A stretch of DNA of 64,000 bases from Armatimonadota bacterium. Lineage in GTDB: Bacteria > Armatimonadota > Fimbriimonadia > Fimbriimonadales > Fimbriimonadaceae. The stretch covers positions 62,001 to 126,000 of the forward strand of contig JAFDWX010000006.1 of the NCBI GenBank assembly GCA_018268255.1, given 5' to 3'. Positions 1-64,000 of this stretch are shown piece after piece. The translations under genes and the position numbers were made by a program. Within the stretch, counting starts at the first letter, position 1; every line of letters begins with the position of its first letter. Under the pieces are notes generated by a model, which saw nothing but the letters and a program-made list of their open reading frames with translations, did no database searches and had not been told where the DNA came from.

Positions 1-1415
1 GTGCCGGACATGGAAATCCACGCTCCTCGAGAGCCGTAGTCGAGTTTGACCGCCAGGAGCCAAGCAACAGGAACTCGGAGGGCCCAGAGGCTGAAAACGG
101 TGATCCAAAACGGCGTAACGGTTTCCCCGGCACCTTGCATCGCCCCGATCAGGATCATGGCGTAGCTGAACATGATCTCGGTGAGGCACAACATTTTAAG
201 CAGATTTACCGCCTCATTGATCGTCTCGGTCTTCAATGAGATTTCGCGGTCGATATCGATTTGGGGTGCTCGAACGACACCTTTTTGGCTGACTTCCGGA
301 GCCTTCGAATCGATCATGGTTCCAATGATCGGGCGGGCGCCAAAGTAGATCGGCATGACGACGATGAGGACCATGAGCGCACCGTAGTGGCTGGCGATCC
401 ATCCGATTCGTTCTGCCCGCTCTGGCTTCTGCATACCAAGACTTTGCCCAACAAGAGCCGATGCACCCATGGACAACCCGAATGCCGGCATAAACATGAT
501 GCTCTCGAGCGCGAAAGCGGTCCCCATTGCTGCAATAGAGGCCTCGCTTGTTTGGACATGGGTGAGGATGTTGGTGAAAGCCGTGAGAGAGCCCACCCTC
601 AGGAGCGCCATGGCGCCTGCCGGAGTTGCGATCCGGAGAATGCGCTGGGTCCAATCCCAACGGGGCAACTTAGGGATCCATTTGAGCTGGAGTTCCGTTT
701 TGGACGAGTAAGCAAGGTAAATGATCGCGCTGATCCAGGCACTGATCGAGAGCGCGGCTGCAGCTCCAACCAGTCCCCATCCGGCACCTGGCAAGACGAG
801 CCCGGTAGTCCCAATCGGCCGGGGGCCAGAAATCAGAACGGTGTTCAGAGAGATGTGGATGAGGATTTGCAGCCCCGAGATCCACATCGGGCTCTTGCTG
901 TCTCCGACACCGCGCAGACAGCCAGCGAGAACCTGAATGAGGTAGATGGCGGGCAATCCGATTGCGTAAACCGCTAGAAAACTCCCCATGAGACGGTTCG
1001 CTTCTGTGGCCGATGGTGGCAAGACAAGCAGCGCGAGCCATGGCGTCGCAGAAAAGCCCAACACAGCCAGAACGACCCCTGACATTCCCGCGAGATGGCA
1101 CGATTGCTTGGCTGCTTCCCGATATTCGACTTTGTCGCCCGCACCGTAAGCTCGGCTAACGATCGCAGTCGCTCCGGTTGCGATGGCAACGGCAAGCGAA
1201 AACAGCAAGAACATAAGGTTCATGGCTGCGCTTTGAGCCGTGAGAGCCGCAGACTGGAGGTGGCCGATAAAGAACCGATCGAGGAGGTTGTTGATGACCT
1301 GCAGGCTGTTCAGTGCTACGACCGGTCCGGCGAAGCGCCATAGAGTTAGCCCTAGGTGCTCTGGAACGGCTGGTTCCAAAGCATGCTTGTCATCCTCCAA
1401 AGTCGTGCCAGACAT
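1..1415 (-). CDS. MATE family efflux transporter (3' end outside window)
   Basis: Reading the minus strand from an ATG at 1413-1415 gives about 471 codons open to the window edge. The start reads MSGTTLEDDKHALEPAVPEH and is followed by many hydrophobic segments. It carries features usual for MATE Na+ or H+ coupled drug exporters: LWRFAGPVVALNSLQVINNL with DRFFIGHL in the first helix region, GATAIVSRAYGAGD after helix 2, LAGCLRGVGDSKSP at the half-way point, and a second-half counterpart GASALVGQSLGMQKPERAERIG followed by IGAMQGAGETVTPFW. The two-fold internal repeat of the family is therefore visible. A polar insert of about 30 residues (SQKGVVRAPQIDIDREIS) lies in the second half and is longer than usual. 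No clear ribosome binding site is present; only AAGAAATA precedes the start. The substrate cannot be predicted. Confidence 0.85.
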   Translation of the reverse strand, partial: MSGTTLEDDKHALEPAVPEHLGLTLWRFAGPVVALNSLQVINNLLDRFFIGHLQSAALTAQSAAMNLMFLLFSLAVAIATGATAIVSRAYGAGDKVEYREAAKQSCHLAGMSGVVLAVLGFSATPWLALLVLPPSATEANRLMGSFLAVYAIGLPAIYLIQVLAGCLRGVGDSKSPMWISGLQILIHISLNTVLISGPRPIGTTGLVLPGAGWGLVGAAAALSISAWISAIIYLAYSSKTELQLKWIPKLPRWDWTQRILRIATPAGAMALLRVGSLTAFTNILTHVQTSEASIAAMGTAFALESIMFMPAFGLSMGASALVGQSLGMQKPERAERIGWIASHYGALMVLIVVMPIYFGARPIIGTMIDSKAPEVSQKGVVRAPQIDIDREISLKTETINEAVNLLKMLCLTEIMFSYAMILIGAMQGAGETVTPFWITVFSLWALRVPVAWLLAVKLDYGSRGAWISMSG

Positions 1416-1598
1416 TATTTCTTAGTCTACGTTGCTCTGGGCAGGCAGTACTCGCCCCAGTAGGAATGCGGGTAATCGGAGGTTTTTTGCTTCCGCAAAT
1501 GGGATATCCCCATATATCACTGGGGCAAATTACCTATTTTCAGCAATTCTTAACCTTGCACCAGCACATTTTTCGGCAACAAGTTAAGCATCTGTTTG

Positions 1599-1628
1599 TA
1601 TAATAGTCTCTATTCTCGCTCGGAGGTG
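1599..1628 (+). promoter_or_regulatory. Consensus -10 box and strong SD for the propeller protein
   Basis: TATAAT is at 1599-1604, placing the transcription start near 1610-1612. The perfect Shine-Dalgarno GGAGGTG at 1622-1628 stands 8 nt before an ATT codon at 1635. The -35 region is weak. The TTG at 1596, which would give a longer reading frame, overlaps the -10 box and so cannot be in this transcript. Confidence 0.6.
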
Positions 1629-1634
1629 AGACCC

Positions 1635-3581
1635 ATTAAACTTGTCAATCGCGCTTTGGTGATTGTCGCGGCAGGATTTGCTGCGCAGTCGTTTGCTCAA
1701 ACCTGGAATTCTGTTGCAGCTCCTGCTGGTTGCACGCCCTTCTCGATGTTCATGGGGACCGATGGCAGCCTCATCGTTGGCTCTGAATATGCGAACAGCG
1801 CCGCTTGGTGGAAATACACCCCAAGTGCCACCGGCTCTTACACCAGCGGAGGAACTTGGACCCAGCTGGCCAATTCTCCAAACAGTCGACTTTACTTCTC
1901 CTGCGGAGTCTTGCCGGACGGTCGAATCCCAATGTTCGGAGGCGAATACCTGAATTTCAGCGCTGTCTGGACAAATAAGTGCGACATCTATAACCCTGCG
2001 ACCAACACGTGGCAGACGCTGACCCCACCAACAGGCTGGGCGAATATCGGCGACGGAACCTGTGCAGTCACAGCCGATGGCCGATTCTATTTTGCAAACG
2101 CCTACGATACGCGAACCCAGTTCTTCAATCCAGCAACCAACACCTTCACCGCTGGTCCGACTGCTTTGAACTCGACGAACGAAGAAGGTTGGACTCAGCT
2201 GTGGGACGACACCCTTATCGGACCGGACGCTCGAACCAGCAGTCCATTCCGATCCGAGAGATATAACCCCAACACCAATACTTGGAACTGGGACGGCAAC
2301 GTGCCTGTACGAATCTACACGGCCGCAAGCCTTGAACCAGGTGCTGGTGTGACGATGCCGAACGGCGCTGTCTTCCACACAGGTGGTCCTGGAACCAATG
2401 CCGTTTACACGCCAAGCGGTGTTCCCAATGTCATCGGTACTTGGACAGCGGCTCCATCCTTCCCGCTCATCTCCGGTGTGCAGCAGGGTGCGGAAGACGC
2501 CATGTGTACCACGATGCCGAACGGCAAAGTTCTTTGCACGGCAAACCGAGCATCGAGCTTCACTGGACCAACCCACCTGTACGAGTACGATTATCGAACG
2601 AATTCACTCGTGCAGATTGCCGACCCCGAAGCCATCAGCAATCCGTGCTACACCGTTCACACGTGTCTGCTTCCAACCGGCCAAGTCGCGGTGAGCTACA
2701 GCACAAACCACATCCTAATCTACACCCCAACGACGACTGGGATCAACGATGCTTGGCGACCGTACTCGATCGTGACACCGTCGTCAGCGGCTCCTGGTGA
2801 TGACATTCTGGTCTTCGGTGAGCAGATCAACGGTCTGACGCAGGGATCCACCTATGGCGATGAAGGACTTTACAACTCGAACTTCCCAGTCATTAGCCTG
2901 AAGAACAATACGACCGGCACCGTTTACTATTGCCGAACGCATGACCACAGCACGATGTCGATTGGTCCGAATCACTTGCGACAGTACACCAAGTGCTTGA
3001 TCCCAGCTTCGGTTCCGACCGGCACCTATAGCTTGACTCTGTCGGCTAACGGCTTGGCACAGAAGACTCCGAACACCATCGTGATCAATAACACGAGCAG
3101 CATGATCAGTGGAAACTGCACGCTTCAGGACTTCACGAATCGATCGGAAGAGCCGGGAATGTGGCACACGTTCGAGCTGGTTAACGCTTCTTCGGGAGCT
3201 GTTGTCGAGACGCAGACCCTGCACACGACCGAAACCGGTGGGTACCAGTACTACACCGACAAGGTCGGCACGTTCTACCTTCGATCAAAGACCTTCCACT
3301 TCCTGTCCAACATCACTACGTCCTTCACCCTTGGAACGAAGACTCGCGTAACGCGAAACTTCCAGCTCCTCAATGGCGACGTCGACGAGGACAATGCTGT
3401 GACGATCTTCGACTACACCACTCTTTCGGACTACTTCGATCGATCTGAAGTTGATGGTGGTTGGTACACGTACGGCGCTAATGGATGGCGGCCTGTCGAT
3501 GCTGATCTTGATGGAGATGGATCGGTGACGATCTTCGACTACACGATCCTCAGCGCTAACTTCGATAAATTCGGAGTCTGA
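1635..3581 (+). CDS. Secreted kelch-like beta-propeller protein with C-terminal EF-hand (dockerin-like) module
   Basis: The product is about 648 residues if translation starts at the ATT at 1635; a GTG at 1626 is the other possibility. From the ATT it begins with a clean signal peptide, IKLVNRALVIVAAGFAAQSFAQ. The next ~390 residues repeat blades of the form 'DIYNPATNTWQTLTP', 'TQFFNPATNTFTAGP', 'ERYNPNTNTWNWDG' and 'YEYDYRTNSLVQI', typical of kelch or galactose-oxidase-like propellers. An Ig-like segment follows, then from about residue 493 a module shared with two other proteins here: a beta-rich part starting GNCTLQDF and two calcium-type loops, GDVDEDNAVTIFDY and DADLDGDGSVTIFDY. No catalytic residues were identified, so an enzymatic role is unproven. 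It is probably exported and displayed on, or attached to, the cell surface. A terminator follows directly. Confidence 0.8.
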   Translation: MKLVNRALVIVAAGFAAQSFAQTWNSVAAPAGCTPFSMFMGTDGSLIVGSEYANSAAWWKYTPSATGSYTSGGTWTQLANSPNSRLYFSCGVLPDGRIPMFGGEYLNFSAVWTNKCDIYNPATNTWQTLTPPTGWANIGDGTCAVTADGRFYFANAYDTRTQFFNPATNTFTAGPTALNSTNEEGWTQLWDDTLIGPDARTSSPFRSERYNPNTNTWNWDGNVPVRIYTAASLEPGAGVTMPNGAVFHTGGPGTNAVYTPSGVPNVIGTWTAAPSFPLISGVQQGAEDAMCTTMPNGKVLCTANRASSFTGPTHLYEYDYRTNSLVQIADPEAISNPCYTVHTCLLPTGQVAVSYSTNHILIYTPTTTGINDAWRPYSIVTPSSAAPGDDILVFGEQINGLTQGSTYGDEGLYNSNFPVISLKNNTTGTVYYCRTHDHSTMSIGPNHLRQYTKCLIPASVPTGTYSLTLSANGLAQKTPNTIVINNTSSMISGNCTLQDFTNRSEEPGMWHTFELVNASSGAVVETQTLHTTETGGYQYYTDKVGTFYLRSKTFHFLSNITTSFTLGTKTRVTRNFQLLNGDVDEDNAVTIFDYTTLSDYFDRSEVDGGWYTYGANGWRPVDADLDGDGSVTIFDYTILSANFDKFGV

Positions 3582-3596
3582 CAGCAGTAGATCCTG

Positions 3597-3632
3597 AAAA
3601 AGCCCCTAGGCAAATGCCTTGGGGCTTTTTTC
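3597..3632 (+). terminator. Rho-independent terminator after the propeller gene
   Basis: Stem AAGCCCCTAGGC (3600-3611), loop AAAT, GCCTTGGGGCTT (3616-3627), one T-T mismatch, followed by a T run. Confidence 0.85.
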
Positions 3633-3668
3633 ATTTTGGAATCCCCTGGAAGCTGACTTGCGTAGACC

Positions 3669-4133
3669 ATGTGTATGATTTGGAAGCCTGCGTATCAGAA
3701 CGGTTTAGTCAGGCTCCAAGGGATGCCTGCATTAGAGGGAATATCGCTGTTGGGAACGCCGCTGTCCGCGACCACGGGAGACGTCGTATCCATTTCCATT
3801 GGACTTATGGGGCTCAGAGAGCAGGAACTGGTTTCCCGCCTTTATCGGGCTGAGTTTGGGGGGCACGAGGGATTTCTTGAGTGGATTTTTGAGTCTGATG
3901 CGGCCAGAAGCGTCATTGAAGGCGCAATCCCGCTAAGTCGCCACATCCGAGTCTGCCACTGCGAGATGGCCGAGGAATGGCAGGTTGCAATGGGGTCGCT
4001 CTTGCCACATCAAACGCTAACAGCTCTCATGGTTGGGTGCGGGCCAAACTCATGCGAAGTCGAGGCATTGATGGGTGCTCCCACCGAAGATGCGTGGGAG
4101 GCATTCGCGGCCCGAATTCGTGACGTGCGCTAA
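3669..4133 (+). CDS. Hypothetical protein, 154 residues
   Basis: I do not recognise this protein. The frame is open from ATG 3669, with another ATG at 3675 (MIWKPAYQNGLV) as an equally likely start. It has no signal peptide and no membrane segment. The middle reads SISIGLMGLREQELVSRLYR, giving an amphipathic, mixed alpha/beta impression, and there are three cysteines in the second half (VCHCEM, GCGPNSCEVE). No ribosome binding site is seen. Its last four bases overlap the convergent gene at 4130. The frame has ordinary codon usage for this window, but support is only its length and position between a terminator and the next gene. Confidence 0.5.
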   Translation: MCMIWKPAYQNGLVRLQGMPALEGISLLGTPLSATTGDVVSISIGLMGLREQELVSRLYRAEFGGHEGFLEWIFESDAARSVIEGAIPLSRHIRVCHCEMAEEWQVAMGSLLPHQTLTALMVGCGPNSCEVEALMGAPTEDAWEAFAARIRDVR

Positions 4134-4921
4134 CCGCTCAGTTTTGGCGGCGGAGTCGTTGACCGAGTTCCTTTCGGCACTGAAAATCGGAAAATGTCCT
4201 GATTAGTGACAAAATTGTCTGTCCTCACGTGAGCCTTCCAATAGACTGTTCTTTCCTCGCGCCCGATCTCAGTTTTCCAGTACTCGATTTCTTCAATGTG
4301 GAAATTGACGAGGATATCTGTCGTGCCACGGTAGATCAGAACCGGGTTTGGCTTGTCATCGTTCACCCAGAAGCTCACCCACGCCTCTTCTTCGCTCAAA
4401 TCGGCACTTTTCGGCATGAAGTAGGGATACCAACTGGTGGTGTCCAGCGTGCGCGAGAACATGTCAGCCAGCATGTCGGGAATGAAGGCCTCGTCGCCGG
4501 GGTAGAGCACGCCTAGGGAATTGGTGATTAGGTCGAGTTTTTTGGCCTGGCCCTTGGGATACGCCAACGACCAGTACGTGTTATTTTGGGCGTCGAGATA
4601 CCAAAGGAAGTCACCGTCGCCAACCACGGTTTTCGTGATGTACTGGGCGCCTTTATTCTGACCGCGAGAGACTGTGGAATACACTCGCGGAACTTCGGTG
4701 CGGTCTGCTCTACCGGCACTCGAGCGTTCAAAGGTCAGGAAGACTCCGAAGTATTCCTTCTTGCGACCACGCTGGACATATCCGTTGAGATCGATCTGGA
4801 ACTTGGGTGCCTGTCCAAGGATCTTGAGGCCGTTGGCCACCGCAGTTCGAGCCTCGATCATTTGATCAGGCGCAAAGGTCGTAGATACCGCAAGACATGT
4901 GAGTGCGAGCCAAGCTGGCAT
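4130..4921 (-). CDS. Secreted hypothetical protein, possible LolA-like fold
   Basis: 263 residues with a short N-terminal signal peptide (MPAWLALTCLAVSTTFA). The body is a run of beta-strand-like segments: KFQIDLNGYVQRGRKKEYFGVFLTF, then YITKTVVGDGDFLWYLD and YWSLAYPKGQAKKLD, then NPVLIYRGTTDILVNFHIEEIEYW. A repeated 'write-out of a small molecule or lipid carrier sheet' look, with the ...GDGDFLWYLDAQNNTYW strand pair, resembles LolA/LolB-like or DUF2092-like periplasmic proteins, but this is only an impression of fold. The end is proline-rich (STTPPPKLSG). It is convergent with the 3669 gene and divergent from the GH5 gene at 4983, with only 61 bp between the two starts. Confidence 0.65.
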   Translation of the reverse strand: MPAWLALTCLAVSTTFAPDQMIEARTAVANGLKILGQAPKFQIDLNGYVQRGRKKEYFGVFLTFERSSAGRADRTEVPRVYSTVSRGQNKGAQYITKTVVGDGDFLWYLDAQNNTYWSLAYPKGQAKKLDLITNSLGVLYPGDEAFIPDMLADMFSRTLDTTSWYPYFMPKSADLSEEEAWVSFWVNDDKPNPVLIYRGTTDILVNFHIEEIEYWKTEIGREERTVYWKAHVRTDNFVTNQDIFRFSVPKGTRSTTPPPKLSG

Positions 4922-4970
4922 AAGTTAAATTTAGACGGGGACAAGTTCGGTGAATGTTCCGGATTTTGGT

Positions 4971-4976
4971 TAGAAT
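4971..4976 (+). promoter_or_regulatory. -10 box TAGAAT directly before the GH5 start
   Basis: TAGAAT ends 6 nt before the ATG at 4983 and no SD is present, so the transcript would start at or within a base or two of the start codon. Confidence 0.5.
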
Positions 4977-4982
4977 GACTTC

Positions 4983-6092
4983 ATGAAGTGCATTCTGAGC
5001 CTCATGATTCTCGCACTCACCTCCCTTTCCTTTGCATCATTGGAACAATCTGGATCAAAGGTCGGGTCCCAGGCTGAAAAGATTTTGGGCAGATCTGTGA
5101 ACATCACACGGTGGTTCTGCTATCTGGGTAATCCGCAAGATTATGATCATATGAGGAATTACTACACTGCCGAAGATACAAAAGCTCTCAAGAAGCTTGG
5201 CGTCAAGATGATTCGGCTATGTGTAGCGCCCCCTGTCATTTACGATCAGGGCAAAGTTCGCCCCGAGGCGATGACATTGGTCGATGCTGGGATTAAGAGG
5301 CTGATGAAAGACGGCTTCACCGTTGCGTGGGATCTCCACGATAATGGCCAGATCGGTCTGGACAAGCCTGGATATGATCCTTCGCAATTCATAGACTTTT
5401 GGAAAATTCTTGCAACCCGATACAAAGGGAAGTTTGAGGCTCAACTTGCCTTCGAGCTTGTCAATGAACCTGTATTCATGCAAAATGCACCAACTTGGTA
5501 TGAGATACAGCAAAAGGCGGTTGATGCAATAAGGGCGATTGATCCCCAGCGGACCATTGTGGTTACTTCTACGGGATGGAGCGGTGTTGACGCATTTGCG
5601 AAAATGCCGAAAGTTAAAGGGAGCAACCTTATTTACACGTTCCATTGCTACGATCCTTTCTTCTTTACCCACCAAGGAGCGGAGTGGGTCGGGGAATATC
5701 CTCAGAAGTTGAAGCACGTACCTTTTCCGGCTGATCCCGAGGCTGTCGACGCGATCATCGATGATAATGAAGAAAAGTATCGCGACGCGTTGTTCGGCTA
5801 TGGAAAAGAGGGTTACGACAACGCATATCTACTAAAACGGATCGAAACTGCTGTGCAGGTTGGCAAGAAGTACGACGTTCCAGTGTGGCTTGGTGAATTT
5901 GGCGCGTATCCGAAAGTTGCGAAGGCAACCGATCGGGCTCGATGGTTTCAAGGAATGAAGGCGGCCATCGATCACTTTAAACTGCCTGCGGCCATCTGGG
6001 GTTACGACGATGCTCTAGGCCTGGGGAGGAAAATGGAAGACGGGAAGCTTGACCTTGATCTGGTGGTTTTGCGCCACTTTTACGGTCAGTAG
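4983..6092 (+). CDS. Secreted glycoside hydrolase family 5 (cellulase-type)
   Basis: 369 residues. The signal peptide is MKCILSLMILALTSLSFA, and the rest is a single TIM-barrel domain. The retaining GH5 acid/base is Glu162 in LAFELVNEPVF (the strand-4 NEP motif), and the nucleophile is Glu305 in VPVWLGEFGAYP (strand 7). Other conserved GH5 positions are IRLCV near residue 80, AWDLHDN near 118 (His119) and FHCYDPF near 221. It most likely cleaves beta-1,4-linked glucans or mannans outside the cytoplasm; the exact substrate is not readable. No carbohydrate-binding module or EF-hand module is attached. It is a single-gene unit with a -10 box almost abutting the start. Confidence 0.9.
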   Translation: MKCILSLMILALTSLSFASLEQSGSKVGSQAEKILGRSVNITRWFCYLGNPQDYDHMRNYYTAEDTKALKKLGVKMIRLCVAPPVIYDQGKVRPEAMTLVDAGIKRLMKDGFTVAWDLHDNGQIGLDKPGYDPSQFIDFWKILATRYKGKFEAQLAFELVNEPVFMQNAPTWYEIQQKAVDAIRAIDPQRTIVVTSTGWSGVDAFAKMPKVKGSNLIYTFHCYDPFFFTHQGAEWVGEYPQKLKHVPFPADPEAVDAIIDDNEEKYRDALFGYGKEGYDNAYLLKRIETAVQVGKKYDVPVWLGEFGAYPKVAKATDRARWFQGMKAAIDHFKLPAAIWGYDDALGLGRKMEDGKLDLDLVVLRHFYGQ

Positions 6093-6172
6093 ACTGACCG
6101 AGCTTGTCCCAAGACATGGTCGTGCCATAATCTTCATTGACAACCTATTCCCGTTGTAAGGGAGGCACGACT

Positions 6173-7975
6173 ATGTCCGAACGTTACGAAGATAGCTATT
6201 TATATCGCTTGCGGCACTCTGCCGCGCACCTGATGGCCCAGGCCGTCCAGGAGCTTCACCCCCAGGTCAAACTCAGTATTGGGCCACCGATCGAGAACGG
6301 CTTCTACTACGATATCGAGTTTGCCGAACCTATCCACGAAGAGGACCTCACCGCCATTGAAAAGCGGATGAAGGAACTCAGCAAACTAGATCAGCGCATC
6401 CAGCGTATGGAGGTCACCCGGGAGGAAGCCAAGCAACTGATTCTGGATAGCACCATTCCCGGAATGGGCGCTGAAACTTCAGAATACAAGCTGCAACTTC
6501 TTGAGGCGATTCCAGAAGATCAGGTAATCAGCTTTTACGATCAACAGCGAACAGATCGGGAAGGCACGTTGCATCGATTCTTAGATCTTTGCAGAGGTCC
6601 TCATGTGGACAGCACCAAAGAAGTCAAGAATTTCAAGCTGATGTCGATTGCTGGAGCCTATTGGCGTGGCAATGTCAATAACAAGCAGCTCACAAGAATT
6701 TACGGAACCGCATTTGAGACGCCTGAAGAGTTAGAGCACTACCTGCATTTGCTTGAAGAAGCAAAACGCAGAGATCATCGCGTTCTCGGTAAAGAACTCG
6801 GTTTGTTTATGTTCAGCCCGAGAGTGGGGACCGGTTTGCCCCTTTGGCTGCCAAAAGGCGCAACTCTCCGGCATGTCATGACCGATTTTCTACAGCAGGA
6901 GCAGCTCAAGCGGGGATACCAACCTGTTGTTACGCCGCATATCGCAAGCATCAAGCTGTACGAAAAATCGGGCCATATTATCAACTACCGCGACAAGATG
7001 TTTCCATTTATGGAGGACGAGGACGGCGACAAGGATACCTATATCCTTAAGCCGATGAACTGCCCGTTCCATATAGAGATCTACTCCTCACAGATGAGGA
7101 GTTATCGAGAATTGCCTGTTCGGTACGCGGAATTTGGAACAGTGCACCGGTATGAACAGAGCGGGGAAGTTACGGGCATCCTTCGTGCTCGAGGATTCAC
7201 TCAGGACGATGCACACCTTTTCGTAACTCCAGATCAACTGCAGAGTGAGTTCATCGGGGTTGTGGATCTGATGCAAACTGTATTGAATAAGCTTGGATTG
7301 ACGGAATTTCGAGTCCGAGTGGGTACAAAAGATCCAAGTTCCGATAAGTACGTGGGGCACGACGACAACTGGACTGCCGCAACCAACGCTATCACGGAGG
7401 CTTGTGACAAACTGGGACTCGATTACGAGGTGTCGCCTGGAGATGCTGCGTTCTATGGTCCCAAGCTAGACCTCATTATTAAGGATGCCCTGGGTCGCGA
7501 GTGGCAGATGGGAACTGTTCAAGTTGATTACAATCTGCCCGAACGTTTCGAGTTGGAATACATTGGTGAAGATAGTAAGCCCCATCGGCCGATCATGATT
7601 CACCGAGCACCCTTCGGATCGCTGGAGCGTATGATTGGCCTGTTGACGGAGCAATACGCAGGAGCATTCCCGTTATGGCTCGCGCCAACTCAAATCTCTA
7701 TCCTGCCTATTGCAGATCGTCACTTCGAGAAGGCTGAGGAGATTGCCAGCGAACTAAGAAGCCGATTATTCGATACGAGGCCTCTGCGAGTTAACGTTGA
7801 TGATCGACGTGAAACTCTTGGTAAGAAGATCCGAGAAGCACAACTTCAAAAGGTGCCGTTCATGCTGATCCTCGGAGATCGAGGGTTGGAAGAGAACACT
7901 GTCGGTGTCCGCTCTCGAGAAGACGGCGATCTTGGTGAAATGAGGCTTTCCGACTTTCTCGAAAAGTTGGTATAG
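6173..7975 (+). CDS. thrS: Threonyl-tRNA synthetase lacking the N-terminal TGS domain
   Basis: The cytoplasmic class II synthetase that charges tRNA-Thr. The start is ATG 6173, preceded by the SD AGGGAGG; the TTG at 6137 in the same frame lies upstream of the SD. The product is 600 residues and begins MSERYEDSYLYRLRHSAAHL, so the ~60-residue TGS (N1) domain of the usual ~640-residue enzyme is absent. The editing domain is intact, with metal/catalytic residues in HSAAH and CRGPH (about residue 140). The catalytic core has the zinc ligands Cys in MNCPFH, His in TQDDAH and His in MIHRAPFGSLERMIG, and motif 2 in TVHRYEQSGEVTGILRARGF. The C-terminal anticodon-binding domain is complete. Editing of Ser-tRNA-Thr should be retained. 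Confidence 0.96.
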   Translation: MSERYEDSYLYRLRHSAAHLMAQAVQELHPQVKLSIGPPIENGFYYDIEFAEPIHEEDLTAIEKRMKELSKLDQRIQRMEVTREEAKQLILDSTIPGMGAETSEYKLQLLEAIPEDQVISFYDQQRTDREGTLHRFLDLCRGPHVDSTKEVKNFKLMSIAGAYWRGNVNNKQLTRIYGTAFETPEELEHYLHLLEEAKRRDHRVLGKELGLFMFSPRVGTGLPLWLPKGATLRHVMTDFLQQEQLKRGYQPVVTPHIASIKLYEKSGHIINYRDKMFPFMEDEDGDKDTYILKPMNCPFHIEIYSSQMRSYRELPVRYAEFGTVHRYEQSGEVTGILRARGFTQDDAHLFVTPDQLQSEFIGVVDLMQTVLNKLGLTEFRVRVGTKDPSSDKYVGHDDNWTAATNAITEACDKLGLDYEVSPGDAAFYGPKLDLIIKDALGREWQMGTVQVDYNLPERFELEYIGEDSKPHRPIMIHRAPFGSLERMIGLLTEQYAGAFPLWLAPTQISILPIADRHFEKAEEIASELRSRLFDTRPLRVNVDDRRETLGKKIREAQLQKVPFMLILGDRGLEENTVGVRSREDGDLGEMRLSDFLEKLV

Positions 7976-7991
7976 CCACGATACATTTGAT

Positions 7992-8020
7992 GCACGCAAA
8001 CTATGATGTTTGCGTGCTTT
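7992..8020. terminator. Bidirectional terminator between thrS and the gene ending at 8001
   Basis: Perfect 10-bp stem GCACGCAAAC (7992-8001), loop TATGAT, GTTTGCGTGC (8008-8017), then TTTGTTC. It overlaps the stop codon of the convergent gene. Confidence 0.75.
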
Positions 8021-8744
8021 GTTCGTTTGCGGAAGTTGTGGAGATGCTGCTGGGTGCGGCAGTGGATTTCGCCAGGTTGTCTCGGACATTCTCGTCGACA
8101 AGCGCTTGAGCATCTTGTTGGATTTTGTTTGCCAAGGCCTCGCCCTTTTTGTGGCCCCAAATCGTGCCCCCCACCACCAGCCCGAAAACTGCGGCGGCCC
8201 CAGCAGCCAGAACGGCCACGCCGGCACCCACTAATCCCTTTTCGGCGATCAGCGATGAGCCGATGGCCGTCCCCATAATGCCTGCCTGTAAGCCAAAGAT
8301 GAGGTTCAAAAAAGGCACGGTATTGACTTCGACTTTGGTTCTCCCATTTCGAGCCGTCACGGTTACGTCGGCCAGATTCAGACCGGCAAAGGTTCTGCAA
8401 GTGAGGGTCCGGCCAATAAGGGTCGGCGGGGAGTTGCGCATGGCGTGGCCGAAGTTCCGGATCACCTCCCCGAAGTCATCGGTGCTGATCTCTCCATCTA
8501 CCACTCGTTCGGTCTGGTTTTTCCACTTGAGCAAGCCGCTGCCGTTACCTGAAGAGGAGTTGAGCTTTTCCCGAATAGCGAGTTCCAAATACTGCGGATC
8601 GACTCCGAGTTCCGACGCTATGCGCTTTAACTCATCCGGCGTTACGCCGGGCTGGTAGTTCGCTGCTTGATGTTGCTCCTGCAACTGAACCGCGCGTTTG
8701 ACAATTTGCGTGACCTGCTCTTCGCTGAAAATCGGGTCGGACAT
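8001..8744 (-). CDS. Hypothetical membrane protein, N-terminal helical domain plus two membrane segments
   Basis: 247 residues from the ATG at 8744 (MSDPIFSEEQVTQIVKRA); a TTG eight codons upstream is less likely. The first ~65 residues are a charged helical region with the motif 'GVTPDELKRIASELGVDPQYLELAIRE'. This arrangement is found at the N-terminus of various bacterial membrane proteins. A strand-rich section follows, and then a glycine/alanine-rich membrane part (residues ~150-205) with LIFGLQAGIMGTAIGSSL and GAGVAVLAAGAAAVFGLVVGGTIW. The C-terminus is Ser/Thr/Gln-rich and probably cytoplasmic. Function unknown. It is transcribed away from mpl, with only 60 bp between the two starts. 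Confidence 0.75.
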   Translation of the reverse strand: MSDPIFSEEQVTQIVKRAVQLQEQHQAANYQPGVTPDELKRIASELGVDPQYLELAIREKLNSSSGNGSGLLKWKNQTERVVDGEISTDDFGEVIRNFGHAMRNSPPTLIGRTLTCRTFAGLNLADVTVTARNGRTKVEVNTVPFLNLIFGLQAGIMGTAIGSSLIAEKGLVGAGVAVLAAGAAAVFGLVVGGTIWGHKKGEALANKIQQDAQALVDENVRDNLAKSTAAPSSISTTSANEQSTQTS

Positions 8745-8804
8745 GGCTGAAGTCCATTGTAGCGGCAAAATGCTCCGAAGCTCACAAAAGGCAAAATAGT
8801 TCTA

Positions 8805-10235
8805 GTGTCTGAAAAACTCTATTTCATTCGAATTGGCGGTACCGCAATGGGTGGAGTCGCTGCTGCTTGCCAAACTCAGGGGGCCTTAGTAAGCGGTTCG
8901 GAAACCGACTTGTACGAACCGATGAAGAGCTACCTGGCCGAAAAGGGGGTCCGGGTTTTGCCCACCTTTGATCCACAGAACCTAGCGGTATCCGAGCCTG
9001 ATCGAATCGTGGTGGGCAATGCGGTGTCGCGTGGAAATGAAGAGTTGGAAGCAGCACTGGATGAGCGGCGGACGATAACGTCCCTTCCTCAACTGATTTC
9101 TGACCGATTGATCGATCGAAATAGAGCCGCGGTGATCACCGGAACACACGGCAAAACGACCACGACTGCCATGGCGGCGTGGCTTCTGGAATGCGGTGGA
9201 CAAGAGCCGGGATTCCTCATCGGAGGCGTACCAGGCAATTTCACTGAATCATGCCGTCCAGTGCCGTCACATCGCCACAACAAAGATGGAATCTTCGTGG
9301 TCGAAGGCGATGAGTACGATTCAGCGTTCTTTGATAAGCGAAGCAAATTTCTTTGGTACCGGCCAACCGTCGCCGTGATAAACAACATCGAATTCGATCA
9401 CGCCGACATTTTTGATTCGGTCGAGGAGATCAAGCGGTCCTTTGCCCTCTTCTTAAGGCTTGTTCCGCGGAGCGGTCTGGTACTGGCCCGTTTCGAAGAT
9501 CATCATGTGCAAGATGTTGTTCGGGGTGCCTTTTCCAGGGTAGAGACCTTTGGACTTGCGGATGAATGTGACTGGCGAGCGGCCGACATCCAGGTCACTG
9601 CGTCAGGCTCAAGCTTCGAGATCGTAAAGCACGGGCTTTCCCTCGGAAGGCTCGGGATGACGATGACGGGCGAGCACAATGTGCTCAACATGCTCGCAGC
9701 AGCGGCGGTGGCTTTGGAATGCGGCGTTCAATTCGCCCAGGTGCAGCAAGGCGCGGCAACTTTTGTCCCTCCCAAGAGACGCATGGAAGTTCTCGGCGAA
9801 TGGCATGGAGCAACCGTGATCGACGATTTTGCCCATCACCCCACGGCCATTCGCGAGACGATTAAGGCGTTGCTCGCGAAGTATCCCGGTCGCCGATTAC
9901 ACATCGCATTTGAACCGCGATCCAACACGACAACCCGAAATCTATTCCAAAAAGAGCTGGAGGAGGCTTTTGTCGGAGCGAGTTCCGTCGCCATCGGAGC
10001 TCTGGACCGCCCATGGAGATATCAGCCCGAGGAGCGGTTGGATACGGATCGGCTGGTCGGAATTTTTGAACGGTCAGGAATTGCCGCGATGGCTCTCACC
10101 ATCGATCAGGGCAAGGAATCGGACTGGGGCAAGTACCTCTCCGAGTTCCTAGCTCACCGTGTCGAACAGGGCGATGTTGTCGCCGTCTTCTCGAACGGGA
10201 ACATGGGCGGGCTTAGAAAGATGCTCGTGGGTTAA
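8805..10235 (+). CDS. mpl: UDP-N-acetylmuramate:L-Ala-gamma-D-Glu-meso-DAP ligase
   Basis: 476 residues, GTG start. This Mur-ligase family enzyme reattaches the tripeptide L-Ala-gamma-D-Glu-meso-DAP, recovered from cell wall turnover, to UDP-MurNAc. The N-terminal domain starts KLYFIRIGGTAMGGVA, the Mpl form of the UDP-binding loop (MurC has GIGGxGM). The ATP loop is GTHGKTTTTAMAAW near residue 113. The catalytic VVEGDEYDSAFFDKRSKF stretch near 165 is diagnostic of Mpl rather than MurC. The C-terminal domain has DDFAHHPTAIRET and FEPRSNTTTRN. Its presence implies a meso-DAP peptidoglycan that is recycled. It fits with the LD-carboxypeptidase at 47278, which acts in the same recycling path. 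Confidence 0.93.
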   Translation: MSEKLYFIRIGGTAMGGVAAACQTQGALVSGSETDLYEPMKSYLAEKGVRVLPTFDPQNLAVSEPDRIVVGNAVSRGNEELEAALDERRTITSLPQLISDRLIDRNRAAVITGTHGKTTTTAMAAWLLECGGQEPGFLIGGVPGNFTESCRPVPSHRHNKDGIFVVEGDEYDSAFFDKRSKFLWYRPTVAVINNIEFDHADIFDSVEEIKRSFALFLRLVPRSGLVLARFEDHHVQDVVRGAFSRVETFGLADECDWRAADIQVTASGSSFEIVKHGLSLGRLGMTMTGEHNVLNMLAAAAVALECGVQFAQVQQGAATFVPPKRRMEVLGEWHGATVIDDFAHHPTAIRETIKALLAKYPGRRLHIAFEPRSNTTTRNLFQKELEEAFVGASSVAIGALDRPWRYQPEERLDTDRLVGIFERSGIAAMALTIDQGKESDWGKYLSEFLAHRVEQGDVVAVFSNGNMGGLRKMLVG

Positions 10236-10238
10236 TCT

Positions 10239-10781
10239 TCACTTTCGTGCAATCCGGTCAATTGACTGGTGCAACTCACGCATTGAAGTTCGATCTCCGC
10301 CGATATTGACAAACTTGGCCACGACCTTTCGGTTCTTGTACACAAACACGATGTTCTTCACCGAGCCGTCCGTGGGGAACTTCACCGCAGGCAAGACCGT
10401 GTCGTCCGTTGGCGTAGCCATCAGGGCAACACCAGGAAGATCTTCCACCGATCCCATCTGCTCCAGAACCTGGCCAGTGGGGTCTATCTGACCCTTGGGA
10501 ACCACAAAGTTCGCGAAAGCTTTGAACTCTGCCTTGCGGTATCGCTGAACGTCTGAATTGAGGACTCGGAGAGCCGGGACCAAGTCCGGGTCCCAACCAC
10601 CACTCACCCAGATTTGCACTGCCGGTCGATCGACGTATTTGCAGACTGGACATGTATCGGTGCCCTTGTCGGGCCCGCTGAAGTGATGTGGCTCAAATGC
10701 TGGGACATTTTCGCCGATCCGAAGTCCTGGTTCAGCGGATACCAAGGTGGCAGATAGAACGACGCTCAGCAAAAGGCTCAT
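10239..10781 (-). CDS. Secreted thioredoxin-fold-like protein with CPVC motif
   Basis: 180 residues. Signal peptide MSLLLSVVLSATLVSAEP, then a domain beginning LRIGENVPAFEPHHFSGPDKGTDTCPVCKY. The CPVC pair (residues ~44-47) sits where a redox pair would be, followed by AVQIWVSGGWDPDLVPALRVL and a closing NIVFVYKNRKVVAKFVNIGG. These resemble the beta3/beta4 elements of an AhpC/TSA or SCO-like thioredoxin fold. A redox or metal-handling role in the periplasm is an inference only. It lies 45 bp after the TPR gene on the same strand and is probably co-transcribed with it. It is convergent with mpl, with 3 bp between the ends. Confidence 0.65.
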   Translation of the reverse strand: MSLLLSVVLSATLVSAEPGLRIGENVPAFEPHHFSGPDKGTDTCPVCKYVDRPAVQIWVSGGWDPDLVPALRVLNSDVQRYRKAEFKAFANFVVPKGQIDPTGQVLEQMGSVEDLPGVALMATPTDDTVLPAVKFPTDGSVKNIVFVYKNRKVVAKFVNIGGDRTSMRELHQSIDRIARK

Positions 10782-10826
10782 GCATCATTCAACGCATGAG
10801 CCTAATTGCAGATTCCCTGATTGTTG

Positions 10827-12119
10827 TCAGACGTCGCACTGCTCGTTGATCAGATAGATCATGAAGCCGGTCAGGGATAGCTGAACCACATTCGCAACGA
10901 GGCCCACCCAGTTGCCCAAACCAAGAGAGATCATGATGCCATAGGCGCACGAGAATAACGAAAGGTACAGCACGTATTTGCAGATGACCTGAACCATTTC
11001 GACCTTAAACAGAAGGCCAATTCCCAGAAGTGCCTGGACCGCACCAAACCACGTGACGACGCTCACGAGCGGGTTGTCCATCTTCAGTTTCCCAGCGATC
11101 AGGAGCGCTAAGATGGGATAGGCTCCTCCCAGCGCCCAAAGCGAGGCAACGATGTAGTAGGCCACGTCCTGCCACGTCGTGGTGTTGATGTGGTCGCCTT
11201 TCCCCTGGAATGTCCCCGTATTCTTGATTCGGATGTTGCAGTGCGGGCAGACCGCTGCCCACTCCATCACGGGGCGCTTGCACCCTGGACACGGAATTTG
11301 GTGAAGGTTTTGGCCACCACCGGGAGCCGCTGGTTGAACCTGAGCAACCCGAGATTGGGCTACGTCGAGTTTCGTGGTCGGGTCCGGAACGTGCACGACA
11401 CCGGTCGGGTGGTGCGGTGCGGATGGCTGAGGGTGAACGACGGCGTGCGTAGGAGGATGAGGCGCATGTCGCGTCGTCGCCTTTTCCTCTTCGATTTCAG
11501 CCAACCGCAACGTCGGAGCAAATTCCGGATCGGAATGCATCCGGTCAATCCAATGGGCAATCGACGGGTGGCTCCGTAATCCGGAGTGAATTTCGGTATA
11601 CAGATTCGCGGCCTTAACCTTGGCACTGCGGCTGATATAAAGCTGAAAGAGCAGGGAGGCAGGTTCCGGATCATTGCGATCGAGCTTTCGCGCACGCTCA
11701 AGCGAGGCTTCTGCAAGCGCAGGGTCGGATTCCATCAGTTCTTTTCCGCGCTGCACCAGCACGTACTTCAACATTTGCTTCGCCGGGATGTGGTTCGGCT
11801 CCAAGTTGATAGCGATGTCCAAGGTGTGAATCGCATCGTTAAAGCGATGGAGCATCGCCTGGGCATAGCCCATTCCATAACGGATTTCAGCGTCGGTCGC
11901 GAGAAATTCTATGGCTTTTTGGCTTGGAACCAGCGAATCCTCATAGCGTTGGAGTGCTAAGAGCGCTGCTGCGTAATCTTTGAGGGCAACACCATCCTCC
12001 GGATTGGCATCAACAATCTCTTTGAATACCTGCGCTGCCTCCTCGAATTTTCCTTCCGCCAGCAGGTGCTTACCATGATCCAGAATTTGGGTTCCGGACG
12101 CAAAACCTTTGATTTCCAT
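10827..12119 (-). CDS. TPR protein with internal zinc ribbon and C-terminal membrane domain
   Basis: 430 residues with three parts. Residues ~10-185 are tetratricopeptide repeats (for example AAQVFKEIVDANPEDGVALKDYAAALLALQRYEDS and IRYGMGYAQAMLHRFNDAIHTLDIAINLEPNH). A His/Pro-rich linker follows (HAPHPPTHAVVHPQPSAPHHP). A four-cysteine ribbon near residue 275, CPGCKRPVMEWAAVCPHC, precedes four hydrophobic helices to the end. There is no signal peptide, so the TPR and ribbon are probably cytoplasmic and tethered to the inner membrane. Function unknown; a scaffold role is an inference from the TPRs. On the minus strand, TACAAT at 12167-12172 is a good -10 box for this gene. Confidence 0.75.
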   Translation of the reverse strand: MEIKGFASGTQILDHGKHLLAEGKFEEAAQVFKEIVDANPEDGVALKDYAAALLALQRYEDSLVPSQKAIEFLATDAEIRYGMGYAQAMLHRFNDAIHTLDIAINLEPNHIPAKQMLKYVLVQRGKELMESDPALAEASLERARKLDRNDPEPASLLFQLYISRSAKVKAANLYTEIHSGLRSHPSIAHWIDRMHSDPEFAPTLRLAEIEEEKATTRHAPHPPTHAVVHPQPSAPHHPTGVVHVPDPTTKLDVAQSRVAQVQPAAPGGGQNLHQIPCPGCKRPVMEWAAVCPHCNIRIKNTGTFQGKGDHINTTTWQDVAYYIVASLWALGGAYPILALLIAGKLKMDNPLVSVVTWFGAVQALLGIGLLFKVEMVQVICKYVLYLSLFSCAYGIMISLGLGNWVGLVANVVQLSLTGFMIYLINEQCDV

Positions 12120-12166
12120 TGTCTACCCTCAACCACCTTTTCGCGCGTGAGTCGTCAGTTCCCTTT

Positions 12167-12172
12167 ATTGTA
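12167..12172 (-). promoter_or_regulatory. -10 box for the TPR gene
   Basis: TACAAT on the minus strand, 48 bp before the start at 12119. It sits inside the partial dyad CCCTT...AAGGG (12161-12178), which could be an operator. Confidence 0.4.
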
Positions 12173-12228
12173 TAAGGGCTTTGAGAAAAATGACGAAATT
12201 CGGCGATGTTTGGGTGCAGTTCACGCAA

Positions 12229-13434
12229 TTAGGCGTGGCTGTTGTCGCGTGATTTTCGGAGGAAGTCAATTCTTGGCTTTCGACTCTTTGGACTATCCAA
12301 GCTGAAACTACGCATGTCACCGAGATGCTTGATGATAAGGTCCTGTGTTCGCGCAATTTCTTCCGTAATCGAATCTGAGAGGGGTTCAAAGCTCATCCAC
12401 ACGATTTCCTGATTTTCAGGGTCGAATTCCCATAGACCCACAATCTGACCGCGATCAACGATCATGTGACTGGTGAGATCCGAAAGACCAGCGACCTCAT
12501 AAAAGTCCTTCTCGCCTTGGACCAAACAGCGCCGATGGATTTCGGCGATGAGATTCGGAATATCGCGTCGCAAGAGAACAAGACTGTCTATGCTTCCCAA
12601 AAGGCAGTATTGTGGCTTTTTTGGAATCCGGACTTCATCCCATATGTTGCGAACTGATGATGGAATGAGGAACGGTGAATCGGGTTCCACCGGCTCCAGC
12701 TCCAAATGCTGTACAGCTTCGCTTGCGGACTTCACGCCCAAGCCGGAAAACCATCTGAAATGCTCCAACGTAGCGGGACCAGCCCACTCAAAGTAAAGCC
12801 GAGCCAACTCAGCCTGAGCCTCTCGCGGTGATCGCCTATCGGTTGCCAAAGGGTTGGAATCCCAAAGTGTGTAGGCATATCGTTCATTATCGAGTCGCCC
12901 GTTTGAAGGGACTCGCCGAATCGCACCGTCGCGCTGCAACTCGCCCAAAACCATCGGCAACGAAGTGGAAAGCCCCTTCTTTTTCCCCTCCTCCCCGAAA
13001 CTGACGACGGCATCGCCCAGGAGAGGCTTCATTTCGGCCGGATTGAGGGTCTTGTCCACAAGGCATTTCACCACCGCTTGCCGGAGTTCTTCGTGCTGGC
13101 GATCGCTCCAACCGAGCTTGGCTGCAATTTTGCGTTCCTGAGTGGAAGCTCCAGCCTGAGCGCAGAGAAGCGCCGTCGCATACTGTTCTCGGGGGACCAG
13201 ATAGGTGCAACCGCGAGCGCTGGGCAGTTCGTGGAAGTCCAAAGATGCAAGTTCAGCGTCGACCTCGGGCGGTTCCATCGATGTTCGAGCAAAGAGGGCC
13301 ACGTACGGTGTCGTTGAGCCCACAGTTCGTTGCCAGCCTGCTCGGAGAAGCGCTTCTCGTCCCGAACAACCCTTCAACGATCCATCCAGGCCCTGTCGCG
13401 CCCACCAAAATGCCCTCAGGCGATCCATATCCAT
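12229..13434 (-). CDS. Winged-helix DNA-binding protein of the HTH_42 (YcaQ/AlkZ-like) family
   Basis: 401 residues from ATG 13434 (MDMDRLRAFWWARQGLDGS); a longer frame runs back through fpg and is not used. The fold of tandem winged helices is suggested by AFWWARQGL, SARGCTYLVPREQYATALLC, LPMVLGELQRDGAIRRVP, and LARLYFEWAGPATLEHFRWFSGL (with KSASEAV). The last is the hallmark 'Y...GP.t..df..W.gl' segment of this family. Known members include DNA glycosylases that unhook interstrand crosslinks or remove alkylated bases. The QxQ/QxD catalytic motif of those enzymes is not obvious to me here, so enzymatic activity is uncertain. The start lies 2 nt after the fpg stop, so the two genes are translationally coupled. 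This supports a joint base-excision role. Confidence 0.75.
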   Translation of the reverse strand: MDMDRLRAFWWARQGLDGSLKGCSGREALLRAGWQRTVGSTTPYVALFARTSMEPPEVDAELASLDFHELPSARGCTYLVPREQYATALLCAQAGASTQERKIAAKLGWSDRQHEELRQAVVKCLVDKTLNPAEMKPLLGDAVVSFGEEGKKKGLSTSLPMVLGELQRDGAIRRVPSNGRLDNERYAYTLWDSNPLATDRRSPREAQAELARLYFEWAGPATLEHFRWFSGLGVKSASEAVQHLELEPVEPDSPFLIPSSVRNIWDEVRIPKKPQYCLLGSIDSLVLLRRDIPNLIAEIHRRCLVQGEKDFYEVAGLSDLTSHMIVDRGQIVGLWEFDPENQEIVWMSFEPLSDSITEEIARTQDLIIKHLGDMRSFSLDSPKSRKPRIDFLRKSRDNSHA

Positions 13435-13436
13435 AA

Positions 13437-14279
13437 TTACTTCTGTTTCGAGGGAGCCCAAGCGGAGGTTCGCCCTCCCACCGTATCTCGGCGGATGACG
13501 ACTCCTTGGTGCTCGGTTTCGCCCCGTTTGCCACCCCATCGAACGTGGAACAGCCAATCGACCGGATACTTGCTGCTATCGGCCCCCGCCTCCGTGGCGA
13601 TCTTGAGAACCGAATACAGTGCCTCGGCCAAACGGTCAAATTCCTTCGGTTTCATGGTGAAGGGGAGTCTCTGGGGAGCGACCCCACTGTGGAACAGCGC
13701 TTCGTCGGCGACCCAATTTCCGACGCCTGCAAACAGCGACTGATTGAGGAGCAGGGCCTTGATCGGTGCCTTTCGATCCTTGAGCAAGGCATAGAGGTCT
13801 TTACCGGAGTACGGTTCTTCCAGGCAGTCTTGGCTCAGCTCCCGGATTCGGCGATCAACTGCGGGCGAGTCGGAAAGCCACAGTCGCGCCAATCTGCGAG
13901 CATCGGTGAGCACCACCGCCCTTTTGTCCTCCGACTCCAGAAACATTTTGAGGAATCGGGGTCGCCCATCGGCGTCATCCAAAGGTGCCTTGCCTTGCTC
14001 CAAGAGCCGGATTGTGGGTGCACCGATTTCCCGAATATGCCCGGTCATGCCCTGGTGTCCGAACAGCCAGGGCTTTCGGTCCAGTTCTAGCCACCAGATT
14101 TTCCCCTTCCTCCCAGTTGCCGTGACCTTGGCTCCCAAAAGGAGATCGCGAAGGAGTTCTGCCGGGCGCTTTTCCAGGAGGATTTCGTCTTCCGGAATTT
14201 CCACTCCTATGATCTTTCTACCCACCAAGACCCGATCTAGGATTTGGCGAAACGTCTCAACTTCGGGCAGTTCGGGCAT
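13437..14279 (-). CDS. mutM: Formamidopyrimidine-DNA glycosylase, zincless-finger type
   Basis: 280 residues. The correct start is the ATG at 14279 giving MPELPEVETF, because the mature enzyme needs Pro2 (Schiff base) and Glu3. The longer MRKLAP form would destroy this. Other catalytic elements are present: TGRKGKIWWLEL with the lysine of the beta-delta lyase site, GHQGMTGHIRE, LLNQSLFAGVGNWVADEALF (H2TH region), and the DNA-contacting Arg in GGRTSAW. The C-terminal finger, however, lacks all four zinc cysteines: the usual C-x2-C...C-x2-C is replaced by KRGETEHQ and APSKQK. This resembles the zincless finger known in plant FPG and NEIL1. It should excise 8-oxoG and FapyG. It is coupled to the winged-helix gene downstream. 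Confidence 0.92.
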   Translation of the reverse strand: MPELPEVETFRQILDRVLVGRKIIGVEIPEDEILLEKRPAELLRDLLLGAKVTATGRKGKIWWLELDRKPWLFGHQGMTGHIREIGAPTIRLLEQGKAPLDDADGRPRFLKMFLESEDKRAVVLTDARRLARLWLSDSPAVDRRIRELSQDCLEEPYSGKDLYALLKDRKAPIKALLLNQSLFAGVGNWVADEALFHSGVAPQRLPFTMKPKEFDRLAEALYSVLKIATEAGADSSKYPVDWLFHVRWGGKRGETEHQGVVIRRDTVGGRTSAWAPSKQK

Positions 14280-14343
14280 GGGTGCGAGTTTACGCACCCA
14301 TGAAAGGGTTTCGCCACCGGAAAGTGGACCCCGAAAAGGTACT

Positions 14344-14437
14344 GGGTGACGGTCACCCGTACAACTGCCGATAACGTTATTAGGACGGTCCGTCAGGGTT
14401 GCGGGACCTTAGGTACAGTGTTAGTACTGGGTAACAC
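14344..14437. promoter_or_regulatory. Cluster of four dyads between fpg and clpC
   Basis: The 359-bp divergent intergenic space holds GGGTGAC-G-GTCACCC (14344-14358), the perfect ATAACGTTAT (14371-14380), GACG-GTC-CGTC (14384-14394) and GTGTTA-N8-TAACAC (14418-14437). They look like operators for one or more dimeric repressors of clpC and/or fpg. None is a CIRCE element or a CtsR heptad repeat. The remaining 200 bp before clpC hold only a weak dyad, GTTCAG/CTGAAG (near 14468-14485), and no gene. Confidence 0.5.
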
Positions 14438-14638
14438 CCGCACGTTGATTTTGGACTGACCAATGGGGTTCAGAACGGACTGAAGTGAACGTCCCGCCGA
14501 ATTGAGCGTAGATTTCAACGTCAGCTAGGCAAAAAGTCTGGTTGAAACGGCTTTGAAAGAGGCGTTGGTGAAAATACGTAGAACACCATAAATGGAACGG
14601 ATGTCTATAAGGTTAGGCCGAAAGGCAGGGAACAGATA

Positions 14639-17149
14639 ATGTGGCAAAGGTTTACTGAGCGAGCAAGGAAAGTCGTCTTCTACGCCCAAGAAGAAGCGCA
14701 GAAGTTTGGCGAAGGCTATGTCTCGACGGAGCATCTATTACTAGGACTCGTCAGGGAATCCGATAGCGTAGCCGCTCGGGTTCTCGAAAAGCTCGGCGTA
14801 AGCTTGAGCCGCATCCGCCAAGAAGTTGAAAAACAGCTTCCTCGCGGTGATGCACGACAGAGTCAAGACATGACTTTGACGCCTCGTGCCAAGCGAGTGA
14901 TCGACTTGGCTTATGATGAGGCTCGCAACCTGAACAACAATTACATTGGCACGGAGCACCTCCTTTTGGGTCTCATCCGAGAAGGGGATGGACTGGCTGG
15001 ACGCGTACTAGCCAAGCTGGGTGTGGAACTGGATCGAGCCAGACGTGAAGTCATGGCTCTCCAAGACAACGAGTCCCAATCCAGATCCAGCGGTGGCCGA
15101 AGCAGTTCGTCCAGTGCAAACGCAAGTGCCAGTGCCAAGACCCAGACGCTTGATGAATTTGGCCGCGACCTTACAGAACTGGCTCGAGAAGGAAAACTCG
15201 ATCCGGTCGTGGGTCGGCAGCAAGAGATCGAACGGGTCATGCAGATCCTGAGTCGGCGCACCAAGAACAACCCGTGTCTTATTGGCGAACCTGGCGTAGG
15301 AAAAACCGCCATCGCTGAGGGCTTGGCCCTTCGCATCGTCCAAGGCGATATTCCCGATCTGCTTAAGGATAAGCGCATCATTGCACTCGATTTGGCTGGC
15401 TTGGTGGCCGGCACCAAGTATCGAGGCGAATTTGAAGAGCGCATGAAGAAGGTCATGGAGGAGGTTCGCCGAAGCGAAGGCCAAGTAATCCTCTTCATCG
15501 ATGAACTTCACACTCTGGTCGGTGCAGGCGCAGCGGAAGGGGCGATCGATGCTAGCAACATCATGAAGCCGGCTCTCGCTCGCGGCGAACTCCAATGCGT
15601 TGGCGCGACCACGCAGGACGAATTCCGAAAGTACATCGAACGAGATGCTGCCCTCGAGCGACGCTTCCAGGCCGTTAAGGTCCGCGAACCGAACGAGGAA
15701 GAAGCAATCGAGATCCTCAAGGGATTGCGGGAGCGCTATGAGGCCCACCATGATGTAGAAATCACGGATGATGCCATTTCAGCCTCCGTTCAACTGAGCA
15801 GCCGCTACATCACCGATCGATCTCTGCCCGATAAGGCAATCGATCTGATCGATGAAGCCGCCAGCCGAGTTCGGTTGCAGCAGAGCCTGCCACCGATCGA
15901 ATTGCGACAGGAAAAAGTTCGCTTAACCAAGATGCGGTCCGAAATTGAGCGCCTTCAGCGCTTGGATTCATCCAGCGACGAACTCCTCAAGCTTCAGGCT
16001 GATCGAGACGACCTCGAAAATGTGGTTGCCGAAAAGGAAGATGCCTGGATGAGTGAGGAAAAGCCGGACCTCAAGGTCACTGACCACGAGATCGCTTTGA
16101 TCGTGCAGAGCTGGACAGGCATCCCCGTTAACATGGTCAAGGAAACCGAGTCGCAGAAGCTTCTCCGCATGGAAGAAGATCTGCACAAGCGGATCATCGG
16201 CCAGAATGACGCCGTTTCCGCGGTCTCGAGAGCGATCCGCAGAAGCCGCAGCGGTCTTCGCGATCCGAAGCGCCCGATGGGCACGTTCATATTCCTGGGG
16301 CCGACTGGCGTTGGTAAGACAGAGCTTGCCAAGGCGTTGGCCGCGTACCTGTTCGACAAGGAAAGCAGCATGATTCGCATCGACATGAGCGAATACATGG
16401 AGCGATTCTCTGTATCGAGACTGGTTGGAGCTCCTCCAGGCTACGTTGGATACGACGAGGGTGGTCAGCTTACTGAGCAAGTTCGCCGAAACCCATACAG
16501 TGTCGTGCTTCTCGATGAAATCGAGAAAGCTCACCCGGACGTCTTCAATATCCTGCTACAGGTCATGGAAGATGGCCACCTCACCGACTCGCAAGGTCGA
16601 ACGGTGGACTTCCGCAATACGCTCGTCATCATGACCTCCAACGTGGGTGTTCGACCCATCGAAATGGACAAGGGTCTTGGTTTCCGAGATGTCCGAATGG
16701 ATCCAAACGATCCGAGAACATACGAGGCGATGAAGAACAAGATGCTGGACGAGATGAAGAAGTCGTTCAGACCCGAGTTCTTAAACCGCGTCGATGAGGT
16801 CATCGTGTTCCAGCACCTGAAGAAGGAGGAGATCTTGGAAATCGCGGATCTGTATCTCAAGCGCATCAACGAACAGGCGGAGGCACGTGGCATCACGTTG
16901 CAGCTGAGCGACAAGGTCAAGGACCTGTTGGTCGAAAAGGGCTACGATCCAAACCTGGGTGCACGCCCTCTGCGACGAGCCGTTCAACGGTTTATCGAAG
17001 ATCCGTTGAGCGAGGAACTGCTCCTGGGTACGTTCCACGAAGGCGACGTCATCTTGGCCGATGTAGAAGAGGGCGAACGAGTCGTCTTCAAGACGATCGA
17101 CCCCAGTGGCGGCGACAAAAAGAAGGAAAAGGCGGGCGCAAAGGGCTAA
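14639..17149 (+). CDS. clpC: ATP-dependent Clp protease ATP-binding subunit ClpC
   Basis: 836 residues. AAA+ unfoldase that feeds substrates to ClpP and takes part in general and stress protein turnover. The N domain has two Clp-N repeats ([20 protein letters not shown] with [12 protein letters not shown], and [30 protein letters not shown]). AAA1 has Walker [14 protein letters not shown] near residue 218 and Walker [17 protein letters not shown] UvrB/UvrC-like coiled middle domain ([21 protein letters not shown], about residue 420) marks ClpC rather than ClpA. AAA2 has [15 protein letters not shown] near 556. It ends in a charged [10 protein letters not shown] tail. The start [13 protein letters not shown] is standard; no strong SD is seen. 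Dyads upstream suggest repressor control. Confidence 0.95.
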
Positions 17150-17174
17150 CGACTAAATCCTCTACAAAACTGAT

Positions 17175-17212
17175 CGGCCCCAAGTAGAAATACTTGGGGC
17201 CGACTTTCTTAT
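17175..17212 (+). terminator. Terminator after clpC
   Basis: Perfect 12-bp stem CGGCCCCAAGTA (17175-17186), GAAA tetraloop, TACTTGGGGCCG (17191-17202), then ACTTTCTTATT. Confidence 0.85.
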
Positions 17213-17297
17213 TCAAAATCTACATCTTTGACCGTATTTATAACAGGATGTCGAAACCCCAGCATCTAAAACGGGGTCATATTAAGAGTCGGTCTAG

Positions 17298-17303
17298 TAC
17301 AAT
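17298..17303 (+). promoter_or_regulatory. -10 box for the first pilin-like gene
   Basis: TACAAT, 47 bp before the ATG at 17351. The SD AGGAAAC lies just before the start. Confidence 0.45.
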
Positions 17304-17350
17304 TGACCTTTGTTGGTACTAGCCACGACATCGCCCAGGAAACAACCCAG

Positions 17351-18232
17351 ATGAGAAAAGCGTTTACCCTTATTGAGTTGCTGGTGGTTATCGCGATTAT
17401 CGCGATCCTCGCTGCAATCCTCTTCCCCGTGTTTGCCCAAGCCAAGGCGGCTGCCAAAAAGACTCAGGGTCTGGCGCAGTCCAAGCAGATCGGAACAGCT
17501 CTTCAGATGTATCTGAACGACAATGACGATATCCTGCCTCCATACCGATTTACGGCGAACACTCCGATCAACCCGTACTACCTCAAGCTAAAGGCCGCCA
17601 ACGATCCGAAAGCTGCTAGGTACGATACCGACGGCGCGAGCACCAAGAACGCTTACTTCATAAACCAGATGCTCGATCCTTATGTGAAGAACGACCAGAT
17701 CTGGATCAGCCCGGGTAATTCGAAGGGCTGGGTGAACTTCCAGGACAAGGGAACTTGGGATGCCGGCTTCTTCTCGTATGGCGGACAGAACAGCTACGGC
17801 GTCAATAACTATCTTCTGACAGCAATTTCTCCGACATCGACCACCGCTCCCATGAGCGCATCGTCCGTCGCGGAGGTCAGCAACACGCTGTTGATGGTGG
17901 ACGCAACCTATTACAACACGTTGCCGGCGCAGAGAAAGGGAATGGCTTTCTGCAAGATCAATGGCTACGCTCCGACAGGTGCAAGCTATCCTCACTACTG
18001 GAAGCACCTTGGCAACAACGAGCTGAACTTCAACTCGCTTGGCAATGCCGATCCTGACGACGCGAGCAATGTGAGCGTCTTCAAGAATATCGAGAGCCGA
18101 TTCAGCGGCGTTTTGAACGTCGTAAAGGTTGACAGCAGCGCTAAGGCGCTCCAGGCTCGCAAGCTGGTCTACGACCTGCGAAACGATCCGGTCACCTCGA
18201 TCTGGAACCCGCTCAAAACCGCCTGCGAATAA
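17351..18232 (+). CDS. Prepilin-type N-terminal cleavage/methylation protein
   Basis: 293 residues from ATG 17351 ([11 protein letters not shown]), chosen because the prepilin leader must be N-terminal. A type IV pilin or pseudopilin class III signal is followed by the hydrophobic helix [28 protein letters not shown]. The position-5 Glu needed for assembly and methylation is present. After the helix comes the family motif [22 protein letters not shown], and the globular C-terminal part is rich in Asn and aromatic residues ([20 protein letters not shown]). It is of the large (~300 residue) pilin-like class that is expanded in Armatimonadota and Planctomycetes. The C-terminal H-x9-DG motif of that class is decayed here to [10 protein letters not shown]. 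Likely cleaved by a PilD-type peptidase not found in this window. It forms a tandem pair with the gene at 18415. Confidence 0.88.
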
Positions 18233-18248
18233 GCTCTGCAGGCTAATA

Positions 18249-18289
18249 GACAAGGCCCTGACTCGAATCATTCGAGTCAGGGCCTTGTC
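18249..18289 (+). terminator. 19-bp perfect hairpin between the two pilin-like genes
   Basis: GACAAGGCCCTGACTCGAA (18249-18267), loop TCA, exact reverse complement 18271-18289. The stem is unusually long and not followed by a T run (GTTAACGTTAAGG follows), so it may be a processing or transcript-end structure rather than a classical terminator. Confidence 0.55.
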
Positions 18290-18351
18290 GTTAACGTTAA
18301 GGGAAATTTAAGCTTTGGTTAAGGGACCATTAACTTAACTTTTCCTTAATC
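18289..18351. promoter_or_regulatory. AT-rich TTAAG-repeat region before the second pilin-like gene
   Basis: Within about 60 bp the words GTTAACGTTAAGG, TTTAAGC, GGTTAAGGG, ATTAACTTAAC and CCTTAATC occur on both strands, a dense set of TTAA(G/C) half-sites. A possible -10, TACGAT, is at 18362-18367, so the repeats would lie at and upstream of -35. Likely a multi-site operator. Confidence 0.4.
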
Positions 18352-18414
18352 TAGCGAGGCGTACGATGTGTGGAGGCCTGATTTGGCCACGAACGTAACC
18401 CAGGACTTCACGCT

Positions 18415-19347
18415 ATGAAAAGAGCTTTCACGCTGATTGAGCTGTTGGTTGTCATCGCGATTATCGCGATCCTCGCGGCTATTTTGTTCCCAGTCTTTGC
18501 CCAAGCAAAACAGGCCGCAAAGAAGACCCAAGACCTTAACAACGTTAAGGAAATTGGTCTCGCCCTCCAGATGTACCTCAACGATAACGAGGACACATAT
18601 CCTCAGGCTTACTGGTACGCCAACGATAACAACTCGACCAACGGTTACAATCACTGGTCGGGCAACATCCAGCCTTACGTTAAGAATCTCGCGATCTTTG
18701 TGAGCCCTGGCGACAAGAATCGCGGTCTTGCACCGACCAACTTCGTGGGAGACAACCGCGGTTTCGGAGTTCCGGCAGGTCAAACTTCGCAGAATCCTGT
18801 GCAGGACAACCAGGCTCCTCGATTGAGCTATACCGCTAACTCGCTGCTTATGCCGAGAAAGCGACGCACGGTCGACACGGCCCAGACCGTCAGTTCCTCG
18901 GTTGTGGACGATATCTCCGGCACGATCTTAATCGCTCCGTTGACGGACAACGTTCCTTGCATCAATGACACATCGTCCGCCTCAAACGTCGCGTACAAGA
19001 CTCACCGCTCGGCCAACCCTCTGTTCTTAGTTGGTTCCACCACTCCATACACCGGCGAAACTGCTGCTGAGAATGGTCAATCCGCCTACACGGCGATCTC
19101 CGTTGACCAGGCAAAGGCTGCACTTCTCAAGTGCCAAAAAGACAGCGCTCTTGGTCTTAATCACATCGTTTACACGGCTCCAGAACGATATGGCAACGGT
19201 GCGAACTACAGCATGGCGGATAGCTCGGCGAAATTCCAACCATTGCCAGCCATCTTGAACCCCAAGAAGTTCATGTGGGGCAAAAAGGCTTACACCGCTG
19301 GTGGAGGCTTGATCTACAAGCCGGGTACCACGGAAAGCGTCGAATAG
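18415..19347 (+). CDS. Prepilin-type N-terminal cleavage/methylation protein
   Basis: 310 residues beginning [19 protein letters not shown], with Glu at position +5 of the mature protein. The post-helix motif is [25 protein letters not shown], and a degenerate C-terminal motif [18 protein letters not shown] stands where H-x9-DG is usual. The globular part contains ARMs such as [24 protein letters not shown], closely parallel to the neighbour at 17351 ([21 protein letters not shown]), so the two are paralogs. The leader is followed by about 25 strongly hydrophobic residues. Role in pili, secretion or surface display cannot be settled from the sequence. A strong terminator follows. Confidence 0.88.
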
Positions 19348-19365
19348 TTCGATACGTGTGATGTT

Positions 19366-19399
19366 AAGCCCGAGGCTGTGCCTCGGGCTTCTTTATTTT
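19366..19399. terminator. Terminator between the second pilin-like gene and ppk2
   Basis: 11-bp perfect stem AAGCCCGAGGC (19366-19376), loop TGT, GCCTCGGGCTT (19380-19390), then CTTTATTTT. It overlaps the end of the convergent ppk2 and probably works on both strands. Confidence 0.8.
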
Positions 19400-20223
19400 G
19401 GTGTTGACCGATAGGCTGCCAGTTCGGCCTTGGCTTTTTCGCCAAGAGCTTGAAGGGACTTCTCCCACTGATCCCGGTAGGGAGCCAATGCTTCCACAAG
19501 ATGATGGGCCACGGCTAGATCCCTGAACCACTTCTTATCTGCTGGGATGACGATCCACGGCGCATTCTTGGGAGAGCACCTTTCCAAGGCAACTTCATAA
19601 GCCTTGGCGTATTCATCCCATAGTTCGCGCTCTTTCCAATCGCCGACCGCCAACTTCCAAGCTTTGTCGACTTCCTGTTCTCGAGCCAATAGCCGCTCTT
19701 CCTGCTCATCCTTGCTGATGTGCAGCATGAACTTTACGACGATCGTGTTGGAGTCGGTAAGGAGTTTTTCGAAGGCGTTGATATGGTCATAGCGTTTCTC
19801 CCAGACCTCCTCTGGCACCAGCTTGTGGACTCGCACCACCAAGACATCCTCGTAATGGGACCTGTTGAAGACCTGGATGCCGCCCTTCCCAGGAGTTTCC
19901 GAGTGGACTCGCCATAGGAAATCGTGCGCCAGTTCCTTGGGGCTGGGGACTTTAAAGCTTGACACCTGGGCACCTTGCACATTCACGAAGCTCAGGAGTC
20001 GATTGATTGCGCCATCCTTACCAGCCGTATCTCGGCCCTGAAATACGACGAGCATAGAATGCATGCTTGCCGCGTACATCAACTCTGCTAACTCCCCGAG
20101 TTCTCGGCCCAGATCTTCCAGCTTCGCCTCGCCTTCTTCGTGACTGAGGCCAGCGTCCGCTTTCGTCGGGATTTTGGAAAGATCGACCTTCTGATCCGGC
20201 TCGATCCGATATCCGAATTTCAT
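19393..20223 (-). CDS. Polyphosphate kinase 2 family protein
   Basis: 276 residues, one PPK2 domain. The P-loop is FQGRDTAGKDGAINRLL (residues 61-77; G63, D65, K69, D70), and the second conserved segment is VFNRSHYEDVLVVRVHKL (about residue 118) with the lid arginines. It uses polyphosphate to phosphorylate a nucleotide, or the reverse. The one-domain length and 'GRDTAGKDGAI' form place it in PPK2 class I or III, but substrate (GDP, ADP or AMP) cannot be decided by eye. Cytoplasmic. The start MKFGYRIEPDQKVDL matches family N-termini. It is followed 4 bp downstream (on the minus strand, its upstream side) by the methyltransferase gene, so the two probably form an operon. Confidence 0.9.
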   Translation of the reverse strand: MKFGYRIEPDQKVDLSKIPTKADAGLSHEEGEAKLEDLGRELGELAELMYAASMHSMLVVFQGRDTAGKDGAINRLLSFVNVQGAQVSSFKVPSPKELAHDFLWRVHSETPGKGGIQVFNRSHYEDVLVVRVHKLVPEEVWEKRYDHINAFEKLLTDSNTIVVKFMLHISKDEQEERLLAREQEVDKAWKLAVGDWKERELWDEYAKAYEVALERCSPKNAPWIVIPADKKWFRDLAVAHHLVEALAPYRDQWEKSLQALGEKAKAELAAYRSTPK

Positions 20224-20227
20224 GATC

Positions 20228-20803
20228 TCAATCTAGCCGATTTGGAGTCCCAAGCACCGCTTGGAACGCAATAACGGCCGCAGCAACATGGACATTCAAG
20301 GATCGACCTTTGCCGAACATGGGAATGAAGACCGCGAGATCCCGGTGCTTCATCACTCCGCCGTAAACACCATTCGCCTCATTCCCCAGCACGAGACAAG
20401 TCTTCGCGGGGAAATCAACCTCAAGGTAGTTCTCCGCGCCTTCGGCAATTTCCACGACCACAATGGACCAGCCTTCCTTCTTGAGCTGGAGAGCCGCTGC
20501 TTCGTGGCTTTCGAAGTGGCGAAATGGGATGCGGCGATGCTGTCCCATCGAGGTGACGCCGATCATGGGGTTCGGCGGTACAGGCGATCGGCCCGTCATG
20601 ATGAGTTCTTTGGCTCCACATCCATCTGCAACCCGGAACATGCCGCCCACGTTATAGGCATCCTCCCAATCTTGAAGTAGAAAGCAGACCTCGACCTTGG
20701 GTGGATGAAGAGATTTGAAATCCTTGTAAACCTGCCGCAACCCGGTCTTGGAGCGAATGGTCTTCACGCAGAAAGTATGCGCCGCAAGCCTGATATTCTG
20801 CAT
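20228..20803 (-). CDS. SpoU/TrmH family RNA 2'-O-methyltransferase
   Basis: 191 residues from the ATG at 20803 (MQNIRLAAHTFCVK). A TTG-type extension to 20878 would run across the divergent promoter of the 20866 gene and is rejected. SPOUT knot motifs are in order: motif 1 DWEDAYNVGGMFRVADG (Asn and Arg of NxGxxxR), motif 2 CLVLGNEANGV, motif 3 IPMFGKGRSLNVHVAAAVIAFQ. It transfers a methyl group from AdoMet to a ribose 2'-OH of tRNA or rRNA. The target is not readable, and the ~40-residue N-terminal extension is short compared with RlmB. Ends 4 bp before ppk2. Confidence 0.88.
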   Translation of the reverse strand: MQNIRLAAHTFCVKTIRSKTGLRQVYKDFKSLHPPKVEVCFLLQDWEDAYNVGGMFRVADGCGAKELIMTGRSPVPPNPMIGVTSMGQHRRIPFRHFESHEAAALQLKKEGWSIVVVEIAEGAENYLEVDFPAKTCLVLGNEANGVYGGVMKHRDLAVFIPMFGKGRSLNVHVAAAVIAFQAVLGTPNRLD

Positions 20804-20833
20804 CGAGATGCTGAAATAGCAGGTGTCTACGTC

Positions 20834-20839
20834 TACAAT
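20834..20839 (+). promoter_or_regulatory. -10 box for the TlpA-like gene
   Basis: TACAAT, 26 bp before ATG 20866. The SD AGCAGGTGA lies between them. Confidence 0.5.
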
Positions 20840-20865
20840 AGCAAGAAAGTAGCAGGTGATCCTAA

Positions 20866-21963
20866 ATGCCAAAGCCAATCAAAATTCTCGCCCTCGCCGT
20901 AATGGCGATTATGGTTGCCGCCGGAGCGACGGCCCAGACACTAAACATCGGAGATAAAGCTCCACGAATCGCTGTGACGAAGTGGGTCAAAGGAACTCCT
21001 GTGAAGGAGTTTGATCCTAAAAAGGTGTACGTTGTCGAGTTTTGGGCCACGTGGTGTGGCCCGTGCAAGCAGTCCATTCCCCACCTAACAGAACTCGCCA
21101 AGAAGTACAAAGACCAGGTGACCTTTACGGGCGTTTCCATTTGGGAAAAGGGACGAGGTTCGACAGAAACGACCGACCAGATCCAAAAGAAGGTCGCTGA
21201 CTTTGTAGACTCTATGGCCGAAAAAATGGACTACAACGTTGCCACAGATACTGCGGACGACTCGATGAGCAACACCTGGATGAGAGCGGCAGGTGAAAAT
21301 GGAATTCCCTCGGCGTTCGTGATCAAGGACAGCAAAATCGCGTGGATCGGCCACCCTATGTCGGGCCTAGATGAAGCGATCACAGAGATTCTGACTGGAG
21401 CGTTCGATGAAGCCGAGGCGAAAGCTGCACGCACTAAAGAAAAGGAGGCTGAGAAGGAGCAGATGGAGATGTCCACAAATCTCTCTGCTGCGATCAAGGC
21501 AAAGGATTACGACAAGGCGATGAAGGTTCTGGATGAAGCGATTGCCAAACATCCAGAGTCTAAAGAGCAATTCACGGAAATCAAACTGAACATCCTCAGC
21601 AGCGGGGAGAAAGCCAAGTTGGAGGCTTTCCTGGATTCGGTTTACGCGGATAAATCGTGGAGTGCAGAATTCCTGAACACGGTGGCGTGGGATCTTTGTA
21701 CAGAAAAGGTCTATGACTCCATTGATAAGTCCTATTCGACCAAGTTCGCCAAGCGGGCACTTGATACCGTTGACGATGGCACCTTGACGCAGGTGATGGT
21801 GTTAGATACGTACGCCGCGTGCCTTTGGAAAGAAGGAAAGAAAACTGAGGCTCTCAAACAGCAGGAACTCGCTGTGTCCAAGGCATCCAAACTTGCAGAG
21901 GAGGTTCCGGAGGACATGCTCAAAGAAATGAAGGACCGCCTAGCAGAATACAAGAAGGGTTGA
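20866..21963 (+). CDS. Secreted TlpA-like thioredoxin with C-terminal helical domain
   Basis: 365 residues. Signal peptide to about residue 23 (MPKPIKILALAVMAIMVAAG). A thioredoxin-like domain (LNIGDKAPRIAV...VYVVEFWATWCGPCKQSIPHL) has the redox pair CGPC near residue 64 and the cis-Pro loop in NGIPSAFVIKD. From ~residue 195 there is a charged coiled region (EAEAKAARTKEKEAEKEQMEM), then TPR-like helices (AIKAKDYDKAMKVLDEAIAKHPESKEQF, DTYAACLWKEGKKTEALKQQELAV). Likely a periplasmic disulfide reductant whose C-terminal repeats bind partners. Similar fusions are common in Planctomycetes, Bacteroidetes and Armatimonadota. A strong terminator follows. Confidence 0.85.
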   Translation: MPKPIKILALAVMAIMVAAGATAQTLNIGDKAPRIAVTKWVKGTPVKEFDPKKVYVVEFWATWCGPCKQSIPHLTELAKKYKDQVTFTGVSIWEKGRGSTETTDQIQKKVADFVDSMAEKMDYNVATDTADDSMSNTWMRAAGENGIPSAFVIKDSKIAWIGHPMSGLDEAITEILTGAFDEAEAKAARTKEKEAEKEQMEMSTNLSAAIKAKDYDKAMKVLDEAIAKHPESKEQFTEIKLNILSSGEKAKLEAFLDSVYADKSWSAEFLNTVAWDLCTEKVYDSIDKSYSTKFAKRALDTVDDGTLTQVMVLDTYAACLWKEGKKTEALKQQELAVSKASKLAEEVPEDMLKEMKDRLAEYKKG

Positions 21964-21983
21964 CGGCCTTCTTTCCCTGCACT

Positions 21984-22018
21984 AGCCACGCCAACCCGAT
22001 AGTGGCGTGGCTTAATTT
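21984..22018 (+). terminator. Terminator after the TlpA-like gene
   Basis: 10-bp stem AGCCACGCCA (21984-21993) / TGGCGTGGCT (22003-22012), then TAATTTTTG. Confidence 0.8.
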
Positions 22019-22119
22019 TTGCGCAAACCATTTGTCAAGATTTTCTAGACAGCGGGACTGATATCTTTGCCGTTCCTGCCGACAATTGAATCAAACACCG
22101 GTTGGGTGGTTCAAAAGGT

Positions 22120-23706
22120 ATGTCACAGGTCTATATAAACAAGCAGGTTTCGTCGTCAGAAATTCAGCATCGCCTGAGCACAAACCGCATCGGTCCCAAG
22201 GATCAAGCGGCATTGAGGAAAGTGGGAACGATCCTGACTCCCCACATGAACAAGATCGTTGACGCATTCTACGATCACGTAGGGAAGTACCCGGAGGCCC
22301 TCAAGATTGTCACCGATGCGGGTGCAACAGTGGAGCGTCTCAAAAAGACCAATCCGAACTACTTTGCCCAAATGTTCGCTGCCGATTTCGGCCCCGACTA
22401 TTTCGCATCGCGACTGGTGATCGGTAAGATCCATGCCAACATCGGCCTTGAGCCGGCATGGTTCTACGCGGCGATGAGCACCTACTACGATGTCATCTTC
22501 CCGATCCTTGTAAACAAACTCAAATTCCAGCCTGGAACCCTAACGGAATGCCTTTGCGCTCTCCAAAAGGCCTTTAACCTGGACCAATCGCTCATTCTGG
22601 AGGCCTATATTGATGGTCTGGTTGAAGAAGTTGACCGAGTGACCAGCGATACGAACGAATCGATCCGGATTCTCCAGGAAACGAGCCGAGAAATCCGAAT
22701 TGCTGCAGACGAATCAGGAGGAGCCGCCACACAGGTTGCTCAGGTCACCATTGATCTGGCGACCGGAGCACAGACGCAAGCCATGGCTGCAGACCAAGCC
22801 GCGGAATCAACTGCGGTGCTGAAAGAAAACAGCCAGAAGATTGCTGAAGGTAGCCAGATGCAGGCGAAAGCTCTCGACAAAGCGAGTGCAGCGGTCAGCG
22901 AAGTTCAGGCCAAGATCCACGAAATCGATACGCTGGCGAGCCAGTGGGAGAAAATCCGAACTCGCATGGAGGTCATGAATCAGGTCAAGCAGACCGTGAC
23001 CGATACTGCAGCACGAGTCGAACAGATGAGCGCGCATTCAAGCGAGATCGGAAACATCGTTCAAACGATCGAATCGATTGCCGACCAGACCAATCTGCTT
23101 GCGCTGAATGCAGCCATCGAAGCTGCACGCGCCGGGGAACATGGACGAGGATTCGCAGTTGTTGCAGAAGAGGTCCGCAAGTTGGCCGAGCGGGCAAGCG
23201 ATGCGACCAAGGAAATTTCGAGTCTGATTTCCACCGTTCAGGAAGTAAGTTCCGAGGCGAACAACTTCATGACCCGAACCCTGGGCGACGTTAACGAGGC
23301 CTCGGAAGTGAGTCTCGAAGCAGCTTCATGCCTTGAGCAGATCGCCTTGAGCGCCTCCACGTGCACCGAGCTCAACGAGAGCCTGGGAGCCGCCATGGTT
23401 CAGGTGAATGGAATCGCCGACCAGAACCTACTGGCCCTGAGGGAAGTGGATACCAACGTCGAGCAGACCAGTGGAGCCATCGTCAAGATCGCCACAATTA
23501 CTCAGGAAAATTCTGCCGCGAGCCAAGAAGTCAGCGCCTCCGCGGAAGAGATGAGCGCGCAGGTGGAATTGCTTGCTGCGAGCATCGGTCAGATCGATCA
23601 GCAGGTCGATGCACTGAGTACGGGGGCGGCGAAGTTATCAGTCTCAATCGGCAAACTCCGTTCGGGCAAGAAATCAGATTCGCACACTCAAGCCAAAGCT
23701 GCTTAA
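22120..23706 (+). CDS. Globin-coupled sensor methyl-accepting chemotaxis protein (HemAT-like)
   Basis: 528 residues from ATG 22120 ([15 protein letters not shown]); a TTG six codons upstream is less likely. There is no membrane segment, so it is soluble. The first ~180 residues are a sensor globin (protoglobin type). It has the proximal haem ligand His105 in [22 protein letters not shown], and helix segments [19 protein letters not shown] and [17 protein letters not shown] long signalling coiled coil follows. Its hairpin tip, [20 protein letters not shown] with [19 protein letters not shown], is the invariant CheA/CheW contact. By analogy with HemAT it binds O2 at haem and drives aerotaxis. 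No che genes are in this window. It is a single-gene unit with a terminator. Confidence 0.92.
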
Positions 23707-23730
23707 AACCTCCCTTTTGTTACACAATAA

Positions 23731-23758
23731 GCTCTGCCCGTTTGGGCAGGGCTTTTTT
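23731..23758 (+). terminator. Terminator after the globin-coupled receptor
   Basis: GCTCTGCCC (23731-23739), loop GTTT, GGGCAGGGC (23744-23752), TTTTTTG. Confidence 0.85.
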
Positions 23759-23837
23759 GTTATAGCGGACACAAATTAGCGATCAATAACGCTTGGAAAA
23801 CCCGAACTATCGTGTATCCTAAAGCCTGTTTACTGCA

Positions 23838-24749
23838 ATGAAATTCGGACCAGTTGTACATTTCACCTGGGCCTGTGCCACTTTGTCGTCTCTCGTGATG
23901 CTCGGTTGCGCCGGTTCACATTCCGCAAGTTCCGAAAGTGGGATCTATGTCTATCCCGCAGTATCTCGATGTGGAACCGAGACTCCCTCCCGCGAGGTCC
24001 GCGCGGAAGTAGAACGTGATTTGGCCCAAAGCCGCCAGGTCTACTTCCATTCCACACTCAGAATTCCGATCTACGTGCATGTCATCCGGAAGGATTATGG
24101 TGTGGAAAATGGCGACGTCTCTGAACTGCAAATCCGCCATCAGGTCAACTACTTAAATCAAGTCTTTGCTCGCTCGACCCAATCGGGGACCGTTGTGTTC
24201 CAGTTCGCAGTGGCTTCGATCGACCGCACCACCAATGCCACTTGGTACCAATTCGGAGTGGATGATCTGGGCCAAGATGCGATGAAGTACGCGTTGCACA
24301 AGGGAACCGCTCGGGATCTCAATCTGTACATTAACGGGATGAACAACGGGCACTACGGATGGTCCACGTTCCCATGGTCTTATCAAGCGAGCCCATTGAG
24401 AGATGGAGTGGTGATCCTTAATGGATCGATGCCGGGTGGCTCTGCCGCGCCGAACAATCTTGGCAACACCCTTGTCCACGAGGTCGGGCATTGGCTTGGC
24501 CTCTATCACACCTTTGAGGGAGGGTGCTCAACCTCGGCCGGCGATTACGTGAGCGACACCCCCGCCGAAGCAACGGCTGCGCAAGGTTGTCCTGTGGGAA
24601 GAGACTCTTGCACCGGAAGCCAATTTCCTGGCGTCGATCCCATCGACAACTTTATGGACTATTCCGATGATGGCTGCATGACCCGATTCACCGCTGGCCA
24701 AATTGACCGGATGGTCAGCAGTTACTCGTTGTATCGCGAAAACCGCTAA
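23838..24749 (+). CDS. Pappalysin-like M43 metalloprotease lipoprotein
   Basis: 303 residues. The N-terminus has a lipobox LVMLGC (Cys24), so it is probably a lipoprotein. The active site HEVGHWLGLYH (His214, Glu215, His218, His224) is the extended metzincin zinc motif HExxHxxGxxH. The Met-turn is in NFMDYSDDGCMTRFT further on, as in M43 cytophagalysin/pappalysins. The segments IPIYVHVIRKDYG and QVNYLNQVFARS are typical of the M43 N-terminal sheet. Cys pairs (GGCST, QGCP, DSCTG, DGCM) probably form disulfides. It would cut peptides outside the cytoplasm. The -10-like TATCCT at 23815-23820 gives a leader of only ~11 nt without SD. Confidence 0.88.
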   Translation: MKFGPVVHFTWACATLSSLVMLGCAGSHSASSESGIYVYPAVSRCGTETPSREVRAEVERDLAQSRQVYFHSTLRIPIYVHVIRKDYGVENGDVSELQIRHQVNYLNQVFARSTQSGTVVFQFAVASIDRTTNATWYQFGVDDLGQDAMKYALHKGTARDLNLYINGMNNGHYGWSTFPWSYQASPLRDGVVILNGSMPGGSAAPNNLGNTLVHEVGHWLGLYHTFEGGCSTSAGDYVSDTPAEATAAQGCPVGRDSCTGSQFPGVDPIDNFMDYSDDGCMTRFTAGQIDRMVSSYSLYRENR

Positions 24750-24752
24750 ATA

Positions 24753-26084
24753 CTAGCGCAAAGCGAGTTGATGCTCGACCGGCATGAGGTTCTTGGATTC
24801 TGCCGTCTGCACCATGGATTTGCCGTGCTCGATGTAGTACTCGAACTCCTCTGGAAAGACTCGCAAGGCAGCCGCAACCGGCCAGGCAGCAGCATCACCC
24901 AAACCACAGAATGATCGTCCGTCGAGCTGCTTGGTGATATCCAGCAAGAGGTCCATATCGCCCTTTTGCCCGTTGCCCTGAACGATGCGTTCCATGATCT
25001 GAAGCATCCACTTGGTCCCTTCGCGACAGGGAGTGCACTTTCCGCAGCTTTCCATGGCATAGAACATTGCCGTTCGCCAGATGAAAGAAACGATGCAGGT
25101 GTGTTCGTTGAGGAACATGCTCGCTCCTGAGCCCACCATCGACTTGACCTCCGCCATTTCCTCGTATCCGATGATGGCTTTGTCCACATCGGCCGCGGTG
25201 ATGATGGGAACCGATGATCCGCCGGGAACACAGGCCTTAAGTTTGCCGCCCTTGACGCCTCCCGCCATCTCCAGCAGGTCGCGCAACGGCGTCCCGAATT
25301 CAACTTCGAAGTTTCCGGGCTTGTTGACGTGCCCACTAACGCTAAAAATCTTTGTGCCTCGGGAGTTCTTGGTCGAAGCTCCGAGAGTCGCGTACCAGTT
25401 GCCACCCTTGTTGAGGATAAACGGTGCGCAGCAGTAGGTCTCAACGTTGTTGATGACCGTCGGAAAGTCGAAAAGACCTGCGATGGTAGGTAGTGGCGCA
25501 TGCGGAAACTTGAGTCGAGGCATCCCCCGCTCGCCCATGAGCGAACTCATCAAGGCGCTCTCTTCGCCGCACTCATACGACCCGGCACCGAGGTGAATAT
25601 GCAGGTCGAAATCAAAGCCTGATCCCAGAATATTCTTGCCGAGCAGCCCGGCGGCGTACGCCTCATCAATGGCGGAGCGGAGCGCTTTGGCTGCATCGAT
25701 GAATTCGCCACGGATGTACACGTAGCCGACATCTGCCTTGGTTGCGAACCCCGCTATGGTCATTCCCTCGATGAGCAGGAACGGTGTGGTCTCCAGAAGC
25801 TGCTTATCTTTAAAGGTCCCTGGCTCGCCCTCGTCTGCGTTGCAAAGAATATAGTGATGGGGGGCAGTTTTCTCTTTGGGGATACCGTTCCACTTGATCC
25901 AGGTAGGAAATCCTGCACCGCCTCGGCCTCGCAAACCGCTCGCTTTTATCTCGTCGATGATCGCCTGGCGCTCCATCCCCAACGCCTTTTTGAGAGCCTC
26001 GAATCCGCCCGTGCCTTGGTATCCGGCAAGGGTGCGAAAATTCGGATCGTGGGAGTGCTCGAAGAGAAGCTTGTATTCGGCCAT
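24753..26084 (-). CDS. nuoF: NADH-quinone oxidoreductase subunit F
   Basis: 443 residues. It is the NADH-oxidising subunit of complex I with FMN and the N3 4Fe-4S cluster. The FMN/NADH loops are SGLRGRGGAGFPTWIKW (residue ~50), CNADEGEPGTFKD (~80) and GSYECGEESALMSSLMGERG (~168). The SLBB domain is around NKPGNFEVEFGTPLRDLL. The cluster motif ESCGKCTPCREGTKW near 335 plus the downstream Cys in RSFCGLGDAA give four ligands. It is on the opposite strand from nuoD (30002) and nuoE (34083), so the usual nuo order is broken. Electrons should pass to NuoE and NuoG at the cytoplasmic arm. No nuoG is in the window. Confidence 0.95.
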   Translation of the reverse strand: MAEYKLLFEHSHDPNFRTLAGYQGTGGFEALKKALGMERQAIIDEIKASGLRGRGGAGFPTWIKWNGIPKEKTAPHHYILCNADEGEPGTFKDKQLLETTPFLLIEGMTIAGFATKADVGYVYIRGEFIDAAKALRSAIDEAYAAGLLGKNILGSGFDFDLHIHLGAGSYECGEESALMSSLMGERGMPRLKFPHAPLPTIAGLFDFPTVINNVETYCCAPFILNKGGNWYATLGASTKNSRGTKIFSVSGHVNKPGNFEVEFGTPLRDLLEMAGGVKGGKLKACVPGGSSVPIITAADVDKAIIGYEEMAEVKSMVGSGASMFLNEHTCIVSFIWRTAMFYAMESCGKCTPCREGTKWMLQIMERIVQGNGQKGDMDLLLDITKQLDGRSFCGLGDAAAWPVAAALRVFPEEFEYYIEHGKSMVQTAESKNLMPVEHQLALR

Positions 26085-26142
26085 ACGCTTGTCGTGATTC
26101 TACTGGATTCGCACTGCGACATTCACACTTGCGGAGAATAGT

Positions 26143-26220
26143 CGCCTGCGGCGGCCGGCCCGGGGCCACTCCCTCCCCGACTCGTACCTCGTCGGGTCTG
26201 CGCCCCGGCCGCCGCATGCG
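26143..26220 (+). repeat. GC-rich structured element, copy C
   Basis: Intergenic between divergent nuoF and a pilin-like gene. The outer arms 26143-26158 and 26205-26220 pair at 15 of 16 positions. The inner part carries CGGGGCCACTCCC (26161-26173) and a small stem CCGAC...GTCGG (26177-26195). It shares GGCCACTCCC with copy B and GCCAC with copies A and D, while its outer stem sequence is different. Confidence 0.65.
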
Positions 26221-26306
26221 AGGGCTTCGGTGCGGTGATTCCCTAATTCAGCGATGGGATGAGCTGCCGGCATAATTGCCTTGAGTAAGTTGCTATTTCG
26301 ATGTAC

Positions 26307-26312
26307 TATAAA
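26307..26312 (+). promoter_or_regulatory. -10 box in a 28-nt block duplicated at 27481
   Basis: TATAAA ends 9 nt before ATG 26322. The whole block from TGTACTATAAATG to the first codons is identical to that at 27482-27506. Confidence 0.55.
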
Positions 26313-26321
26313 TGTAGAACC

Positions 26322-27320
26322 ATGAAAAATACAGGAACTCCAACGATGGAGCGATTTTTGGCTCCGGCGATTATCGTGCTTCTTTCGGTGATCCTTTATC
26401 CCGTGCTGGATTCCCGAAAGACACATCCCACTCCCATGGCAGTCATGATCCGCAAGCAGTCCCAAGCGATGTTGTCCTATGTCCAGGACTACGATCAGCG
26501 TTTTCCAATCTGCCAGGTTGCGTATCCGGCGGGTGAACGCGACATTTTTTGGCACGACGTGGTTTATCCGTATCAGAGCTGGGACATTTACTATAATTCG
26601 TTTCGCGCGCTTCCCGGGGGAATATATGCGCACCATTATCTCTTCCAAACCCATCAGTATTATGCAATGCCTCCTGTGGCGGCAACAGTCAGTACCCTAG
26701 AGCGAACTCGTGGCTACTTCTCCTGGCAACAAACTCTATTGACAAGCGATTTGGCGCTTAAGTTTGAAGGTATCGCTGGCCACGTCAACTCAGGTGGAAC
26801 CGACTCGTATGGTGCGGGAAGGCACGACGCCCCATCCAGAACATTGTCCGAAATTTCGAATCCAGGCGAGATGATAGCGATAGCCGAAAGCTCGAACTGG
26901 GACTTTTGGTGGAGTTTTGGGAATGGTTCCAATTCGTACGCCATGAAATATTGCGTCCGATGGGCGCCTGAATATGCATGGTCAAGTTACGGAACGTGGT
27001 GGGGATATGCTGGTCCAACCGCGTCACAACATTTGGTAGAGGGCAGGAGCGGCGTCGGCCCAGTTTGCCAATACCCGAACGGAAAAACCATGGTTGCTAG
27101 CGCCGATGGCAGAGCACTGCTCCTTGATTTTCGAACCGAACTTATTTCGTATCGGCAATTGAGCGATGGCACCTACGCGATGAAGTGGTTCTGGCCCTAT
27201 GGGGACACCTCACCGTCGGTGGTTCAAAGCCCTAATTCGGGTAAGCCACTGCTGAGAAGTAATCTCAAGGCGCTAACTCCGAAGCTGGCTCTACGAGCGC
27301 AGTCCGCACGAACAGAATAG
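26322..27320 (+). CDS. Pilin-like paralog with decayed prepilin signal
   Basis: 332 residues from ATG 26322 (MKNTGTPTMERFLAPAIIV); the upstream ATG at 26301 overlaps the -10 box and is rejected. The body aligns along its whole length with the canonical prepilin protein at 36904-37818. Shared segments include [49 protein letters not shown] and GYAGPTASQHLVEGRSGVGP, then SADGRALLLDFR for the DG motif. The N-terminus keeps one hydrophobic helix but lacks the FTLIELL cleavage signal and Glu5. It is therefore unlikely to be processed or assembled as a pilin and is probably anchored by that helix. Function unknown. It is followed by a second paralog at 27500. Confidence 0.8.
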   Translation: MKNTGTPTMERFLAPAIIVLLSVILYPVLDSRKTHPTPMAVMIRKQSQAMLSYVQDYDQRFPICQVAYPAGERDIFWHDVVYPYQSWDIYYNSFRALPGGIYAHHYLFQTHQYYAMPPVAATVSTLERTRGYFSWQQTLLTSDLALKFEGIAGHVNSGGTDSYGAGRHDAPSRTLSEISNPGEMIAIAESSNWDFWWSFGNGSNSYAMKYCVRWAPEYAWSSYGTWWGYAGPTASQHLVEGRSGVGPVCQYPNGKTMVASADGRALLLDFRTELISYRQLSDGTYAMKWFWPYGDTSPSVVQSPNSGKPLLRSNLKALTPKLALRAQSARTE

Positions 27321-27484
27321 AGCATGTGATCTCCTCCAGTGTTGGGCTGGCCTGCACCACTTTGGCCGGACAACGGAGTGCTCAGGTTGCAGTAGCCAGC
27401 GAGGTGACGCTACTGGGCAAACGTCTGGTGTACTGCCCTCCACACAAGAGTATCCAATCTTGGAATTTGGAGTTTTTACTGTAC

Positions 27485-27490
27485 TATAAA
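27485..27490 (+). promoter_or_regulatory. -10 box identical in context to that at 26307
   Basis: TATAAA ends 9 nt before ATG 27500; there is no SD. Confidence 0.55.
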
Positions 27491-27499
27491 TGTAGAACC

Positions 27500-28495
27500 A
27501 TGAAAAAATACTATGCTTCATGGGCCGAAGCCGGATTGGCTATTGCAATCATACTTTTCTTATCGCTGATGCTCGTTCCCATCCACAAAGATGGCTTCCG
27601 GCACGAGCGTCCCAGCCAGTTATTTGTCCGAAAACAAGGACTTGCCTTGATGGCGTACCTTCAGGATAATGACCAGCGATTTCCGTTCTGCCAGATCACG
27701 GATCAAACGCAAGACATTGTGTGGTCCGAGGCGTTGGAGCCTTATATCAAGTCCTGGGATTCAGTCTTCTGGAATCCGTTCAGAGAATATCCATCGAGCG
27801 ATGCGGCCAACGCATGGTTTCAACGCCGGCAGTTCTTTGGCATGGCTCCTCGAGCTATCACGAATGGAGGGAGTTTCGACCAAGCCAATGGATTCTTCGG
27901 TTGGAGTCAGTCCACCCTAACTGGCGGTCACTTCGTAAAATTCGACGGACTTGCCGGTCATTCCAACGGTTATCTTGGAACTGACAACTATGGCAGTGGT
28001 CGTCACACTGCCGACTCGCTCTTCCTGCATGAAATTGCGGAACCCTCAAGAATGATCGCCATAGCAGAGTCCGCTAATTGGGACTTGTGGTGGTCTTTTG
28101 GGGACGGTTACTCTAGCTACGCGCTGAGATATTGCGTCCGATGGCACTACTCTGATTTGACGAATAGTTACGGCGATCAGTGGGGAATTGCCGGACCAAC
28201 GGCGTCGCAACGGACAGTCAAGGGCCGTTCTGGAATCGGAACCGATTGTCGTTACCCCCACGGTCTCACCATGGTTACCGGGGCAGACGGATCGGCAAAA
28301 CTCCTCGACTGGCGTCGCGAGCTTTTCAAGTACCAGCAACTGGAGGACGGCACGTTCGTGCATCCGTGGTTCTGGCCGCGCGGCGATGCGCCACCGCAGT
28401 CCCCCCATAGATCCGATCTAAGACAGGCGTTACCCAATAGGGGAAGGTGGAATAACCTAAGGTTGGTAAGGAGTTCCGAAGCTCCGCAGTTGTAG
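27500..28495 (+). CDS. Second pilin-like paralog with decayed prepilin signal
   Basis: 331 residues from ATG 27500 (MKKYYASWAEAGLAIAIILF). The reading frame is open 58 codons further back, but that stretch includes the promoter and has no similarity to the paralogs. It has one N-terminal hydrophobic helix without a prepilin peptidase site. The shared body runs from LFVRKQGLALMAYLQDNDQRFPFCQ to SANWDLWWSFGDGYSSYALRYCVRW, GIAGPTASQRTVKGRSGIGTDCRYP and TGADGSAKLLDWR. It clearly arose by tandem duplication with the gene at 26322, and both derive from the 36904 type. Function unknown. It ends in a basic tail. Confidence 0.8.
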   Translation: MKKYYASWAEAGLAIAIILFLSLMLVPIHKDGFRHERPSQLFVRKQGLALMAYLQDNDQRFPFCQITDQTQDIVWSEALEPYIKSWDSVFWNPFREYPSSDAANAWFQRRQFFGMAPRAITNGGSFDQANGFFGWSQSTLTGGHFVKFDGLAGHSNGYLGTDNYGSGRHTADSLFLHEIAEPSRMIAIAESANWDLWWSFGDGYSSYALRYCVRWHYSDLTNSYGDQWGIAGPTASQRTVKGRSGIGTDCRYPHGLTMVTGADGSAKLLDWRRELFKYQQLEDGTFVHPWFWPRGDAPPQSPHRSDLRQALPNRGRWNNLRLVRSSEAPQL

Positions 28496-28502
28496 AAGTG
28501 AG

Positions 28503-28573
28503 GATTCCGCCGGGGGGCAGGGCTGAGGCCCCTGGGCCGAAGCCAGGGATTGGCCTTGGGCCCCGGCGGAATC
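28503..28573 (-). repeat. GC-rich structured element, copy E
   Basis: A perfect 13-bp outer stem (28503-28515 with 28561-28573) closes the space between two convergent genes. Read on the minus strand, its inner part holds CCCAAGGCCAATCCCTGGC followed by TTCG and GGCCCAGGG. It matches the GGCCA-NCCC core of the other copies only partly, so it is the most divergent member. It could also act as a bidirectional transcript end. Confidence 0.5.
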
Positions 28574-28585
28574 GAAACTTGGAGA

Positions 28586-29785
28586 CTAGCTGGGCTCCCA
28601 ACCGGAAAGGTCGAAGTTGTTGCTCAAGATCAGGTAGTCGAAAATGGTGATGGTTCCATCGCCATCGAGGTCCGCTCGAGCGTCCCACCATGCATCCGCT
28701 GCGGTCGAATCGAAAGCATCGGACAATGCTAGGTAATCAAAGATCGTCACCGCGTTGTCGTCGTCCACATCTCCGTTGATCAATACAGGATTGATGAAAT
28801 CTTGTCCCACGGAGAGGTCCACGTTTTCCACCGCTAGCCGAAGGAATCGAGGGTTCTTAAAGGTAATGGTCTTGGTTCCGGTCACTGCGGTGTCGAACGC
28901 GTAATAGCCTTCGTAGCCCAAGGTGATGGTCTGCTCATCTTCGATGGTTCCATCTTGCGCCACCACCTGCACGGTAACCGGCTGACCCAGCGGATAGTAG
29001 TAGTCGCTCAGCGTCAGCTTGCCAGCCACAGTTCCAGGGTTAGCGGCGCAGTGGATCAATGCTCCGGTGTTTCTCTCATACACCTGGTCGCTTAATGCGC
29101 CCCCGAATCCTTGCTCGTTGAGCCTCTCCCACGATCGGTAGGCAACGTTGTAGGCGTAGGTGTGGCCACTGATAAGTTGAGCCCCTGGAATTGTCGTACC
29201 AGTGGACTCAGGCGTCTCTGCAGCTCCCCAAGCATAGACGGCCGCCGTGTAATCCACGATGTAGAAACCAGTCTCAGCGTCTGGCTCAAAACCGGGACGC
29301 GTAAACGGATTCCAAGTCACTTCTGCATCCAAGCCCGCGGGCAACATTTGCAGCGAGCTCAGGTTTGTGAGATAGGGAATCTCGTAGCTGAAATCTGCCG
29401 GATGGACTTCAATGGTGCCACTACCCGGAGCCGCACCACCCGTGAGAAGGTTAAAGGTGTAGGTTCCCGCCGGATGAGCAGCGGCAAAGTCGGCAGTCGA
29501 CGCGAATGGGCCGGAGTAGCAGACGAAATAGGTTCCCGCACCGTAAGACGCATCATAGAGGTCGAAGTCGCCTAGCGATGGAGTGGACAACGTTGCGCTC
29601 AGTAGATCGCCAGCCACCAGGGAACTGATCGATGCCGTTAGGTAACAAGTGGGATTGTCAGGCGGAGCAACATCACCGATCTGGTTGTACGACGCTGAAT
29701 AGGTGATGGCGTAACCATTCACATCTGCATGGGAAACGGCGGCAAGTGCCAACAAAGCGGTTATCGAGACAACGGATTTCATCAT
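28586..29785 (-). CDS. Secreted protein with C-terminal EF-hand (dockerin-like) module
   Basis: 399 residues from ATG 29785 (or 398 from 29782), placed by the SD GAGGA. A long upstream extension of the frame to 30280 antisense to nuoD is not real. Signal peptide MMKSVVSITALLALAAVSHA. The first ~230 residues are beta-rich and unrecognised (YAITYSASYNQIGDV, FVCYSGPFASTADFAAAHPAG). The C-terminal ~165 residues form the module found also at 1635 and 60965. It consists of a sandwich part starting GKLTLSDYYYPLGQPVTVQVV, then GDVDDDNAVTIFDYLALSDAF and ADLDGDGTITIFDYLILSNNF with calcium-loop Asp spacing. Likely cell-surface or extracellular; function unknown. Confidence 0.8.
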   Translation of the reverse strand: MMKSVVSITALLALAAVSHADVNGYAITYSASYNQIGDVAPPDNPTCYLTASISSLVAGDLLSATLSTPSLGDFDLYDASYGAGTYFVCYSGPFASTADFAAAHPAGTYTFNLLTGGAAPGSGTIEVHPADFSYEIPYLTNLSSLQMLPAGLDAEVTWNPFTRPGFEPDAETGFYIVDYTAAVYAWGAAETPESTGTTIPGAQLISGHTYAYNVAYRSWERLNEQGFGGALSDQVYERNTGALIHCAANPGTVAGKLTLSDYYYPLGQPVTVQVVAQDGTIEDEQTITLGYEGYYAFDTAVTGTKTITFKNPRFLRLAVENVDLSVGQDFINPVLINGDVDDDNAVTIFDYLALSDAFDSTAADAWWDARADLDGDGTITIFDYLILSNNFDLSGWEPS

Positions 29786-29987
29786 AGGTCCTCGCTGGTT
29801 AGGGTAGACAATTCGGATTTGAAAAAGTATGGCAATAAAACCTTCAAAGTTGCTCTTTTCCCTGTCAAATCTGAATCTTTTTGTGGTGGAAAGCGCAATA
29901 TCAGCTAGATCTAATCCGTTGGAAGTTGACAATGCTAAGAGTCGAAAATCGGAGGGCGACACCGAGATCGCTAGGCCCCAAACCCGG

Positions 29988-29993
29988 TAGTAT
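29988..29993 (+). promoter_or_regulatory. -10 box for nuoD
   Basis: TAGTAT, 8 nt before ATG 30002, no SD: predicted leaderless or near-leaderless. Confidence 0.45.
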
Positions 29994-30001
29994 TTGAAAC
30001 A

Positions 30002-31219
30002 ATGAGTCAGAACGCCTTCATGCCCACCACCGAGACCGTTTTTGAACGGACCGGTGAGAACACCATGATTGTGAACATGGGTCCGCAGCACCCTTCCACG
30101 CACGGAGTCCTGCGGGTCATTTGCGAACTTGAAGGCGAGACCATTGTCCAGTGCAAGTGCGTCATCGGATACCTGCACACGGGCATGGAAAAAGAGGCCG
30201 AGTACCAGCAATACCACAAATGCACGGTCATGACCGATCGCATGGATTACTTGAATGCGAACGGCAACAACTTGGCCCATGCCTTAGCGGTCGAAAAGCT
30301 GCTGGGTTGCGAGATCCCCAAACGGGCTCAGTATCTTCGGGTCATTCTGGCCGAGCTGAGCCGCATTGCCAGCCACTGTGTGTGGCTAGGAACTCACGGA
30401 TTGGACTTGGGAGCCATGACTCCCTACTTCTACATCATGCAGCAGCGCGAACTTATTCTCGACATGTTCGAGGTGTTCTCGGGTGTTCGCATGATGCCGA
30501 GTTGGATTGTGCCGGGCGGACTGAGAGGCGATATGCCCGACGGTTTCGAGGCCAAGCTCCGCAAATTCCTGAAGGGCTTTTTGGTAGAGCTCGATACGGT
30601 GGAGAGCTTGTTGGTCGAGAATCCGATCTGGATGGAGCGAACCCAGGGTGTCGGAATTCTTACCGGCAAGCAGACCATGGAACTGGGTTGTTCCGGTCCC
30701 ATTGCCCGAGCGAGCGGCGTTCACTGGGATCTTCGAAAAACCAATCCGTACTGCAGCTACGAAGACTTCGACTTCCGGGTGCCGCTTGGCAAATCAGGAG
30801 ATGTCTATGATCGTTTCCTGGTTCGATTGGCGGAAATGCGCGAAAGCTGCAAGATCATCGAGCAGGCGATCAATGGCTTGCCCGAAGGCGCGTGGCGAAC
30901 CTCGGATCGTAAAATCGTGCCGCCGCCTCGCCACGAACTCGATTCCTCAATGGAATCGTTGATCCACCACTTCAAGCTATATACGGAAGGTTTTCACCCT
31001 CCGGTGGGCGAAGCCTATGCCGGAATCGAGGGTAGCAAAGGCGAACTCGGATTTTATATCGTGAGCGATGGCACCAATCGTCCGTACCGATGGCACGAAC
31101 GTCCGTCGTCGTTCATGAATCTCAAATCGCTGGAAGTGATGGCTGTCGGCAGATTGCTGGCGGATGTCATTGCGATTATCGGCTCGATCGACATTGTTTT
31201 GGGTGAAATCGACCGGTAA
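30002..31219 (+). CDS. nuoD: NADH-quinone oxidoreductase subunit D
   Basis: 405 residues. The 49-kDa subunit lines the quinone pocket of complex I. Diagnostic stretches are NMGPQHPSTHGVLRVI (residue ~22; the quinone-binding His is in GPQHPSTHG), IGYLHTGMEKEAEY, TDRMDYLNANGNN, RVILAELSRIASHCVWLGTHGLD, and near the end PVGEAYAGIEGSKGELGFYIVSDG with IIGSIDIVLGEIDR at the C-terminus. It is the normal length, with no fusion to NuoC. It lies alone on the plus strand, separated from nuoE by a pullulanase gene and from nuoF by three unrelated genes. Confidence 0.96.
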   Translation: MSQNAFMPTTETVFERTGENTMIVNMGPQHPSTHGVLRVICELEGETIVQCKCVIGYLHTGMEKEAEYQQYHKCTVMTDRMDYLNANGNNLAHALAVEKLLGCEIPKRAQYLRVILAELSRIASHCVWLGTHGLDLGAMTPYFYIMQQRELILDMFEVFSGVRMMPSWIVPGGLRGDMPDGFEAKLRKFLKGFLVELDTVESLLVENPIWMERTQGVGILTGKQTMELGCSGPIARASGVHWDLRKTNPYCSYEDFDFRVPLGKSGDVYDRFLVRLAEMRESCKIIEQAINGLPEGAWRTSDRKIVPPPRHELDSSMESLIHHFKLYTEGFHPPVGEAYAGIEGSKGELGFYIVSDGTNRPYRWHERPSSFMNLKSLEVMAVGRLLADVIAIIGSIDIVLGEIDR

Positions 31220-31258
31220 GCCCGGGGATCGCTCTGATCGAATCGGGTGTAACATCGA

Positions 31259-33793
31259 ATGATGGTGCCGCTCGTTTTTTGTGTGCTGGCTCAAGCGAAT
31301 ATCCCTCCAGCATTCCTTGATGCTCGCGATGTGGTGGTTGTCGGAGGACTTCCCGGGCAGACTTCTGCCCAATTTGGAACGGCTTATACCGTTACAGCCG
31401 GCAGCCGCAGCTACAAAGTCATCGGAGTCGAACCACGCGGGAAACCAGCCAGAGACCCCAGTCGGCCACTGGATCCCCAAAGAGTCATCATTGCGGGTTC
31501 ATTCCAGTCGAAACTGGGCGGGACAGATTGGGACCCCGATTCTGAATCCACCGAAATGGCCCAAGTCTCACCGGGCGTGTACGAGTTCTGGGCGAAATTG
31601 CCCAAAGGGCGATACGAGTTCAAAATCACCCGAGGTGGATCGTGGAATGAGAATTACGGCGCTGGTTTTGAACGGAATGGCGGGAACTTTGTCCTCCAGG
31701 TCCCACAAGAGGATCAGTTCGTTAGGTTTGAGGTCGACTTCAACAAAAAACTCGTTCGAGATTCCATTAGTTCACCTAACGAATGGTCGCGTGGCTTGCC
31801 AGAATTGGCGGGACAGGGAGTTCGTAAAGGGCTGTACAGCGCATTCGCATTGAAGCTCGAAAATGAACTGCCAACGACGGTGGTAGGACAATCCCTTGAA
31901 CTTGCGAAATCCGATGGAACTTTCGTTCGTCCGATTGTTCCGCGGAATGTTCTGGAATTGCCGGAGTTTCAGTACAACGGCAATGATCTGGGAAGCAGAT
32001 GGTCTTCGGAATCCACCCAGTTCAAGATTTGGAGCCCCACCAGCCAAAGTGCGAATTTGCTCCTCTATTCGAATGGTACGGAATCCAAACCAACCCGGGT
32101 GAAAATGGGCCGGGGCAATGCCGGAGTTTGGTTCGCAAAAGTTCCTGGCAATCTGCACAGAGTTTCGTATCAATATGAATTTTCACGCAATGGGACACAG
32201 TGGGTCACCGCTGACATCAACTGCTTTGCGGCCACAGATGATCTCAAGCATTCGATAGTGGTCGATTTGGCGAAAGTGGGGACTCCCCCCGATCCCAAAG
32301 AGCTGACGTCGCTCATCCGCGCCCAAACTAACTCGATCATCTACGAACTCCATGTCCGCGATTTCACCATTCAGCCAGAAAGCGGAGTTGACCCCAGCAA
32401 ACGTGGAACCTATCTCGGGCTGGTGCAGCCTGGAACCAAGACTGTACAGGGATTTCCCACGGGGCTGGATTATCTCAAATGGCTTGGCGTGACCGATGTC
32501 CATCTGCTCCCAATCCAGAGTTTTGTTTTTGGCGGATATTCGTGGGGCTATGGCACAACGCTGTTCAACGTGCCGGAGGCAGGTTACGCGACTGCTGGGG
32601 ATGATCCGCTGCGAGGGATCGCGCAGACCAGAGAGATGGTCAAGGGCCTTCACGCCAACGGACTTCGCGTGGTGATGGATGTGGTTTACAACCACACCTG
32701 GCCACCAGATGGGCCAGATTCCGCTTTTCAGGCAACCGTGCCTTATTACTATTTTCGTACCGACGATGTCGGCAACAACCTCAACGAATCCGGAGTCGGT
32801 AACGCCATGGCAGACGAGCGGCCGATGGTCCGCAAATATGTTCGAGACAGCTTGGTGTTCTGGGCTAAGGAATACGGGATCGATGGATTTCGCTTTGATC
32901 TGCTTGGGATGCACCAGCCCGAGAGCGTCCGCGATTGGGAAAAGGCTGTCCGGGCTGTGCGTCCGGATGCTCTCATTTACGGCGAGCCTTGGACCGGCGG
33001 TGGTCCAGTCCATTTCGGAAAGGGTGCCCAGCGAGGGCTGCGCGTCGGGGTGTTCAATGACAACTTCCGAAGTCTCGTGCGGGGTGATACGGATGGAGCG
33101 GGAAGGGGCTTCTCGATGGGGTCCGGCGTGGACCCCAATGCTCTGGCTAACGTTGTTTTGGGATCGGTTGGAAACGAGTTCGGTGCATTCGCGGACTCCC
33201 CTGAAGAAACCATCAACTACGTCTCAGCTCACGACAATTTGACTTTTTGGGACAAGGTGTCGAAGGCGATGCCGAATGCAACCCCCGAAACCAAGGAATC
33301 GGCCGTGAGACTGGCAACAGCGGCAGTACTGCTTAGCCAAGGGGTGCCATTCCTTGAAGGTGGAGTCGAGATTGGACGAGATAAGAAAGGAAACGGCAAC
33401 TCGTACGATGGCGGTGATGCCATCAACCGCTTCGATTGGGTGCGAGCGGCGCAGTTCAAGGATCTTGCCGAATACACGCGGACCCTCATCGCGCTTCGCA
33501 AAGCTCATCCGGCGTTTAGATTGGCCTCCGGTTCAGTCATCAAATCCAAAATGGCGATTCTGGCCAAAGACTCCGGCAAGGTCGTTTACCGGCTGGACGG
33601 CAAGGCTGTGGGAGATTCCTGGAAGGAGATCCTGGTCATCCTCAACGGAAATACTGGAGCAATCGACCTTCCCCTTGCATCGGGAAAATGGAATGTGGCA
33701 GTACTGGGAGCTCGCGCTCGAACTGGAAAGCTTTACGATTTGGAGAAGTCCGTCCGGGTTCCGGCCCTCTCGGCGTGCGTTTTGTATCGGTGA
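31259..33793 (+). CDS. Secreted type I pullulanase-like GH13 enzyme
   Basis: 844 residues with a short signal peptide (MMVPLVFCVLAQA). Starch-binding and CBM48-like beta domains occupy residues ~20-350 (TQFKIWSPTSQSANLLLYSNG is the CBM48 start). The GH13 barrel follows with four conserved regions: I VVMDVVYNHTW; II GIDGFRFDLLGMH (Asp nucleophile); III LIYGEPWTGGG (Glu acid/base); IV INYVSAHDNLTFWDK (Asp). The family mark YNHT...W and SIIYELHVRDFTI place it with pullulanase/limit dextrinases that cut alpha-1,6 bonds of branched glucans. The N-terminal ~110 residues contain an additional starch-binding-like strand set. The -10-like TAACAT (31250-31255) nearly touches the start. Confidence 0.9.
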   Translation: MMVPLVFCVLAQANIPPAFLDARDVVVVGGLPGQTSAQFGTAYTVTAGSRSYKVIGVEPRGKPARDPSRPLDPQRVIIAGSFQSKLGGTDWDPDSESTEMAQVSPGVYEFWAKLPKGRYEFKITRGGSWNENYGAGFERNGGNFVLQVPQEDQFVRFEVDFNKKLVRDSISSPNEWSRGLPELAGQGVRKGLYSAFALKLENELPTTVVGQSLELAKSDGTFVRPIVPRNVLELPEFQYNGNDLGSRWSSESTQFKIWSPTSQSANLLLYSNGTESKPTRVKMGRGNAGVWFAKVPGNLHRVSYQYEFSRNGTQWVTADINCFAATDDLKHSIVVDLAKVGTPPDPKELTSLIRAQTNSIIYELHVRDFTIQPESGVDPSKRGTYLGLVQPGTKTVQGFPTGLDYLKWLGVTDVHLLPIQSFVFGGYSWGYGTTLFNVPEAGYATAGDDPLRGIAQTREMVKGLHANGLRVVMDVVYNHTWPPDGPDSAFQATVPYYYFRTDDVGNNLNESGVGNAMADERPMVRKYVRDSLVFWAKEYGIDGFRFDLLGMHQPESVRDWEKAVRAVRPDALIYGEPWTGGGPVHFGKGAQRGLRVGVFNDNFRSLVRGDTDGAGRGFSMGSGVDPNALANVVLGSVGNEFGAFADSPEETINYVSAHDNLTFWDKVSKAMPNATPETKESAVRLATAAVLLSQGVPFLEGGVEIGRDKKGNGNSYDGGDAINRFDWVRAAQFKDLAEYTRTLIALRKAHPAFRLASGSVIKSKMAILAKDSGKVVYRLDGKAVGDSWKEILVILNGNTGAIDLPLASGKWNVAVLGARARTGKLYDLEKSVRVPALSACVLYR

Positions 33794-33804
33794 ATTTCTG
33801 ACGC

Positions 33805-33877
33805 GCCGCCCGCCCGAGGCCACGCCCGATGCTGGGACCCCGTCGCTTCGCGCCGCCCAGCATCCCGCCCGGGCGGC
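33805..33877 (+). repeat. GC-rich structured element, copy A
   Basis: Outer stem GCCGCCCG (33805-33812) / CGGGCGGC (33870-33877). A conserved GAGGCCACGCCC follows, then a perfect 9-bp inner stem GATGCTGGG (33828-33836) / CCCAGCATC (33856-33864) and a capping stem CGTCGC/GCGCCG with one mismatch. Inner sequence is nearly identical to copy D. It lies between pullulanase and nuoE. Confidence 0.7.
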
Positions 33878-33910
33878 AGAGTTTTCTCCGTTTAGAACGG
33901 GCCCAACGAT

Positions 33911-33965
33911 GCGGAATTTCCCTCTCACAAGCGAAGCGCGTTGAGGGGGATTAAGGGGGAGACTC
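33911..33965 (-). repeat. Shorter hairpin repeat, family 2, diverged copy
   Basis: Read on the minus strand: CCCCCTTAATCCCCCTC, a loop with AACGCGCTTCGCTTG, then GAGAGGGAAATTCC. This is the CCCTC...GAGGG-AAATT plan of the two copies at 49168 and 49356. No gene is seen in 33794-34082 apart from this and copy A. Confidence 0.45.
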
Positions 33966-34082
33966 ACTTTGGCCATTGGTCAACCTGGGGGGCCAGGAAT
34001 CCGCAATCCTCGATTGCCCCCTGCGCACGAACGTAAGACCGCACGCTCCAACTAGCCAGTGCGGTATCTTACATCAAAGATC

Positions 34083-34700
34083 ATGTCCGACCTGATCCAA
34101 CTTGGCAGCATCAACGAGCGACCGAAGGCGCCGCGTCCCGAAGACCTGGATTTGAGGTTTAGCGAGGAGGCGGTCAAGGAACTCGACGCGCTGAAATCGC
34201 ACTACCCGACCCAAAAGGCATGCATTTTGCCGGGGTTGTGGATCGCCCAGCGCGAATATGGGGGATACCTCAGCGGTCCAGCCATCGCCGAAGTTGCCTT
34301 TAGGCTTCAACGAAGTTACGCCGAAGTGGAGGGCGTTGCCACGTTCTACAGCATGTACAACACGGCGCACCCGGTCGGCAAGCATATGATCGAGGTGTGC
34401 ACATGCCTGACCTGCCACGTGTGCGGCGCCTATCGAATTGCGGATTATCTCAAGGAGAAGCTTGGAATCGGTTTCGGTGAAACAACCGCAGATGGGATGT
34501 TCACCCTTCACGAAGTCGAGTGTCTCAACGCGTGCGACCGCGCACCGCTCCTCCAAGTCGGCAGCGATTACCATGGTCCGGTTGACCACGCCTACATCGA
34601 TCGATTGCTGGATGACTTGAGGTCGAAACCCAGCACGGTTATCCAGATGGCCGACGATATCGTCAAGGTTCACCTGCAAAAATCAGAACGACCGCAGTAG
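34083..34700 (+). CDS. nuoE: NADH-quinone oxidoreductase subunit E
   Basis: 205 residues from ATG 34083 (MSDLIQLGSINERPKAPRPE). The thioredoxin-like N1a [2Fe-2S] subunit that pairs with NuoF. Features are LPGLWIAQREYGGYLSGPAIAEVA, VEGVATFYSMYNTAHPVGKHMIEVCT and the cluster ligands Cys-x4-Cys in CTCLTCHVCGAY and Cys-x3-Cys in VECLNACDRAP. The extra cysteines in CTCLTCHVC make the ligand choice slightly ambiguous. -10-like boxes TATCTT (34065-34070) and TTACAT (34069-34074) stand just before the start without an SD. It is probably followed by the hemolysin III gene 20 bp downstream, which has its own -10. Confidence 0.94.
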   Translation: MSDLIQLGSINERPKAPRPEDLDLRFSEEAVKELDALKSHYPTQKACILPGLWIAQREYGGYLSGPAIAEVAFRLQRSYAEVEGVATFYSMYNTAHPVGKHMIEVCTCLTCHVCGAYRIADYLKEKLGIGFGETTADGMFTLHEVECLNACDRAPLLQVGSDYHGPVDHAYIDRLLDDLRSKPSTVIQMADDIVKVHLQKSERPQ

Positions 34701-34707
34701 AAGCCGA

Positions 34708-34713
34708 TATACT
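34708..34713 (+). promoter_or_regulatory. -10 box TATACT, 7 nt before the hemolysin III start
   Basis: TATACT ends 7 nt before ATG 34721; no SD lies between. Confidence 0.5.
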
Positions 34714-34720
34714 CTAAGGC

Positions 34721-35341
34721 ATGCGCGTGCGAGAGCCGTTTAATGCCTTTTCCCATTTGGCCGGAGCGATCTTGGTCGGAATCGGGGCACTAACGCTTTG
34801 CATCCTCCATCGCGACCAGTTAGCCGCTGTGGTCGCCTTTGTCATCTTCGGACTGGGGGGAATCTTCTTGTACACCTCAAGCAGCGTGTATCACTGGACC
34901 CGTGAAGCCAAAGAGGGACTTCAAAAACTGGATCACTCTGCCATCTTTGTAATGATCGCAGCGACCTACACGCCGCTCTGCCTGCTGGGAATGCGGCAGC
35001 CTGAATCCTACATCGTGCTGGGAATCCAGTGGGGTCTTGCCGCAGTGGGACTTCTCTGGAACTTTCTGATCGGCAAGCCACCGATCATTGTTCGGCTGAT
35101 TCTTTACCTCAGCATGGGTTGGATGGGTCTTTTCTTGTTGCCAGCCATGAAACCAGAGCTACCCAGTGCCGTATTATGGTGGATGGTGGCAGGAGGTGCC
35201 ATCTACACAGCAGGTGTGGTGATCTATGCGTCCAAGAGACCTCGGCTCTGGCCCGGGAAATTCAGCTCCCATGAGCTTTGGCACGTGTTTGTTCTCTTAG
35301 GTACGGGAAGTCATTACGCAATGCTCTGTTGCTTGCGCTAA
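34721..35341 (+). CDS. Hemolysin III family (PAQR-like) membrane protein
   Basis: 206 residues, seven predicted membrane helices. The family signature residues are present: EPFNAFSHLAGAILV in helix 1 region (the first conserved His), SSVYHWTREAKEGLQKLDHSAIFVMIAATYTP (conserved Ser, His and Asp-His) and the C-terminal SSHELWHVFVLLGTGSHY (the His pair). These three histidines and the Asp form the zinc-type site of PAQR/HlyIII proteins. Despite the name, the cellular role is unknown and haemolysis is unlikely. It ends with TAA directly abutting the ATG of the rhomboid gene (35342). Confidence 0.9.
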   Translation: MRVREPFNAFSHLAGAILVGIGALTLCILHRDQLAAVVAFVIFGLGGIFLYTSSSVYHWTREAKEGLQKLDHSAIFVMIAATYTPLCLLGMRQPESYIVLGIQWGLAAVGLLWNFLIGKPPIIVRLILYLSMGWMGLFLLPAMKPELPSAVLWWMVAGGAIYTAGVVIYASKRPRLWPGKFSSHELWHVFVLLGTGSHYAMLCCLR

Positions 35342-36544
35342 ATGCTTTTTCTGCCTGTCAAAGCGAAGAATCCACCCGACCACACGCCTTATCTCACCTA
35401 TTCGCTCATCGCGGTGAACTGTGCGGTGTACTTGGCGACCACCGACTACTTTCTGGTGGTAAGGGAGTCTGCGGTGAAAAAGCTGGCCCTGCGGCTGGCC
35501 GATTTTTCTCCCATCACTTTGCTCACCCACATGTTTCTGCATGCGGAGATCCTCCATCTCGCCGGGAACATGCTGTTTCTGTTCATCTTTGGGCAGGCGG
35601 TCGAAGGGCGCTTGAGAGCAGGGAAGTTCGCGCTCATGTACTTTGCCTCCGGACTGATCGGAGCATGTGCGCACATCTTGTTCATGGGCCGTTTGAACCC
35701 AGATATCCCTATGCTGGGAGCTTCGGGAGCGATTATGGGTGTGATGGGTGCGGCTCTCTACATGTTTCCGTTCTCGCCCGTCAAGACCATTTGGGGATTC
35801 TTCATGTACTACAGCATGGTCGAAATCCCGATGTGGGGCGTGGGGCTCTATTTTGTCGGGTTCGATATTCTGCTGGCAGTCCTTTCGGGCTCCACCGGGG
35901 GCGGTACGGCGCACCTGGCCCATATCGGAGGAGTCACTGCTGGGTTCCTCATCGCGATGATGCTCCGGACCAAACGTGATTCGCTGCGAGCGAGCCAAGC
36001 CAAGTCGATTGTCTCCGATTTTCACCACTACCTCAACCTGGATCCGGGGTCCCTGGCTGAGCTGGCCTCTCTCCAGCCGGATAACACGGAAATCGCTTTG
36101 TGCTGGATGCGAGCCAACGTTCTGCTGGGTCTTCAGCCTGGGGACTGCGTCGCGCACTTTCGCAAGAACTTTCGGGCGATTGTGAAGGAGACGGAACCGC
36201 AACTTTTGGGTGAGTGCATGGCGGTGATCTCTCGATCGCCGGATGTTCTGACGGGATCGATGCTCGTGAACCTCGGCCTACGCATGGAACAGGCTAAGGA
36301 TGCGGCGGGTGCCAAGTTCTTTCTGGAATCGGCCCGCATGGCACCGGGCCGCACAGCTAGCGATATGGAGACGGCGACGTTTTGGCTCGGATCAATCGCC
36401 GAGCAGTGGTACCGCCAGCCCGGGCTGGCGGTGCAATACTATCGCGAATTCATGCAGCGGTATCCGATGAGCCCGCTAGCTGGAGAAGTCAGGGTCCGAC
36501 TCGACCGACTCGAACGGGTGGTGCAGCCTCGGGCGCGGAGCTGA
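35342..36544 (+). CDS. Rhomboid family intramembrane serine protease with C-terminal helical extension
   Basis: 400 residues. The N-terminal ~215 residues are six membrane helices: PYLTYSLIAVNCAVYLAT, LLTHMFLHAEILHLAGNMLFLFIFGQAVE with the conserved H..GNM..L, LGASGAIMGVMGAALYMFP with the catalytic Ser in GASGAIMG, and GTAHLAHIGGVTAGFLIAMML with the catalytic His. The remaining ~185 residues are soluble alpha-helices with a TPR-like look (MVNLGLRMEQAKDAAGAKFFLESARMAP, VQYYREFMQRYPMSPLAGEVRVRL), probably a substrate or partner platform. It is translationally coupled to the hemolysin III gene. Confidence 0.92.
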   Translation: MLFLPVKAKNPPDHTPYLTYSLIAVNCAVYLATTDYFLVVRESAVKKLALRLADFSPITLLTHMFLHAEILHLAGNMLFLFIFGQAVEGRLRAGKFALMYFASGLIGACAHILFMGRLNPDIPMLGASGAIMGVMGAALYMFPFSPVKTIWGFFMYYSMVEIPMWGVGLYFVGFDILLAVLSGSTGGGTAHLAHIGGVTAGFLIAMMLRTKRDSLRASQAKSIVSDFHHYLNLDPGSLAELASLQPDNTEIALCWMRANVLLGLQPGDCVAHFRKNFRAIVKETEPQLLGECMAVISRSPDVLTGSMLVNLGLRMEQAKDAAGAKFFLESARMAPGRTASDMETATFWLGSIAEQWYRQPGLAVQYYREFMQRYPMSPLAGEVRVRLDRLERVVQPRARS

Positions 36545-36622
36545 GTCTTTTGCCCGGGCCGTCCTTCTTCGGCTAAATCATCGATGTATGGCCGAGGAAC
36601 TATCGTTTGTGGTGACGAAAAA

Positions 36623-36655
36623 AAGTCCCCCGATCCTGATGGATCGAGGGACTTC
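36623..36655 (-). terminator. Terminator after the small lipoprotein gene
   Basis: On the minus strand AAGTCCCTCGATCC, loop ATCA, GGATCGGGGGACTT, then TTTTTCG. Confidence 0.85.
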
Positions 36656-36672
36656 GCGATGCGATTCAGACC

Positions 36673-36897
36673 TTAGAGGCCTGGCTTCGCGGTTGCCTGA
36701 CCTTGGCCGCCGCCTTCTTTGGCACCAGCATCGCCAGCACCAGAGCCCGCGATTTTGGGCTTATTACTCATGTCTTGATTCATATCCTTCGGAGCCAAAG
36801 CTGGATCGTTCGGATTAGACGACGAGGAATCTCCACCGGAGCAGCCTACAAGGCCGACCACGAGCGAGAGGGCGATCAGAATCAGAGCTTTTTTCAT
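36673..36897 (-). CDS. Small lipoprotein, low-complexity
   Basis: 74 residues. The signal MKKALILIALSLVVGLVGC ends in a lipobox (VGLVGC, Cys19). The mature ~55 residues are disordered, rich in Gly, Ser, Asn, Asp and Pro (SGGDSSSSNPNDPALAPKD, GDAGAKEGGGQGQATAKPG). It starts only 6 bp after the stop of the prepilin-type gene at 36904 and shares its terminator, so it is co-expressed. A small accessory lipoprotein at the envelope is likely; function unknown. Confidence 0.75.
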   Translation of the reverse strand: MKKALILIALSLVVGLVGCSGGDSSSSNPNDPALAPKDMNQDMSNKPKIAGSGAGDAGAKEGGGQGQATAKPGL

Positions 36898-36903
36898 ATG
36901 GTC

Positions 36904-37818
36904 TTAGTTGACTCCTGCCGGCCAGAATGCTGGGTGCACCCAAATGTTATTGGTTGCATCGATCTGTACCCGCCGGAACAGCTTACCTCGGAAGTCCATG
37001 CTCTTAGCAGAACCGTCGGTCGCTGCAAATGTCGTGTAGCCATTGGGGAAGAAGCAGGAAGCATTGACGCCCGATCGGCCGCTGACTGGTCGCTTGTAAG
37101 CACCAGGACCAGCAAAACCCCATTGGGTGCCGTAGCTGCTGTAGTTAGCTTCCGGAGTCCATCGTACGCAGTACTTCATTGCGTAGCTGGTGCTGCCGTC
37201 TCCGAAGGACCACCACATATCCCAGTTCTGCGATTCAGCAACCATCACCATGTCTGACGGGCTGCCAATCGAGCTCAGCGATGTGGACGGGAAGTTGCGT
37301 CGGCCAGCACCATAGGTGTCGTTGCCGTAGCCATCTGCCGTTGGGACCTGGTTTGCGTGACCAGCAATACCGTTGAAGCGGACCAGAACGCCACCGGTCA
37401 AGGTTGCGTTGTTCCAAGCCATAAAGCCGTACTGCTTCTCATAAGGTGCGCCAACGCCGCCAGCTGCGGGTGCCATACCCATGTACTGGGTTCGCTTGAA
37501 CTGGATGTCAGCAACAGCGCCCGTGGGCTTGTCTCGCTTCGGGTGGATCAAAAGGTCCCAGTTCTTAACGTAGGGCTGAACTGCATCCTGCCACATGATG
37601 TCGACACCGGTGGTGGCGATCTGTGCGTGCGGAGGAAGATCATCGTTGTCGCCTGCATACATCAGGACAGCGAGACCATTTTGCTTAAGGTTGCTGAGAA
37701 CTGCAGTGTCCTTTGCCGATTCCTTTGCCTGAGCAAAAACCGGGAACAGGATCGCAGCAAGAATTGCGATGATCGCGATAACGACCAAAAGTTCGATGAG
37801 TGTAAACGCTTTTCGCAT
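36904..37818 (-). CDS. Prepilin-type protein, canonical parent type of the 26322/27500 paralogs
   Basis: 304 residues starting [19 protein letters not shown], with the conserved class III signal, Glu5 and helix. The body is the same as in the two degenerate paralogs: [66 protein letters not shown] and [15 protein letters not shown] with the C-terminal DG motif. The SD GGAGG lies 12-16 nt before the start. Upstream is an unusually long non-coding region of ~500 bp. It forms a two-gene operon with the small lipoprotein. Confidence 0.9.
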
Positions 37819-38323
37819 GTCGGTAATTAACCTCCAGACTATCTATGTGTCCGCACTTGGCAGCGGACCAGCCTGACTCAGCTGTGAGCGCTTTCTCCTT
37901 CCCATCAGGGCCATGGTCCAGTGTCCGGTCCAGGGCCAGCCTGCTGTTCGATATCGATACGAGCATATGATTGCTGGCTTTAGCAGCCCAACTTCGCTGT
38001 ACCGATGGGTCGGTGTCGTCGCCTTAGCGTCGTCGTCGTCATCCCGTAGGACTACATCTTCCGATCTTTATTGCAAGAAAGGTGCCAACGGGCAGAAGCC
38101 CGATCAGACCGTTCAAACAATTTTTTCAACAATTCTCGTGAATCGGGAACCTTAGTTTCCTCGGACGATGTATTTCCTCCTGAGGTTCCTTGCCGCACCA
38201 TTGCGGTTGCGCTCCCTACGCGCGAGATATGTTAATTTACAATACATTGCGCAAAAAACCAAGGGTATTGCGCGATTTTCCTGTCAATTTTTGGGGTGCC
38301 CGATTCCATTTTTAGGCATTGCA
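37819..38323 (-). other. Long structured leader or control region of the pilin-lipoprotein operon
   Basis: 505 bp without a convincing ORF. On the minus strand, possible promoter elements are TAACAT (38229-38234) and TTGACA (38282-38287), though they are not at correct mutual spacing. If transcribed from there the leader is ~400 nt. It holds the stem GGAACCT/AGGTTCC (38183-38189 with 38146-38152), which encloses an SD-like AGGAGGAAATAC; a CGGGC-TTCT-GCCCG hairpin near 38095; and repeats of GACGACGACG (about 38016-38042). I do not recognise a known riboswitch. Confidence 0.4.
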
Positions 38324-39421
38324 CTAAAACTTGGACTTTCCTGAGCTCTTTATCGCTTCCACAACGGACCGGACTTGTTGAGCTTGATCTTTGGGACAAA
38401 CCAGCACCGCATCCTCGGTTACGACCACCACCAACCCCTCGACGCCGAGCACGCACGTGGTGATGCTTGGATTTTCGTTCACCACGATGGTGTTCTTGGA
38501 GTCAACCGTCAAGATATCTCCGCGGATGACGTTTCCGCCCTCGTCGGCAGACAGGGAACGGTCGAGCGCATCCCAGGAACCCACATCATCCCAATCGAAC
38601 GCAGCTTCGGCGACAAAAACCTTGTTGGCCTTCTCCATAAGGGCGTAGTCGATTGAAATGCTCCGCAAACCGGCGAAGCACTCAGCAGCCTGGTCGGCAT
38701 GGTCTTCTCGAAGCAGGTCCGCGATCTGGAAGACGGCGCCGTAAAGGTCTGGCGCAGCCGATTCAAGTTCGGAAAGAAATGTGTCGAGCGTCCAGAAGAA
38801 TGTGCCCGAGTTCCAGAGGTAGTTGCCTGAAGCGAGAAACTCCTCCGCAGTGGCCCGATCCGGCTTTTCGCGAAATTGCCGTACGGGCAAAATCCGAACC
38901 CGTTCTGTGCCTTTCGGTTCGGCTCCTGAATCCACTTCGATGTAGCCGTAGCCGGTTTCTGGGCGATCGGGCTTGATCCCAATTGTCACGATTCCTCCCG
39001 TCGCTTCTGCAACATCGAGGGCAGCATCAATGGTCGCGCGAAATCCCTCATCGGGAGTGATTCTATGGTCAGCCGCAATAACAGCCATGGAAACTTGTTT
39101 TCGAGCCTCTGGGTTTGCGGCAATCAGGTTGGCTGCAACCCAAACCAAGCATCCCGCTGTGTTGCGCTTGTGCGGCTCTGCCCAAACATTGGCCTCTGGT
39201 AGTCCGGCCAGAAATCCCATGCTCGGTTGTACGAGGTGGGGCGCCGTGGCCAAGTAGGTGTCGCTTGGAAGAATCGAAGGCGACAAGCGACGCACTGTCT
39301 GCTCCAGCAGAGTTATTTCAGGGTCTGCCAGAGGCAACAGCTGCTTAGGACGGGCGACCCGCGACATGGGCCAGAACCTTTCGCCGGATCCGCCGGCCAT
39401 GATTACTGCAATCCTTCTCAA
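38324..39421 (-). CDS. manC: Mannose-1-phosphate guanylyltransferase
   Basis: 365 residues. A nucleotidyltransferase fold with N-terminal MAGGSGERFWPMSRVARPKQLLPL (the GGxGxRxxPxSR...PKQ signature), then AEPHKRNTAGCLVW, AVIAADHRITPD, GYGYIEVDSGAEPKG with FREKPDRATAEEFLASGNYLWNSGTFFW, and DYALMEKANKVFVAEAAFDWDDVGSWDAL. It makes GDP-mannose from Man-1-P and GTP for polysaccharide or glycoprotein synthesis. The usual C-terminal isomerase half of bifunctional ManC/AlgA is absent, so it is the monofunctional form. The 39428 gene upstream ends 6 bp before the start and is co-transcribed. Confidence 0.92.
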   Translation of the reverse strand: MRRIAVIMAGGSGERFWPMSRVARPKQLLPLADPEITLLEQTVRRLSPSILPSDTYLATAPHLVQPSMGFLAGLPEANVWAEPHKRNTAGCLVWVAANLIAANPEARKQVSMAVIAADHRITPDEGFRATIDAALDVAEATGGIVTIGIKPDRPETGYGYIEVDSGAEPKGTERVRILPVRQFREKPDRATAEEFLASGNYLWNSGTFFWTLDTFLSELESAAPDLYGAVFQIADLLREDHADQAAECFAGLRSISIDYALMEKANKVFVAEAAFDWDDVGSWDALDRSLSADEGGNVIRGDILTVDSKNTIVVNENPSITTCVLGVEGLVVVVTEDAVLVCPKDQAQQVRSVVEAIKSSGKSKF

Positions 39422-39427
39422 AATCGA

Positions 39428-39841
39428 TTATTTCCTTCGTTTGTATTTGGCCCCGGTTTCTTTGGCCGATTTTGGGACGATGGAAAATTCATCGTCGCTC
39501 CCGAATTTAATGGTCAGTTTCTCCGGCTTCATATCCAGTGGCGGAAGCTGGCTTGCGATCTGTTTGGCCTGATCGGGCGTAACGTTCATAAACTGAACGT
39601 TGATAGGCGTCAGCGTAAGAGCGTCTTCCTCCAGTTTGTAACTTCCTCGCACACTCCGGGTCCATCTGAGGTCCTGCGGAAAAAGCTGATCCTCGTAGGT
39701 GCCATCGGAATCAAAGTTGACTTCGTGGATGACCGGTGCGTTAATGGCCTGCCTCCATCGTCCCACGATTTGCGACTGGCGGCCGCCACATCCGACCACA
39801 ACCGCCAGCAGTATTCCCAAGGCTCCCAATCGCCGATGCAT
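39428..39841 (-). CDS. Small lipoprotein, possible lipocalin-like sheet
   Basis: 137 residues. The signal peptide ends in a lipobox LAVVVGC (Cys18). The mature part begins GGRQSQIVGRWRQ and continues as alternating strands (VIHEVNFDSDGTYEDQLF, VRGSYKLEEDALTLTPINVQFM). This 'GxW...F...G.y' start is found in many small lipocalin-like DUF proteins, but no family can be named. The basic C-terminus is KETGAKYKRRK. It is the first gene of a unit with manC and is divergent from glnE, with 67 bp between starts. Confidence 0.7.
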   Translation of the reverse strand: MHRRLGALGILLAVVVGCGGRQSQIVGRWRQAINAPVIHEVNFDSDGTYEDQLFPQDLRWTRSVRGSYKLEEDALTLTPINVQFMNVTPDQAKQIASQLPPLDMKPEKLTIKFGSDDEFSIVPKSAKETGAKYKRRK

Positions 39842-39908
39842 GATGCGAATAGTCTAACATGTAGCAGAGGATGGATGGGCAAGGGTCAAGCAAGCTCATG
39901 GGTGGGTC

Positions 39909-42506
39909 ATGAGTGGTCCGCATCACGAGCGGATCGCTCAATGGAATCGAGATAGTGCAGATCGAATTCTGGAATGGGCCAATAGCAGTCCACATCCCAG
40001 CCGGGCACTTAACAATATTGAACGCTGGCTGAATGCCCACACCGACCCCCATATCGCCCTCGATCACCTGGTGTCCTCTGGTAAATCCGGAGAAGTTCTG
40101 GTCTTCGCGCTCGGATCGAGTCGGTATTTGGGCGATCAGCTTGTCCAGAATCCCGAACTGGGATCCTTGGCGCTAGACTCCCATTTGTTGACCGTTCCGG
40201 TCGTTCGCCAAACGGTGGAAGAGGAAGGACGGCGCATGATGCATGTCGCCCAGTCCACTTTGCACACCTTGGACCGGCTGCGCTATCTCAAGCAGCTTTG
40301 GACCTATCGCCTGGCGATCTGCGACCTCGGTGGCCTCCGGGAGCCTCGCGAAACTTGGCACCAAATCAGTGAACTCTGCGACGCGCTTCTCCAACTGTGC
40401 TTTGAATCGCTTTGGAAGAAGTTCACGATCGAACGCAACCTTGAAAACCTCCCTCCGCCAATCGTCGTTGCTTACGGAAAGCTCGGAGGATCAGAGCTCA
40501 ATTACAGTTCCGATGTGGATCTGGCCTACATCGCGGACGATGGGGTTTCCGCCGAGGACCTTGTGGCTCTGGGACGGTTTTGCGAGATGCTCAATCGTGC
40601 GCTTTCCGACCAGATGGGGCGGGGAATGCTCTACCGGGTCGATCTCAGGCTGAGACCGTTTGGTAGGTCTGGCCCGATCGTCAACCGGTTTGCTGCGTCG
40701 GAAGGGTACTACCAAAAATACGCTGAACCATGGGAAATCTTGGCTCTGGTCCGCTCCCGAGTAGTCATCGGCGACCCGTCGGCGGTGGATCGGTGGAACG
40801 CGTTGCGCCAAGCCGTTTGCTTCAAACGTGCTCGGGTCGATTGGTTCTTCCACCAGATCATCGAGCAGCGGGCTCGGACCGAGGCAAAGGTGGGGTCGAA
40901 CGACATCAAGCGCGGAAAAGGTGGCATCAGAGATATCGAGTTCTTTGCCCAAATGCACCAAATTCTCGCTGGGGAAACCTATGAGGATCTCCAAAGTCGG
41001 GACACTATCAGCTGCCTCAGGGCCATCTCTCATCACAAGCTTGCGGATCGAGCTCATGATTTGATCCCGGCGTACACCCTTTTGCGGCAGACCGAGCACC
41101 GGCTCCAACTGGTGGACAACGCCCAGACCCACGATCTGCCGTCGGACGCTGAGGGTTTGCAGGCGATCGCGGTCGCACTCGGATTCGGATCCAAGGAAGA
41201 TTTTGAAGCTGAACTTGGCGCGGCGCGGAATCAGGCTTCCGAAACCTACCGATCACTAGTGGCAAGCTTGGCGGGAACTCCGGAGACTAATGAAGCGGTG
41301 TGGGAGGCGACGTTTGGTCCTCTCAGGCGCCAAGCAGAGGAGTTCATCAAGCGAGCTCCCGATCCAGCTGCGCTTCTGCAGACCTTACGTGAGGATGTGC
41401 AGGGCCGAGAGCGGTTCAACCGTTTGTTGCGAAACGGTCCAGAGGTTCTCCACCGGGTGATGCATCAGCCGGAAGTGCTCGAGCAACTCATTACCGGGGA
41501 AATCGAAGAACGGTGGCTGCTGCCCGATTTGAGCCGCGTTACGAGCCCCGCGCTCCTAGCACAGAATCTGCGGCGCCTGCACACCAAAATCGGGGTGCGA
41601 GCGGCGCTAGGTGCGACTCCTATCCCGAGTCTGGAAACACAAGAAGTCTTTGACGAAATCCTCTCGCAAGTATTCGATCCCAGCTTGGTCTCCGTGATCC
41701 GGTTAGGGAGCTATGCTTCGGGGGAAATGGGTCCGTTCAGCGACGCCGACCTTTTGTTGGTGGCGAACTCGGAAGCGGACCTTGCACGAGCCGAGGATCA
41801 CGCCGAGGGCGTCTTGCGGGTGATCGCTGAACTCACCACGATGGGGTCCCCGTTTTCGCTGGATCTTAGGCTGCGCCCGGAAGGACGACAAGGGCTGCTG
41901 GTGCGGACGGTCCAGGGGATTCGCGACTACCGAGAGTCCGCAATGGAACCCTGGGAACGTCTGGCTCTGGTGCGATCGAGTCTTCTGCTCGGCGAAGAGG
42001 CAGCTATCGATGTCGTGCGGCGCGCCGCACTCTCAGGCGGATATTCGGCATCGGATGCTTCGGCTCTGGCTTACATCAAACATCGGTTGGAAACAGAGCG
42101 CTGCCTCCCTTCAGAATATCGGCGGCACGTCAAACTCGGCTACGGCGGTTTGATCGACTTGGAATGGCTCCTGCATGTGGCTGCGCTAGTGCATCTTCCT
42201 CCAAAAGCACTCCAAATTTCTGCCTTGGTCATGGATTTGATCTCCGAGCTGGTCGTCGTGGGATTTTTCAATGTCGCAGAAGCGGAGGAACTTCGCCAAG
42301 GCGTGCGCCACCATTCAGCAATGCGTTGGAGTCTCGCAGCCATGGGCTTTGAGCCCGATTTGCTACCCGAAAATCCTGATAAACTCGACGCCTTGGCAGG
42401 GGCGCTGGGATTTGAATCTGGCAATAGTCTCCTGCGTACGGATATCAACGTGCGAGAATCTATTCGATCGATGTATCAAGACGGCTTAAGGAGATTGGCA
42501 CCATGA
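39909..42506 (+). CDS. glnE: Bifunctional glutamine synthetase adenylyltransferase/deadenylase
   Basis: 865 residues, two homologous nucleotidyltransferase halves. The N-terminal (deadenylating) active site is YGKLGGSELNYSSDVDLAYIAD near residue 195, preceded by the long helical domain. The C-terminal (adenylating) site is LGSYASGEMGPFSDADLLLVAN near 600, followed by the Dx and LRLRPEG repeats (LDLRLRPEGRQGLLVRTV). It adjusts glutamine synthetase by AMP on Tyr according to nitrogen state. It is shorter than the ~945-residue E. coli enzyme but complete. First gene of a run of overlapping genes; its stop overlaps the plsY start (ATGA). No glnA or glnB is nearby. Confidence 0.94.
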   Translation: MSGPHHERIAQWNRDSADRILEWANSSPHPSRALNNIERWLNAHTDPHIALDHLVSSGKSGEVLVFALGSSRYLGDQLVQNPELGSLALDSHLLTVPVVRQTVEEEGRRMMHVAQSTLHTLDRLRYLKQLWTYRLAICDLGGLREPRETWHQISELCDALLQLCFESLWKKFTIERNLENLPPPIVVAYGKLGGSELNYSSDVDLAYIADDGVSAEDLVALGRFCEMLNRALSDQMGRGMLYRVDLRLRPFGRSGPIVNRFAASEGYYQKYAEPWEILALVRSRVVIGDPSAVDRWNALRQAVCFKRARVDWFFHQIIEQRARTEAKVGSNDIKRGKGGIRDIEFFAQMHQILAGETYEDLQSRDTISCLRAISHHKLADRAHDLIPAYTLLRQTEHRLQLVDNAQTHDLPSDAEGLQAIAVALGFGSKEDFEAELGAARNQASETYRSLVASLAGTPETNEAVWEATFGPLRRQAEEFIKRAPDPAALLQTLREDVQGRERFNRLLRNGPEVLHRVMHQPEVLEQLITGEIEERWLLPDLSRVTSPALLAQNLRRLHTKIGVRAALGATPIPSLETQEVFDEILSQVFDPSLVSVIRLGSYASGEMGPFSDADLLLVANSEADLARAEDHAEGVLRVIAELTTMGSPFSLDLRLRPEGRQGLLVRTVQGIRDYRESAMEPWERLALVRSSLLLGEEAAIDVVRRAALSGGYSASDASALAYIKHRLETERCLPSEYRRHVKLGYGGLIDLEWLLHVAALVHLPPKALQISALVMDLISELVVVGFFNVAEAEELRQGVRHHSAMRWSLAAMGFEPDLLPENPDKLDALAGALGFESGNSLLRTDINVRESIRSMYQDGLRRLAP

Positions 42507-43117
42507 ACCCGCTAGTGGTCGCACTCGCGGTTGCAGGATTCCTCATGGGTTCGATGCCCACGGGCGTTCTCATAGCCAAGTCGCAGGGCATCGACATCCT
42601 ATCGGTCGGCAGCAAGAACCCAGGAGCATCGAACGTTTATCGCACACTCGGCCCGAAATGGGGCGTCATTGTTTTTCTCATCGACGCTCTCAAAGGATTC
42701 ATTCCTGCGTCGATTACGAGCTGGGTCCTGGTGAAACCGGACATGGGCTTTTGGGTTGGAATCGCGGCCATTCTGGGGCACATGTTCTCCCCTTGGCTCA
42801 AGTTTAAGGGCGGCAAAGGCGTCGCAACCGGGCTGGGAGCGCTTCTGGGGTCAGTTCCCATCGCCGCACTGATCGCCTTTGCCGGATTCCTCGTCATCGT
42901 GGCGATCACGCGCTACATTTCGCTGGGCAGCCTTGTGGCGGCGGTGATTTTGGTGAGTGAGGGATTCATCTTCAACTATGCCCTCCCGGTTAAAGTTGGG
43001 TTCAGTATGCTTGCCATCTTGCTTTTCTACTTGCACCGTGGCAACATCAAACGTCTGTTGAACGGGACCGAATCAAAGTTCGGACAAAAGCTCACGGATG
43101 GCGTTCATAACGGATAA
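42503..43117 (+). CDS. plsY: Glycerol-3-phosphate acyltransferase PlsY
   Basis: 204 residues, five or more membrane helices. PlsY transfers acyl from acyl-phosphate to glycerol-3-phosphate, the first step of phospholipid synthesis. The three family motifs are visible: 1 GSMPTGVLIAKSQGIDILSVGSKNPGASNVYR (the SxNxGATN-like GSKNPGASN), 2 GHMFSPWLKFKGGKGVATGLG, and 3 FYLHRGNIKRLLNGTESKFG. The start overlaps the glnE stop by 4 bp and the end overlaps the next gene by 20 bp, so translation is coupled. Confidence 0.94.
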   Translation: MNPLVVALAVAGFLMGSMPTGVLIAKSQGIDILSVGSKNPGASNVYRTLGPKWGVIVFLIDALKGFIPASITSWVLVKPDMGFWVGIAAILGHMFSPWLKFKGGKGVATGLGALLGSVPIAALIAFAGFLVIVAITRYISLGSLVAAVILVSEGFIFNYALPVKVGFSMLAILLFYLHRGNIKRLLNGTESKFGQKLTDGVHNG

Positions 43118-43883
43118 CCCAGTAGGCTTTGCACTGGCAATATTTGTCTGGGTGCCGGTGGCTATTTGGATCCAGGGAACTCTCAACCTCGCCATCATGG
43201 CCGAAGTCGACTTCCTTTTCTTCGTGATGTCATCTTTCATGATGGTCGCAGTTGGGTACTTCACCGCGACCGCACCCACTCCGGGGATCGCGTGGTTGTT
43301 TTTTTCGATCGCGTGGGGACAAGTCGTTTTGGCACACCCTATCCGGACCACTGTCAGGAAAATCGAACTTTCTAAAATTGACTACGACCAAGCGGATAAA
43401 CTGATGGACCAAATTGGGAGAACTTTGAGCTTGGTCTCTGTGGTGCGTTTGGGCGAAATTCTCAGACAATATGGTTTGCCCGGCCACGCGGTTGCCATCC
43501 TGGATCGAGGTCTGCAAGGCAAACCGAAACAGATGTACGCAAGCGAATATCAGACATTGGCCAGTTGGAAGCGCCAGCCTTTGGCCCACCAAGATATGCG
43601 CCCACTCGCCTGCGATCGCTGCAATGAACTCAATCCTCCCGGCGAGATCTTCTGTCGACGGTGCAACAATAAGTTTCTTTTGGCGTTTATCCGTGCGACG
43701 GTACTCCAAGGGCGAACCGAATTCAAGCTTTTGATTGCATGGACGGTTCTGGTCGCAGTCAGCGTACTGGTGCTGTTAAGTCGGCGATTCCTTCCGACGT
43801 GGGCATTCATTCCCCTTGCCTTGATCCTCATAGCAGTCGGGGTCGTGGTGGTGATGAAGGCCCTTATGAGAGGTCGCCGGTGA
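43098..43883 (+). CDS. Membrane protein with central zinc ribbon, unknown
   Basis: 261 residues. Two or three N-terminal helices (FALAIFVWVPVAIWIQGTL, FLFFVMSSFMMVAVGYFTA) precede a cytoplasmic section with YGLPGHAVAILDRGLQGKPKQMY, a TPR-like helix pair. A ribbon PLACDRCNELNPPGEIFCRRCNNKF (residues ~167-191; CxxC...CxxC) follows, then two more helices to the end (LLIAWTVLVAVSVLVLLSRRF, FIPLALILIAVGVVVVM). I do not know the family. Translated in overlap with plsY (20 bp) and lptF/G (GTG/TGA overlap), so it is probably part of envelope lipid handling or its control. Confidence 0.75.
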   Translation: MAFITDNPVGFALAIFVWVPVAIWIQGTLNLAIMAEVDFLFFVMSSFMMVAVGYFTATAPTPGIAWLFFSIAWGQVVLAHPIRTTVRKIELSKIDYDQADKLMDQIGRTLSLVSVVRLGEILRQYGLPGHAVAILDRGLQGKPKQMYASEYQTLASWKRQPLAHQDMRPLACDRCNELNPPGEIFCRRCNNKFLLAFIRATVLQGRTEFKLLIAWTVLVAVSVLVLLSRRFLPTWAFIPLALILIAVGVVVVMKALMRGRR

Positions 43884-44959
43884 TCCGCAAGCTCGACCGG
43901 TACATCCTGCGCGAGATGATTGTGCCGTTCCTCATCGGCACCCTCGCCGTGGTTTTGATGTTTCAAGCGAACTTGTTGATCGCGCTGTTCAAATCGTTAA
44001 ACCTGGCGAACGTCCCGACGCTAGCAATCCTAAAACTGATCGCTCTGAAGACTCCCTATTTCCTGAACATGACTCTGCCAGTGGGAATCGCATTGGCTAG
44101 TTCGCTCGCCATCTCTCGGTTGGCTCGGGAAAGCGAACTGACGGCCATGCGAAGCGCAGGAATGCCGATACGCCGCGTCATCCGACCCGTTCTCTTTGCG
44201 GGAGTAGTGATTTCATTGTTGAACTATTGGGTGGTGGAGTTCGTGATGCCTCGGAGCGAGTTTTCGGCTCGAAAGCTTGCCAACGAGATCAACATGCTGG
44301 CTCTCGCTCCTGATGTTCGTGCGAACGTGGTGCTTTCGATCAAGAACTACTCTGCAACCATCGGCCTGGTCACCCGATCGAAGAACGGAGATTTGATGCT
44401 CAACGACATCCTGCTGGTGGAACGCCGAGCCCGTGGAGAACTCGTTTTGATCACCAGCGATTCGGGATCATATCGGCAGGGCAACTGGTCGATCGAGCGC
44501 CCCTATTTCCGCTACATGAACGGAAACTCGCTATTGGCGGTGGAATCCAAGGAAAAGCCATTGCAGTTGATCGAGCCGATCAGCGTCCCGGATCTGTTTC
44601 AGCAACCCAGCAACGACGAAATGCGTGTAAAAGAACTCCTGAAAGTCATCGACCAACGGCGCAAGATGAAACAGGACACACGGCAACAGGAAGTTACGCT
44701 GCAGACCCGTTTCAGCGTCCCCGCAGCCTGTTTGGTGTTTTCTTTGGTCGGACCGGTGTTTGCGTTCGGACTTCGGAGGTCGGGCCCATTTGTCGGAGTT
44801 TTGTTGAGTCTCATCATGGTCCTGCTCTATTACAACGCCTTCGTCATATCGACAGAGATTGTCGGAAGGCTCGGATGGGCTCCGCCTTGGGTGGCTGCGT
44901 GGCTGCCCGATATCGTATTCTTTGTCTTCGGCTTGATAGCTCTCTGGAGGAGCGAATAG
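43880..44959 (+). CDS. LptF/LptG family lipopolysaccharide export permease
   Basis: 359 residues from GTG 43880, which overlaps the previous stop TGA. The six-helix permease of the LptB2FG transporter has an N-terminal KLDRYILREMIVPFLIGTLAVVLMFQANLL, three helices, and a long periplasmic beta-jellyroll (ANVVLSIKNYSATIGLVTRSKNGDLMLN to SVPDLFQQPSNDEMRVKELL). A second three-helix set follows (PAACLVFSLVGPVFAFGLRRSGPF, GVLLSLIMVLLYYNAFVISTEIV). Coupling motif SRLARESELTAMRSAGMPIRRV for LptB contact is present. Only one F/G gene is in the window, so it may work as a homodimer or with a partner elsewhere. It lies next to an LptD-like gene, supporting an LPS-type outer membrane. Confidence 0.9.
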   Translation: MIRKLDRYILREMIVPFLIGTLAVVLMFQANLLIALFKSLNLANVPTLAILKLIALKTPYFLNMTLPVGIALASSLAISRLARESELTAMRSAGMPIRRVIRPVLFAGVVISLLNYWVVEFVMPRSEFSARKLANEINMLALAPDVRANVVLSIKNYSATIGLVTRSKNGDLMLNDILLVERRARGELVLITSDSGSYRQGNWSIERPYFRYMNGNSLLAVESKEKPLQLIEPISVPDLFQQPSNDEMRVKELLKVIDQRRKMKQDTRQQEVTLQTRFSVPAACLVFSLVGPVFAFGLRRSGPFVGVLLSLIMVLLYYNAFVISTEIVGRLGWAPPWVAAWLPDIVFFVFGLIALWRSE

Positions 44960-44962
44960 AGC

Positions 44963-47263
44963 TTGGCGCAATGGGGTGCCCGATGGGTAGGTGTGGTGAT
45001 TCTGGCGACTGGATCGGTCGGTGCCCATTCAGTCCCCGCATCCAAGAGCATCCGTGACACGATTAACCGTGCTCGAGCCGCTTTAGGGAGCCAGCCGAGA
45101 GCCACAGAAGCAAAGGGATTTACGCCGGATTCCACGCGTCCTCTGCCAGCGCCACGGGAGGATAAGAATACGTTCAGACTCCTGAATATGGATAAAGGAT
45201 CCGGCGCTGGGAATAAGGTGAGGGGCGAAGGACATATCCACTTCACGTTTCGTGGCTACGAGGTTTGGGCGGACAAAGTGGATGGCGACCGCGAAACTCA
45301 GGTGTTCACTTTGGAAGGGAACGTTCGCGTTGCTGGTGAGGAGCAGAGCGCAGAAGCGGAGAGAGCCATAGTCGACTTTCGAGCCCGTACGATGCGCTAC
45401 GAATCTGGGCGCGGTTCGATCGGCCCCAAACCACTGGGGGGACAACTTCGGGCGCCGCTCTACGTCACGGGGACTGGTTTTGGTGGCACAGGGAGGTTTT
45501 TTGGCGTCAACTCCTCGCTCACAACGTGCGAGTATCCAGATCCGCACTACCAATTAGTTGCTCGGTCCATTGATGTCATTCCGAGCAAACGAGCGATCTT
45601 GCGTCATGTGAAGGTCGAAATTCTGCACAAAACGGTCGTCACGCTTCCATTCATGGTGATCCCTCTCAATGAGCGAATGAACCGGTACTCACCGGAAGTC
45701 GGCCAATCGCGGGAAGAGGGCTATTACATTAAGAATTCGATCGGGATCCCGCTCAGGGGTTCAAGTTTCGTCAATGCGCGCACGGATTACTTCACCAAGT
45801 TGGGCGCAGGTCTGGGCGGAGATTGGAACTACAGCAACCGGACGACAGCAGGGTTGATCCGTGCGTATGGACTCACCGGCACGACGCCGAGCCGACTCTA
45901 CAGTGTGGATCATCGGCAGATGGTGCTCGGGGGCAAACTCAACGTTGTGGGGCAGTGGATTCAGGACAACTATTTGACTGCGCTCAACACCCGGACCTAC
46001 AACATCCGCAGCAATTTCACGCGTCCACTCGATGGTGGGAATCTTCGGCTTTCCTTGAATCGGTCCGGTTCCAGGTCCTCCACGTTCCGCAACCTGAACC
46101 AAACGATGAGCTTGGAGCATCAGCAGAAGTGGAATCCAAGATCTTCGACCAGTCTCAATATTGATTTTAATACGTATCGGACGAGTGGATTGGGTGGATT
46201 AAGCGAACAAAAAGCCGTAAATCTTAACTTTAAGGCAAGCCAAGACTTGAGCAGAGCCCAAGCCCTTTTTGACTACCAACGGGTGATTCCCGTCGCGTCA
46301 TCAGTACCGTTCTTCAGCTCCCAGGATCGGACGCCGATGTTCACCCTCTCGACGGCTTCGAATCGCTGGACTGGTTTGAATCGCGACCGATTCCCATGGC
46401 GAGCCGAATATTCGGTCGGAGAACTGGGGGACAGCCTGAGAAAAAGCCGCGTGACAAGGAACCACTTGGACCTCTCAACAAACAACGAGCTCGGGGAGAG
46501 ATCACGCCACAAAGCCGGCTACGACCTTCGGTTTAGGCAGGGCTTTTATAGTGACTCAACAGCTCAGTACAACTGGTCTGCCAATCTCCACTACGGCTAT
46601 TCAGTTGGTCCAAAATCTCAACTTAACCTGCGCTACAGCACGCTCCGCCAGCAGGGTTTCACTCCTCTGGCGATAGACCGCACAGGCGAACGCAATGAAC
46701 TTTCGAGTGACTTGAGTTGGAAGATCCTTCCATCGCTTTCCTTGGGCGCTCAGTCCTCATTCGATTTCGTCCAATTCCGTCGGCATGAAACACCCTGGCA
46801 GGGTGTCGGGGTGCGGTCCGAATGGTATCCCGATGACAAGTTTTTCCTAAGATTTAACGCAAACTATGATACGTTTAGATCTGCGTGGAGCAATCTCAGA
46901 TTTGATAGCGGTTGGAAAGTTTCGGAAGGGTATATGTCCGTCGGTCTTCGGTATGACGGCATTCGGCACACTTGGGGCAATGTGAACCTGTTTGCCGAAG
47001 GCTTACGGTGGAAGAGGCTGAAGACAAGCGCGTTGCTCAATTTCAACGGATACACAGGAAGATTCGATACTCGGCAGCTATCGTTTATCTATGATCTCCA
47101 CTGCGCCGAAGCCATTTTCCAGATCATCGATCAATCCACGGGCTATCGTCGAGGAACAGAATTTGGCCTTTTCATCCGGCTCAAAGCGCTGCCATTCGAT
47201 ACGCCGTTCGGCGTCGGACGTCGAGGTCAAGCCATCGGCACCGGAACAGGTATCGGATTCTAG
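44963..47263 (+). CDS. LptD-like outer membrane beta-barrel protein
   Basis: 766 residues from TTG 44963. Signal peptide-like start (WVGVVILATGSVGAHS). Residues ~60-200 are an OstA/LptA-like jellyroll (GEGHIHFTFRGYEVWADKVDGDRETQVFTLEGNVRVAGEEQSAEAERAIVDFRAR, with TCEYPDPHYQLVARSIDVIP and HVKVEILHKTVVTLPFMVIPL as in LptD). The remainder has regular alternation of aromatic and polar residues (RLSLNRSGSRSSTFRNL, SLNIDFNTYRTSGLGGL, FFLRFNANYDTFRSAWSNL) expected of a large beta barrel. It should insert LPS or another glycolipid in the outer leaflet. The start lies 4 nt after the lptF/G stop. Confidence 0.85.
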   Translation: MAQWGARWVGVVILATGSVGAHSVPASKSIRDTINRARAALGSQPRATEAKGFTPDSTRPLPAPREDKNTFRLLNMDKGSGAGNKVRGEGHIHFTFRGYEVWADKVDGDRETQVFTLEGNVRVAGEEQSAEAERAIVDFRARTMRYESGRGSIGPKPLGGQLRAPLYVTGTGFGGTGRFFGVNSSLTTCEYPDPHYQLVARSIDVIPSKRAILRHVKVEILHKTVVTLPFMVIPLNERMNRYSPEVGQSREEGYYIKNSIGIPLRGSSFVNARTDYFTKLGAGLGGDWNYSNRTTAGLIRAYGLTGTTPSRLYSVDHRQMVLGGKLNVVGQWIQDNYLTALNTRTYNIRSNFTRPLDGGNLRLSLNRSGSRSSTFRNLNQTMSLEHQQKWNPRSSTSLNIDFNTYRTSGLGGLSEQKAVNLNFKASQDLSRAQALFDYQRVIPVASSVPFFSSQDRTPMFTLSTASNRWTGLNRDRFPWRAEYSVGELGDSLRKSRVTRNHLDLSTNNELGERSRHKAGYDLRFRQGFYSDSTAQYNWSANLHYGYSVGPKSQLNLRYSTLRQQGFTPLAIDRTGERNELSSDLSWKILPSLSLGAQSSFDFVQFRRHETPWQGVGVRSEWYPDDKFFLRFNANYDTFRSAWSNLRFDSGWKVSEGYMSVGLRYDGIRHTWGNVNLFAEGLRWKRLKTSALLNFNGYTGRFDTRQLSFIYDLHCAEAIFQIIDQSTGYRRGTEFGLFIRLKALPFDTPFGVGRRGQAIGTGTGIGF

Positions 47264-47264
47264 G

Positions 47265-47270
47265 TATATA
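47265..47270 (+). promoter_or_regulatory. TATATA box, 7 nt before the LD-carboxypeptidase start
   Basis: TATATA ends 7 nt before ATG 47278. This would allow separate near-leaderless transcription in addition to the operon. Confidence 0.35.
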
Positions 47271-47277
47271 ACCGGAC

Positions 47278-48195
47278 ATGCATCGCACGCTCCCTAAGCC
47301 GATTCAGCCAGGCCAGAAAGTGTCCATTATTGGCGCATCATCCCATGGAGAAGATATCCCGCAGGCCTGTATGGACTGGTTGAAGCGCGAGGGATTCGAA
47401 CCTGTTCTGGGCAACCACGCCATGAATCGATCCGGCATGTTTGCAGGCACGGATGCGGAGCGAGCTCAGGACTTTCAGCAAGCGTTTGACGACCCGGAAG
47501 TTGGGTTCGTCCTGAGTCTTCGAGGCGGATACGGCGCAAGTCGTATCATCCCTCACGTGGACTGGAAGAAGGTGGTCGCGAGCCGCAAAATGCTGTGCGG
47601 ATTCAGCGACACCACCGCACTTCATCTTGCAATCCACCGGCACGGAGGTGTTTCCTTGCATGGACCCGATTCGCTTGCCTTCAATCGAGAACGCGAACCT
47701 TGGGTCTGGGAAAGTCTCCACAACGCCATGCGAGGCGGAAACTCAATGATCGAGACGGCGCCGAAGGGTCGATGCCTGGTTGGTGGTAAGTCTATGGGGG
47801 TGGTGGCGGGAGGGTGTCTCACCCTGCTGAGCGATTCGATGGGGACGGATCGATCGTTCGACTGCCGAGATAAGATCGTGCTGATCGAGGACGTTCACGA
47901 GCGGCCCCACAGAATTGACGCGATGCTGGTGAACCTGTTGCAAGCTGGCCATCTATCCCACGCCAAAGCGGTGGTGATGGGCACGATGAGCGGCACCGAC
48001 GAACAGCGAGAAGATGAACTCGACCCAACTTGGACTGACATTGTGCTCGACCTGTTGGCACCGTTGAAGATCCCCGTGATGGTCGACTTTCCGTTCGGGC
48101 ACATCCGAAACTACCTCACTCTTCCGTTGGGGATAAGGGCGGAAATCGATGCCGAGCAAGGGACCTTGACCTATCTTGAGCCCCACTGCAAATAG
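47278..48195 (+). CDS. LD-carboxypeptidase, S66 family
   Basis: 305 residues. Serine peptidase of the LdcA/MccF fold, cytoplasmic. The catalytic triad is readable: Ser110 in LCGFSDTTALHL, the Glu of LIEDVHERPHRIDAMLVNL, and the His in VDFPFGHIRNYLTLPLG. Other family marks are LRGGYGASRIIPHVDW and GGVSLHGPD. It removes the terminal D-Ala from tetrapeptide of recycled muropeptides, giving the tripeptide that Mpl (8805) attaches to UDP-MurNAc. It is the last gene of the 39909 run, 14 bp after the lptD-like gene. MccF-type self-immunity is possible, but no microcin genes are present. Confidence 0.9.
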   Translation: MHRTLPKPIQPGQKVSIIGASSHGEDIPQACMDWLKREGFEPVLGNHAMNRSGMFAGTDAERAQDFQQAFDDPEVGFVLSLRGGYGASRIIPHVDWKKVVASRKMLCGFSDTTALHLAIHRHGGVSLHGPDSLAFNREREPWVWESLHNAMRGGNSMIETAPKGRCLVGGKSMGVVAGGCLTLLSDSMGTDRSFDCRDKIVLIEDVHERPHRIDAMLVNLLQAGHLSHAKAVVMGTMSGTDEQREDELDPTWTDIVLDLLAPLKIPVMVDFPFGHIRNYLTLPLGIRAEIDAEQGTLTYLEPHCK

Positions 48196-48217
48196 CACAA
48201 ACCGGAACCCCGTGCAC

Positions 48218-48223
48218 TACAAT
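48218..48223 (+). promoter_or_regulatory. -10 box TACAAT, 10 nt before the methyltransferase start
   Basis: TACAAT ends 10 nt before ATG 48234, no SD. The transcript would have at most a few leader bases. Confidence 0.5.
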
Positions 48224-48233
48224 AGGGAATCTC

Positions 48234-49034
48234 ATGGCCCCGACACCATTGAACTTATCGAAGAGTCGCATCGCTGACCTTGAGCGTCACATCGTGGGCC
48301 TTAAGGACAAGAAATTCGACGGATTGCCAGATAAGTATGTGTGCTACTCGCCGGAGTATGTGGGGTTCCACTCGCGGCGGTTTGCAGTCTTGCTGACCAT
48401 CTTGGAAAGCCTGGGGACGACCCAAGAAAGTAAGCTTTTGGACGTCGGGCCGACCTTCACTTCCATTCTTTTCCACCATCATTTCAACTGCACCGTGGAC
48501 TCGCTGAGTTTTTCGCCGGACGAGACCACGCCCTTTGGGACCAACTACGAGTTTGATTTGAACCGTTCGCAGCGGAAGGAAACGTGGCGGACGGATTTGG
48601 GCGGGTATGACGCGGTGGTGTTTGCCGAAGTGATCGAACACCTTTACACCGCTCCCAGCGTGGCGTTGGAGTATCTCAAGAGCTTGGTGAAGCCTGGAGG
48701 ATACATCCTGGTTCAAACGCCCAATGCGTTGGGGATCAAGCAGCGCCTGCAACTGCTGGCGGGCAAGCATCCGTACGAGGAAATCAATCCGGACCCGAAC
48801 AGCCCCAACCACTTTCGGGAATCGACCTTGGCTGAACTGGTGCGCTATTCCCAGGGCGCTGGTCTGGAGGTGGTCCATGCGGCCCACTACAACTACTTTA
48901 ATCCGACTTTCCGCCAGAAGAACAAGCGTATTCGGCCTTGGATGGGTGCATTGTTTTTTCGGATCAGCGACTTTTTGCCGTCGCGCCTCAAGCGCGGGAT
49001 GACGGTGGTCTGTCGGCGCCCGCTAACGCCATAA
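48234..49034 (+). CDS. Class I SAM-dependent methyltransferase
   Basis: 266 residues. Rossmann-type methyltransferase (Methyltransf_23-like). Motif I-like SKLLDVGPTFTSILF near residue 62 lacks the usual GxG (GPTFT instead), motif II AVVFAEVIEHLYTAP near 128, and post-motif YLKSLVKPGGYILVQTPNALG. The C-terminal third (HYNYFNPTFRQKNKRIRPWMGALFF) is typical of enzymes acting on sugars, lipids or ubiquinone-like compounds, but substrate is unknown. It is a single-gene unit directly downstream of the envelope operon and is followed by the hairpin island at 49035. Confidence 0.82.
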   Translation: MAPTPLNLSKSRIADLERHIVGLKDKKFDGLPDKYVCYSPEYVGFHSRRFAVLLTILESLGTTQESKLLDVGPTFTSILFHHHFNCTVDSLSFSPDETTPFGTNYEFDLNRSQRKETWRTDLGGYDAVVFAEVIEHLYTAPSVALEYLKSLVKPGGYILVQTPNALGIKQRLQLLAGKHPYEEINPDPNSPNHFRESTLAELVRYSQGAGLEVVHAAHYNYFNPTFRQKNKRIRPWMGALFFRISDFLPSRLKRGMTVVCRRPLTP

Positions 49035-49040
49035 ATTTGG

Positions 49041-49120
49041 CCAGCCCCGGCCCGGAGGCCACTCCCCGAGATGGGACCCCGACGCTGGCGCGTCGCCCAC
49101 CTCGCCGCCCCCGGGGCTGG
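49041..49120 (+). repeat. GC-rich structured element, copy B
   Basis: Outer stem CCAGCCCCGG (49041-49050) / CCGGGGCTGG (49111-49120), 10 bp perfect; conserved GGAGGCCACTCCCCGA; inner stem GAGATGGG (49068-49075) / CCCACCTC (49096-49103) with one mismatch; cap CGACGC-TGGC-GCGTCG (49080-49095) perfect. GGGACCCCG between the inner and cap stems is shared with copies A and D. Confidence 0.7.
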
Positions 49121-49167
49121 TGGCCGAGCTTCGCATCACGTACTTGTCCCGTTCATCTGCTTTCAGA

Positions 49168-49211
49168 AACCACCCCGGCCTTAGGGCCACCCCTCCGAGG
49201 GAGGGGAATGA
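49168..49211 (+). repeat. Shorter hairpin repeat, family 2
   Basis: CCACCCCGGCCTTAGGGCCA followed by stem CCCCTCC (49190-49196), loop GAG, GGAGGGG (49200-49206), AAT. About 80 percent like the inverted copy at 49356. Confidence 0.55.
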
Positions 49212-49355
49212 CGTGGGGACGAATGTTCGCTCATGGCCGCCAGTTGAAATCGAATTTTCGGTTGCCAACTGATGTCCCCGCAATCGAGTGGCGGAATCTC
49301 ACCTCAAGCAGCGGGTTTGTGCGAGGCTATTCCCCAGGGAAATTCAGGATACGAA

Positions 49356-49398
49356 ATTCCCCTCCGCCGGAGGGGTGCCCGCAGGGTGGGGCGGTGTC
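49356..49398 (-). repeat. Shorter hairpin repeat, family 2, inverted copy
   Basis: Stem CCCCTCC (49359-49365), loop GCC, GGAGGGG (49369-49375). On the minus strand the flank CACCGCCCCACCCTGCGGGC precedes the stem and AATTTC follows, matching 49168-49211 base by base with few changes. Confidence 0.55.
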
Positions 49399-49437
49399 CA
49401 TGCACGAACCATCGCGGATGAATCTGACTCCGAGCCT

Positions 49438-49458
49438 CCTCGCCGCCCCCGGGGCTGG
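49438..49458 (+). repeat. Orphan right half of copy B
   Basis: 21 bases identical to 49100-49120, the 3' outer arm of copy B (CCTCGCC...GGGGCTGG), with no left arm nearby. It shows local duplication or decay in this island. Confidence 0.6.
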
Positions 49459-49538
49459 ATCAGGTTTCAAATCGGAACCCAATCCCGTTTTTTCCAGGCA
49501 ATCTAATAGAACCCTGCTTTCACCCGCCAACAGAGTCG

Positions 49539-49623
49539 GTCGCCGGTTGGGGGCGAGATGCTGGGCGGGCGCGGAGCGACCGGGGTCCCAGCGTCGGGCG
49601 TGGCACCGGGCCCAAGCGGCGAC
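49539..49623 (-). repeat. GC-rich structured element, copy D
   Basis: Outer arms 49539-49551 and 49611-49623 pair at 12 of 13 positions. On the minus strand the inner part GTGCCACGCCC precedes the stem GACGCTGGG (49587-49595) / CCCAGCATC (49557-49565), nine pairs including one G-T. GGGACCCCG follows the 5' arm. The rest of 49035-49795 outside these elements shows no gene. Confidence 0.7.
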
Positions 49624-49711
49624 TCAAACTCCGCCCCGACTAATCAAAGCGAACCTGCCCCCAGCAGTGGAAATCCGGTGAAGAACTGGGTGCAAAACCC
49701 GTGGCAAAAAT

Positions 49712-49720
49712 TGTGGATAA
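49712..49720 (-). promoter_or_regulatory. Exact DnaA box upstream of nrdR
   Basis: TTATCCACA on the minus strand, 7 bp before the -35 of the nrdR promoter. Confidence 0.5.
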
Positions 49721-49727
49721 AATGCGC

Positions 49728-49756
49728 TTGACACACAACCTGTTGTGGTGTATGAT
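49728..49756 (+). promoter_or_regulatory. nrdR promoter with NrdR-box-like operator
   Basis: TTGACA (49728-49733), 17-bp spacer, TATGAT (49751-49756): the best consensus promoter in the window. In the spacer the dyad CACAAC-CT-GTTGTG (49734-49747) agrees at 12 of 16 positions with the published NrdR box form acaCwAtATaTwGtgt, counting from 49733. Autoregulation by NrdR is therefore likely. Confidence 0.65.
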
Positions 49757-49795
49757 GATCGAGGCCACAAGATATAGTGGCGAACCGAAAGCGAA

Positions 49796-50275
49796 ATGAA
49801 GTGCCCCTACTGCGGCCATATCGAACAACGAGTGCTCGATTCTCGCCCTGCGCGAGATGAAGAAGCCATCCGCCGCCGCCGAGAGTGTTGCGTGTGCAAC
49901 CGTCGATTCACGACGTTTGAAGAGCCAGAAAAGCCGCGCCTTTATGTGGTGAAGCGCCGCGGAGATCGCGAGGAATTCCATCGCGAGAAAGTAATGACCG
50001 GCATGATCACGGCCTGCCGTAAACGTCCGGTATCGCAAGAACTCCTGAGGGACACGGCCGAGAGAATCGAACGCGAGATGTTCGACCTCTGCGAGCCGGA
50101 AGTGAGTTCGACGACCATCGGCGACAGGGTCATGGAAGCGCTTTTGGGAATTGACGAAGTGGCATACGTGCGCTTCGCATCCGTTTACCGCGAGTTTGAG
50201 AGCCCGCGGGAATTTCGTGAAATTGTGGATAACGTACGCCGCGCGCAAAAGAGGCGAGTTCCGGCTCAAACCTAA
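49796..50275 (+). CDS. nrdR: Transcriptional repressor NrdR
   Basis: 159 residues. Zinc ribbon MKCPYCGHIEQRVLDSRPARD...RRRECCVCNRRFTTFE (Cys3, Cys6 and the C-x2-C pair near 31-34), followed by an ATP-cone (YVVKRRGDREEFHREKVMTGMITACRKRPVS, residues ~50-135). It senses ATP/dATP and represses ribonucleotide reductase genes. It lies 105 bp before nrdJ, the only reductase gene seen here. Its coding end holds an exact DnaA box (50224-50232). The C-terminal KRRVPAQT tail is short. Confidence 0.96.
   Translation: MKCPYCGHIEQRVLDSRPARDEEAIRRRRECCVCNRRFTTFEEPEKPRLYVVKRRGDREEFHREKVMTGMITACRKRPVSQELLRDTAERIEREMFDLCEPEVSSTTIGDRVMEALLGIDEVAYVRFASVYREFESPREFREIVDNVRRAQKRRVPAQT
50224..50232 (-). promoter_or_regulatory. 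Exact DnaA box inside the end of nrdR
   Basis: TTATCCACA on the minus strand, in the codons for EIVDNV, about 115 bp before the nrdJ -10 region. I noticed no other exact copy while reading the window. Confidence 0.45.
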
Positions 50276-50345
50276 AGAACGGCTGGAGCGGCGGATCCCA
50301 CGAAAAATCACGTAGAAAATACTAGGCAATCCTTTGAATTTGTGT

Positions 50346-50351
50346 TATCCT
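50346..50351 (+). promoter_or_regulatory. Possible nrdJ -10 box
   Basis: TATCCT, also seen before the genes at 23838 and 60965. A clear -35 is absent; TTGAAT at 50334 is too close. Confidence 0.35.
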
Positions 50352-50379
50352 ATGTCTACGTATTTTGGCGGATCCGCTC

Positions 50380-53300
50380 ATGGAAGAGAAGAATGGCATG
50401 AAAATTAAGCGTTACTTTACGAAGGAAGGCAAGGAGCCTCTCGATGGCGTTCGATTCGAGGCACGCAAGAGCGAAATCCGCAATCCGGATGGTTCAACCG
50501 TGTTCTTGATGGAAAACGTGATGGTGCCGGAAACTTGGTCGCAAGTTGCGACGGACATCCTGGCGCAAAAGTACTTCCGCAAGGCAGGGGTTCCGCAAAA
50601 GGATGGTTCCGATGGCGGCGAAACGGATTCGCGCCAAGTCTTCCACCGGCTTGCCGGTTGCTGGCGCCATTGGGGAGAGGAGTACGGCTATTTCGATAGC
50701 AAAGCAGATGCCCAGGCGTTTTATGATGAGCTGACGTACATGCTCGCAACGCAGATCGCAGCTCCGAACAGTCCCCAGTGGTTCAATACTGGGCTTCACT
50801 ATGCCTACGGCATTACCGGGGTTCCGCAAGGCCATTTTTACGTCGACCCGAAGACTAAAAAGCTCAAGAAGAGTGCCAACGCCTATGAGCGTCCTCAGCC
50901 CCATGCTTGCTTTATCCTCAGCGTTTCAGACGACCTCGTTAACGAGGGCGGCATCATGGACCTGTGGACTCGCGAGGCACGAATCTTTAAGTACGGTTCA
51001 GGAGTCGGAACGAACTTCAGTCGCGTTCGAGGGGAGAACGAGCGTCTGAGCGGCGGCGGCAAGTCCAGCGGTCTCATGAGCTTCCTCAGGGTCGGAGATC
51101 GATCCGCTGGAGCCATTAAATCGGGAGGCACAACCCGCCGCGCCGCAAAGATGGTGTGCCTCGACGTCGACCATCCCGATATTGAGCAGTTTGTCAACTG
51201 GAAGGTTAGGGAAGAGCAAAAGGTGGCCGCATTGGTTACCGGATCTCAGCTAAACCAGAAGCACATCAATGCGATCGTTCGGGCTTGCCACACTGGCTTG
51301 CCGAACGCTCCGAAGGCTGCCGATAAGTTCAATCCCCGCACCAACTCGGCGTTGCGCAAAGCGATCGCAGAAGCCAAATCCGTCGCCATTTCGCCCAATT
51401 ACATCCAGCGCGCCATTCAGCTGGCACAGAATGGAATCACCAACATCGAATTTCCGGTCTTCGATACGGGATATGAGAGCGAAGCGTATCTCACGGTTTC
51501 CGGCCAAAACAGCAACAACTCGGTTCGAATTTCCAACGACTTCTTGAATGCCGTTGAGAACGATGGCGAGTGGAACCTAACCTCTCGCACAACGGGAGAT
51601 TCGGTCAAGAAAATAAAAGCCCGTGACTTGTGGTCGCAGATTTGCGAGGCCGCATGGATGAGCGCCGATCCAGGCACTCAGTACGACACGACCATCAATG
51701 ATTGGCACACGTGCCCCTCGGACGGAAGAATCAACGCCAGTAATCCCTGCAGCGAATACATGTTCCTGGATGACACTGCCTGCAATCTTGCCAGCATCAA
51801 TCTCATTCGGTTTTACAATCCCAAATCAGGCGAGTACGATTTGGAAGGCTATCGGCACGCCATCCGACTGTGGACGATTGTGCTGGAAATCTCCGTGCTG
51901 ATGGCGCAATTTCCCAGCCAGAACATCGCCGAGCTGAGCTACAAGTTCAGAACGCTTGGATTGGGATACGCCAATTTGGGCGCCCTGCTGATGCAGATGG
52001 CGATCCCTTACGACAGTCCCCAAGGCGCGGCAATTGCGGGTGCTCTCAGCGCAGTGTTGGGGGGCGAGTCCTATGCCACGAGTGCGGAAATGGCTCGCGA
52101 GCTCGGTACCTTCGAAGGGTATTCCCGCAACAGCGCGAGCATGCTCCGAGTTGTGCGGAACCATCGCCACGCGGCGTACAACGCAACGGCCGACCAATAC
52201 GAATCGCTGGGCATAACGCCCGTTGGCATCGATCCCGATGAATGCCCCACCGAGATGCTCAAGTGCGCCCGAGAGGCTTGGGACCGTGCGCTCCATTTGG
52301 GAGAAGCGCACGGCTACCGCAACGCTCAGGTTACGGTGTTGGCTCCGACGGGAACCATCGGTTTGCTGATGGACTGCGACACCACAGGGATCGAGCCCGA
52401 CTTTGCCTTGGTGAAGTTCAAGAAACTCGCGGGAGGCGGCTATTTCAAGATCGTTAACCAGTCGGTTCCACCGGCTTTGGTCAAGTTGGGATATTCACCG
52501 GAGCAGATCGAAGATATCGTGGCCTATTGTGTTGGTCGCAAGACCCTCAAGGGTTGCCCCAAGATCAATCACGAAAGTCTTACAGCCAAGGGATTCACCA
52601 CAGAAGTTCTGGAAGCGGTGGAACAGGGGCTCGGAAACGCGTTCGAACTCCAATTCGCCTTCAATAAATGGACCCTTGGCGAGCAGTTCTGCAAGACGTA
52701 TCTCGGATTTACCGACGAACAGCTCAACGACTGGAATTTCAACATGCTTGAGGCTCTTGGATTTTCCAAGGCCGAAATCAGCGATGCCAACGACTTCGTC
52801 TGCGGCACGATGACCATCGAAGGAGCACCCCACCTCAAGCTCGAACACTATCCGGTATTCGACTGCGCCAACAAGTGCGGTCGGAAAGGCGAGCGGTACA
52901 TCCACTACGAGGGTCACATTCGCATGATGGCTGCCGCTCAACCGTTCCTGAGTGGCGCGATCAGCAAGACGATCAACCTGCCTGCCGATGCTGGGTTGGA
53001 GGATATCAGCGATGCTTACCTCAAGTCGTGGAAGCTGGGTCTCAAGGCCAACGCGCTCTATCGGGACGGATCCAAGCTGAGTCAGCCGCTCAACGCTGCG
53101 GTGGATGACGCTGCTGCTGCCATTCTGGAAGCATCCTTGGACGGTGCCGAAGAGCCGGAACCAGCTCTCATTCAACAAGCCGCCCAAAAACTGGTTTACC
53201 GATACATCGCCAAGCGCCGGCTTATGCCGTCTCGCCGCAAGGGATACACCCAAAAGGCTCGCGTTGGCGGCCACAAGGTCTATATCCGCACCGGCGAGTA

Positions 53301-53925
53301 TGAAGATGGAACTCTAGGCGAAATCTTTGTGGATATGCACCGGGAAGGAGCTGCATTCCGCTCGCTCATGAACTGCTTCGCGATCGCGGTTTCGCTCGGT
53401 CTGCAATATGGAGTTCCACTTGAGGAGTTTGTGGAAGCCTTCGTCTTCACTCGATTCGAGCCGAACGGCGTTGTATCCGGACACGACAACATCAAGATGT
53501 CGACCTCGGTCATCGACTATATCTTCCGCGAGTTGGCCCTTTCCTATCTTGGAAGGACCGACCTCGTCCAAGTGAAACCTGAGGATCTTCGAGGAGATGC
53601 GATGGGTCGCCCGGGCCAAAAGCCGGAATATCTGGACGAAGAAGAAGGTGAGGAACTGGAGGGTTACGTTCCAGGTACCGCCACGGAAGAGAATATCAGC
53701 CACGGGTACGTTTTGGGGGATGCACAGGCCTCCGCAGCCCAAGCAATCCCAGTTGCGGTCAAGGTCAGCCACGTGATGGAGGCGGACCAAACGGCCAAAC
53801 GACGCGAGGCTAGGCTCAAAGGATACGAGGGCGACCCGTGCGGAGACTGCGGTGCATTCACGCTTGTTCGAAACGGCGTTTGCCTTAAGTGCGACACCTG
53901 CGGATCGACCAGCGGCTGCAGCTAA
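50380..53925 (+). CDS. nrdJ: Adenosylcobalamin-dependent (class II) ribonucleotide reductase
   Basis: 1181 residues from ATG 50380 ([13 protein letters not shown]); ATG 50398 and TTG 50365 are alternatives. It makes deoxyribonucleotides using B12, independent of oxygen. Landmarks are [63 protein letters not shown] (active-site Cys and the NPCSE loop), and [23 protein letters not shown]. The C-terminus has a TSCPD-type domain ([34 protein letters not shown]) and ends in a zinc ribbon [28 protein letters not shown], which holds the redox cysteines. This is the long ~1200-residue type. The cell must make or import cobalamin. It probably shares NrdR and possibly DnaA control with nrdR. Confidence 0.96.
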
Positions 53926-53983
53926 GTCTCCGACGAAAGGTGGCGCAGTTTGGGCTGATGTGCCCAAACTGCACCAATTTGCG

Positions 53984-53989
53984 TACAAT
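53984..53989 (+). promoter_or_regulatory. -10 box TACAAT, 8 nt before ATG 53998
   Basis: Transcription would start at about 53996-53998, giving a leaderless message. Confidence 0.55.
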
Positions 53990-53997
53990 AGGCTTCG

Positions 53998-54369
53998 ATG
54001 AGCACGGATGCCTATCGTATTCCCGAGCCAGAAGGCCAGGGGCAAATCATGAAGAAGCCACGCGAACTCACTTGGCCCATCCTCCTCAGCACGGATGCCG
54101 AGCACGATTTTGCCTTGCTGATAGAGGAATTTGAGGAGTTCGGCACCACATTCCGCAACGTCATCGGGCAGGTGATGTGGTACGAACAAACCGACAAGAA
54201 TACGGCCAAAGGATTATACGAAATACTTTTGCCTGAAGGGCAGTCGATGCCGTTGATCAAGGTCCTCTATGCCCTCACAGAAAAAGCGATAGTCGTGCGA
54301 GGATTCGAGCGCAGCAACCTGCTTGGGTCCACTCCGATCGCTCTTCCTAAGAAAAAATCCCCTCGCTAA
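53998..54369 (+). CDS. Hypothetical cytoplasmic protein, 123 residues
   Basis: I do not recognise it. It begins MSTDAYRIPEPEGQGQIMKK, with no signal or membrane segment. Segments AEHDFALLIEEFEEFGTTFRNVIGQVMWYEQ, GLYEILLPEGQSMPLIKVLYALTEKAIVVRGFE and a basic tail LPKKKSPR suggest a small alpha/beta protein. The clean -10 box right before the start and the terminator that overlaps the stop give good support for a real single-gene unit. Confidence 0.7.
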   Translation: MSTDAYRIPEPEGQGQIMKKPRELTWPILLSTDAEHDFALLIEEFEEFGTTFRNVIGQVMWYEQTDKNTAKGLYEILLPEGQSMPLIKVLYALTEKAIVVRGFERSNLLGSTPIALPKKKSPR

Positions 54370-54388
54370 AAACCAGCAAGGGGCATTT
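54359..54388 (+). terminator. Terminator overlapping the stop of the 53998 gene
   Basis: CCCCTCGCT (54359-54367), loop AAAAACC, AGCAAGGGG (54375-54383), then CATTTTG; one mismatch. Confidence 0.65.
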
Positions 54389-54721
54389 TGGGGACATTGG
54401 ATACTCGCAATGAGCCGTGCCGAAAATGGCACGTGGGATCCTTTGTAACTGCATCCATCGTACTTTTCCGGTGCCCATCTAGCAAGTCCCAGAGCATCAC
54501 TAGGTTCAACGGGTGGGTCCAAGGTCTTGGGACCCTTGCTTTTGGCCCCGCAAGGCGCGCTGGGTGTGTGTCCACCAGATAGGGGACAATCACGATGGCG
54601 ACAGTTTGGTCCGTCACTTGGAAACTGGGGAAATGTGACGCCCATATCGCAAAACCCAGTAAATAATCTTAGTAGTTCGCTGGTCTTCGAGTGCTACCAT
54701 GCAGTTTTGGAGGACTGAGGG
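54389..54721 (+). other. Intergenic region before the PEP-CTERM gene
   Basis: 333 bp without a supported ORF. It contains hairpins GTGCC-GAAAAT-GGCAC (near 54420), GGGTCC...GGACCC (near 54512-54532) and CGTCAC (54612-54617) / GTGACG (54635-54640). The SD GGAGG stands just before the next start. The hairpins could be part of a leader; I see no known RNA family. Confidence 0.35.
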
Positions 54722-55522
54722 ATGAAGATATTTCGTTTGGCCACCCTTGTGGCTACATTTGGTGTGATGGGCATTGCTTACGCTGTGGAACCGCCGTGTT
54801 TCCTGCGGACAGATGGATCCTACAAGTTGGATGTGGATGGCACGGTATTGAGCGATGCCAAAGACAGCGGATTTGTCGAGGGGGCTGGCTCGATCGACTA
54901 TTCGGTGGGCGGTAACGCGACCGCCAATAACAGCACGGGCATGTTCAGCGGCACTGGCACGGCAGCCTATGGTGAACTCTGTCTGAAGTCGTCGGCGGAT
55001 TTGGCAGGGACTGCAAGCGTCTCCCACCACGCCGGTGCGACCGGTGGACAGGTTCAGTTCGGCGACATGATCGAATTCTGGAATCCTGATGCTGATTTCG
55101 GTAAGGCTATGGAGTGGCAGATCTGCGTCACCATGACCCAGGCCAACGTCTCGGGCATCATCAGCCCCAGCAGCGGATACGATGCCAAGGGCTGGATCCA
55201 GCTCGGCGACATGACGGCACAGAACGTGAGTTTCAATGCGAACGGTTCTGTTCTGCAATCCTGCGTGAACTACACCATCGCTAACGGCGATGCGTTCGCA
55301 CTTCATGGCTTCCTGATGCACAGTCTGGAAGGCAGCACCACGACAGGCGGGGTGCGAGATTTCACGCTCAATACATGCCTGAGCGTTTCCATCAAAGCAC
55401 TCAGTGCGGATGGCAAGTACATGAGCTGCAGTGGCCACGATTACCCGGTGCCAGAGCCAGCATCCATGGCTGCACTGGCGAGCGGTCTGGCCGCAGTGGT
55501 TGTCCGGCGCCGCAGAAAGTAA
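54722..55522 (+). CDS. PEP-CTERM sorting-domain protein
   Basis: 266 residues. Signal peptide MKIFRLATLVATFGVMGIAYA. The mature body is a beta-rich domain with two Cys pairs and many Gly, Ser and Asn (SIDYSVGGNATANNSTGMFSGTG, QVQFGDMIEFWNPDADFGKAM). The C-terminus VPEPASMAALASGLAAVVVRRRRK is a textbook PEP-CTERM tail: VPEP, a hydrophobic helix, then an arginine run. Such tails are cut by an exosortase; none is in this window. It should be exported and perhaps attached at the surface or linked with exopolysaccharide. SD GGAGG gives the start at 54722. Confidence 0.85.
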   Translation: MKIFRLATLVATFGVMGIAYAVEPPCFLRTDGSYKLDVDGTVLSDAKDSGFVEGAGSIDYSVGGNATANNSTGMFSGTGTAAYGELCLKSSADLAGTASVSHHAGATGGQVQFGDMIEFWNPDADFGKAMEWQICVTMTQANVSGIISPSSGYDAKGWIQLGDMTAQNVSFNANGSVLQSCVNYTIANGDAFALHGFLMHSLEGSTTTGGVRDFTLNTCLSVSIKALSADGKYMSCSGHDYPVPEPASMAALASGLAAVVVRRRRK

Positions 55523-55615
55523 GGGTTTCCATACCGGACCTCTCCCGCGCCTCGGATCAGTGTTGATCCGGGGCGCACTCATTGCGGCTAGCCTCATAGG
55601 CCATACTTTTTCCTC

Positions 55616-56947
55616 ATGGGGATGGCGATACATCGACCGGACGGCAAACTTCCGTTGCACACCAAGATTTTCATCGGGCTGATTCTTGGTGCTGTCTTGG
55701 GGATCGGAGCGCAGGTGCTCCTGGGAGCGGACCATCCGAGCCTCACGTGGTTCGTGAAGAACCTTGCCCAACCCGCGGGCAAGGTCTTCCTGAACCTCAT
55801 CTTCATGATTGTCGTTCCGCTCTTATTTTCCTCGTTGATTTTGGGCGTTGCTGAGCTTGGCGACGCCGCCCGCGTGGGGCGAGTCGGACTCAAGAGCTTG
55901 TTGATGACCGTTGTTTTGAGCGGCTTGGCTGTTGCTCTCGGACTGATTGCGGTCAACATCGTCAAACCGGGAAGCGGCATCACTCCTGAGGAAAGGACCA
56001 AGCTGGTGCAAACCTATTCGAAGGTCGAGGACGCAAAGAAGAACGTTGAACAAAGCAAGAAGAGTGAGACGGCCGCCGACACTATCGTAGATCTCATTCC
56101 GAAAAATCCACTGAGTTCGGCCGTAAACGCCTTAGAAGGCGGACTCATCAGTTTCATGGTGTTCGCGATGATCTTCGGGATCGCGCTGGCAACCGTCGAT
56201 CCGGAAAAGGCTCTTCCACTCAAAATCTTCTTTGAGAGCCTCCTCGCGGTGAGCCTGCGGATCATCGAAATCGTGATGCGAGTCGCGCCTTACGGCGTCT
56301 TCGGGATGATCTTTGCCACGGGAGCGACTCTGGGGCTCTCGGCATTTCTTGCCCTCGGAAAGTACGCGGTGCTCGTTCTCGTAGTCTTGGCGATCCACCA
56401 GTTCGGAGTCTATAGCCTGGCGATCCGGCTGATAGCCAAACGGTCGCCGGTTCAGTTCTTCAAGCAAATCAAAGAGGTGATGCTCACGGCATTCGCGACC
56501 TCGAGCAGCAACGCGACCCTTCCGACCGCCCTGAGAGTGGCGCAGGAGGAAGTGGGCTTGCCTCGCCAGATATCCTCCTTTGTGCTGACTGTGGGAGCCA
56601 CGGCCAACCAGAACGGAACAGCTCTTTTTGAAGGTGTGACCGTATTGTTCCTGGCCCAGTTGTTCCAGGTGCCTCTTACGTTGGGTGATCAGTTGGTTGT
56701 GATGCTCCTCACGATCGTGGCGGGCGTCGGCACTGCTGGTGTCCCCGGCGGCGCGTGGCCAATGATCGCTGTACTGCTAGCCCGCATAGGTGTCCCTCCG
56801 GAGGCAATCGGGCTTTGTCTCGGTATTGATCGCCTACTGGACATGTCGAGAACCGTACTGAACGTAACGGGAGACATCACGATTGCGGCGTGCGTGTCGA
56901 CAATGGAAGGATTTGGTGCAGTCATTGTCGAGGAGGCCCAAGGATAA
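55616..56947 (+). CDS. Dicarboxylate/amino acid:cation symporter (DAACS family)
   Basis: 443 residues, start ATG 55616 (MGMAIHRPDGKLPLHTKIF) with ATG 55622 possible. The GltPh/DctA fold: helices from KIFIGLILGAVLGIGAQVLLG, FLNLIFMIVVPLLFSSLILGVAELGD, and the serine-rich reentrant loop TAFATSSSNATLPTALRVAQEEVGLP (SSSxxTLP motif). The substrate and cation motif VGATANQNGTALFEGVTVLFLAQ and the second hairpin GTAGVPGGAWPMIAVLL are also present, then LGIDRLLDMSRTVLNVTGD. An ~80-residue insert with a coiled stretch (KVEDAKKNVEQSKKSETAADTI) follows helix 3. It would take up dicarboxylates or acidic amino acids with Na+ or H+. Confidence 0.92.
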   Translation: MGMAIHRPDGKLPLHTKIFIGLILGAVLGIGAQVLLGADHPSLTWFVKNLAQPAGKVFLNLIFMIVVPLLFSSLILGVAELGDAARVGRVGLKSLLMTVVLSGLAVALGLIAVNIVKPGSGITPEERTKLVQTYSKVEDAKKNVEQSKKSETAADTIVDLIPKNPLSSAVNALEGGLISFMVFAMIFGIALATVDPEKALPLKIFFESLLAVSLRIIEIVMRVAPYGVFGMIFATGATLGLSAFLALGKYAVLVLVVLAIHQFGVYSLAIRLIAKRSPVQFFKQIKEVMLTAFATSSSNATLPTALRVAQEEVGLPRQISSFVLTVGATANQNGTALFEGVTVLFLAQLFQVPLTLGDQLVVMLLTIVAGVGTAGVPGGAWPMIAVLLARIGVPPEAIGLCLGIDRLLDMSRTVLNVTGDITIAACVSTMEGFGAVIVEEAQG

Positions 56948-57008
56948 ATGTGATATTGCAAGCAATTTGAACTGAAATTGCGCCAAAATTGATGTAAATT
57001 CCTGCAAC

Positions 57009-57016
57009 AAACGTTT
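57009..57016. promoter_or_regulatory. LacI-type operator core AAACGTTT upstream of the LacI gene
   Basis: Perfect 8-bp palindrome with central CG, typical of LacI-family operators; extended form 57005-57020 pairs at 12 of 16 positions. It lies 28 bp before ATG 57044, over or beside the promoter, so autoregulation is likely. TTGCAAGCAA at 56957 is a second dyad. Confidence 0.5.
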
Positions 57017-57043
57017 TCTGTTGTACGAATCGCCGTTTAGTTT

Positions 57044-58075
57044 ATGTCAAAAAGTGGCAATAAAAGTTCACGAATAACGCTCAGCGACGTAGCAAAGCAT
57101 GCGGGAGTTTCAGTTCAAACGGCGAGCCATGTCCTAACGGGTAACCCGACAGTCCGTATCTCGGAGGCCACTAGAGCTAGGGTTGCGGAATCAGCCAAGA
57201 TCCTCAACTACCGACCCAACCGTCTGGCGCAAGCCATGAAGCGTGGCAGAACAGACGTGCTTGGAGTGTGGATGCCGGTGGACCGTCCGAACATCACTTA
57301 CCTCCGTTGGCTGAAAGCTATCAGCGAGCGATCTCGCGACTCGGGTTACGAGCTGATGATCACTGCGCTAGACTCAACGATGGCTTTTTCTGCCAGGGGC
57401 CACATTCCGACAATCTGGCCCGTGGACGGCATCATATCCATCGATTCCGGTCGTGCAATGCGCCTCCTCCGAGAGGATTCGCACTACGACTCCCTCCCGC
57501 TCTCGATCATTGGTAACGAAATTTTCTCCAATGCCGATAGTGTCACGTTCGACATTCCAAATGCAGTGGGTGACGTCGTGCGAAGCTTTCTTGCGCAAGG
57601 CAGAAGAAAGATCGTGCATGTAACGGCCGATTGGGTGTACAGAGATTTTCCTCGAGAGCAGCGCCGAAAAGGGTTTACTGAAGCACTCGAAGCAGCAGGA
57701 ATTGAGCCTATTATTGTGTCTGTAGAGGGTGAGGATAGCACGTCGGCATACCGCGACTGCACTCGGCACTTGCGTGAAAATGGAGTTCCAGATGCGATCT
57801 TTGGGTTCACGGATAGCATCGCCGTAGGTGCCGCTCGCGCATTGCTGGACTACGGTGCTTCGATCCCAGGTGATTGTGCCGTTTGGGGCTATGGAGATTT
57901 TCCCGAGAGTAGCGACTTTCGAATACCCCTTTCTTCCATCGCGATGCCATTCGACGGGGTGCTCCGGCAGAGCTGGGAATGGCTCATCGAACGACTGGGC
58001 GACCATAGTATAGATTCGCGATTCGCTAACATCCCCATGCACCTCGTTGAGCGAGAGTCCTCACGGGGAGCGTAA
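57044..58075 (+). CDS. LacI family transcriptional regulator
   Basis: 343 residues. The N-terminal HTH is ITLSDVAKHAGVSVQTASHVLTGNPTVRISEATRARV, then the hinge YRPNRLAQAMKRGRTDVLGVWMP. The sugar-binding type I periplasmic domain includes YLRWLKAISERSRDSGYELMITA, WPVDGIISIDSG and VPDAIFGFTDSIAVGAARALLDYG with GDCAVWGYGDFPESSDFRIPLSSIAMPFDG. The recognition helix 'QTASHVLTG' is a variant of the usual 'TVSRVLNG'. Ligand unknown. There is no adjacent catabolic cluster; the symporter upstream (55616) and GH5/pullulanase genes are not obviously linked. Start ATG 57044 is the only one before the HTH. Confidence 0.92.
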   Translation: MSKSGNKSSRITLSDVAKHAGVSVQTASHVLTGNPTVRISEATRARVAESAKILNYRPNRLAQAMKRGRTDVLGVWMPVDRPNITYLRWLKAISERSRDSGYELMITALDSTMAFSARGHIPTIWPVDGIISIDSGRAMRLLREDSHYDSLPLSIIGNEIFSNADSVTFDIPNAVGDVVRSFLAQGRRKIVHVTADWVYRDFPREQRRKGFTEALEAAGIEPIIVSVEGEDSTSAYRDCTRHLRENGVPDAIFGFTDSIAVGAARALLDYGASIPGDCAVWGYGDFPESSDFRIPLSSIAMPFDGVLRQSWEWLIERLGDHSIDSRFANIPMHLVERESSRGA

Positions 58076-58084
58076 AGTCAACAA

Positions 58085-58315
58085 ATGTCCGCAGATCGAG
58101 CTGTGTTTGCACTCCGTAACGAATTTATCACCCTTGGGCAACTGATCAAGGCATTGGATTTGATCGACAGCGGCGCCGAGGCGAAGGCCTATCTTGCCGA
58201 AAGCTCGATACTCATCAACGGGGAAAACGACACACGCCGAGGAAGAAAAATCCGCCCGGGGGATGAAGTCACCCTTCCGGACGGATCGATTCTAGAGATC
58301 ACCGCTGCCAATTAG
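58085..58315 (+). CDS. S4 RNA-binding domain protein (YaaA-like)
   Basis: 76 residues, one S4 domain: FITLGQLIKALDLIDSGAEAKAYLAESSILINGENDTRRGRKIRPGDEVTLPDG with the S4 core. This size and position correspond to the short RNA-binding S4 protein that in many bacteria sits with dnaN, recF and the gyrase genes. Here it is beside gyrA, convergent and overlapping it by 4 bp, so a remnant of that neighbourhood is plausible. Start ATG 58085, 9 bp after the LacI stop. Confidence 0.88.
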   Translation: MSADRAVFALRNEFITLGQLIKALDLIDSGAEAKAYLAESSILINGENDTRRGRKIRPGDEVTLPDGSILEITAAN

Positions 58316-60801
58316 GATTCGTCAGGCGCTTCCTGTACGACAGAATCGGGATCCTGATCCTCAATTTCGCCTTCGTCTGCCTCTTGGACAACCCGGGCGA
58401 TGGATCGCACCTGGTCACTTCCGCTGAGGTTGATCAGTTTGACCCCTTGGGCCACACGCCCAACGGTTCGGATGTCGCTCACCTTCATGCGAATGGCCTT
58501 CCCGTTCGTGGTCATAACGATGAGCTTGTCGTCGTCCTCCACCACCTCAGCCCCCACGATTCTGCCCGTTTTGGACGTTACGTTCATCGTGAGAATGCCT
58601 GATCCGCCGCGACCTTGAACTCGGTAGTCGTCAAGCGGAGTTCGCTTACCGTAGCCATTTTCGCCCACCACCAAGAGACTGGCCTCTGGGCGTACGATGT
58701 CGGCGGAAATGATGATGTCGTCGCCCTTCAGCGTCATTGCGCGGACGCCACCTGCAGCGCGTGATCGATCTCGCACACCACCTTCGCTGAACCGGATCGA
58801 TTGGCCCAACCGGGTGATGATGATGATGTCATCGTTTCCGCGAGACCGGAGCACCCAACCCAGCTCATCACCGGGTTCGATGTCAAAGGCGATCAATCCG
58901 TTCGCACGGATGTTGCCAAAGTTGGCAAGTTCCGTCCTCTTAATCTCACCCCTTCTGGTGATCATCGTGAGGAAGCCATCGCCCCTAATGTCACGGATGG
59001 AAACAGTCGCAGTCACCTTCTCCTCGCTTTCTATTGCGATGTAGTTGATGACCGGCATACCCTTTGCATAGCGTCCAGTTTCGGGGATGTCATACGCCCT
59101 GAGACGATACACCCGACCCCGATCCGTGAAGAAGAGAATGTAATTGTGCGTATTGACTTGGAACAGATGAGCGGGCTCGTCATCGGCCTTGAGTGTATTG
59201 CTGACACCCTTTCCGCCACGCTTCTGCTGACGATAGGCGTCGATCGAAACGCGCTTGATGTATCCGTCTCGGCTGATCGAAATGATTGCCTCTTCTTCGG
59301 GGATGAGGTCTTCATCGCTGAATTCGCCGGCTTCGCGAGCAATAATCTTGGTTCGTCGCTCATCACCAAACTTGTTGCGAAGGTAAACGATTTCCTCTTT
59401 GATAATGGCGGTAACGCGCTCGGGGTCGTGGAGGATATCGAGTAAGTTCTGGACCTTAAGCAGAGCGGCCTTATAATCGTTCTCCAATCGCTGCTGGTCA
59501 AGTTGAGTTAACCGGCGAAGCTGCAAGTTGAGAATCGCTTGTGCCTGGGCGACGCTGAGATCGAACTTGCGCACCAACTCCACCCGCGCCGTGTTCTCGT
59601 CCGCAGCGTTTCGGATGAGGCGAATGACCTCATCGAGGAATCTTCGCGCGATCTGATAACCCTCGTTAATGTGAACTTCTTCCAGTGCGCGGAAGAGCTC
59701 GTAACGAGTTCTTGCCTCGACAATTTCTCGCCGGTGCAGGATGTACTCGTCCAGCAAGAGCAGCATCGGTGCTGTGCGAGGAGCACCGTTGATGAGTGAG
59801 AGCATGATGGTTCCGAACGTCGTCCGAAGCTGGGTGTGCTTAAGAAGGTAGTTCAGAGCCTTGTTCGGGTTGACATCGCGTCGGATCTCAACTTCGATGC
59901 GCATACCGCGCTTGTCACTAAAATCATCCACCCGTAGGAGGCCGTCGAACTTGCGGTCCTTGATCAGTGTGGCGATCGTCTTGACGAGATTTTCTTTGGA
60001 TACTTGGTATGGAATTTCAGTGATGACGATGAGCGACTTGCCAGCATCGCCTGGCTCGATCATCGTTTTAGCTTGCATCACGACCGAGCCACGGCCCGTT
60101 TCGTAAGCGCTGCGGATACCCTTGGTACCCATGATGATCCCGTAGGTCGGAAAATCCGGACCCGGTAAGTGGACCATGATGTCGTCGAGGTTCGACTCTG
60201 GAAAATCGATGCGGTGGAGGAGCGCGTTGCAAACCTCGGTGAGGTTATGGGGCGGCAAGTTGGTGGCCATGCCCACTGCAATACCGGTACCTCCGTTGCA
60301 GATCAGGTTGGGGAATTTCCCCGGAAGCACCGTGGGTTCGTTGAGGCTTTGGGAATAATTCTGCACCCAGCTGACGGTCTCGCGGTCGAGATCTTCAAGC
60401 ATTTCAGCCGCAAGCGGTGTCAAGCGACATTCTGTGTATCGCATGGCCGCGGGGCCGTCTCCGTCCACGTTTCCGAAGTTGCCCTGTCCATCGATGAGCG
60501 GGTACCGCATGACCCAGGGTTGGGCCATTCGAACCAGTGTTGGGTAAATGACGGCTTCACCATGCGGGTGGTAATCACCGCTTGTGGAGCCGCAAACCTT
60601 CGCGCACTTTTGATACTGGTTACCCGGCATCAAATTGAGCTGGCGCATCGTGTACAAAATTCTGCGCTGCACGGGCTTGAGACCGTCGCGCACGTCGGGT
60701 AGAGCGCGCGCGATGATAACCGACATCGCATAGTTGACGTAGCTCCTGCTGAGCTCGTCTTCGACGTTGACAATGGAAATCCTGGGATCCTGATCAGCCA
60801 C
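58312..60801 (-). CDS. gyrA: DNA gyrase subunit A
   Basis: 829 residues, GTG start with SD AGGTGAG upstream. The breakage-reunion domain has SYVNYAMSVIIARALPDVRDGLKPVQRRI, the catalytic Tyr122 in AAMRYTECRLT, and GNGGTGIAVGMATNLPPHNL-type loops. The C-terminal domain has six propeller blades and the GyrA box as QKRGGKG (about residue 533), which distinguishes gyrase from ParC. At the quinolone region the sequence is HPHGEAVIYPTLVRMAQPW: E. coli numbering is retained and position 83 is Ala, 87 is Pro. The acidic tail is DEGEIEDQDPDSVVQEAPDES. A minus-strand TACAAT lies at 60862-60867. Confidence 0.96.
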   Translation of the reverse strand: MADQDPRISIVNVEDELSRSYVNYAMSVIIARALPDVRDGLKPVQRRILYTMRQLNLMPGNQYQKCAKVCGSTSGDYHPHGEAVIYPTLVRMAQPWVMRYPLIDGQGNFGNVDGDGPAAMRYTECRLTPLAAEMLEDLDRETVSWVQNYSQSLNEPTVLPGKFPNLICNGGTGIAVGMATNLPPHNLTEVCNALLHRIDFPESNLDDIMVHLPGPDFPTYGIIMGTKGIRSAYETGRGSVVMQAKTMIEPGDAGKSLIVITEIPYQVSKENLVKTIATLIKDRKFDGLLRVDDFSDKRGMRIEVEIRRDVNPNKALNYLLKHTQLRTTFGTIMLSLINGAPRTAPMLLLLDEYILHRREIVEARTRYELFRALEEVHINEGYQIARRFLDEVIRLIRNAADENTARVELVRKFDLSVAQAQAILNLQLRRLTQLDQQRLENDYKAALLKVQNLLDILHDPERVTAIIKEEIVYLRNKFGDERRTKIIAREAGEFSDEDLIPEEEAIISISRDGYIKRVSIDAYRQQKRGGKGVSNTLKADDEPAHLFQVNTHNYILFFTDRGRVYRLRAYDIPETGRYAKGMPVINYIAIESEEKVTATVSIRDIRGDGFLTMITRRGEIKRTELANFGNIRANGLIAFDIEPGDELGWVLRSRGNDDIIIITRLGQSIRFSEGGVRDRSRAAGGVRAMTLKGDDIIISADIVRPEASLLVVGENGYGKRTPLDDYRVQGRGGSGILTMNVTSKTGRIVGAEVVEDDDKLIVMTTNGKAIRMKVSDIRTVGRVAQGVKLINLSGSDQVRSIARVVQEADEGEIEDQDPDSVVQEAPDES

Positions 60802-60861
60802 GGTAAAAACTCACCTGTAAAGGACGCCAAAAGAAGCAAAATGGGCGCACTTAAGGCTTAC

Positions 60862-60867
60862 ATTGTA
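60862..60867 (-). promoter_or_regulatory. -10 box for gyrA
   Basis: TACAAT on the minus strand, about 60 bp before the GTG; the -35 is weak. Confidence 0.45.
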
Positions 60868-60921
60868 CCCGGGTGCGATTCACTGGCGAATTTGCCGGGA
60901 TGTGTTACTTGCAGGTTGATG

Positions 60922-60927
60922 TATCCT
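60922..60927 (+). promoter_or_regulatory. -10 box for the 60965 gene
   Basis: TATCCT, 37 bp before ATG 60965, which is preceded by a G-rich SD (GGGGGGA). Confidence 0.4.
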
Positions 60928-60964
60928 ATCGGATGAGGGATCCGTAGGAAATCCGGGGGGATTT

Positions 60965-61942
60965 ATGAACAAAATCATTCGAACATGGGGTGGCATCGTG
61001 GGGATTGGATGCTGCCAACTGGCTTTTGCCCAGGTTGTCGTGTTGCAGGACGCTCGAGCAACCTACCTCCGCGTAAATAACGACGCAGCCTTGGATGCGC
61101 CCGCAATTGCTCTGACCTCGCTTGGAGTGGCACCGGGAAATGTGCTCCAGATGGAAGTCGTGGGTGACTTTAGCAGACAGGGCACGGGCGGAGTCCGAAT
61201 TGACAAGACTACTGCTGTGTTTAGCAGTTCAGCTGTACTGCTTTCCGGCACAAACCTTAATCGAGTGCAGGGGGCAATCGACGCGGGTACCGATATCGCG
61301 ACATTGAATACGTGGCAGGGGGGCCTCAGCACGGACATTGCTCAAGATTTTGAGGTCAATCCCAATGCCGTTCCAGAAAGGATTCTGCAGATTCCTGCTG
61401 GATCAACACACATCTTTTTCTCACCTTTCGACGATTTCTTCGAGGATAACGTGAGCTTTGGTTATGGCGTTCGATTCACGAAGGCTGTTTCCAAGAGCAT
61501 CAAAGGTACGTGCAATCTGCAGGAGTACATTGATCCGATCAATACCTTTGTAACAGTCGAGATCATCAAGAGGGGAGTCGTTGTCGAGTCGCAGATGACT
61601 CCGTTGACGGTGGGAGGCAACTACACGATCTTTACGTTGCACACCGGACCCGGCTACTCTGTTCGAGCAAAGGGCTCGCACTGGCTAGCGCAGAGAATTG
61701 ACAATGTCACTCTCTCCTCTGGCATGGTGACTTTGAATTTCGATCTCGTTAACGGTGATATCGACCGCGACAACGCCGTCACGATTTTCGACTATGTTGA
61801 GCTGTCCACATCGTTTGACAAAGGTATCGGTGAGAACGGGTTCAATGCCAACGCGGACCTTGATGGCGATGGATTCGTCTCCATCTTCGACTATCTGATT
61901 CTCAGCAACTCGTTCGATCACGTCGGCGACGAACTCAGTTAG
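60965..61942 (+). CDS. Secreted protein with C-terminal EF-hand (dockerin-like) module
   Basis: 325 residues. Signal peptide-like N-terminus IRTWGGIVGIGCCQLAFAQ. Residues ~25-175 form an unrecognised beta domain (VLQMEVVGDFSRQGTGGVRID, ILQIPAGSTHIFFSPFDDFFEDN). Binding or structural roles similar to PEP-CTERM passenger domains seem plausible because of the 'GxxxxxPxxxAxxLFFSxxDxxFxDNxG' pattern, but this is inference. The C-terminal module begins GTCNLQEYIDPINTFVTVEII and ends with GDIDRDNAVTIFDYVELSTSF and ADLDGDGFVSIFDYLILSNSF. It belongs with the 1635 and 28586 proteins. Confidence 0.8.
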   Translation: MNKIIRTWGGIVGIGCCQLAFAQVVVLQDARATYLRVNNDAALDAPAIALTSLGVAPGNVLQMEVVGDFSRQGTGGVRIDKTTAVFSSSAVLLSGTNLNRVQGAIDAGTDIATLNTWQGGLSTDIAQDFEVNPNAVPERILQIPAGSTHIFFSPFDDFFEDNVSFGYGVRFTKAVSKSIKGTCNLQEYIDPINTFVTVEIIKRGVVVESQMTPLTVGGNYTIFTLHTGPGYSVRAKGSHWLAQRIDNVTLSSGMVTLNFDLVNGDIDRDNAVTIFDYVELSTSFDKGIGENGFNANADLDGDGFVSIFDYLILSNSFDHVGDELS

Positions 61943-61948
61943 AACCAT

Positions 61949-61990
61949 AATGCCCCGAAGATTGCAGAGATTCTTCGGGGCATTGTTTTG
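61949..61990. terminator. Bidirectional terminator
   Basis: 13-bp stem AATGCCCCGAAGA (61949-61961) / TCTTCGGGGCATT (61972-61984), then GTTTTG. It lies between two convergent genes. Confidence 0.8.
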
Positions 61991-62002
61991 TGGTCTGGTC
62001 GA

Positions 62003-62500
62003 TTACTTGAGGAGTGTATCGATCGTCGCGCTAAATGGATCGTCGCCGCCGAACCCGGTCTGGATTTTGCGGACCACGCCTTTCTTATCGATCAGGACGA
62101 AGTAAGGAATTCCAGTTACACCCCAACTTTTTGCCAAGGCGTCGTTTTCAAACGTGAAGTTGTACGTGTACTTGTGCTCCTTGGCATAGGATGCTGCAGT
62201 CGCCTTGCTCTTGCCGGGTTCCTCGCTCGTGTTGACACCGATCACAACAAGACCTTTCTTGGCGTACTTGTCGTGGAGTTTCTGCATGAGTGGGGAAGCC
62301 TTTTTGCAGGGGCCGCACCACGATGCCCAGAAGTCCAAGAGCACGACCTTGCCCGCGAGAGACTTGTTCGTATGGACTTTGCCCTTCAAATCAGTCATCT
62401 TGAATGCTGGCACTGCTTTGTTCAATTCGGGCGCAGCCGCGAGCGACATTCCAGCAATGGAAGTAGCCAGAAGCGCGAGAGCAATTTTCTTCATCACCAT
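62003..62500 (-). CDS. Secreted TlpA family thioredoxin
   Basis: 165 residues from ATG 62500 (MVMKKIALALLATS) or 163 from 62494. The signal peptide ends near MSLAA. The thioredoxin domain reads PAFKMTDLKGKVHTNKSLAGKVVLLDFWASWCGPCKKASPLMQKL, with the redox pair CGPC near residue 62 and cis-Pro in GVTGIPYFVLIDKKGVV. A periplasmic disulfide reductant of the ResA/TlpA type. It is of similar kind to the longer protein at 20866 but lacks the C-terminal helices. A longer frame to 62557 exists but has no SD support. Confidence 0.9.
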   Translation of the reverse strand: MVMKKIALALLATSIAGMSLAAAPELNKAVPAFKMTDLKGKVHTNKSLAGKVVLLDFWASWCGPCKKASPLMQKLHDKYAKKGLVVIGVNTSEEPGKSKATAASYAKEHKYTYNFTFENDALAKSWGVTGIPYFVLIDKKGVVRKIQTGFGGDDPFSATIDTLLK

Positions 62501-62660
62501 GGTTTTACCTACGTTTGAGACGTTGCGTACGCTTCGTGATATCACTTTGGGAACCACCCATTGCTAAAATGGACCTTACACGGCGCATTTGGTGCACCGA
62601 ATACGTTCCGAGCAAAGCCGACGTGGTTGTGGCTTGTGGGCGGCTTTGGCGAAAAGTTGA

Positions 62661-63911
62661 ATGAACTCCGATCAGCCCAAGAGGCAGTCGACCAGGCTCG
62701 AAACAATTGCCTCTTTGGCGCTTGCACTCTTGTCGCTGCTCTGGTGGATTCGGTACGTACTTGTGGTCCAACCTTCCGGTGCGTGGCTCAGAGATACGGA
62801 TACGGCTACCGCATTGCGAGCCATCATTCAGCGCAACGATCCTCTGAGTTGGTTTTGGACCGACTGGCCGTTACAGAATCACTTTTACAGACCCATTTCC
62901 ACCCTGACGTTCGAATATGACCTTCGCGTCTACGGCGGACATCCGATTGGGTTCGCCATCACGAATGCGCTCTTGGTTGCTGCCTGTTTTGTCCTGGTCG
63001 TGGCGATCGCACTGCGTATGGGATCACGCCCATGGAGTGCCGTACTTGCTGGGCTGTTTCTGCTGTACAAACTCGACCCATTCGGTGGCCCATGGCTCGG
63101 GTGGTTGGCTCTGGTGGTTATTCCGGTGGCTGTAGGCATCCGTGTGCGAAAGGCTCCTGTGACTCTCCTGGCTATTCTCGGTGCCTTGTTTATCCACTTT
63201 GACATGAGCCAGACCCCATCGCTCGCATCGAGAATGCTGATGTGGGTTCCCGGCAGAACAGCTTCAACCATGGCCGTCTTCGCGCTGCTTTCGGTTTGGT
63301 TCGGTCTTGATTGGGTCCGACGAAACACACGGTGGGCACCAATTGGAACGGTTCTGGCGGCAGCCTTCGCCATGGGCAGTTACGAGCAGGCAGTCATGCT
63401 GCCGGCGATACTCTCCGGAACGGCGATCCTCGGCTGGCTTTGGGGAGCTCGACCGCGGTTGAGCCTCGTCCTTGGCCCCTGGTTATTGCTGGCCGCATAT
63501 TTCGGGCTGAAGCACCAAGTCATTCCGCCCGAAAGCTCGACCTACATTGGACAACAAATGCGCTCCCACGGTGCTTCGTGGACCGAAATCCTGGCCTACT
63601 TGTTTCCGGGACTACTCTCGATGCAGTCCGCTTGGATTATGGTTTCCACGGGTCCGCTGCTGCTCTTAACCACCGGCCCCTGGTCCCATTTGGCCTCGTT
63701 CGCTGCCAACGTGTCCACCATGGGGCTCGCCGGGCGAACCCGCCTTTGGCGACCCATTGTGTTTTCTTTTGCCGCATCGGTCCTCGCCTATCTCCCCATG
63801 GCCTGGGTCAAGATGTTCGAGCACTATCACTTTTGGCCCATCTGTTTCCGATCAATTTTCTGGGCATTGCTGGTGGAAGCGCTTCTGACTCTGGGTAAAG
63901 AGCGAGCCTAG
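62661..63911 (+). CDS. Multi-pass membrane protein, GT-C glycosyltransferase-like
   Basis: 416 residues, ten or more hydrophobic helices. The N-terminal loop WLRDTDTATALRAIIQRNDPLSWFWTDWPLQNHFYRPISTLTFEYDLRVYGGHP matches the plan of bacterial GT-C proteins (acidic pair after helix 1, then HxYRP). These use polyprenyl-linked sugars. The second half is only helices (AVLAGLFLLYKLDPFGGPWLGWLALVVI, PWLLLAAYFGLKHQVIPPE). A protein- or glycan-glycosylating role is an inference. Start ATG 62661. Ends overlapping the convergent pheT end by 4 bp. Confidence 0.75.
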   Translation: MNSDQPKRQSTRLETIASLALALLSLLWWIRYVLVVQPSGAWLRDTDTATALRAIIQRNDPLSWFWTDWPLQNHFYRPISTLTFEYDLRVYGGHPIGFAITNALLVAACFVLVVAIALRMGSRPWSAVLAGLFLLYKLDPFGGPWLGWLALVVIPVAVGIRVRKAPVTLLAILGALFIHFDMSQTPSLASRMLMWVPGRTASTMAVFALLSVWFGLDWVRRNTRWAPIGTVLAAAFAMGSYEQAVMLPAILSGTAILGWLWGARPRLSLVLGPWLLLAAYFGLKHQVIPPESSTYIGQQMRSHGASWTEILAYLFPGLLSMQSAWIMVSTGPLLLLTTGPWSHLASFAANVSTMGLAGRTRLWRPIVFSFAASVLAYLPMAWVKMFEHYHFWPICFRSIFWALLVEALLTLGKERA

Positions 63912-64000
63912 CGGAGTTTTCCGCCGAGTCCTGCGACCGATGCGACAACGCGATCTCGGATTGTGTTTGCGTCTTCGTCGGTAAGGTTCGCCCCCATTCG
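63908..64000 (-). CDS. pheT: C-terminal end of probable phenylalanyl-tRNA synthetase beta subunit (partial)
   Basis: The last 30 codons before the TAG at 63908-63910 read RMGANLTDEDANTIRDRVVA then SVAGLGGKLR. The pattern 'LTDEe.n..rdrvv..v...Ga.LR' is the closing stretch of the FDX-ACB (anticodon-binding-like) domain at the end of PheT. The 5' part is beyond the window, so the call rests on this short stretch only. Confidence 0.65.
   Translation of the reverse strand, partial: RMGANLTDEDANTIRDRVVASVAGLGGKLR

Follow-up and report, generated by a model that had tools for sequence, protein, structure and literature searches.

The questions raised by this locus are whether two tandem genes that derive from a pilin gene, and that lack the FTLIE motif of prepilins, still encode parts of a filament, and why their start regions are identical at so great a divergence of the genes. 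The window, meaning the whole stretch of DNA analysed, comprises 64,000 nucleotides (C6:62001-126000) of a 3.19 Mb genome. The genes, g1 (26322-27320, plus strand, stop codon included) and g2 (27500-28495, plus strand, stop codon included), encode pilin-derived proteins of 332 and 331 amino acids with an eroded stalk, and their nearest relative is p3 (36904-37818, minus strand), a canonical prepilin gene. End-to-end alignment gave identities of 49-50 % between g1 and g2, 43-44 % between g1 and p3 and 44 % between g2 and p3, which bears out the claim of the preliminary description that both paralogues align with the prepilin at 36904 over the whole body. In a tree built from the heads only, g1 and g2 formed a clade with support of 100/100 and p3 was its sister at 98/92, so a single loss predating the duplication is the simplest history; the branch of g1 and g2 is longer than that of p3. 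Head homology, tree position and best matches inside the family place both genes in the p3-type Armatimonadota pilin subfamily.

Relatives were sought in 61 genomes with g1 and in 85 genomes of the family with a head-only profile, and the N-termini of the fetched matches were read; two scans of the genome_contigs collection, with g1 and with a body alignment, returned no relatives. Among the genomes searched, the pair is present solely in this one. The two genes belong to a known protein family, of which they form a variant confined to one lineage, and the start block that they share is the one real oddity. Taken as a whole, the best explanation, in which a canonical p3-type prepilin gene of a Fimbriimonadaceae-like armatimonad gave rise by duplication to a tandem pair limited to one lineage, has about an even chance of being correct.

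The preliminary description held that the N-terminal helices of both proteins lack FTLIE and the glutamate at position 5, and that the prepilin signal had been lost. The motif is indeed absent from both, and neither protein matches any Pfam or NCBIfam family up to an E-value of 1, whereas p3 matches the Pfam N_methyl family (PF07963) and the NCBIfam prepilin model (TIGR02532). The glutamate, however, is still there: residue 10 of g1 (codon 26349-26351) and residue 10 of g2 (codon 27527-27529) lie in the exact register of Glu5, and Ala11-Ile12-Ile13, Leu16, Leu20 and Pro22 are also kept in register by both, the Ala-Ile-Ile triplet and Pro22 being identical across g1, g2 and p3 and fixing the helix register. 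The equivalent of the pilin alpha1N helix is encoded at 26337-26408 of the plus strand in g1 (TPTMERFLAPAIIVLLSVILYPVL, Pro22 codon 26400-26402) and at 27515-27586 of the plus strand in g2 (ASWAEAGLAIAIILFLSLMLVPIH, Pro22 codon 27578-27580). The N-terminus of g1 reads MKNTG followed by TPTMERFLAPAIIVLLSVILYPVL, with Gly at -1 (MKNTG/TPTME), and that of g2 reads MKKYY followed by ASWAEAGLAIAIILFLSLMLVPI, with Tyr at -1, in a family in which this residue is Ala in 82 % and Gly in 18 % of members. Loss of the prepilin signal is clear for g2, with its Tyr at -1, and only partial for g1, which has Gly at -1 and Glu at +5. Both genes have Glu at +5 and a hydrophobic helix of about 21 residues, the 19-residue hydropathy peaks being 2.2 and 2.4 for g1 and g2 against 3.2 for p3.

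Positions 1 to 4, which vary little or not at all in the family, are altered in both proteins; F1, T2, L3 and E5 were each found at 100 % in 76 distinct complete N-termini of the family. This set was gathered by motif match; in a motif-free reading of the matches, the handful without the motif were cut at contig ends, masked or fragments, so that g1 and g2 alone show this loss among the genomes examined. As a separate observation, the 24-residue alpha1N sequence is nearly invariant over 40 genomes, in contrast to the heads, whose identity drops to about 30 %. The possibility that a start farther upstream would restore a prepilin leader was rejected: the frame of g1 extends upstream to a methionine at 26301 (MYYKCRT) and that of g2 reaches a TTG at 27467 and, beyond it, a GTG at 27326, and no FTLIE is carried by these extensions.

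The changes are distributed unevenly along the proteins. Of 42 family-conserved columns in the stalk (positions 1-60), all are kept by p3, 13 by g1 and 12 by g2, whereas in the head 32, 22 and 26 of 33 are kept by p3, g1 and g2, respectively (stalk versus head, Fisher test, 0.003 for g1 and 2e-5 for g2). As judged from these columns, the constraint that was released appears to be mainly that of the filament-packing stalk, with the head retained. Common to the pair are a two-residue deletion in alpha1C and a new Cys64, and each protein extends beyond the FWPxG end of its relatives in a C-terminal tail, of 38 amino acids in g1 (27204-27317, plus strand) and of 36, partly similar to those of g1, in g2 (28385-28492, plus strand). 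An AlphaFold model built from three window sequences was uninformative for the head fold (pLDDT 32, pTM 0.19), and a search against solved structures returned only chance-like matches of a short stretch to WD40 (G-beta) chains.

The surroundings of the genes resemble those of pilin genes in relatives. The p3 gene lies beside genes for ManC and GlnE, as a canonical pilin gene does in a congener (G002), and the next closest homologue, from genome G069, is 50 % identical to p3, has a canonical leader and adjoins nuoD, which is the neighbourhood of g1 and g2. The complex I genes nuoF, nuoD and nuoE are separated by unrelated genes (window positions 24753-26084, 30002-31219 and 34059-34700), and pilin genes stand beside nuoF and/or nuoD in G002 and G069, so that pilin genes seem to recur in this setting. 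In some relatives, five to six such pilin genes stand in tandem (arrays L071 in G019 and L073 in G005). A long GC-rich palindrome (28496-28580), probably a terminator or REP-like element, lies between g2 and a converging gene (28586-30280) whose product has two calcium-loop-like repeats near its C-terminus and is dockerin-like by eye; imperfect copies of this palindrome (77-86 %) are dispersed at C3:305053, C4:345911, C5:418794, C5:429401, C6:149442, C7:181481 and C8:60348. A second long palindrome (26142-26221, 17-nt arms, 94 %), located between the divergent nuoF and g1, gave a single match in the rest of the genome, both weak and partial.

The preliminary description had also reported 28 identical bases spanning a -10 box and the first codons of both genes, and the match is exact: positions 26302-26329 (TGTACTATAAATGTAGAACC joined to ATGAAAAA) equal positions 27480-27507 at 28 of 28 nucleotides, both on the plus strand, where shuffles of the window lead to an expectation of 0.00. 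The block contains a -10-like TACTAT/TATAAA, an ATG-TAG start-stop and the start codon of the gene; TACTAT ends 12 nt and TATAAA 9 nt before the ATG, and neither gene has a Shine-Dalgarno sequence. By eye, a -35-like TTGAGT (26281-26286, plus strand) stands 17 nt before the TACTAT of g1 (26304-26309) and a TTGGAA (27460-27465, plus strand) 16 nt before that of g2 (27482-27487); both are weak and below the cut-off of the standard promoter scan, which calls a promoter for neither gene. Among the 31 pilin-type starts of the genome, 17 have a Shine-Dalgarno-like sequence and 2 have TANNNT near the start, so that the starts of g1 and g2 are unlike those of most of their relatives. When the genome was searched for the block, as had been proposed, no third copy was found in the 3.19 Mb with up to 3 mismatches allowed, which rules it out as a regulon site, and the block was absent from the 84 other family genomes and the 112 genomes of the order that were searched. 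An Rfam search of 26000-28700 returned no family.

Such identity is abnormal for paralogues so diverged. The 20 nucleotides upstream of g1 and g2 agree at 20 of 20 positions, against 56 % for the bodies and 32 % at fourfold-degenerate sites, and 435 control pairs drawn from the remaining pilin starts of this genome agree at a mean of 5.1 and a maximum of 13 of 20. Tandem-array paralogues of relatives, with bodies about 70-94 % identical, commonly share only 2-11 of 20, and 17-20 of 20 were found in only three relative pairs, whose bodies have 88-91 % nucleotide identity. These values uphold the suggestion that the start region is under constraint or was recently converted. Two origins come into question, a function of the block that tolerates no change and its recent copying as a short tract, and the sharp edges together with the missing flanking homology fit neither perfectly. 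That the identity stems from recent short-tract gene conversion or copying and not from constraint is given slightly less than an even chance. The edges of the tract suit such a copy, since upstream similarity is limited to a TTG and divergence is at background directly after the block, and so does the faster divergence of upstream regions than of bodies in sister paralogues, which implies that such regions are not kept by ordinary promoter constraint; yet conversion normally needs flanking homology, of which there is none here, and the tract coincides exactly with the functional part, the -10-like box and the start codon. Constraint and conversion are inseparable because the pair occurs in one genome only among those searched, and the choice concerns the block and leaves the account of the proteins unaffected.

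For the proteins, the preferred account is that after the split from p3 the ancestor of the pair was freed from the constraint of the filament stalk and lost FTLIE and most alpha1 positions, that two alpha1C residues went and a cysteine and a C-terminal tail were gained, while purifying selection continued to act on the globular head. The hydrophobic helix, which was retained, would most likely take the products into the membrane by the Sec route and anchor them there, with the head exposed on the outer side of the cytoplasmic membrane. The genome has a single prepilin peptidase (Peptidase_A24) gene, whose product might still trim g1 after Gly(-1) and probably would not trim g2. The two genes probably share a parallel mode of expression, each from its copy of a common near-leaderless promoter/start module, which may be held identical by functional constraint or may have been copied recently between them. 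On this sequence reading, membrane-anchored, pilin-derived head proteins, with g1 perhaps still processed, are put at an evenly balanced probability. The new non-pilus job that had been proposed for the globular domain is plausible insofar as the head is kept under purifying selection while the stalk has eroded, and the role itself remains at the level of inference. A more specific version, in which the pair left the filament with its heads anchored outside the cytoplasm and the block serves as a shared cis-element, in which a near-leaderless start carrying the AUG-UAG start-stop is combined with an imperfect dyad (GTACTA-N6-TAGAAC), or provides a direct repeat whose recombination removes g1 and puts g2 under the g1 promoter, is considered unlikely.

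Two other readings of the proteins were weighed. That they still function in a type IV filament, or at its tip, as minor pilins or pseudopilins whose class III leaders are non-canonical, is a lesser but real possibility: Glu5, A11-I12-I13 and Pro22 are in register behind a short basic leader in both, g1 has Gly at -1, prepilin peptidases accept some non-canonical leaders according to a review (PMC4471445), and the genome holds 46 N_methyl (prepilin-type) matches besides its peptidase. Retention of Glu5 and Pro22 argues against loss of the filament, but with 7 of 24 helix positions shared, chance or ancestry may explain it, and the surface on which filaments pack is the most eroded part of the proteins and has lost two residues in alpha1C, while positions 1-4 are changed in both and g2 has Tyr at -1. 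That the genes are copies decaying towards pseudogenes is very improbable. The eroded helix, changes at about half of the positions outside alpha1N that the family conserves and a branch longer than that of p3 would suit decay, but the pair has novel features in common (Cys64 and the tail), and between g1 and g2 pS is 0.73 and pN 0.37, giving a dN/dS of about 0.2 that is approximate since silent sites are saturated. In a neutral simulation with 0.35 substitutions per site per lineage, about 10 stops were expected per gene; no stop or frameshift was observed. Decay was rejected on the dN/dS and the missing stops: the ratio for the body is not near 1, the head is under purifying selection, and the genes are not decaying.

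Should the preferred account be true, the pair would be a clean case of a pilin escaping the filament, in which the near-invariant stalk of a family was dismantled in one lineage, sparing few residues (Glu5 and Pro22 included), while the head persisted. It would then make it possible to test, on natural variants, which N-terminal residues are needed for processing and which, separately, for assembly, and the block would be a rare start region that has outlived a saturated coding region.

Among known systems, the pair is closest to the PulG-like prepilins of Armatimonadota (COG2165 type, PF07963/TIGR02532), represented by p3, with which it shares full-length homology, the Glu5/Pro22 register, two head cysteines (C217 and C255 of p3) and the neighbourhood, and from which it differs in having no FTLIE, little of the stalk consensus, the shortened alpha1C, the extra Cys64, the tail of 36-38 amino acids and a start without a Shine-Dalgarno sequence. 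Minor pilins and pseudopilins of the GspK type have lost Glu5 and kept the cleavage site. Like the pair, they are related to pilins and deviate from the canonical motif at the N-terminus, but g1 and g2 have kept Glu5 and lost the F-T-L-I core, and g2 is also without the cleavage residue. No relative with an eroded motif of the g1/g2 type was found in any genome searched. In Fimbriimonas ginsengisoli, PF07963 was found on 65 of 79 PulG genes (PMC4072686). Motif-less PulG-type annotations thus occur in the same phylum, although the 14 such genes of that organism may be either eroded or just below a score cut-off.
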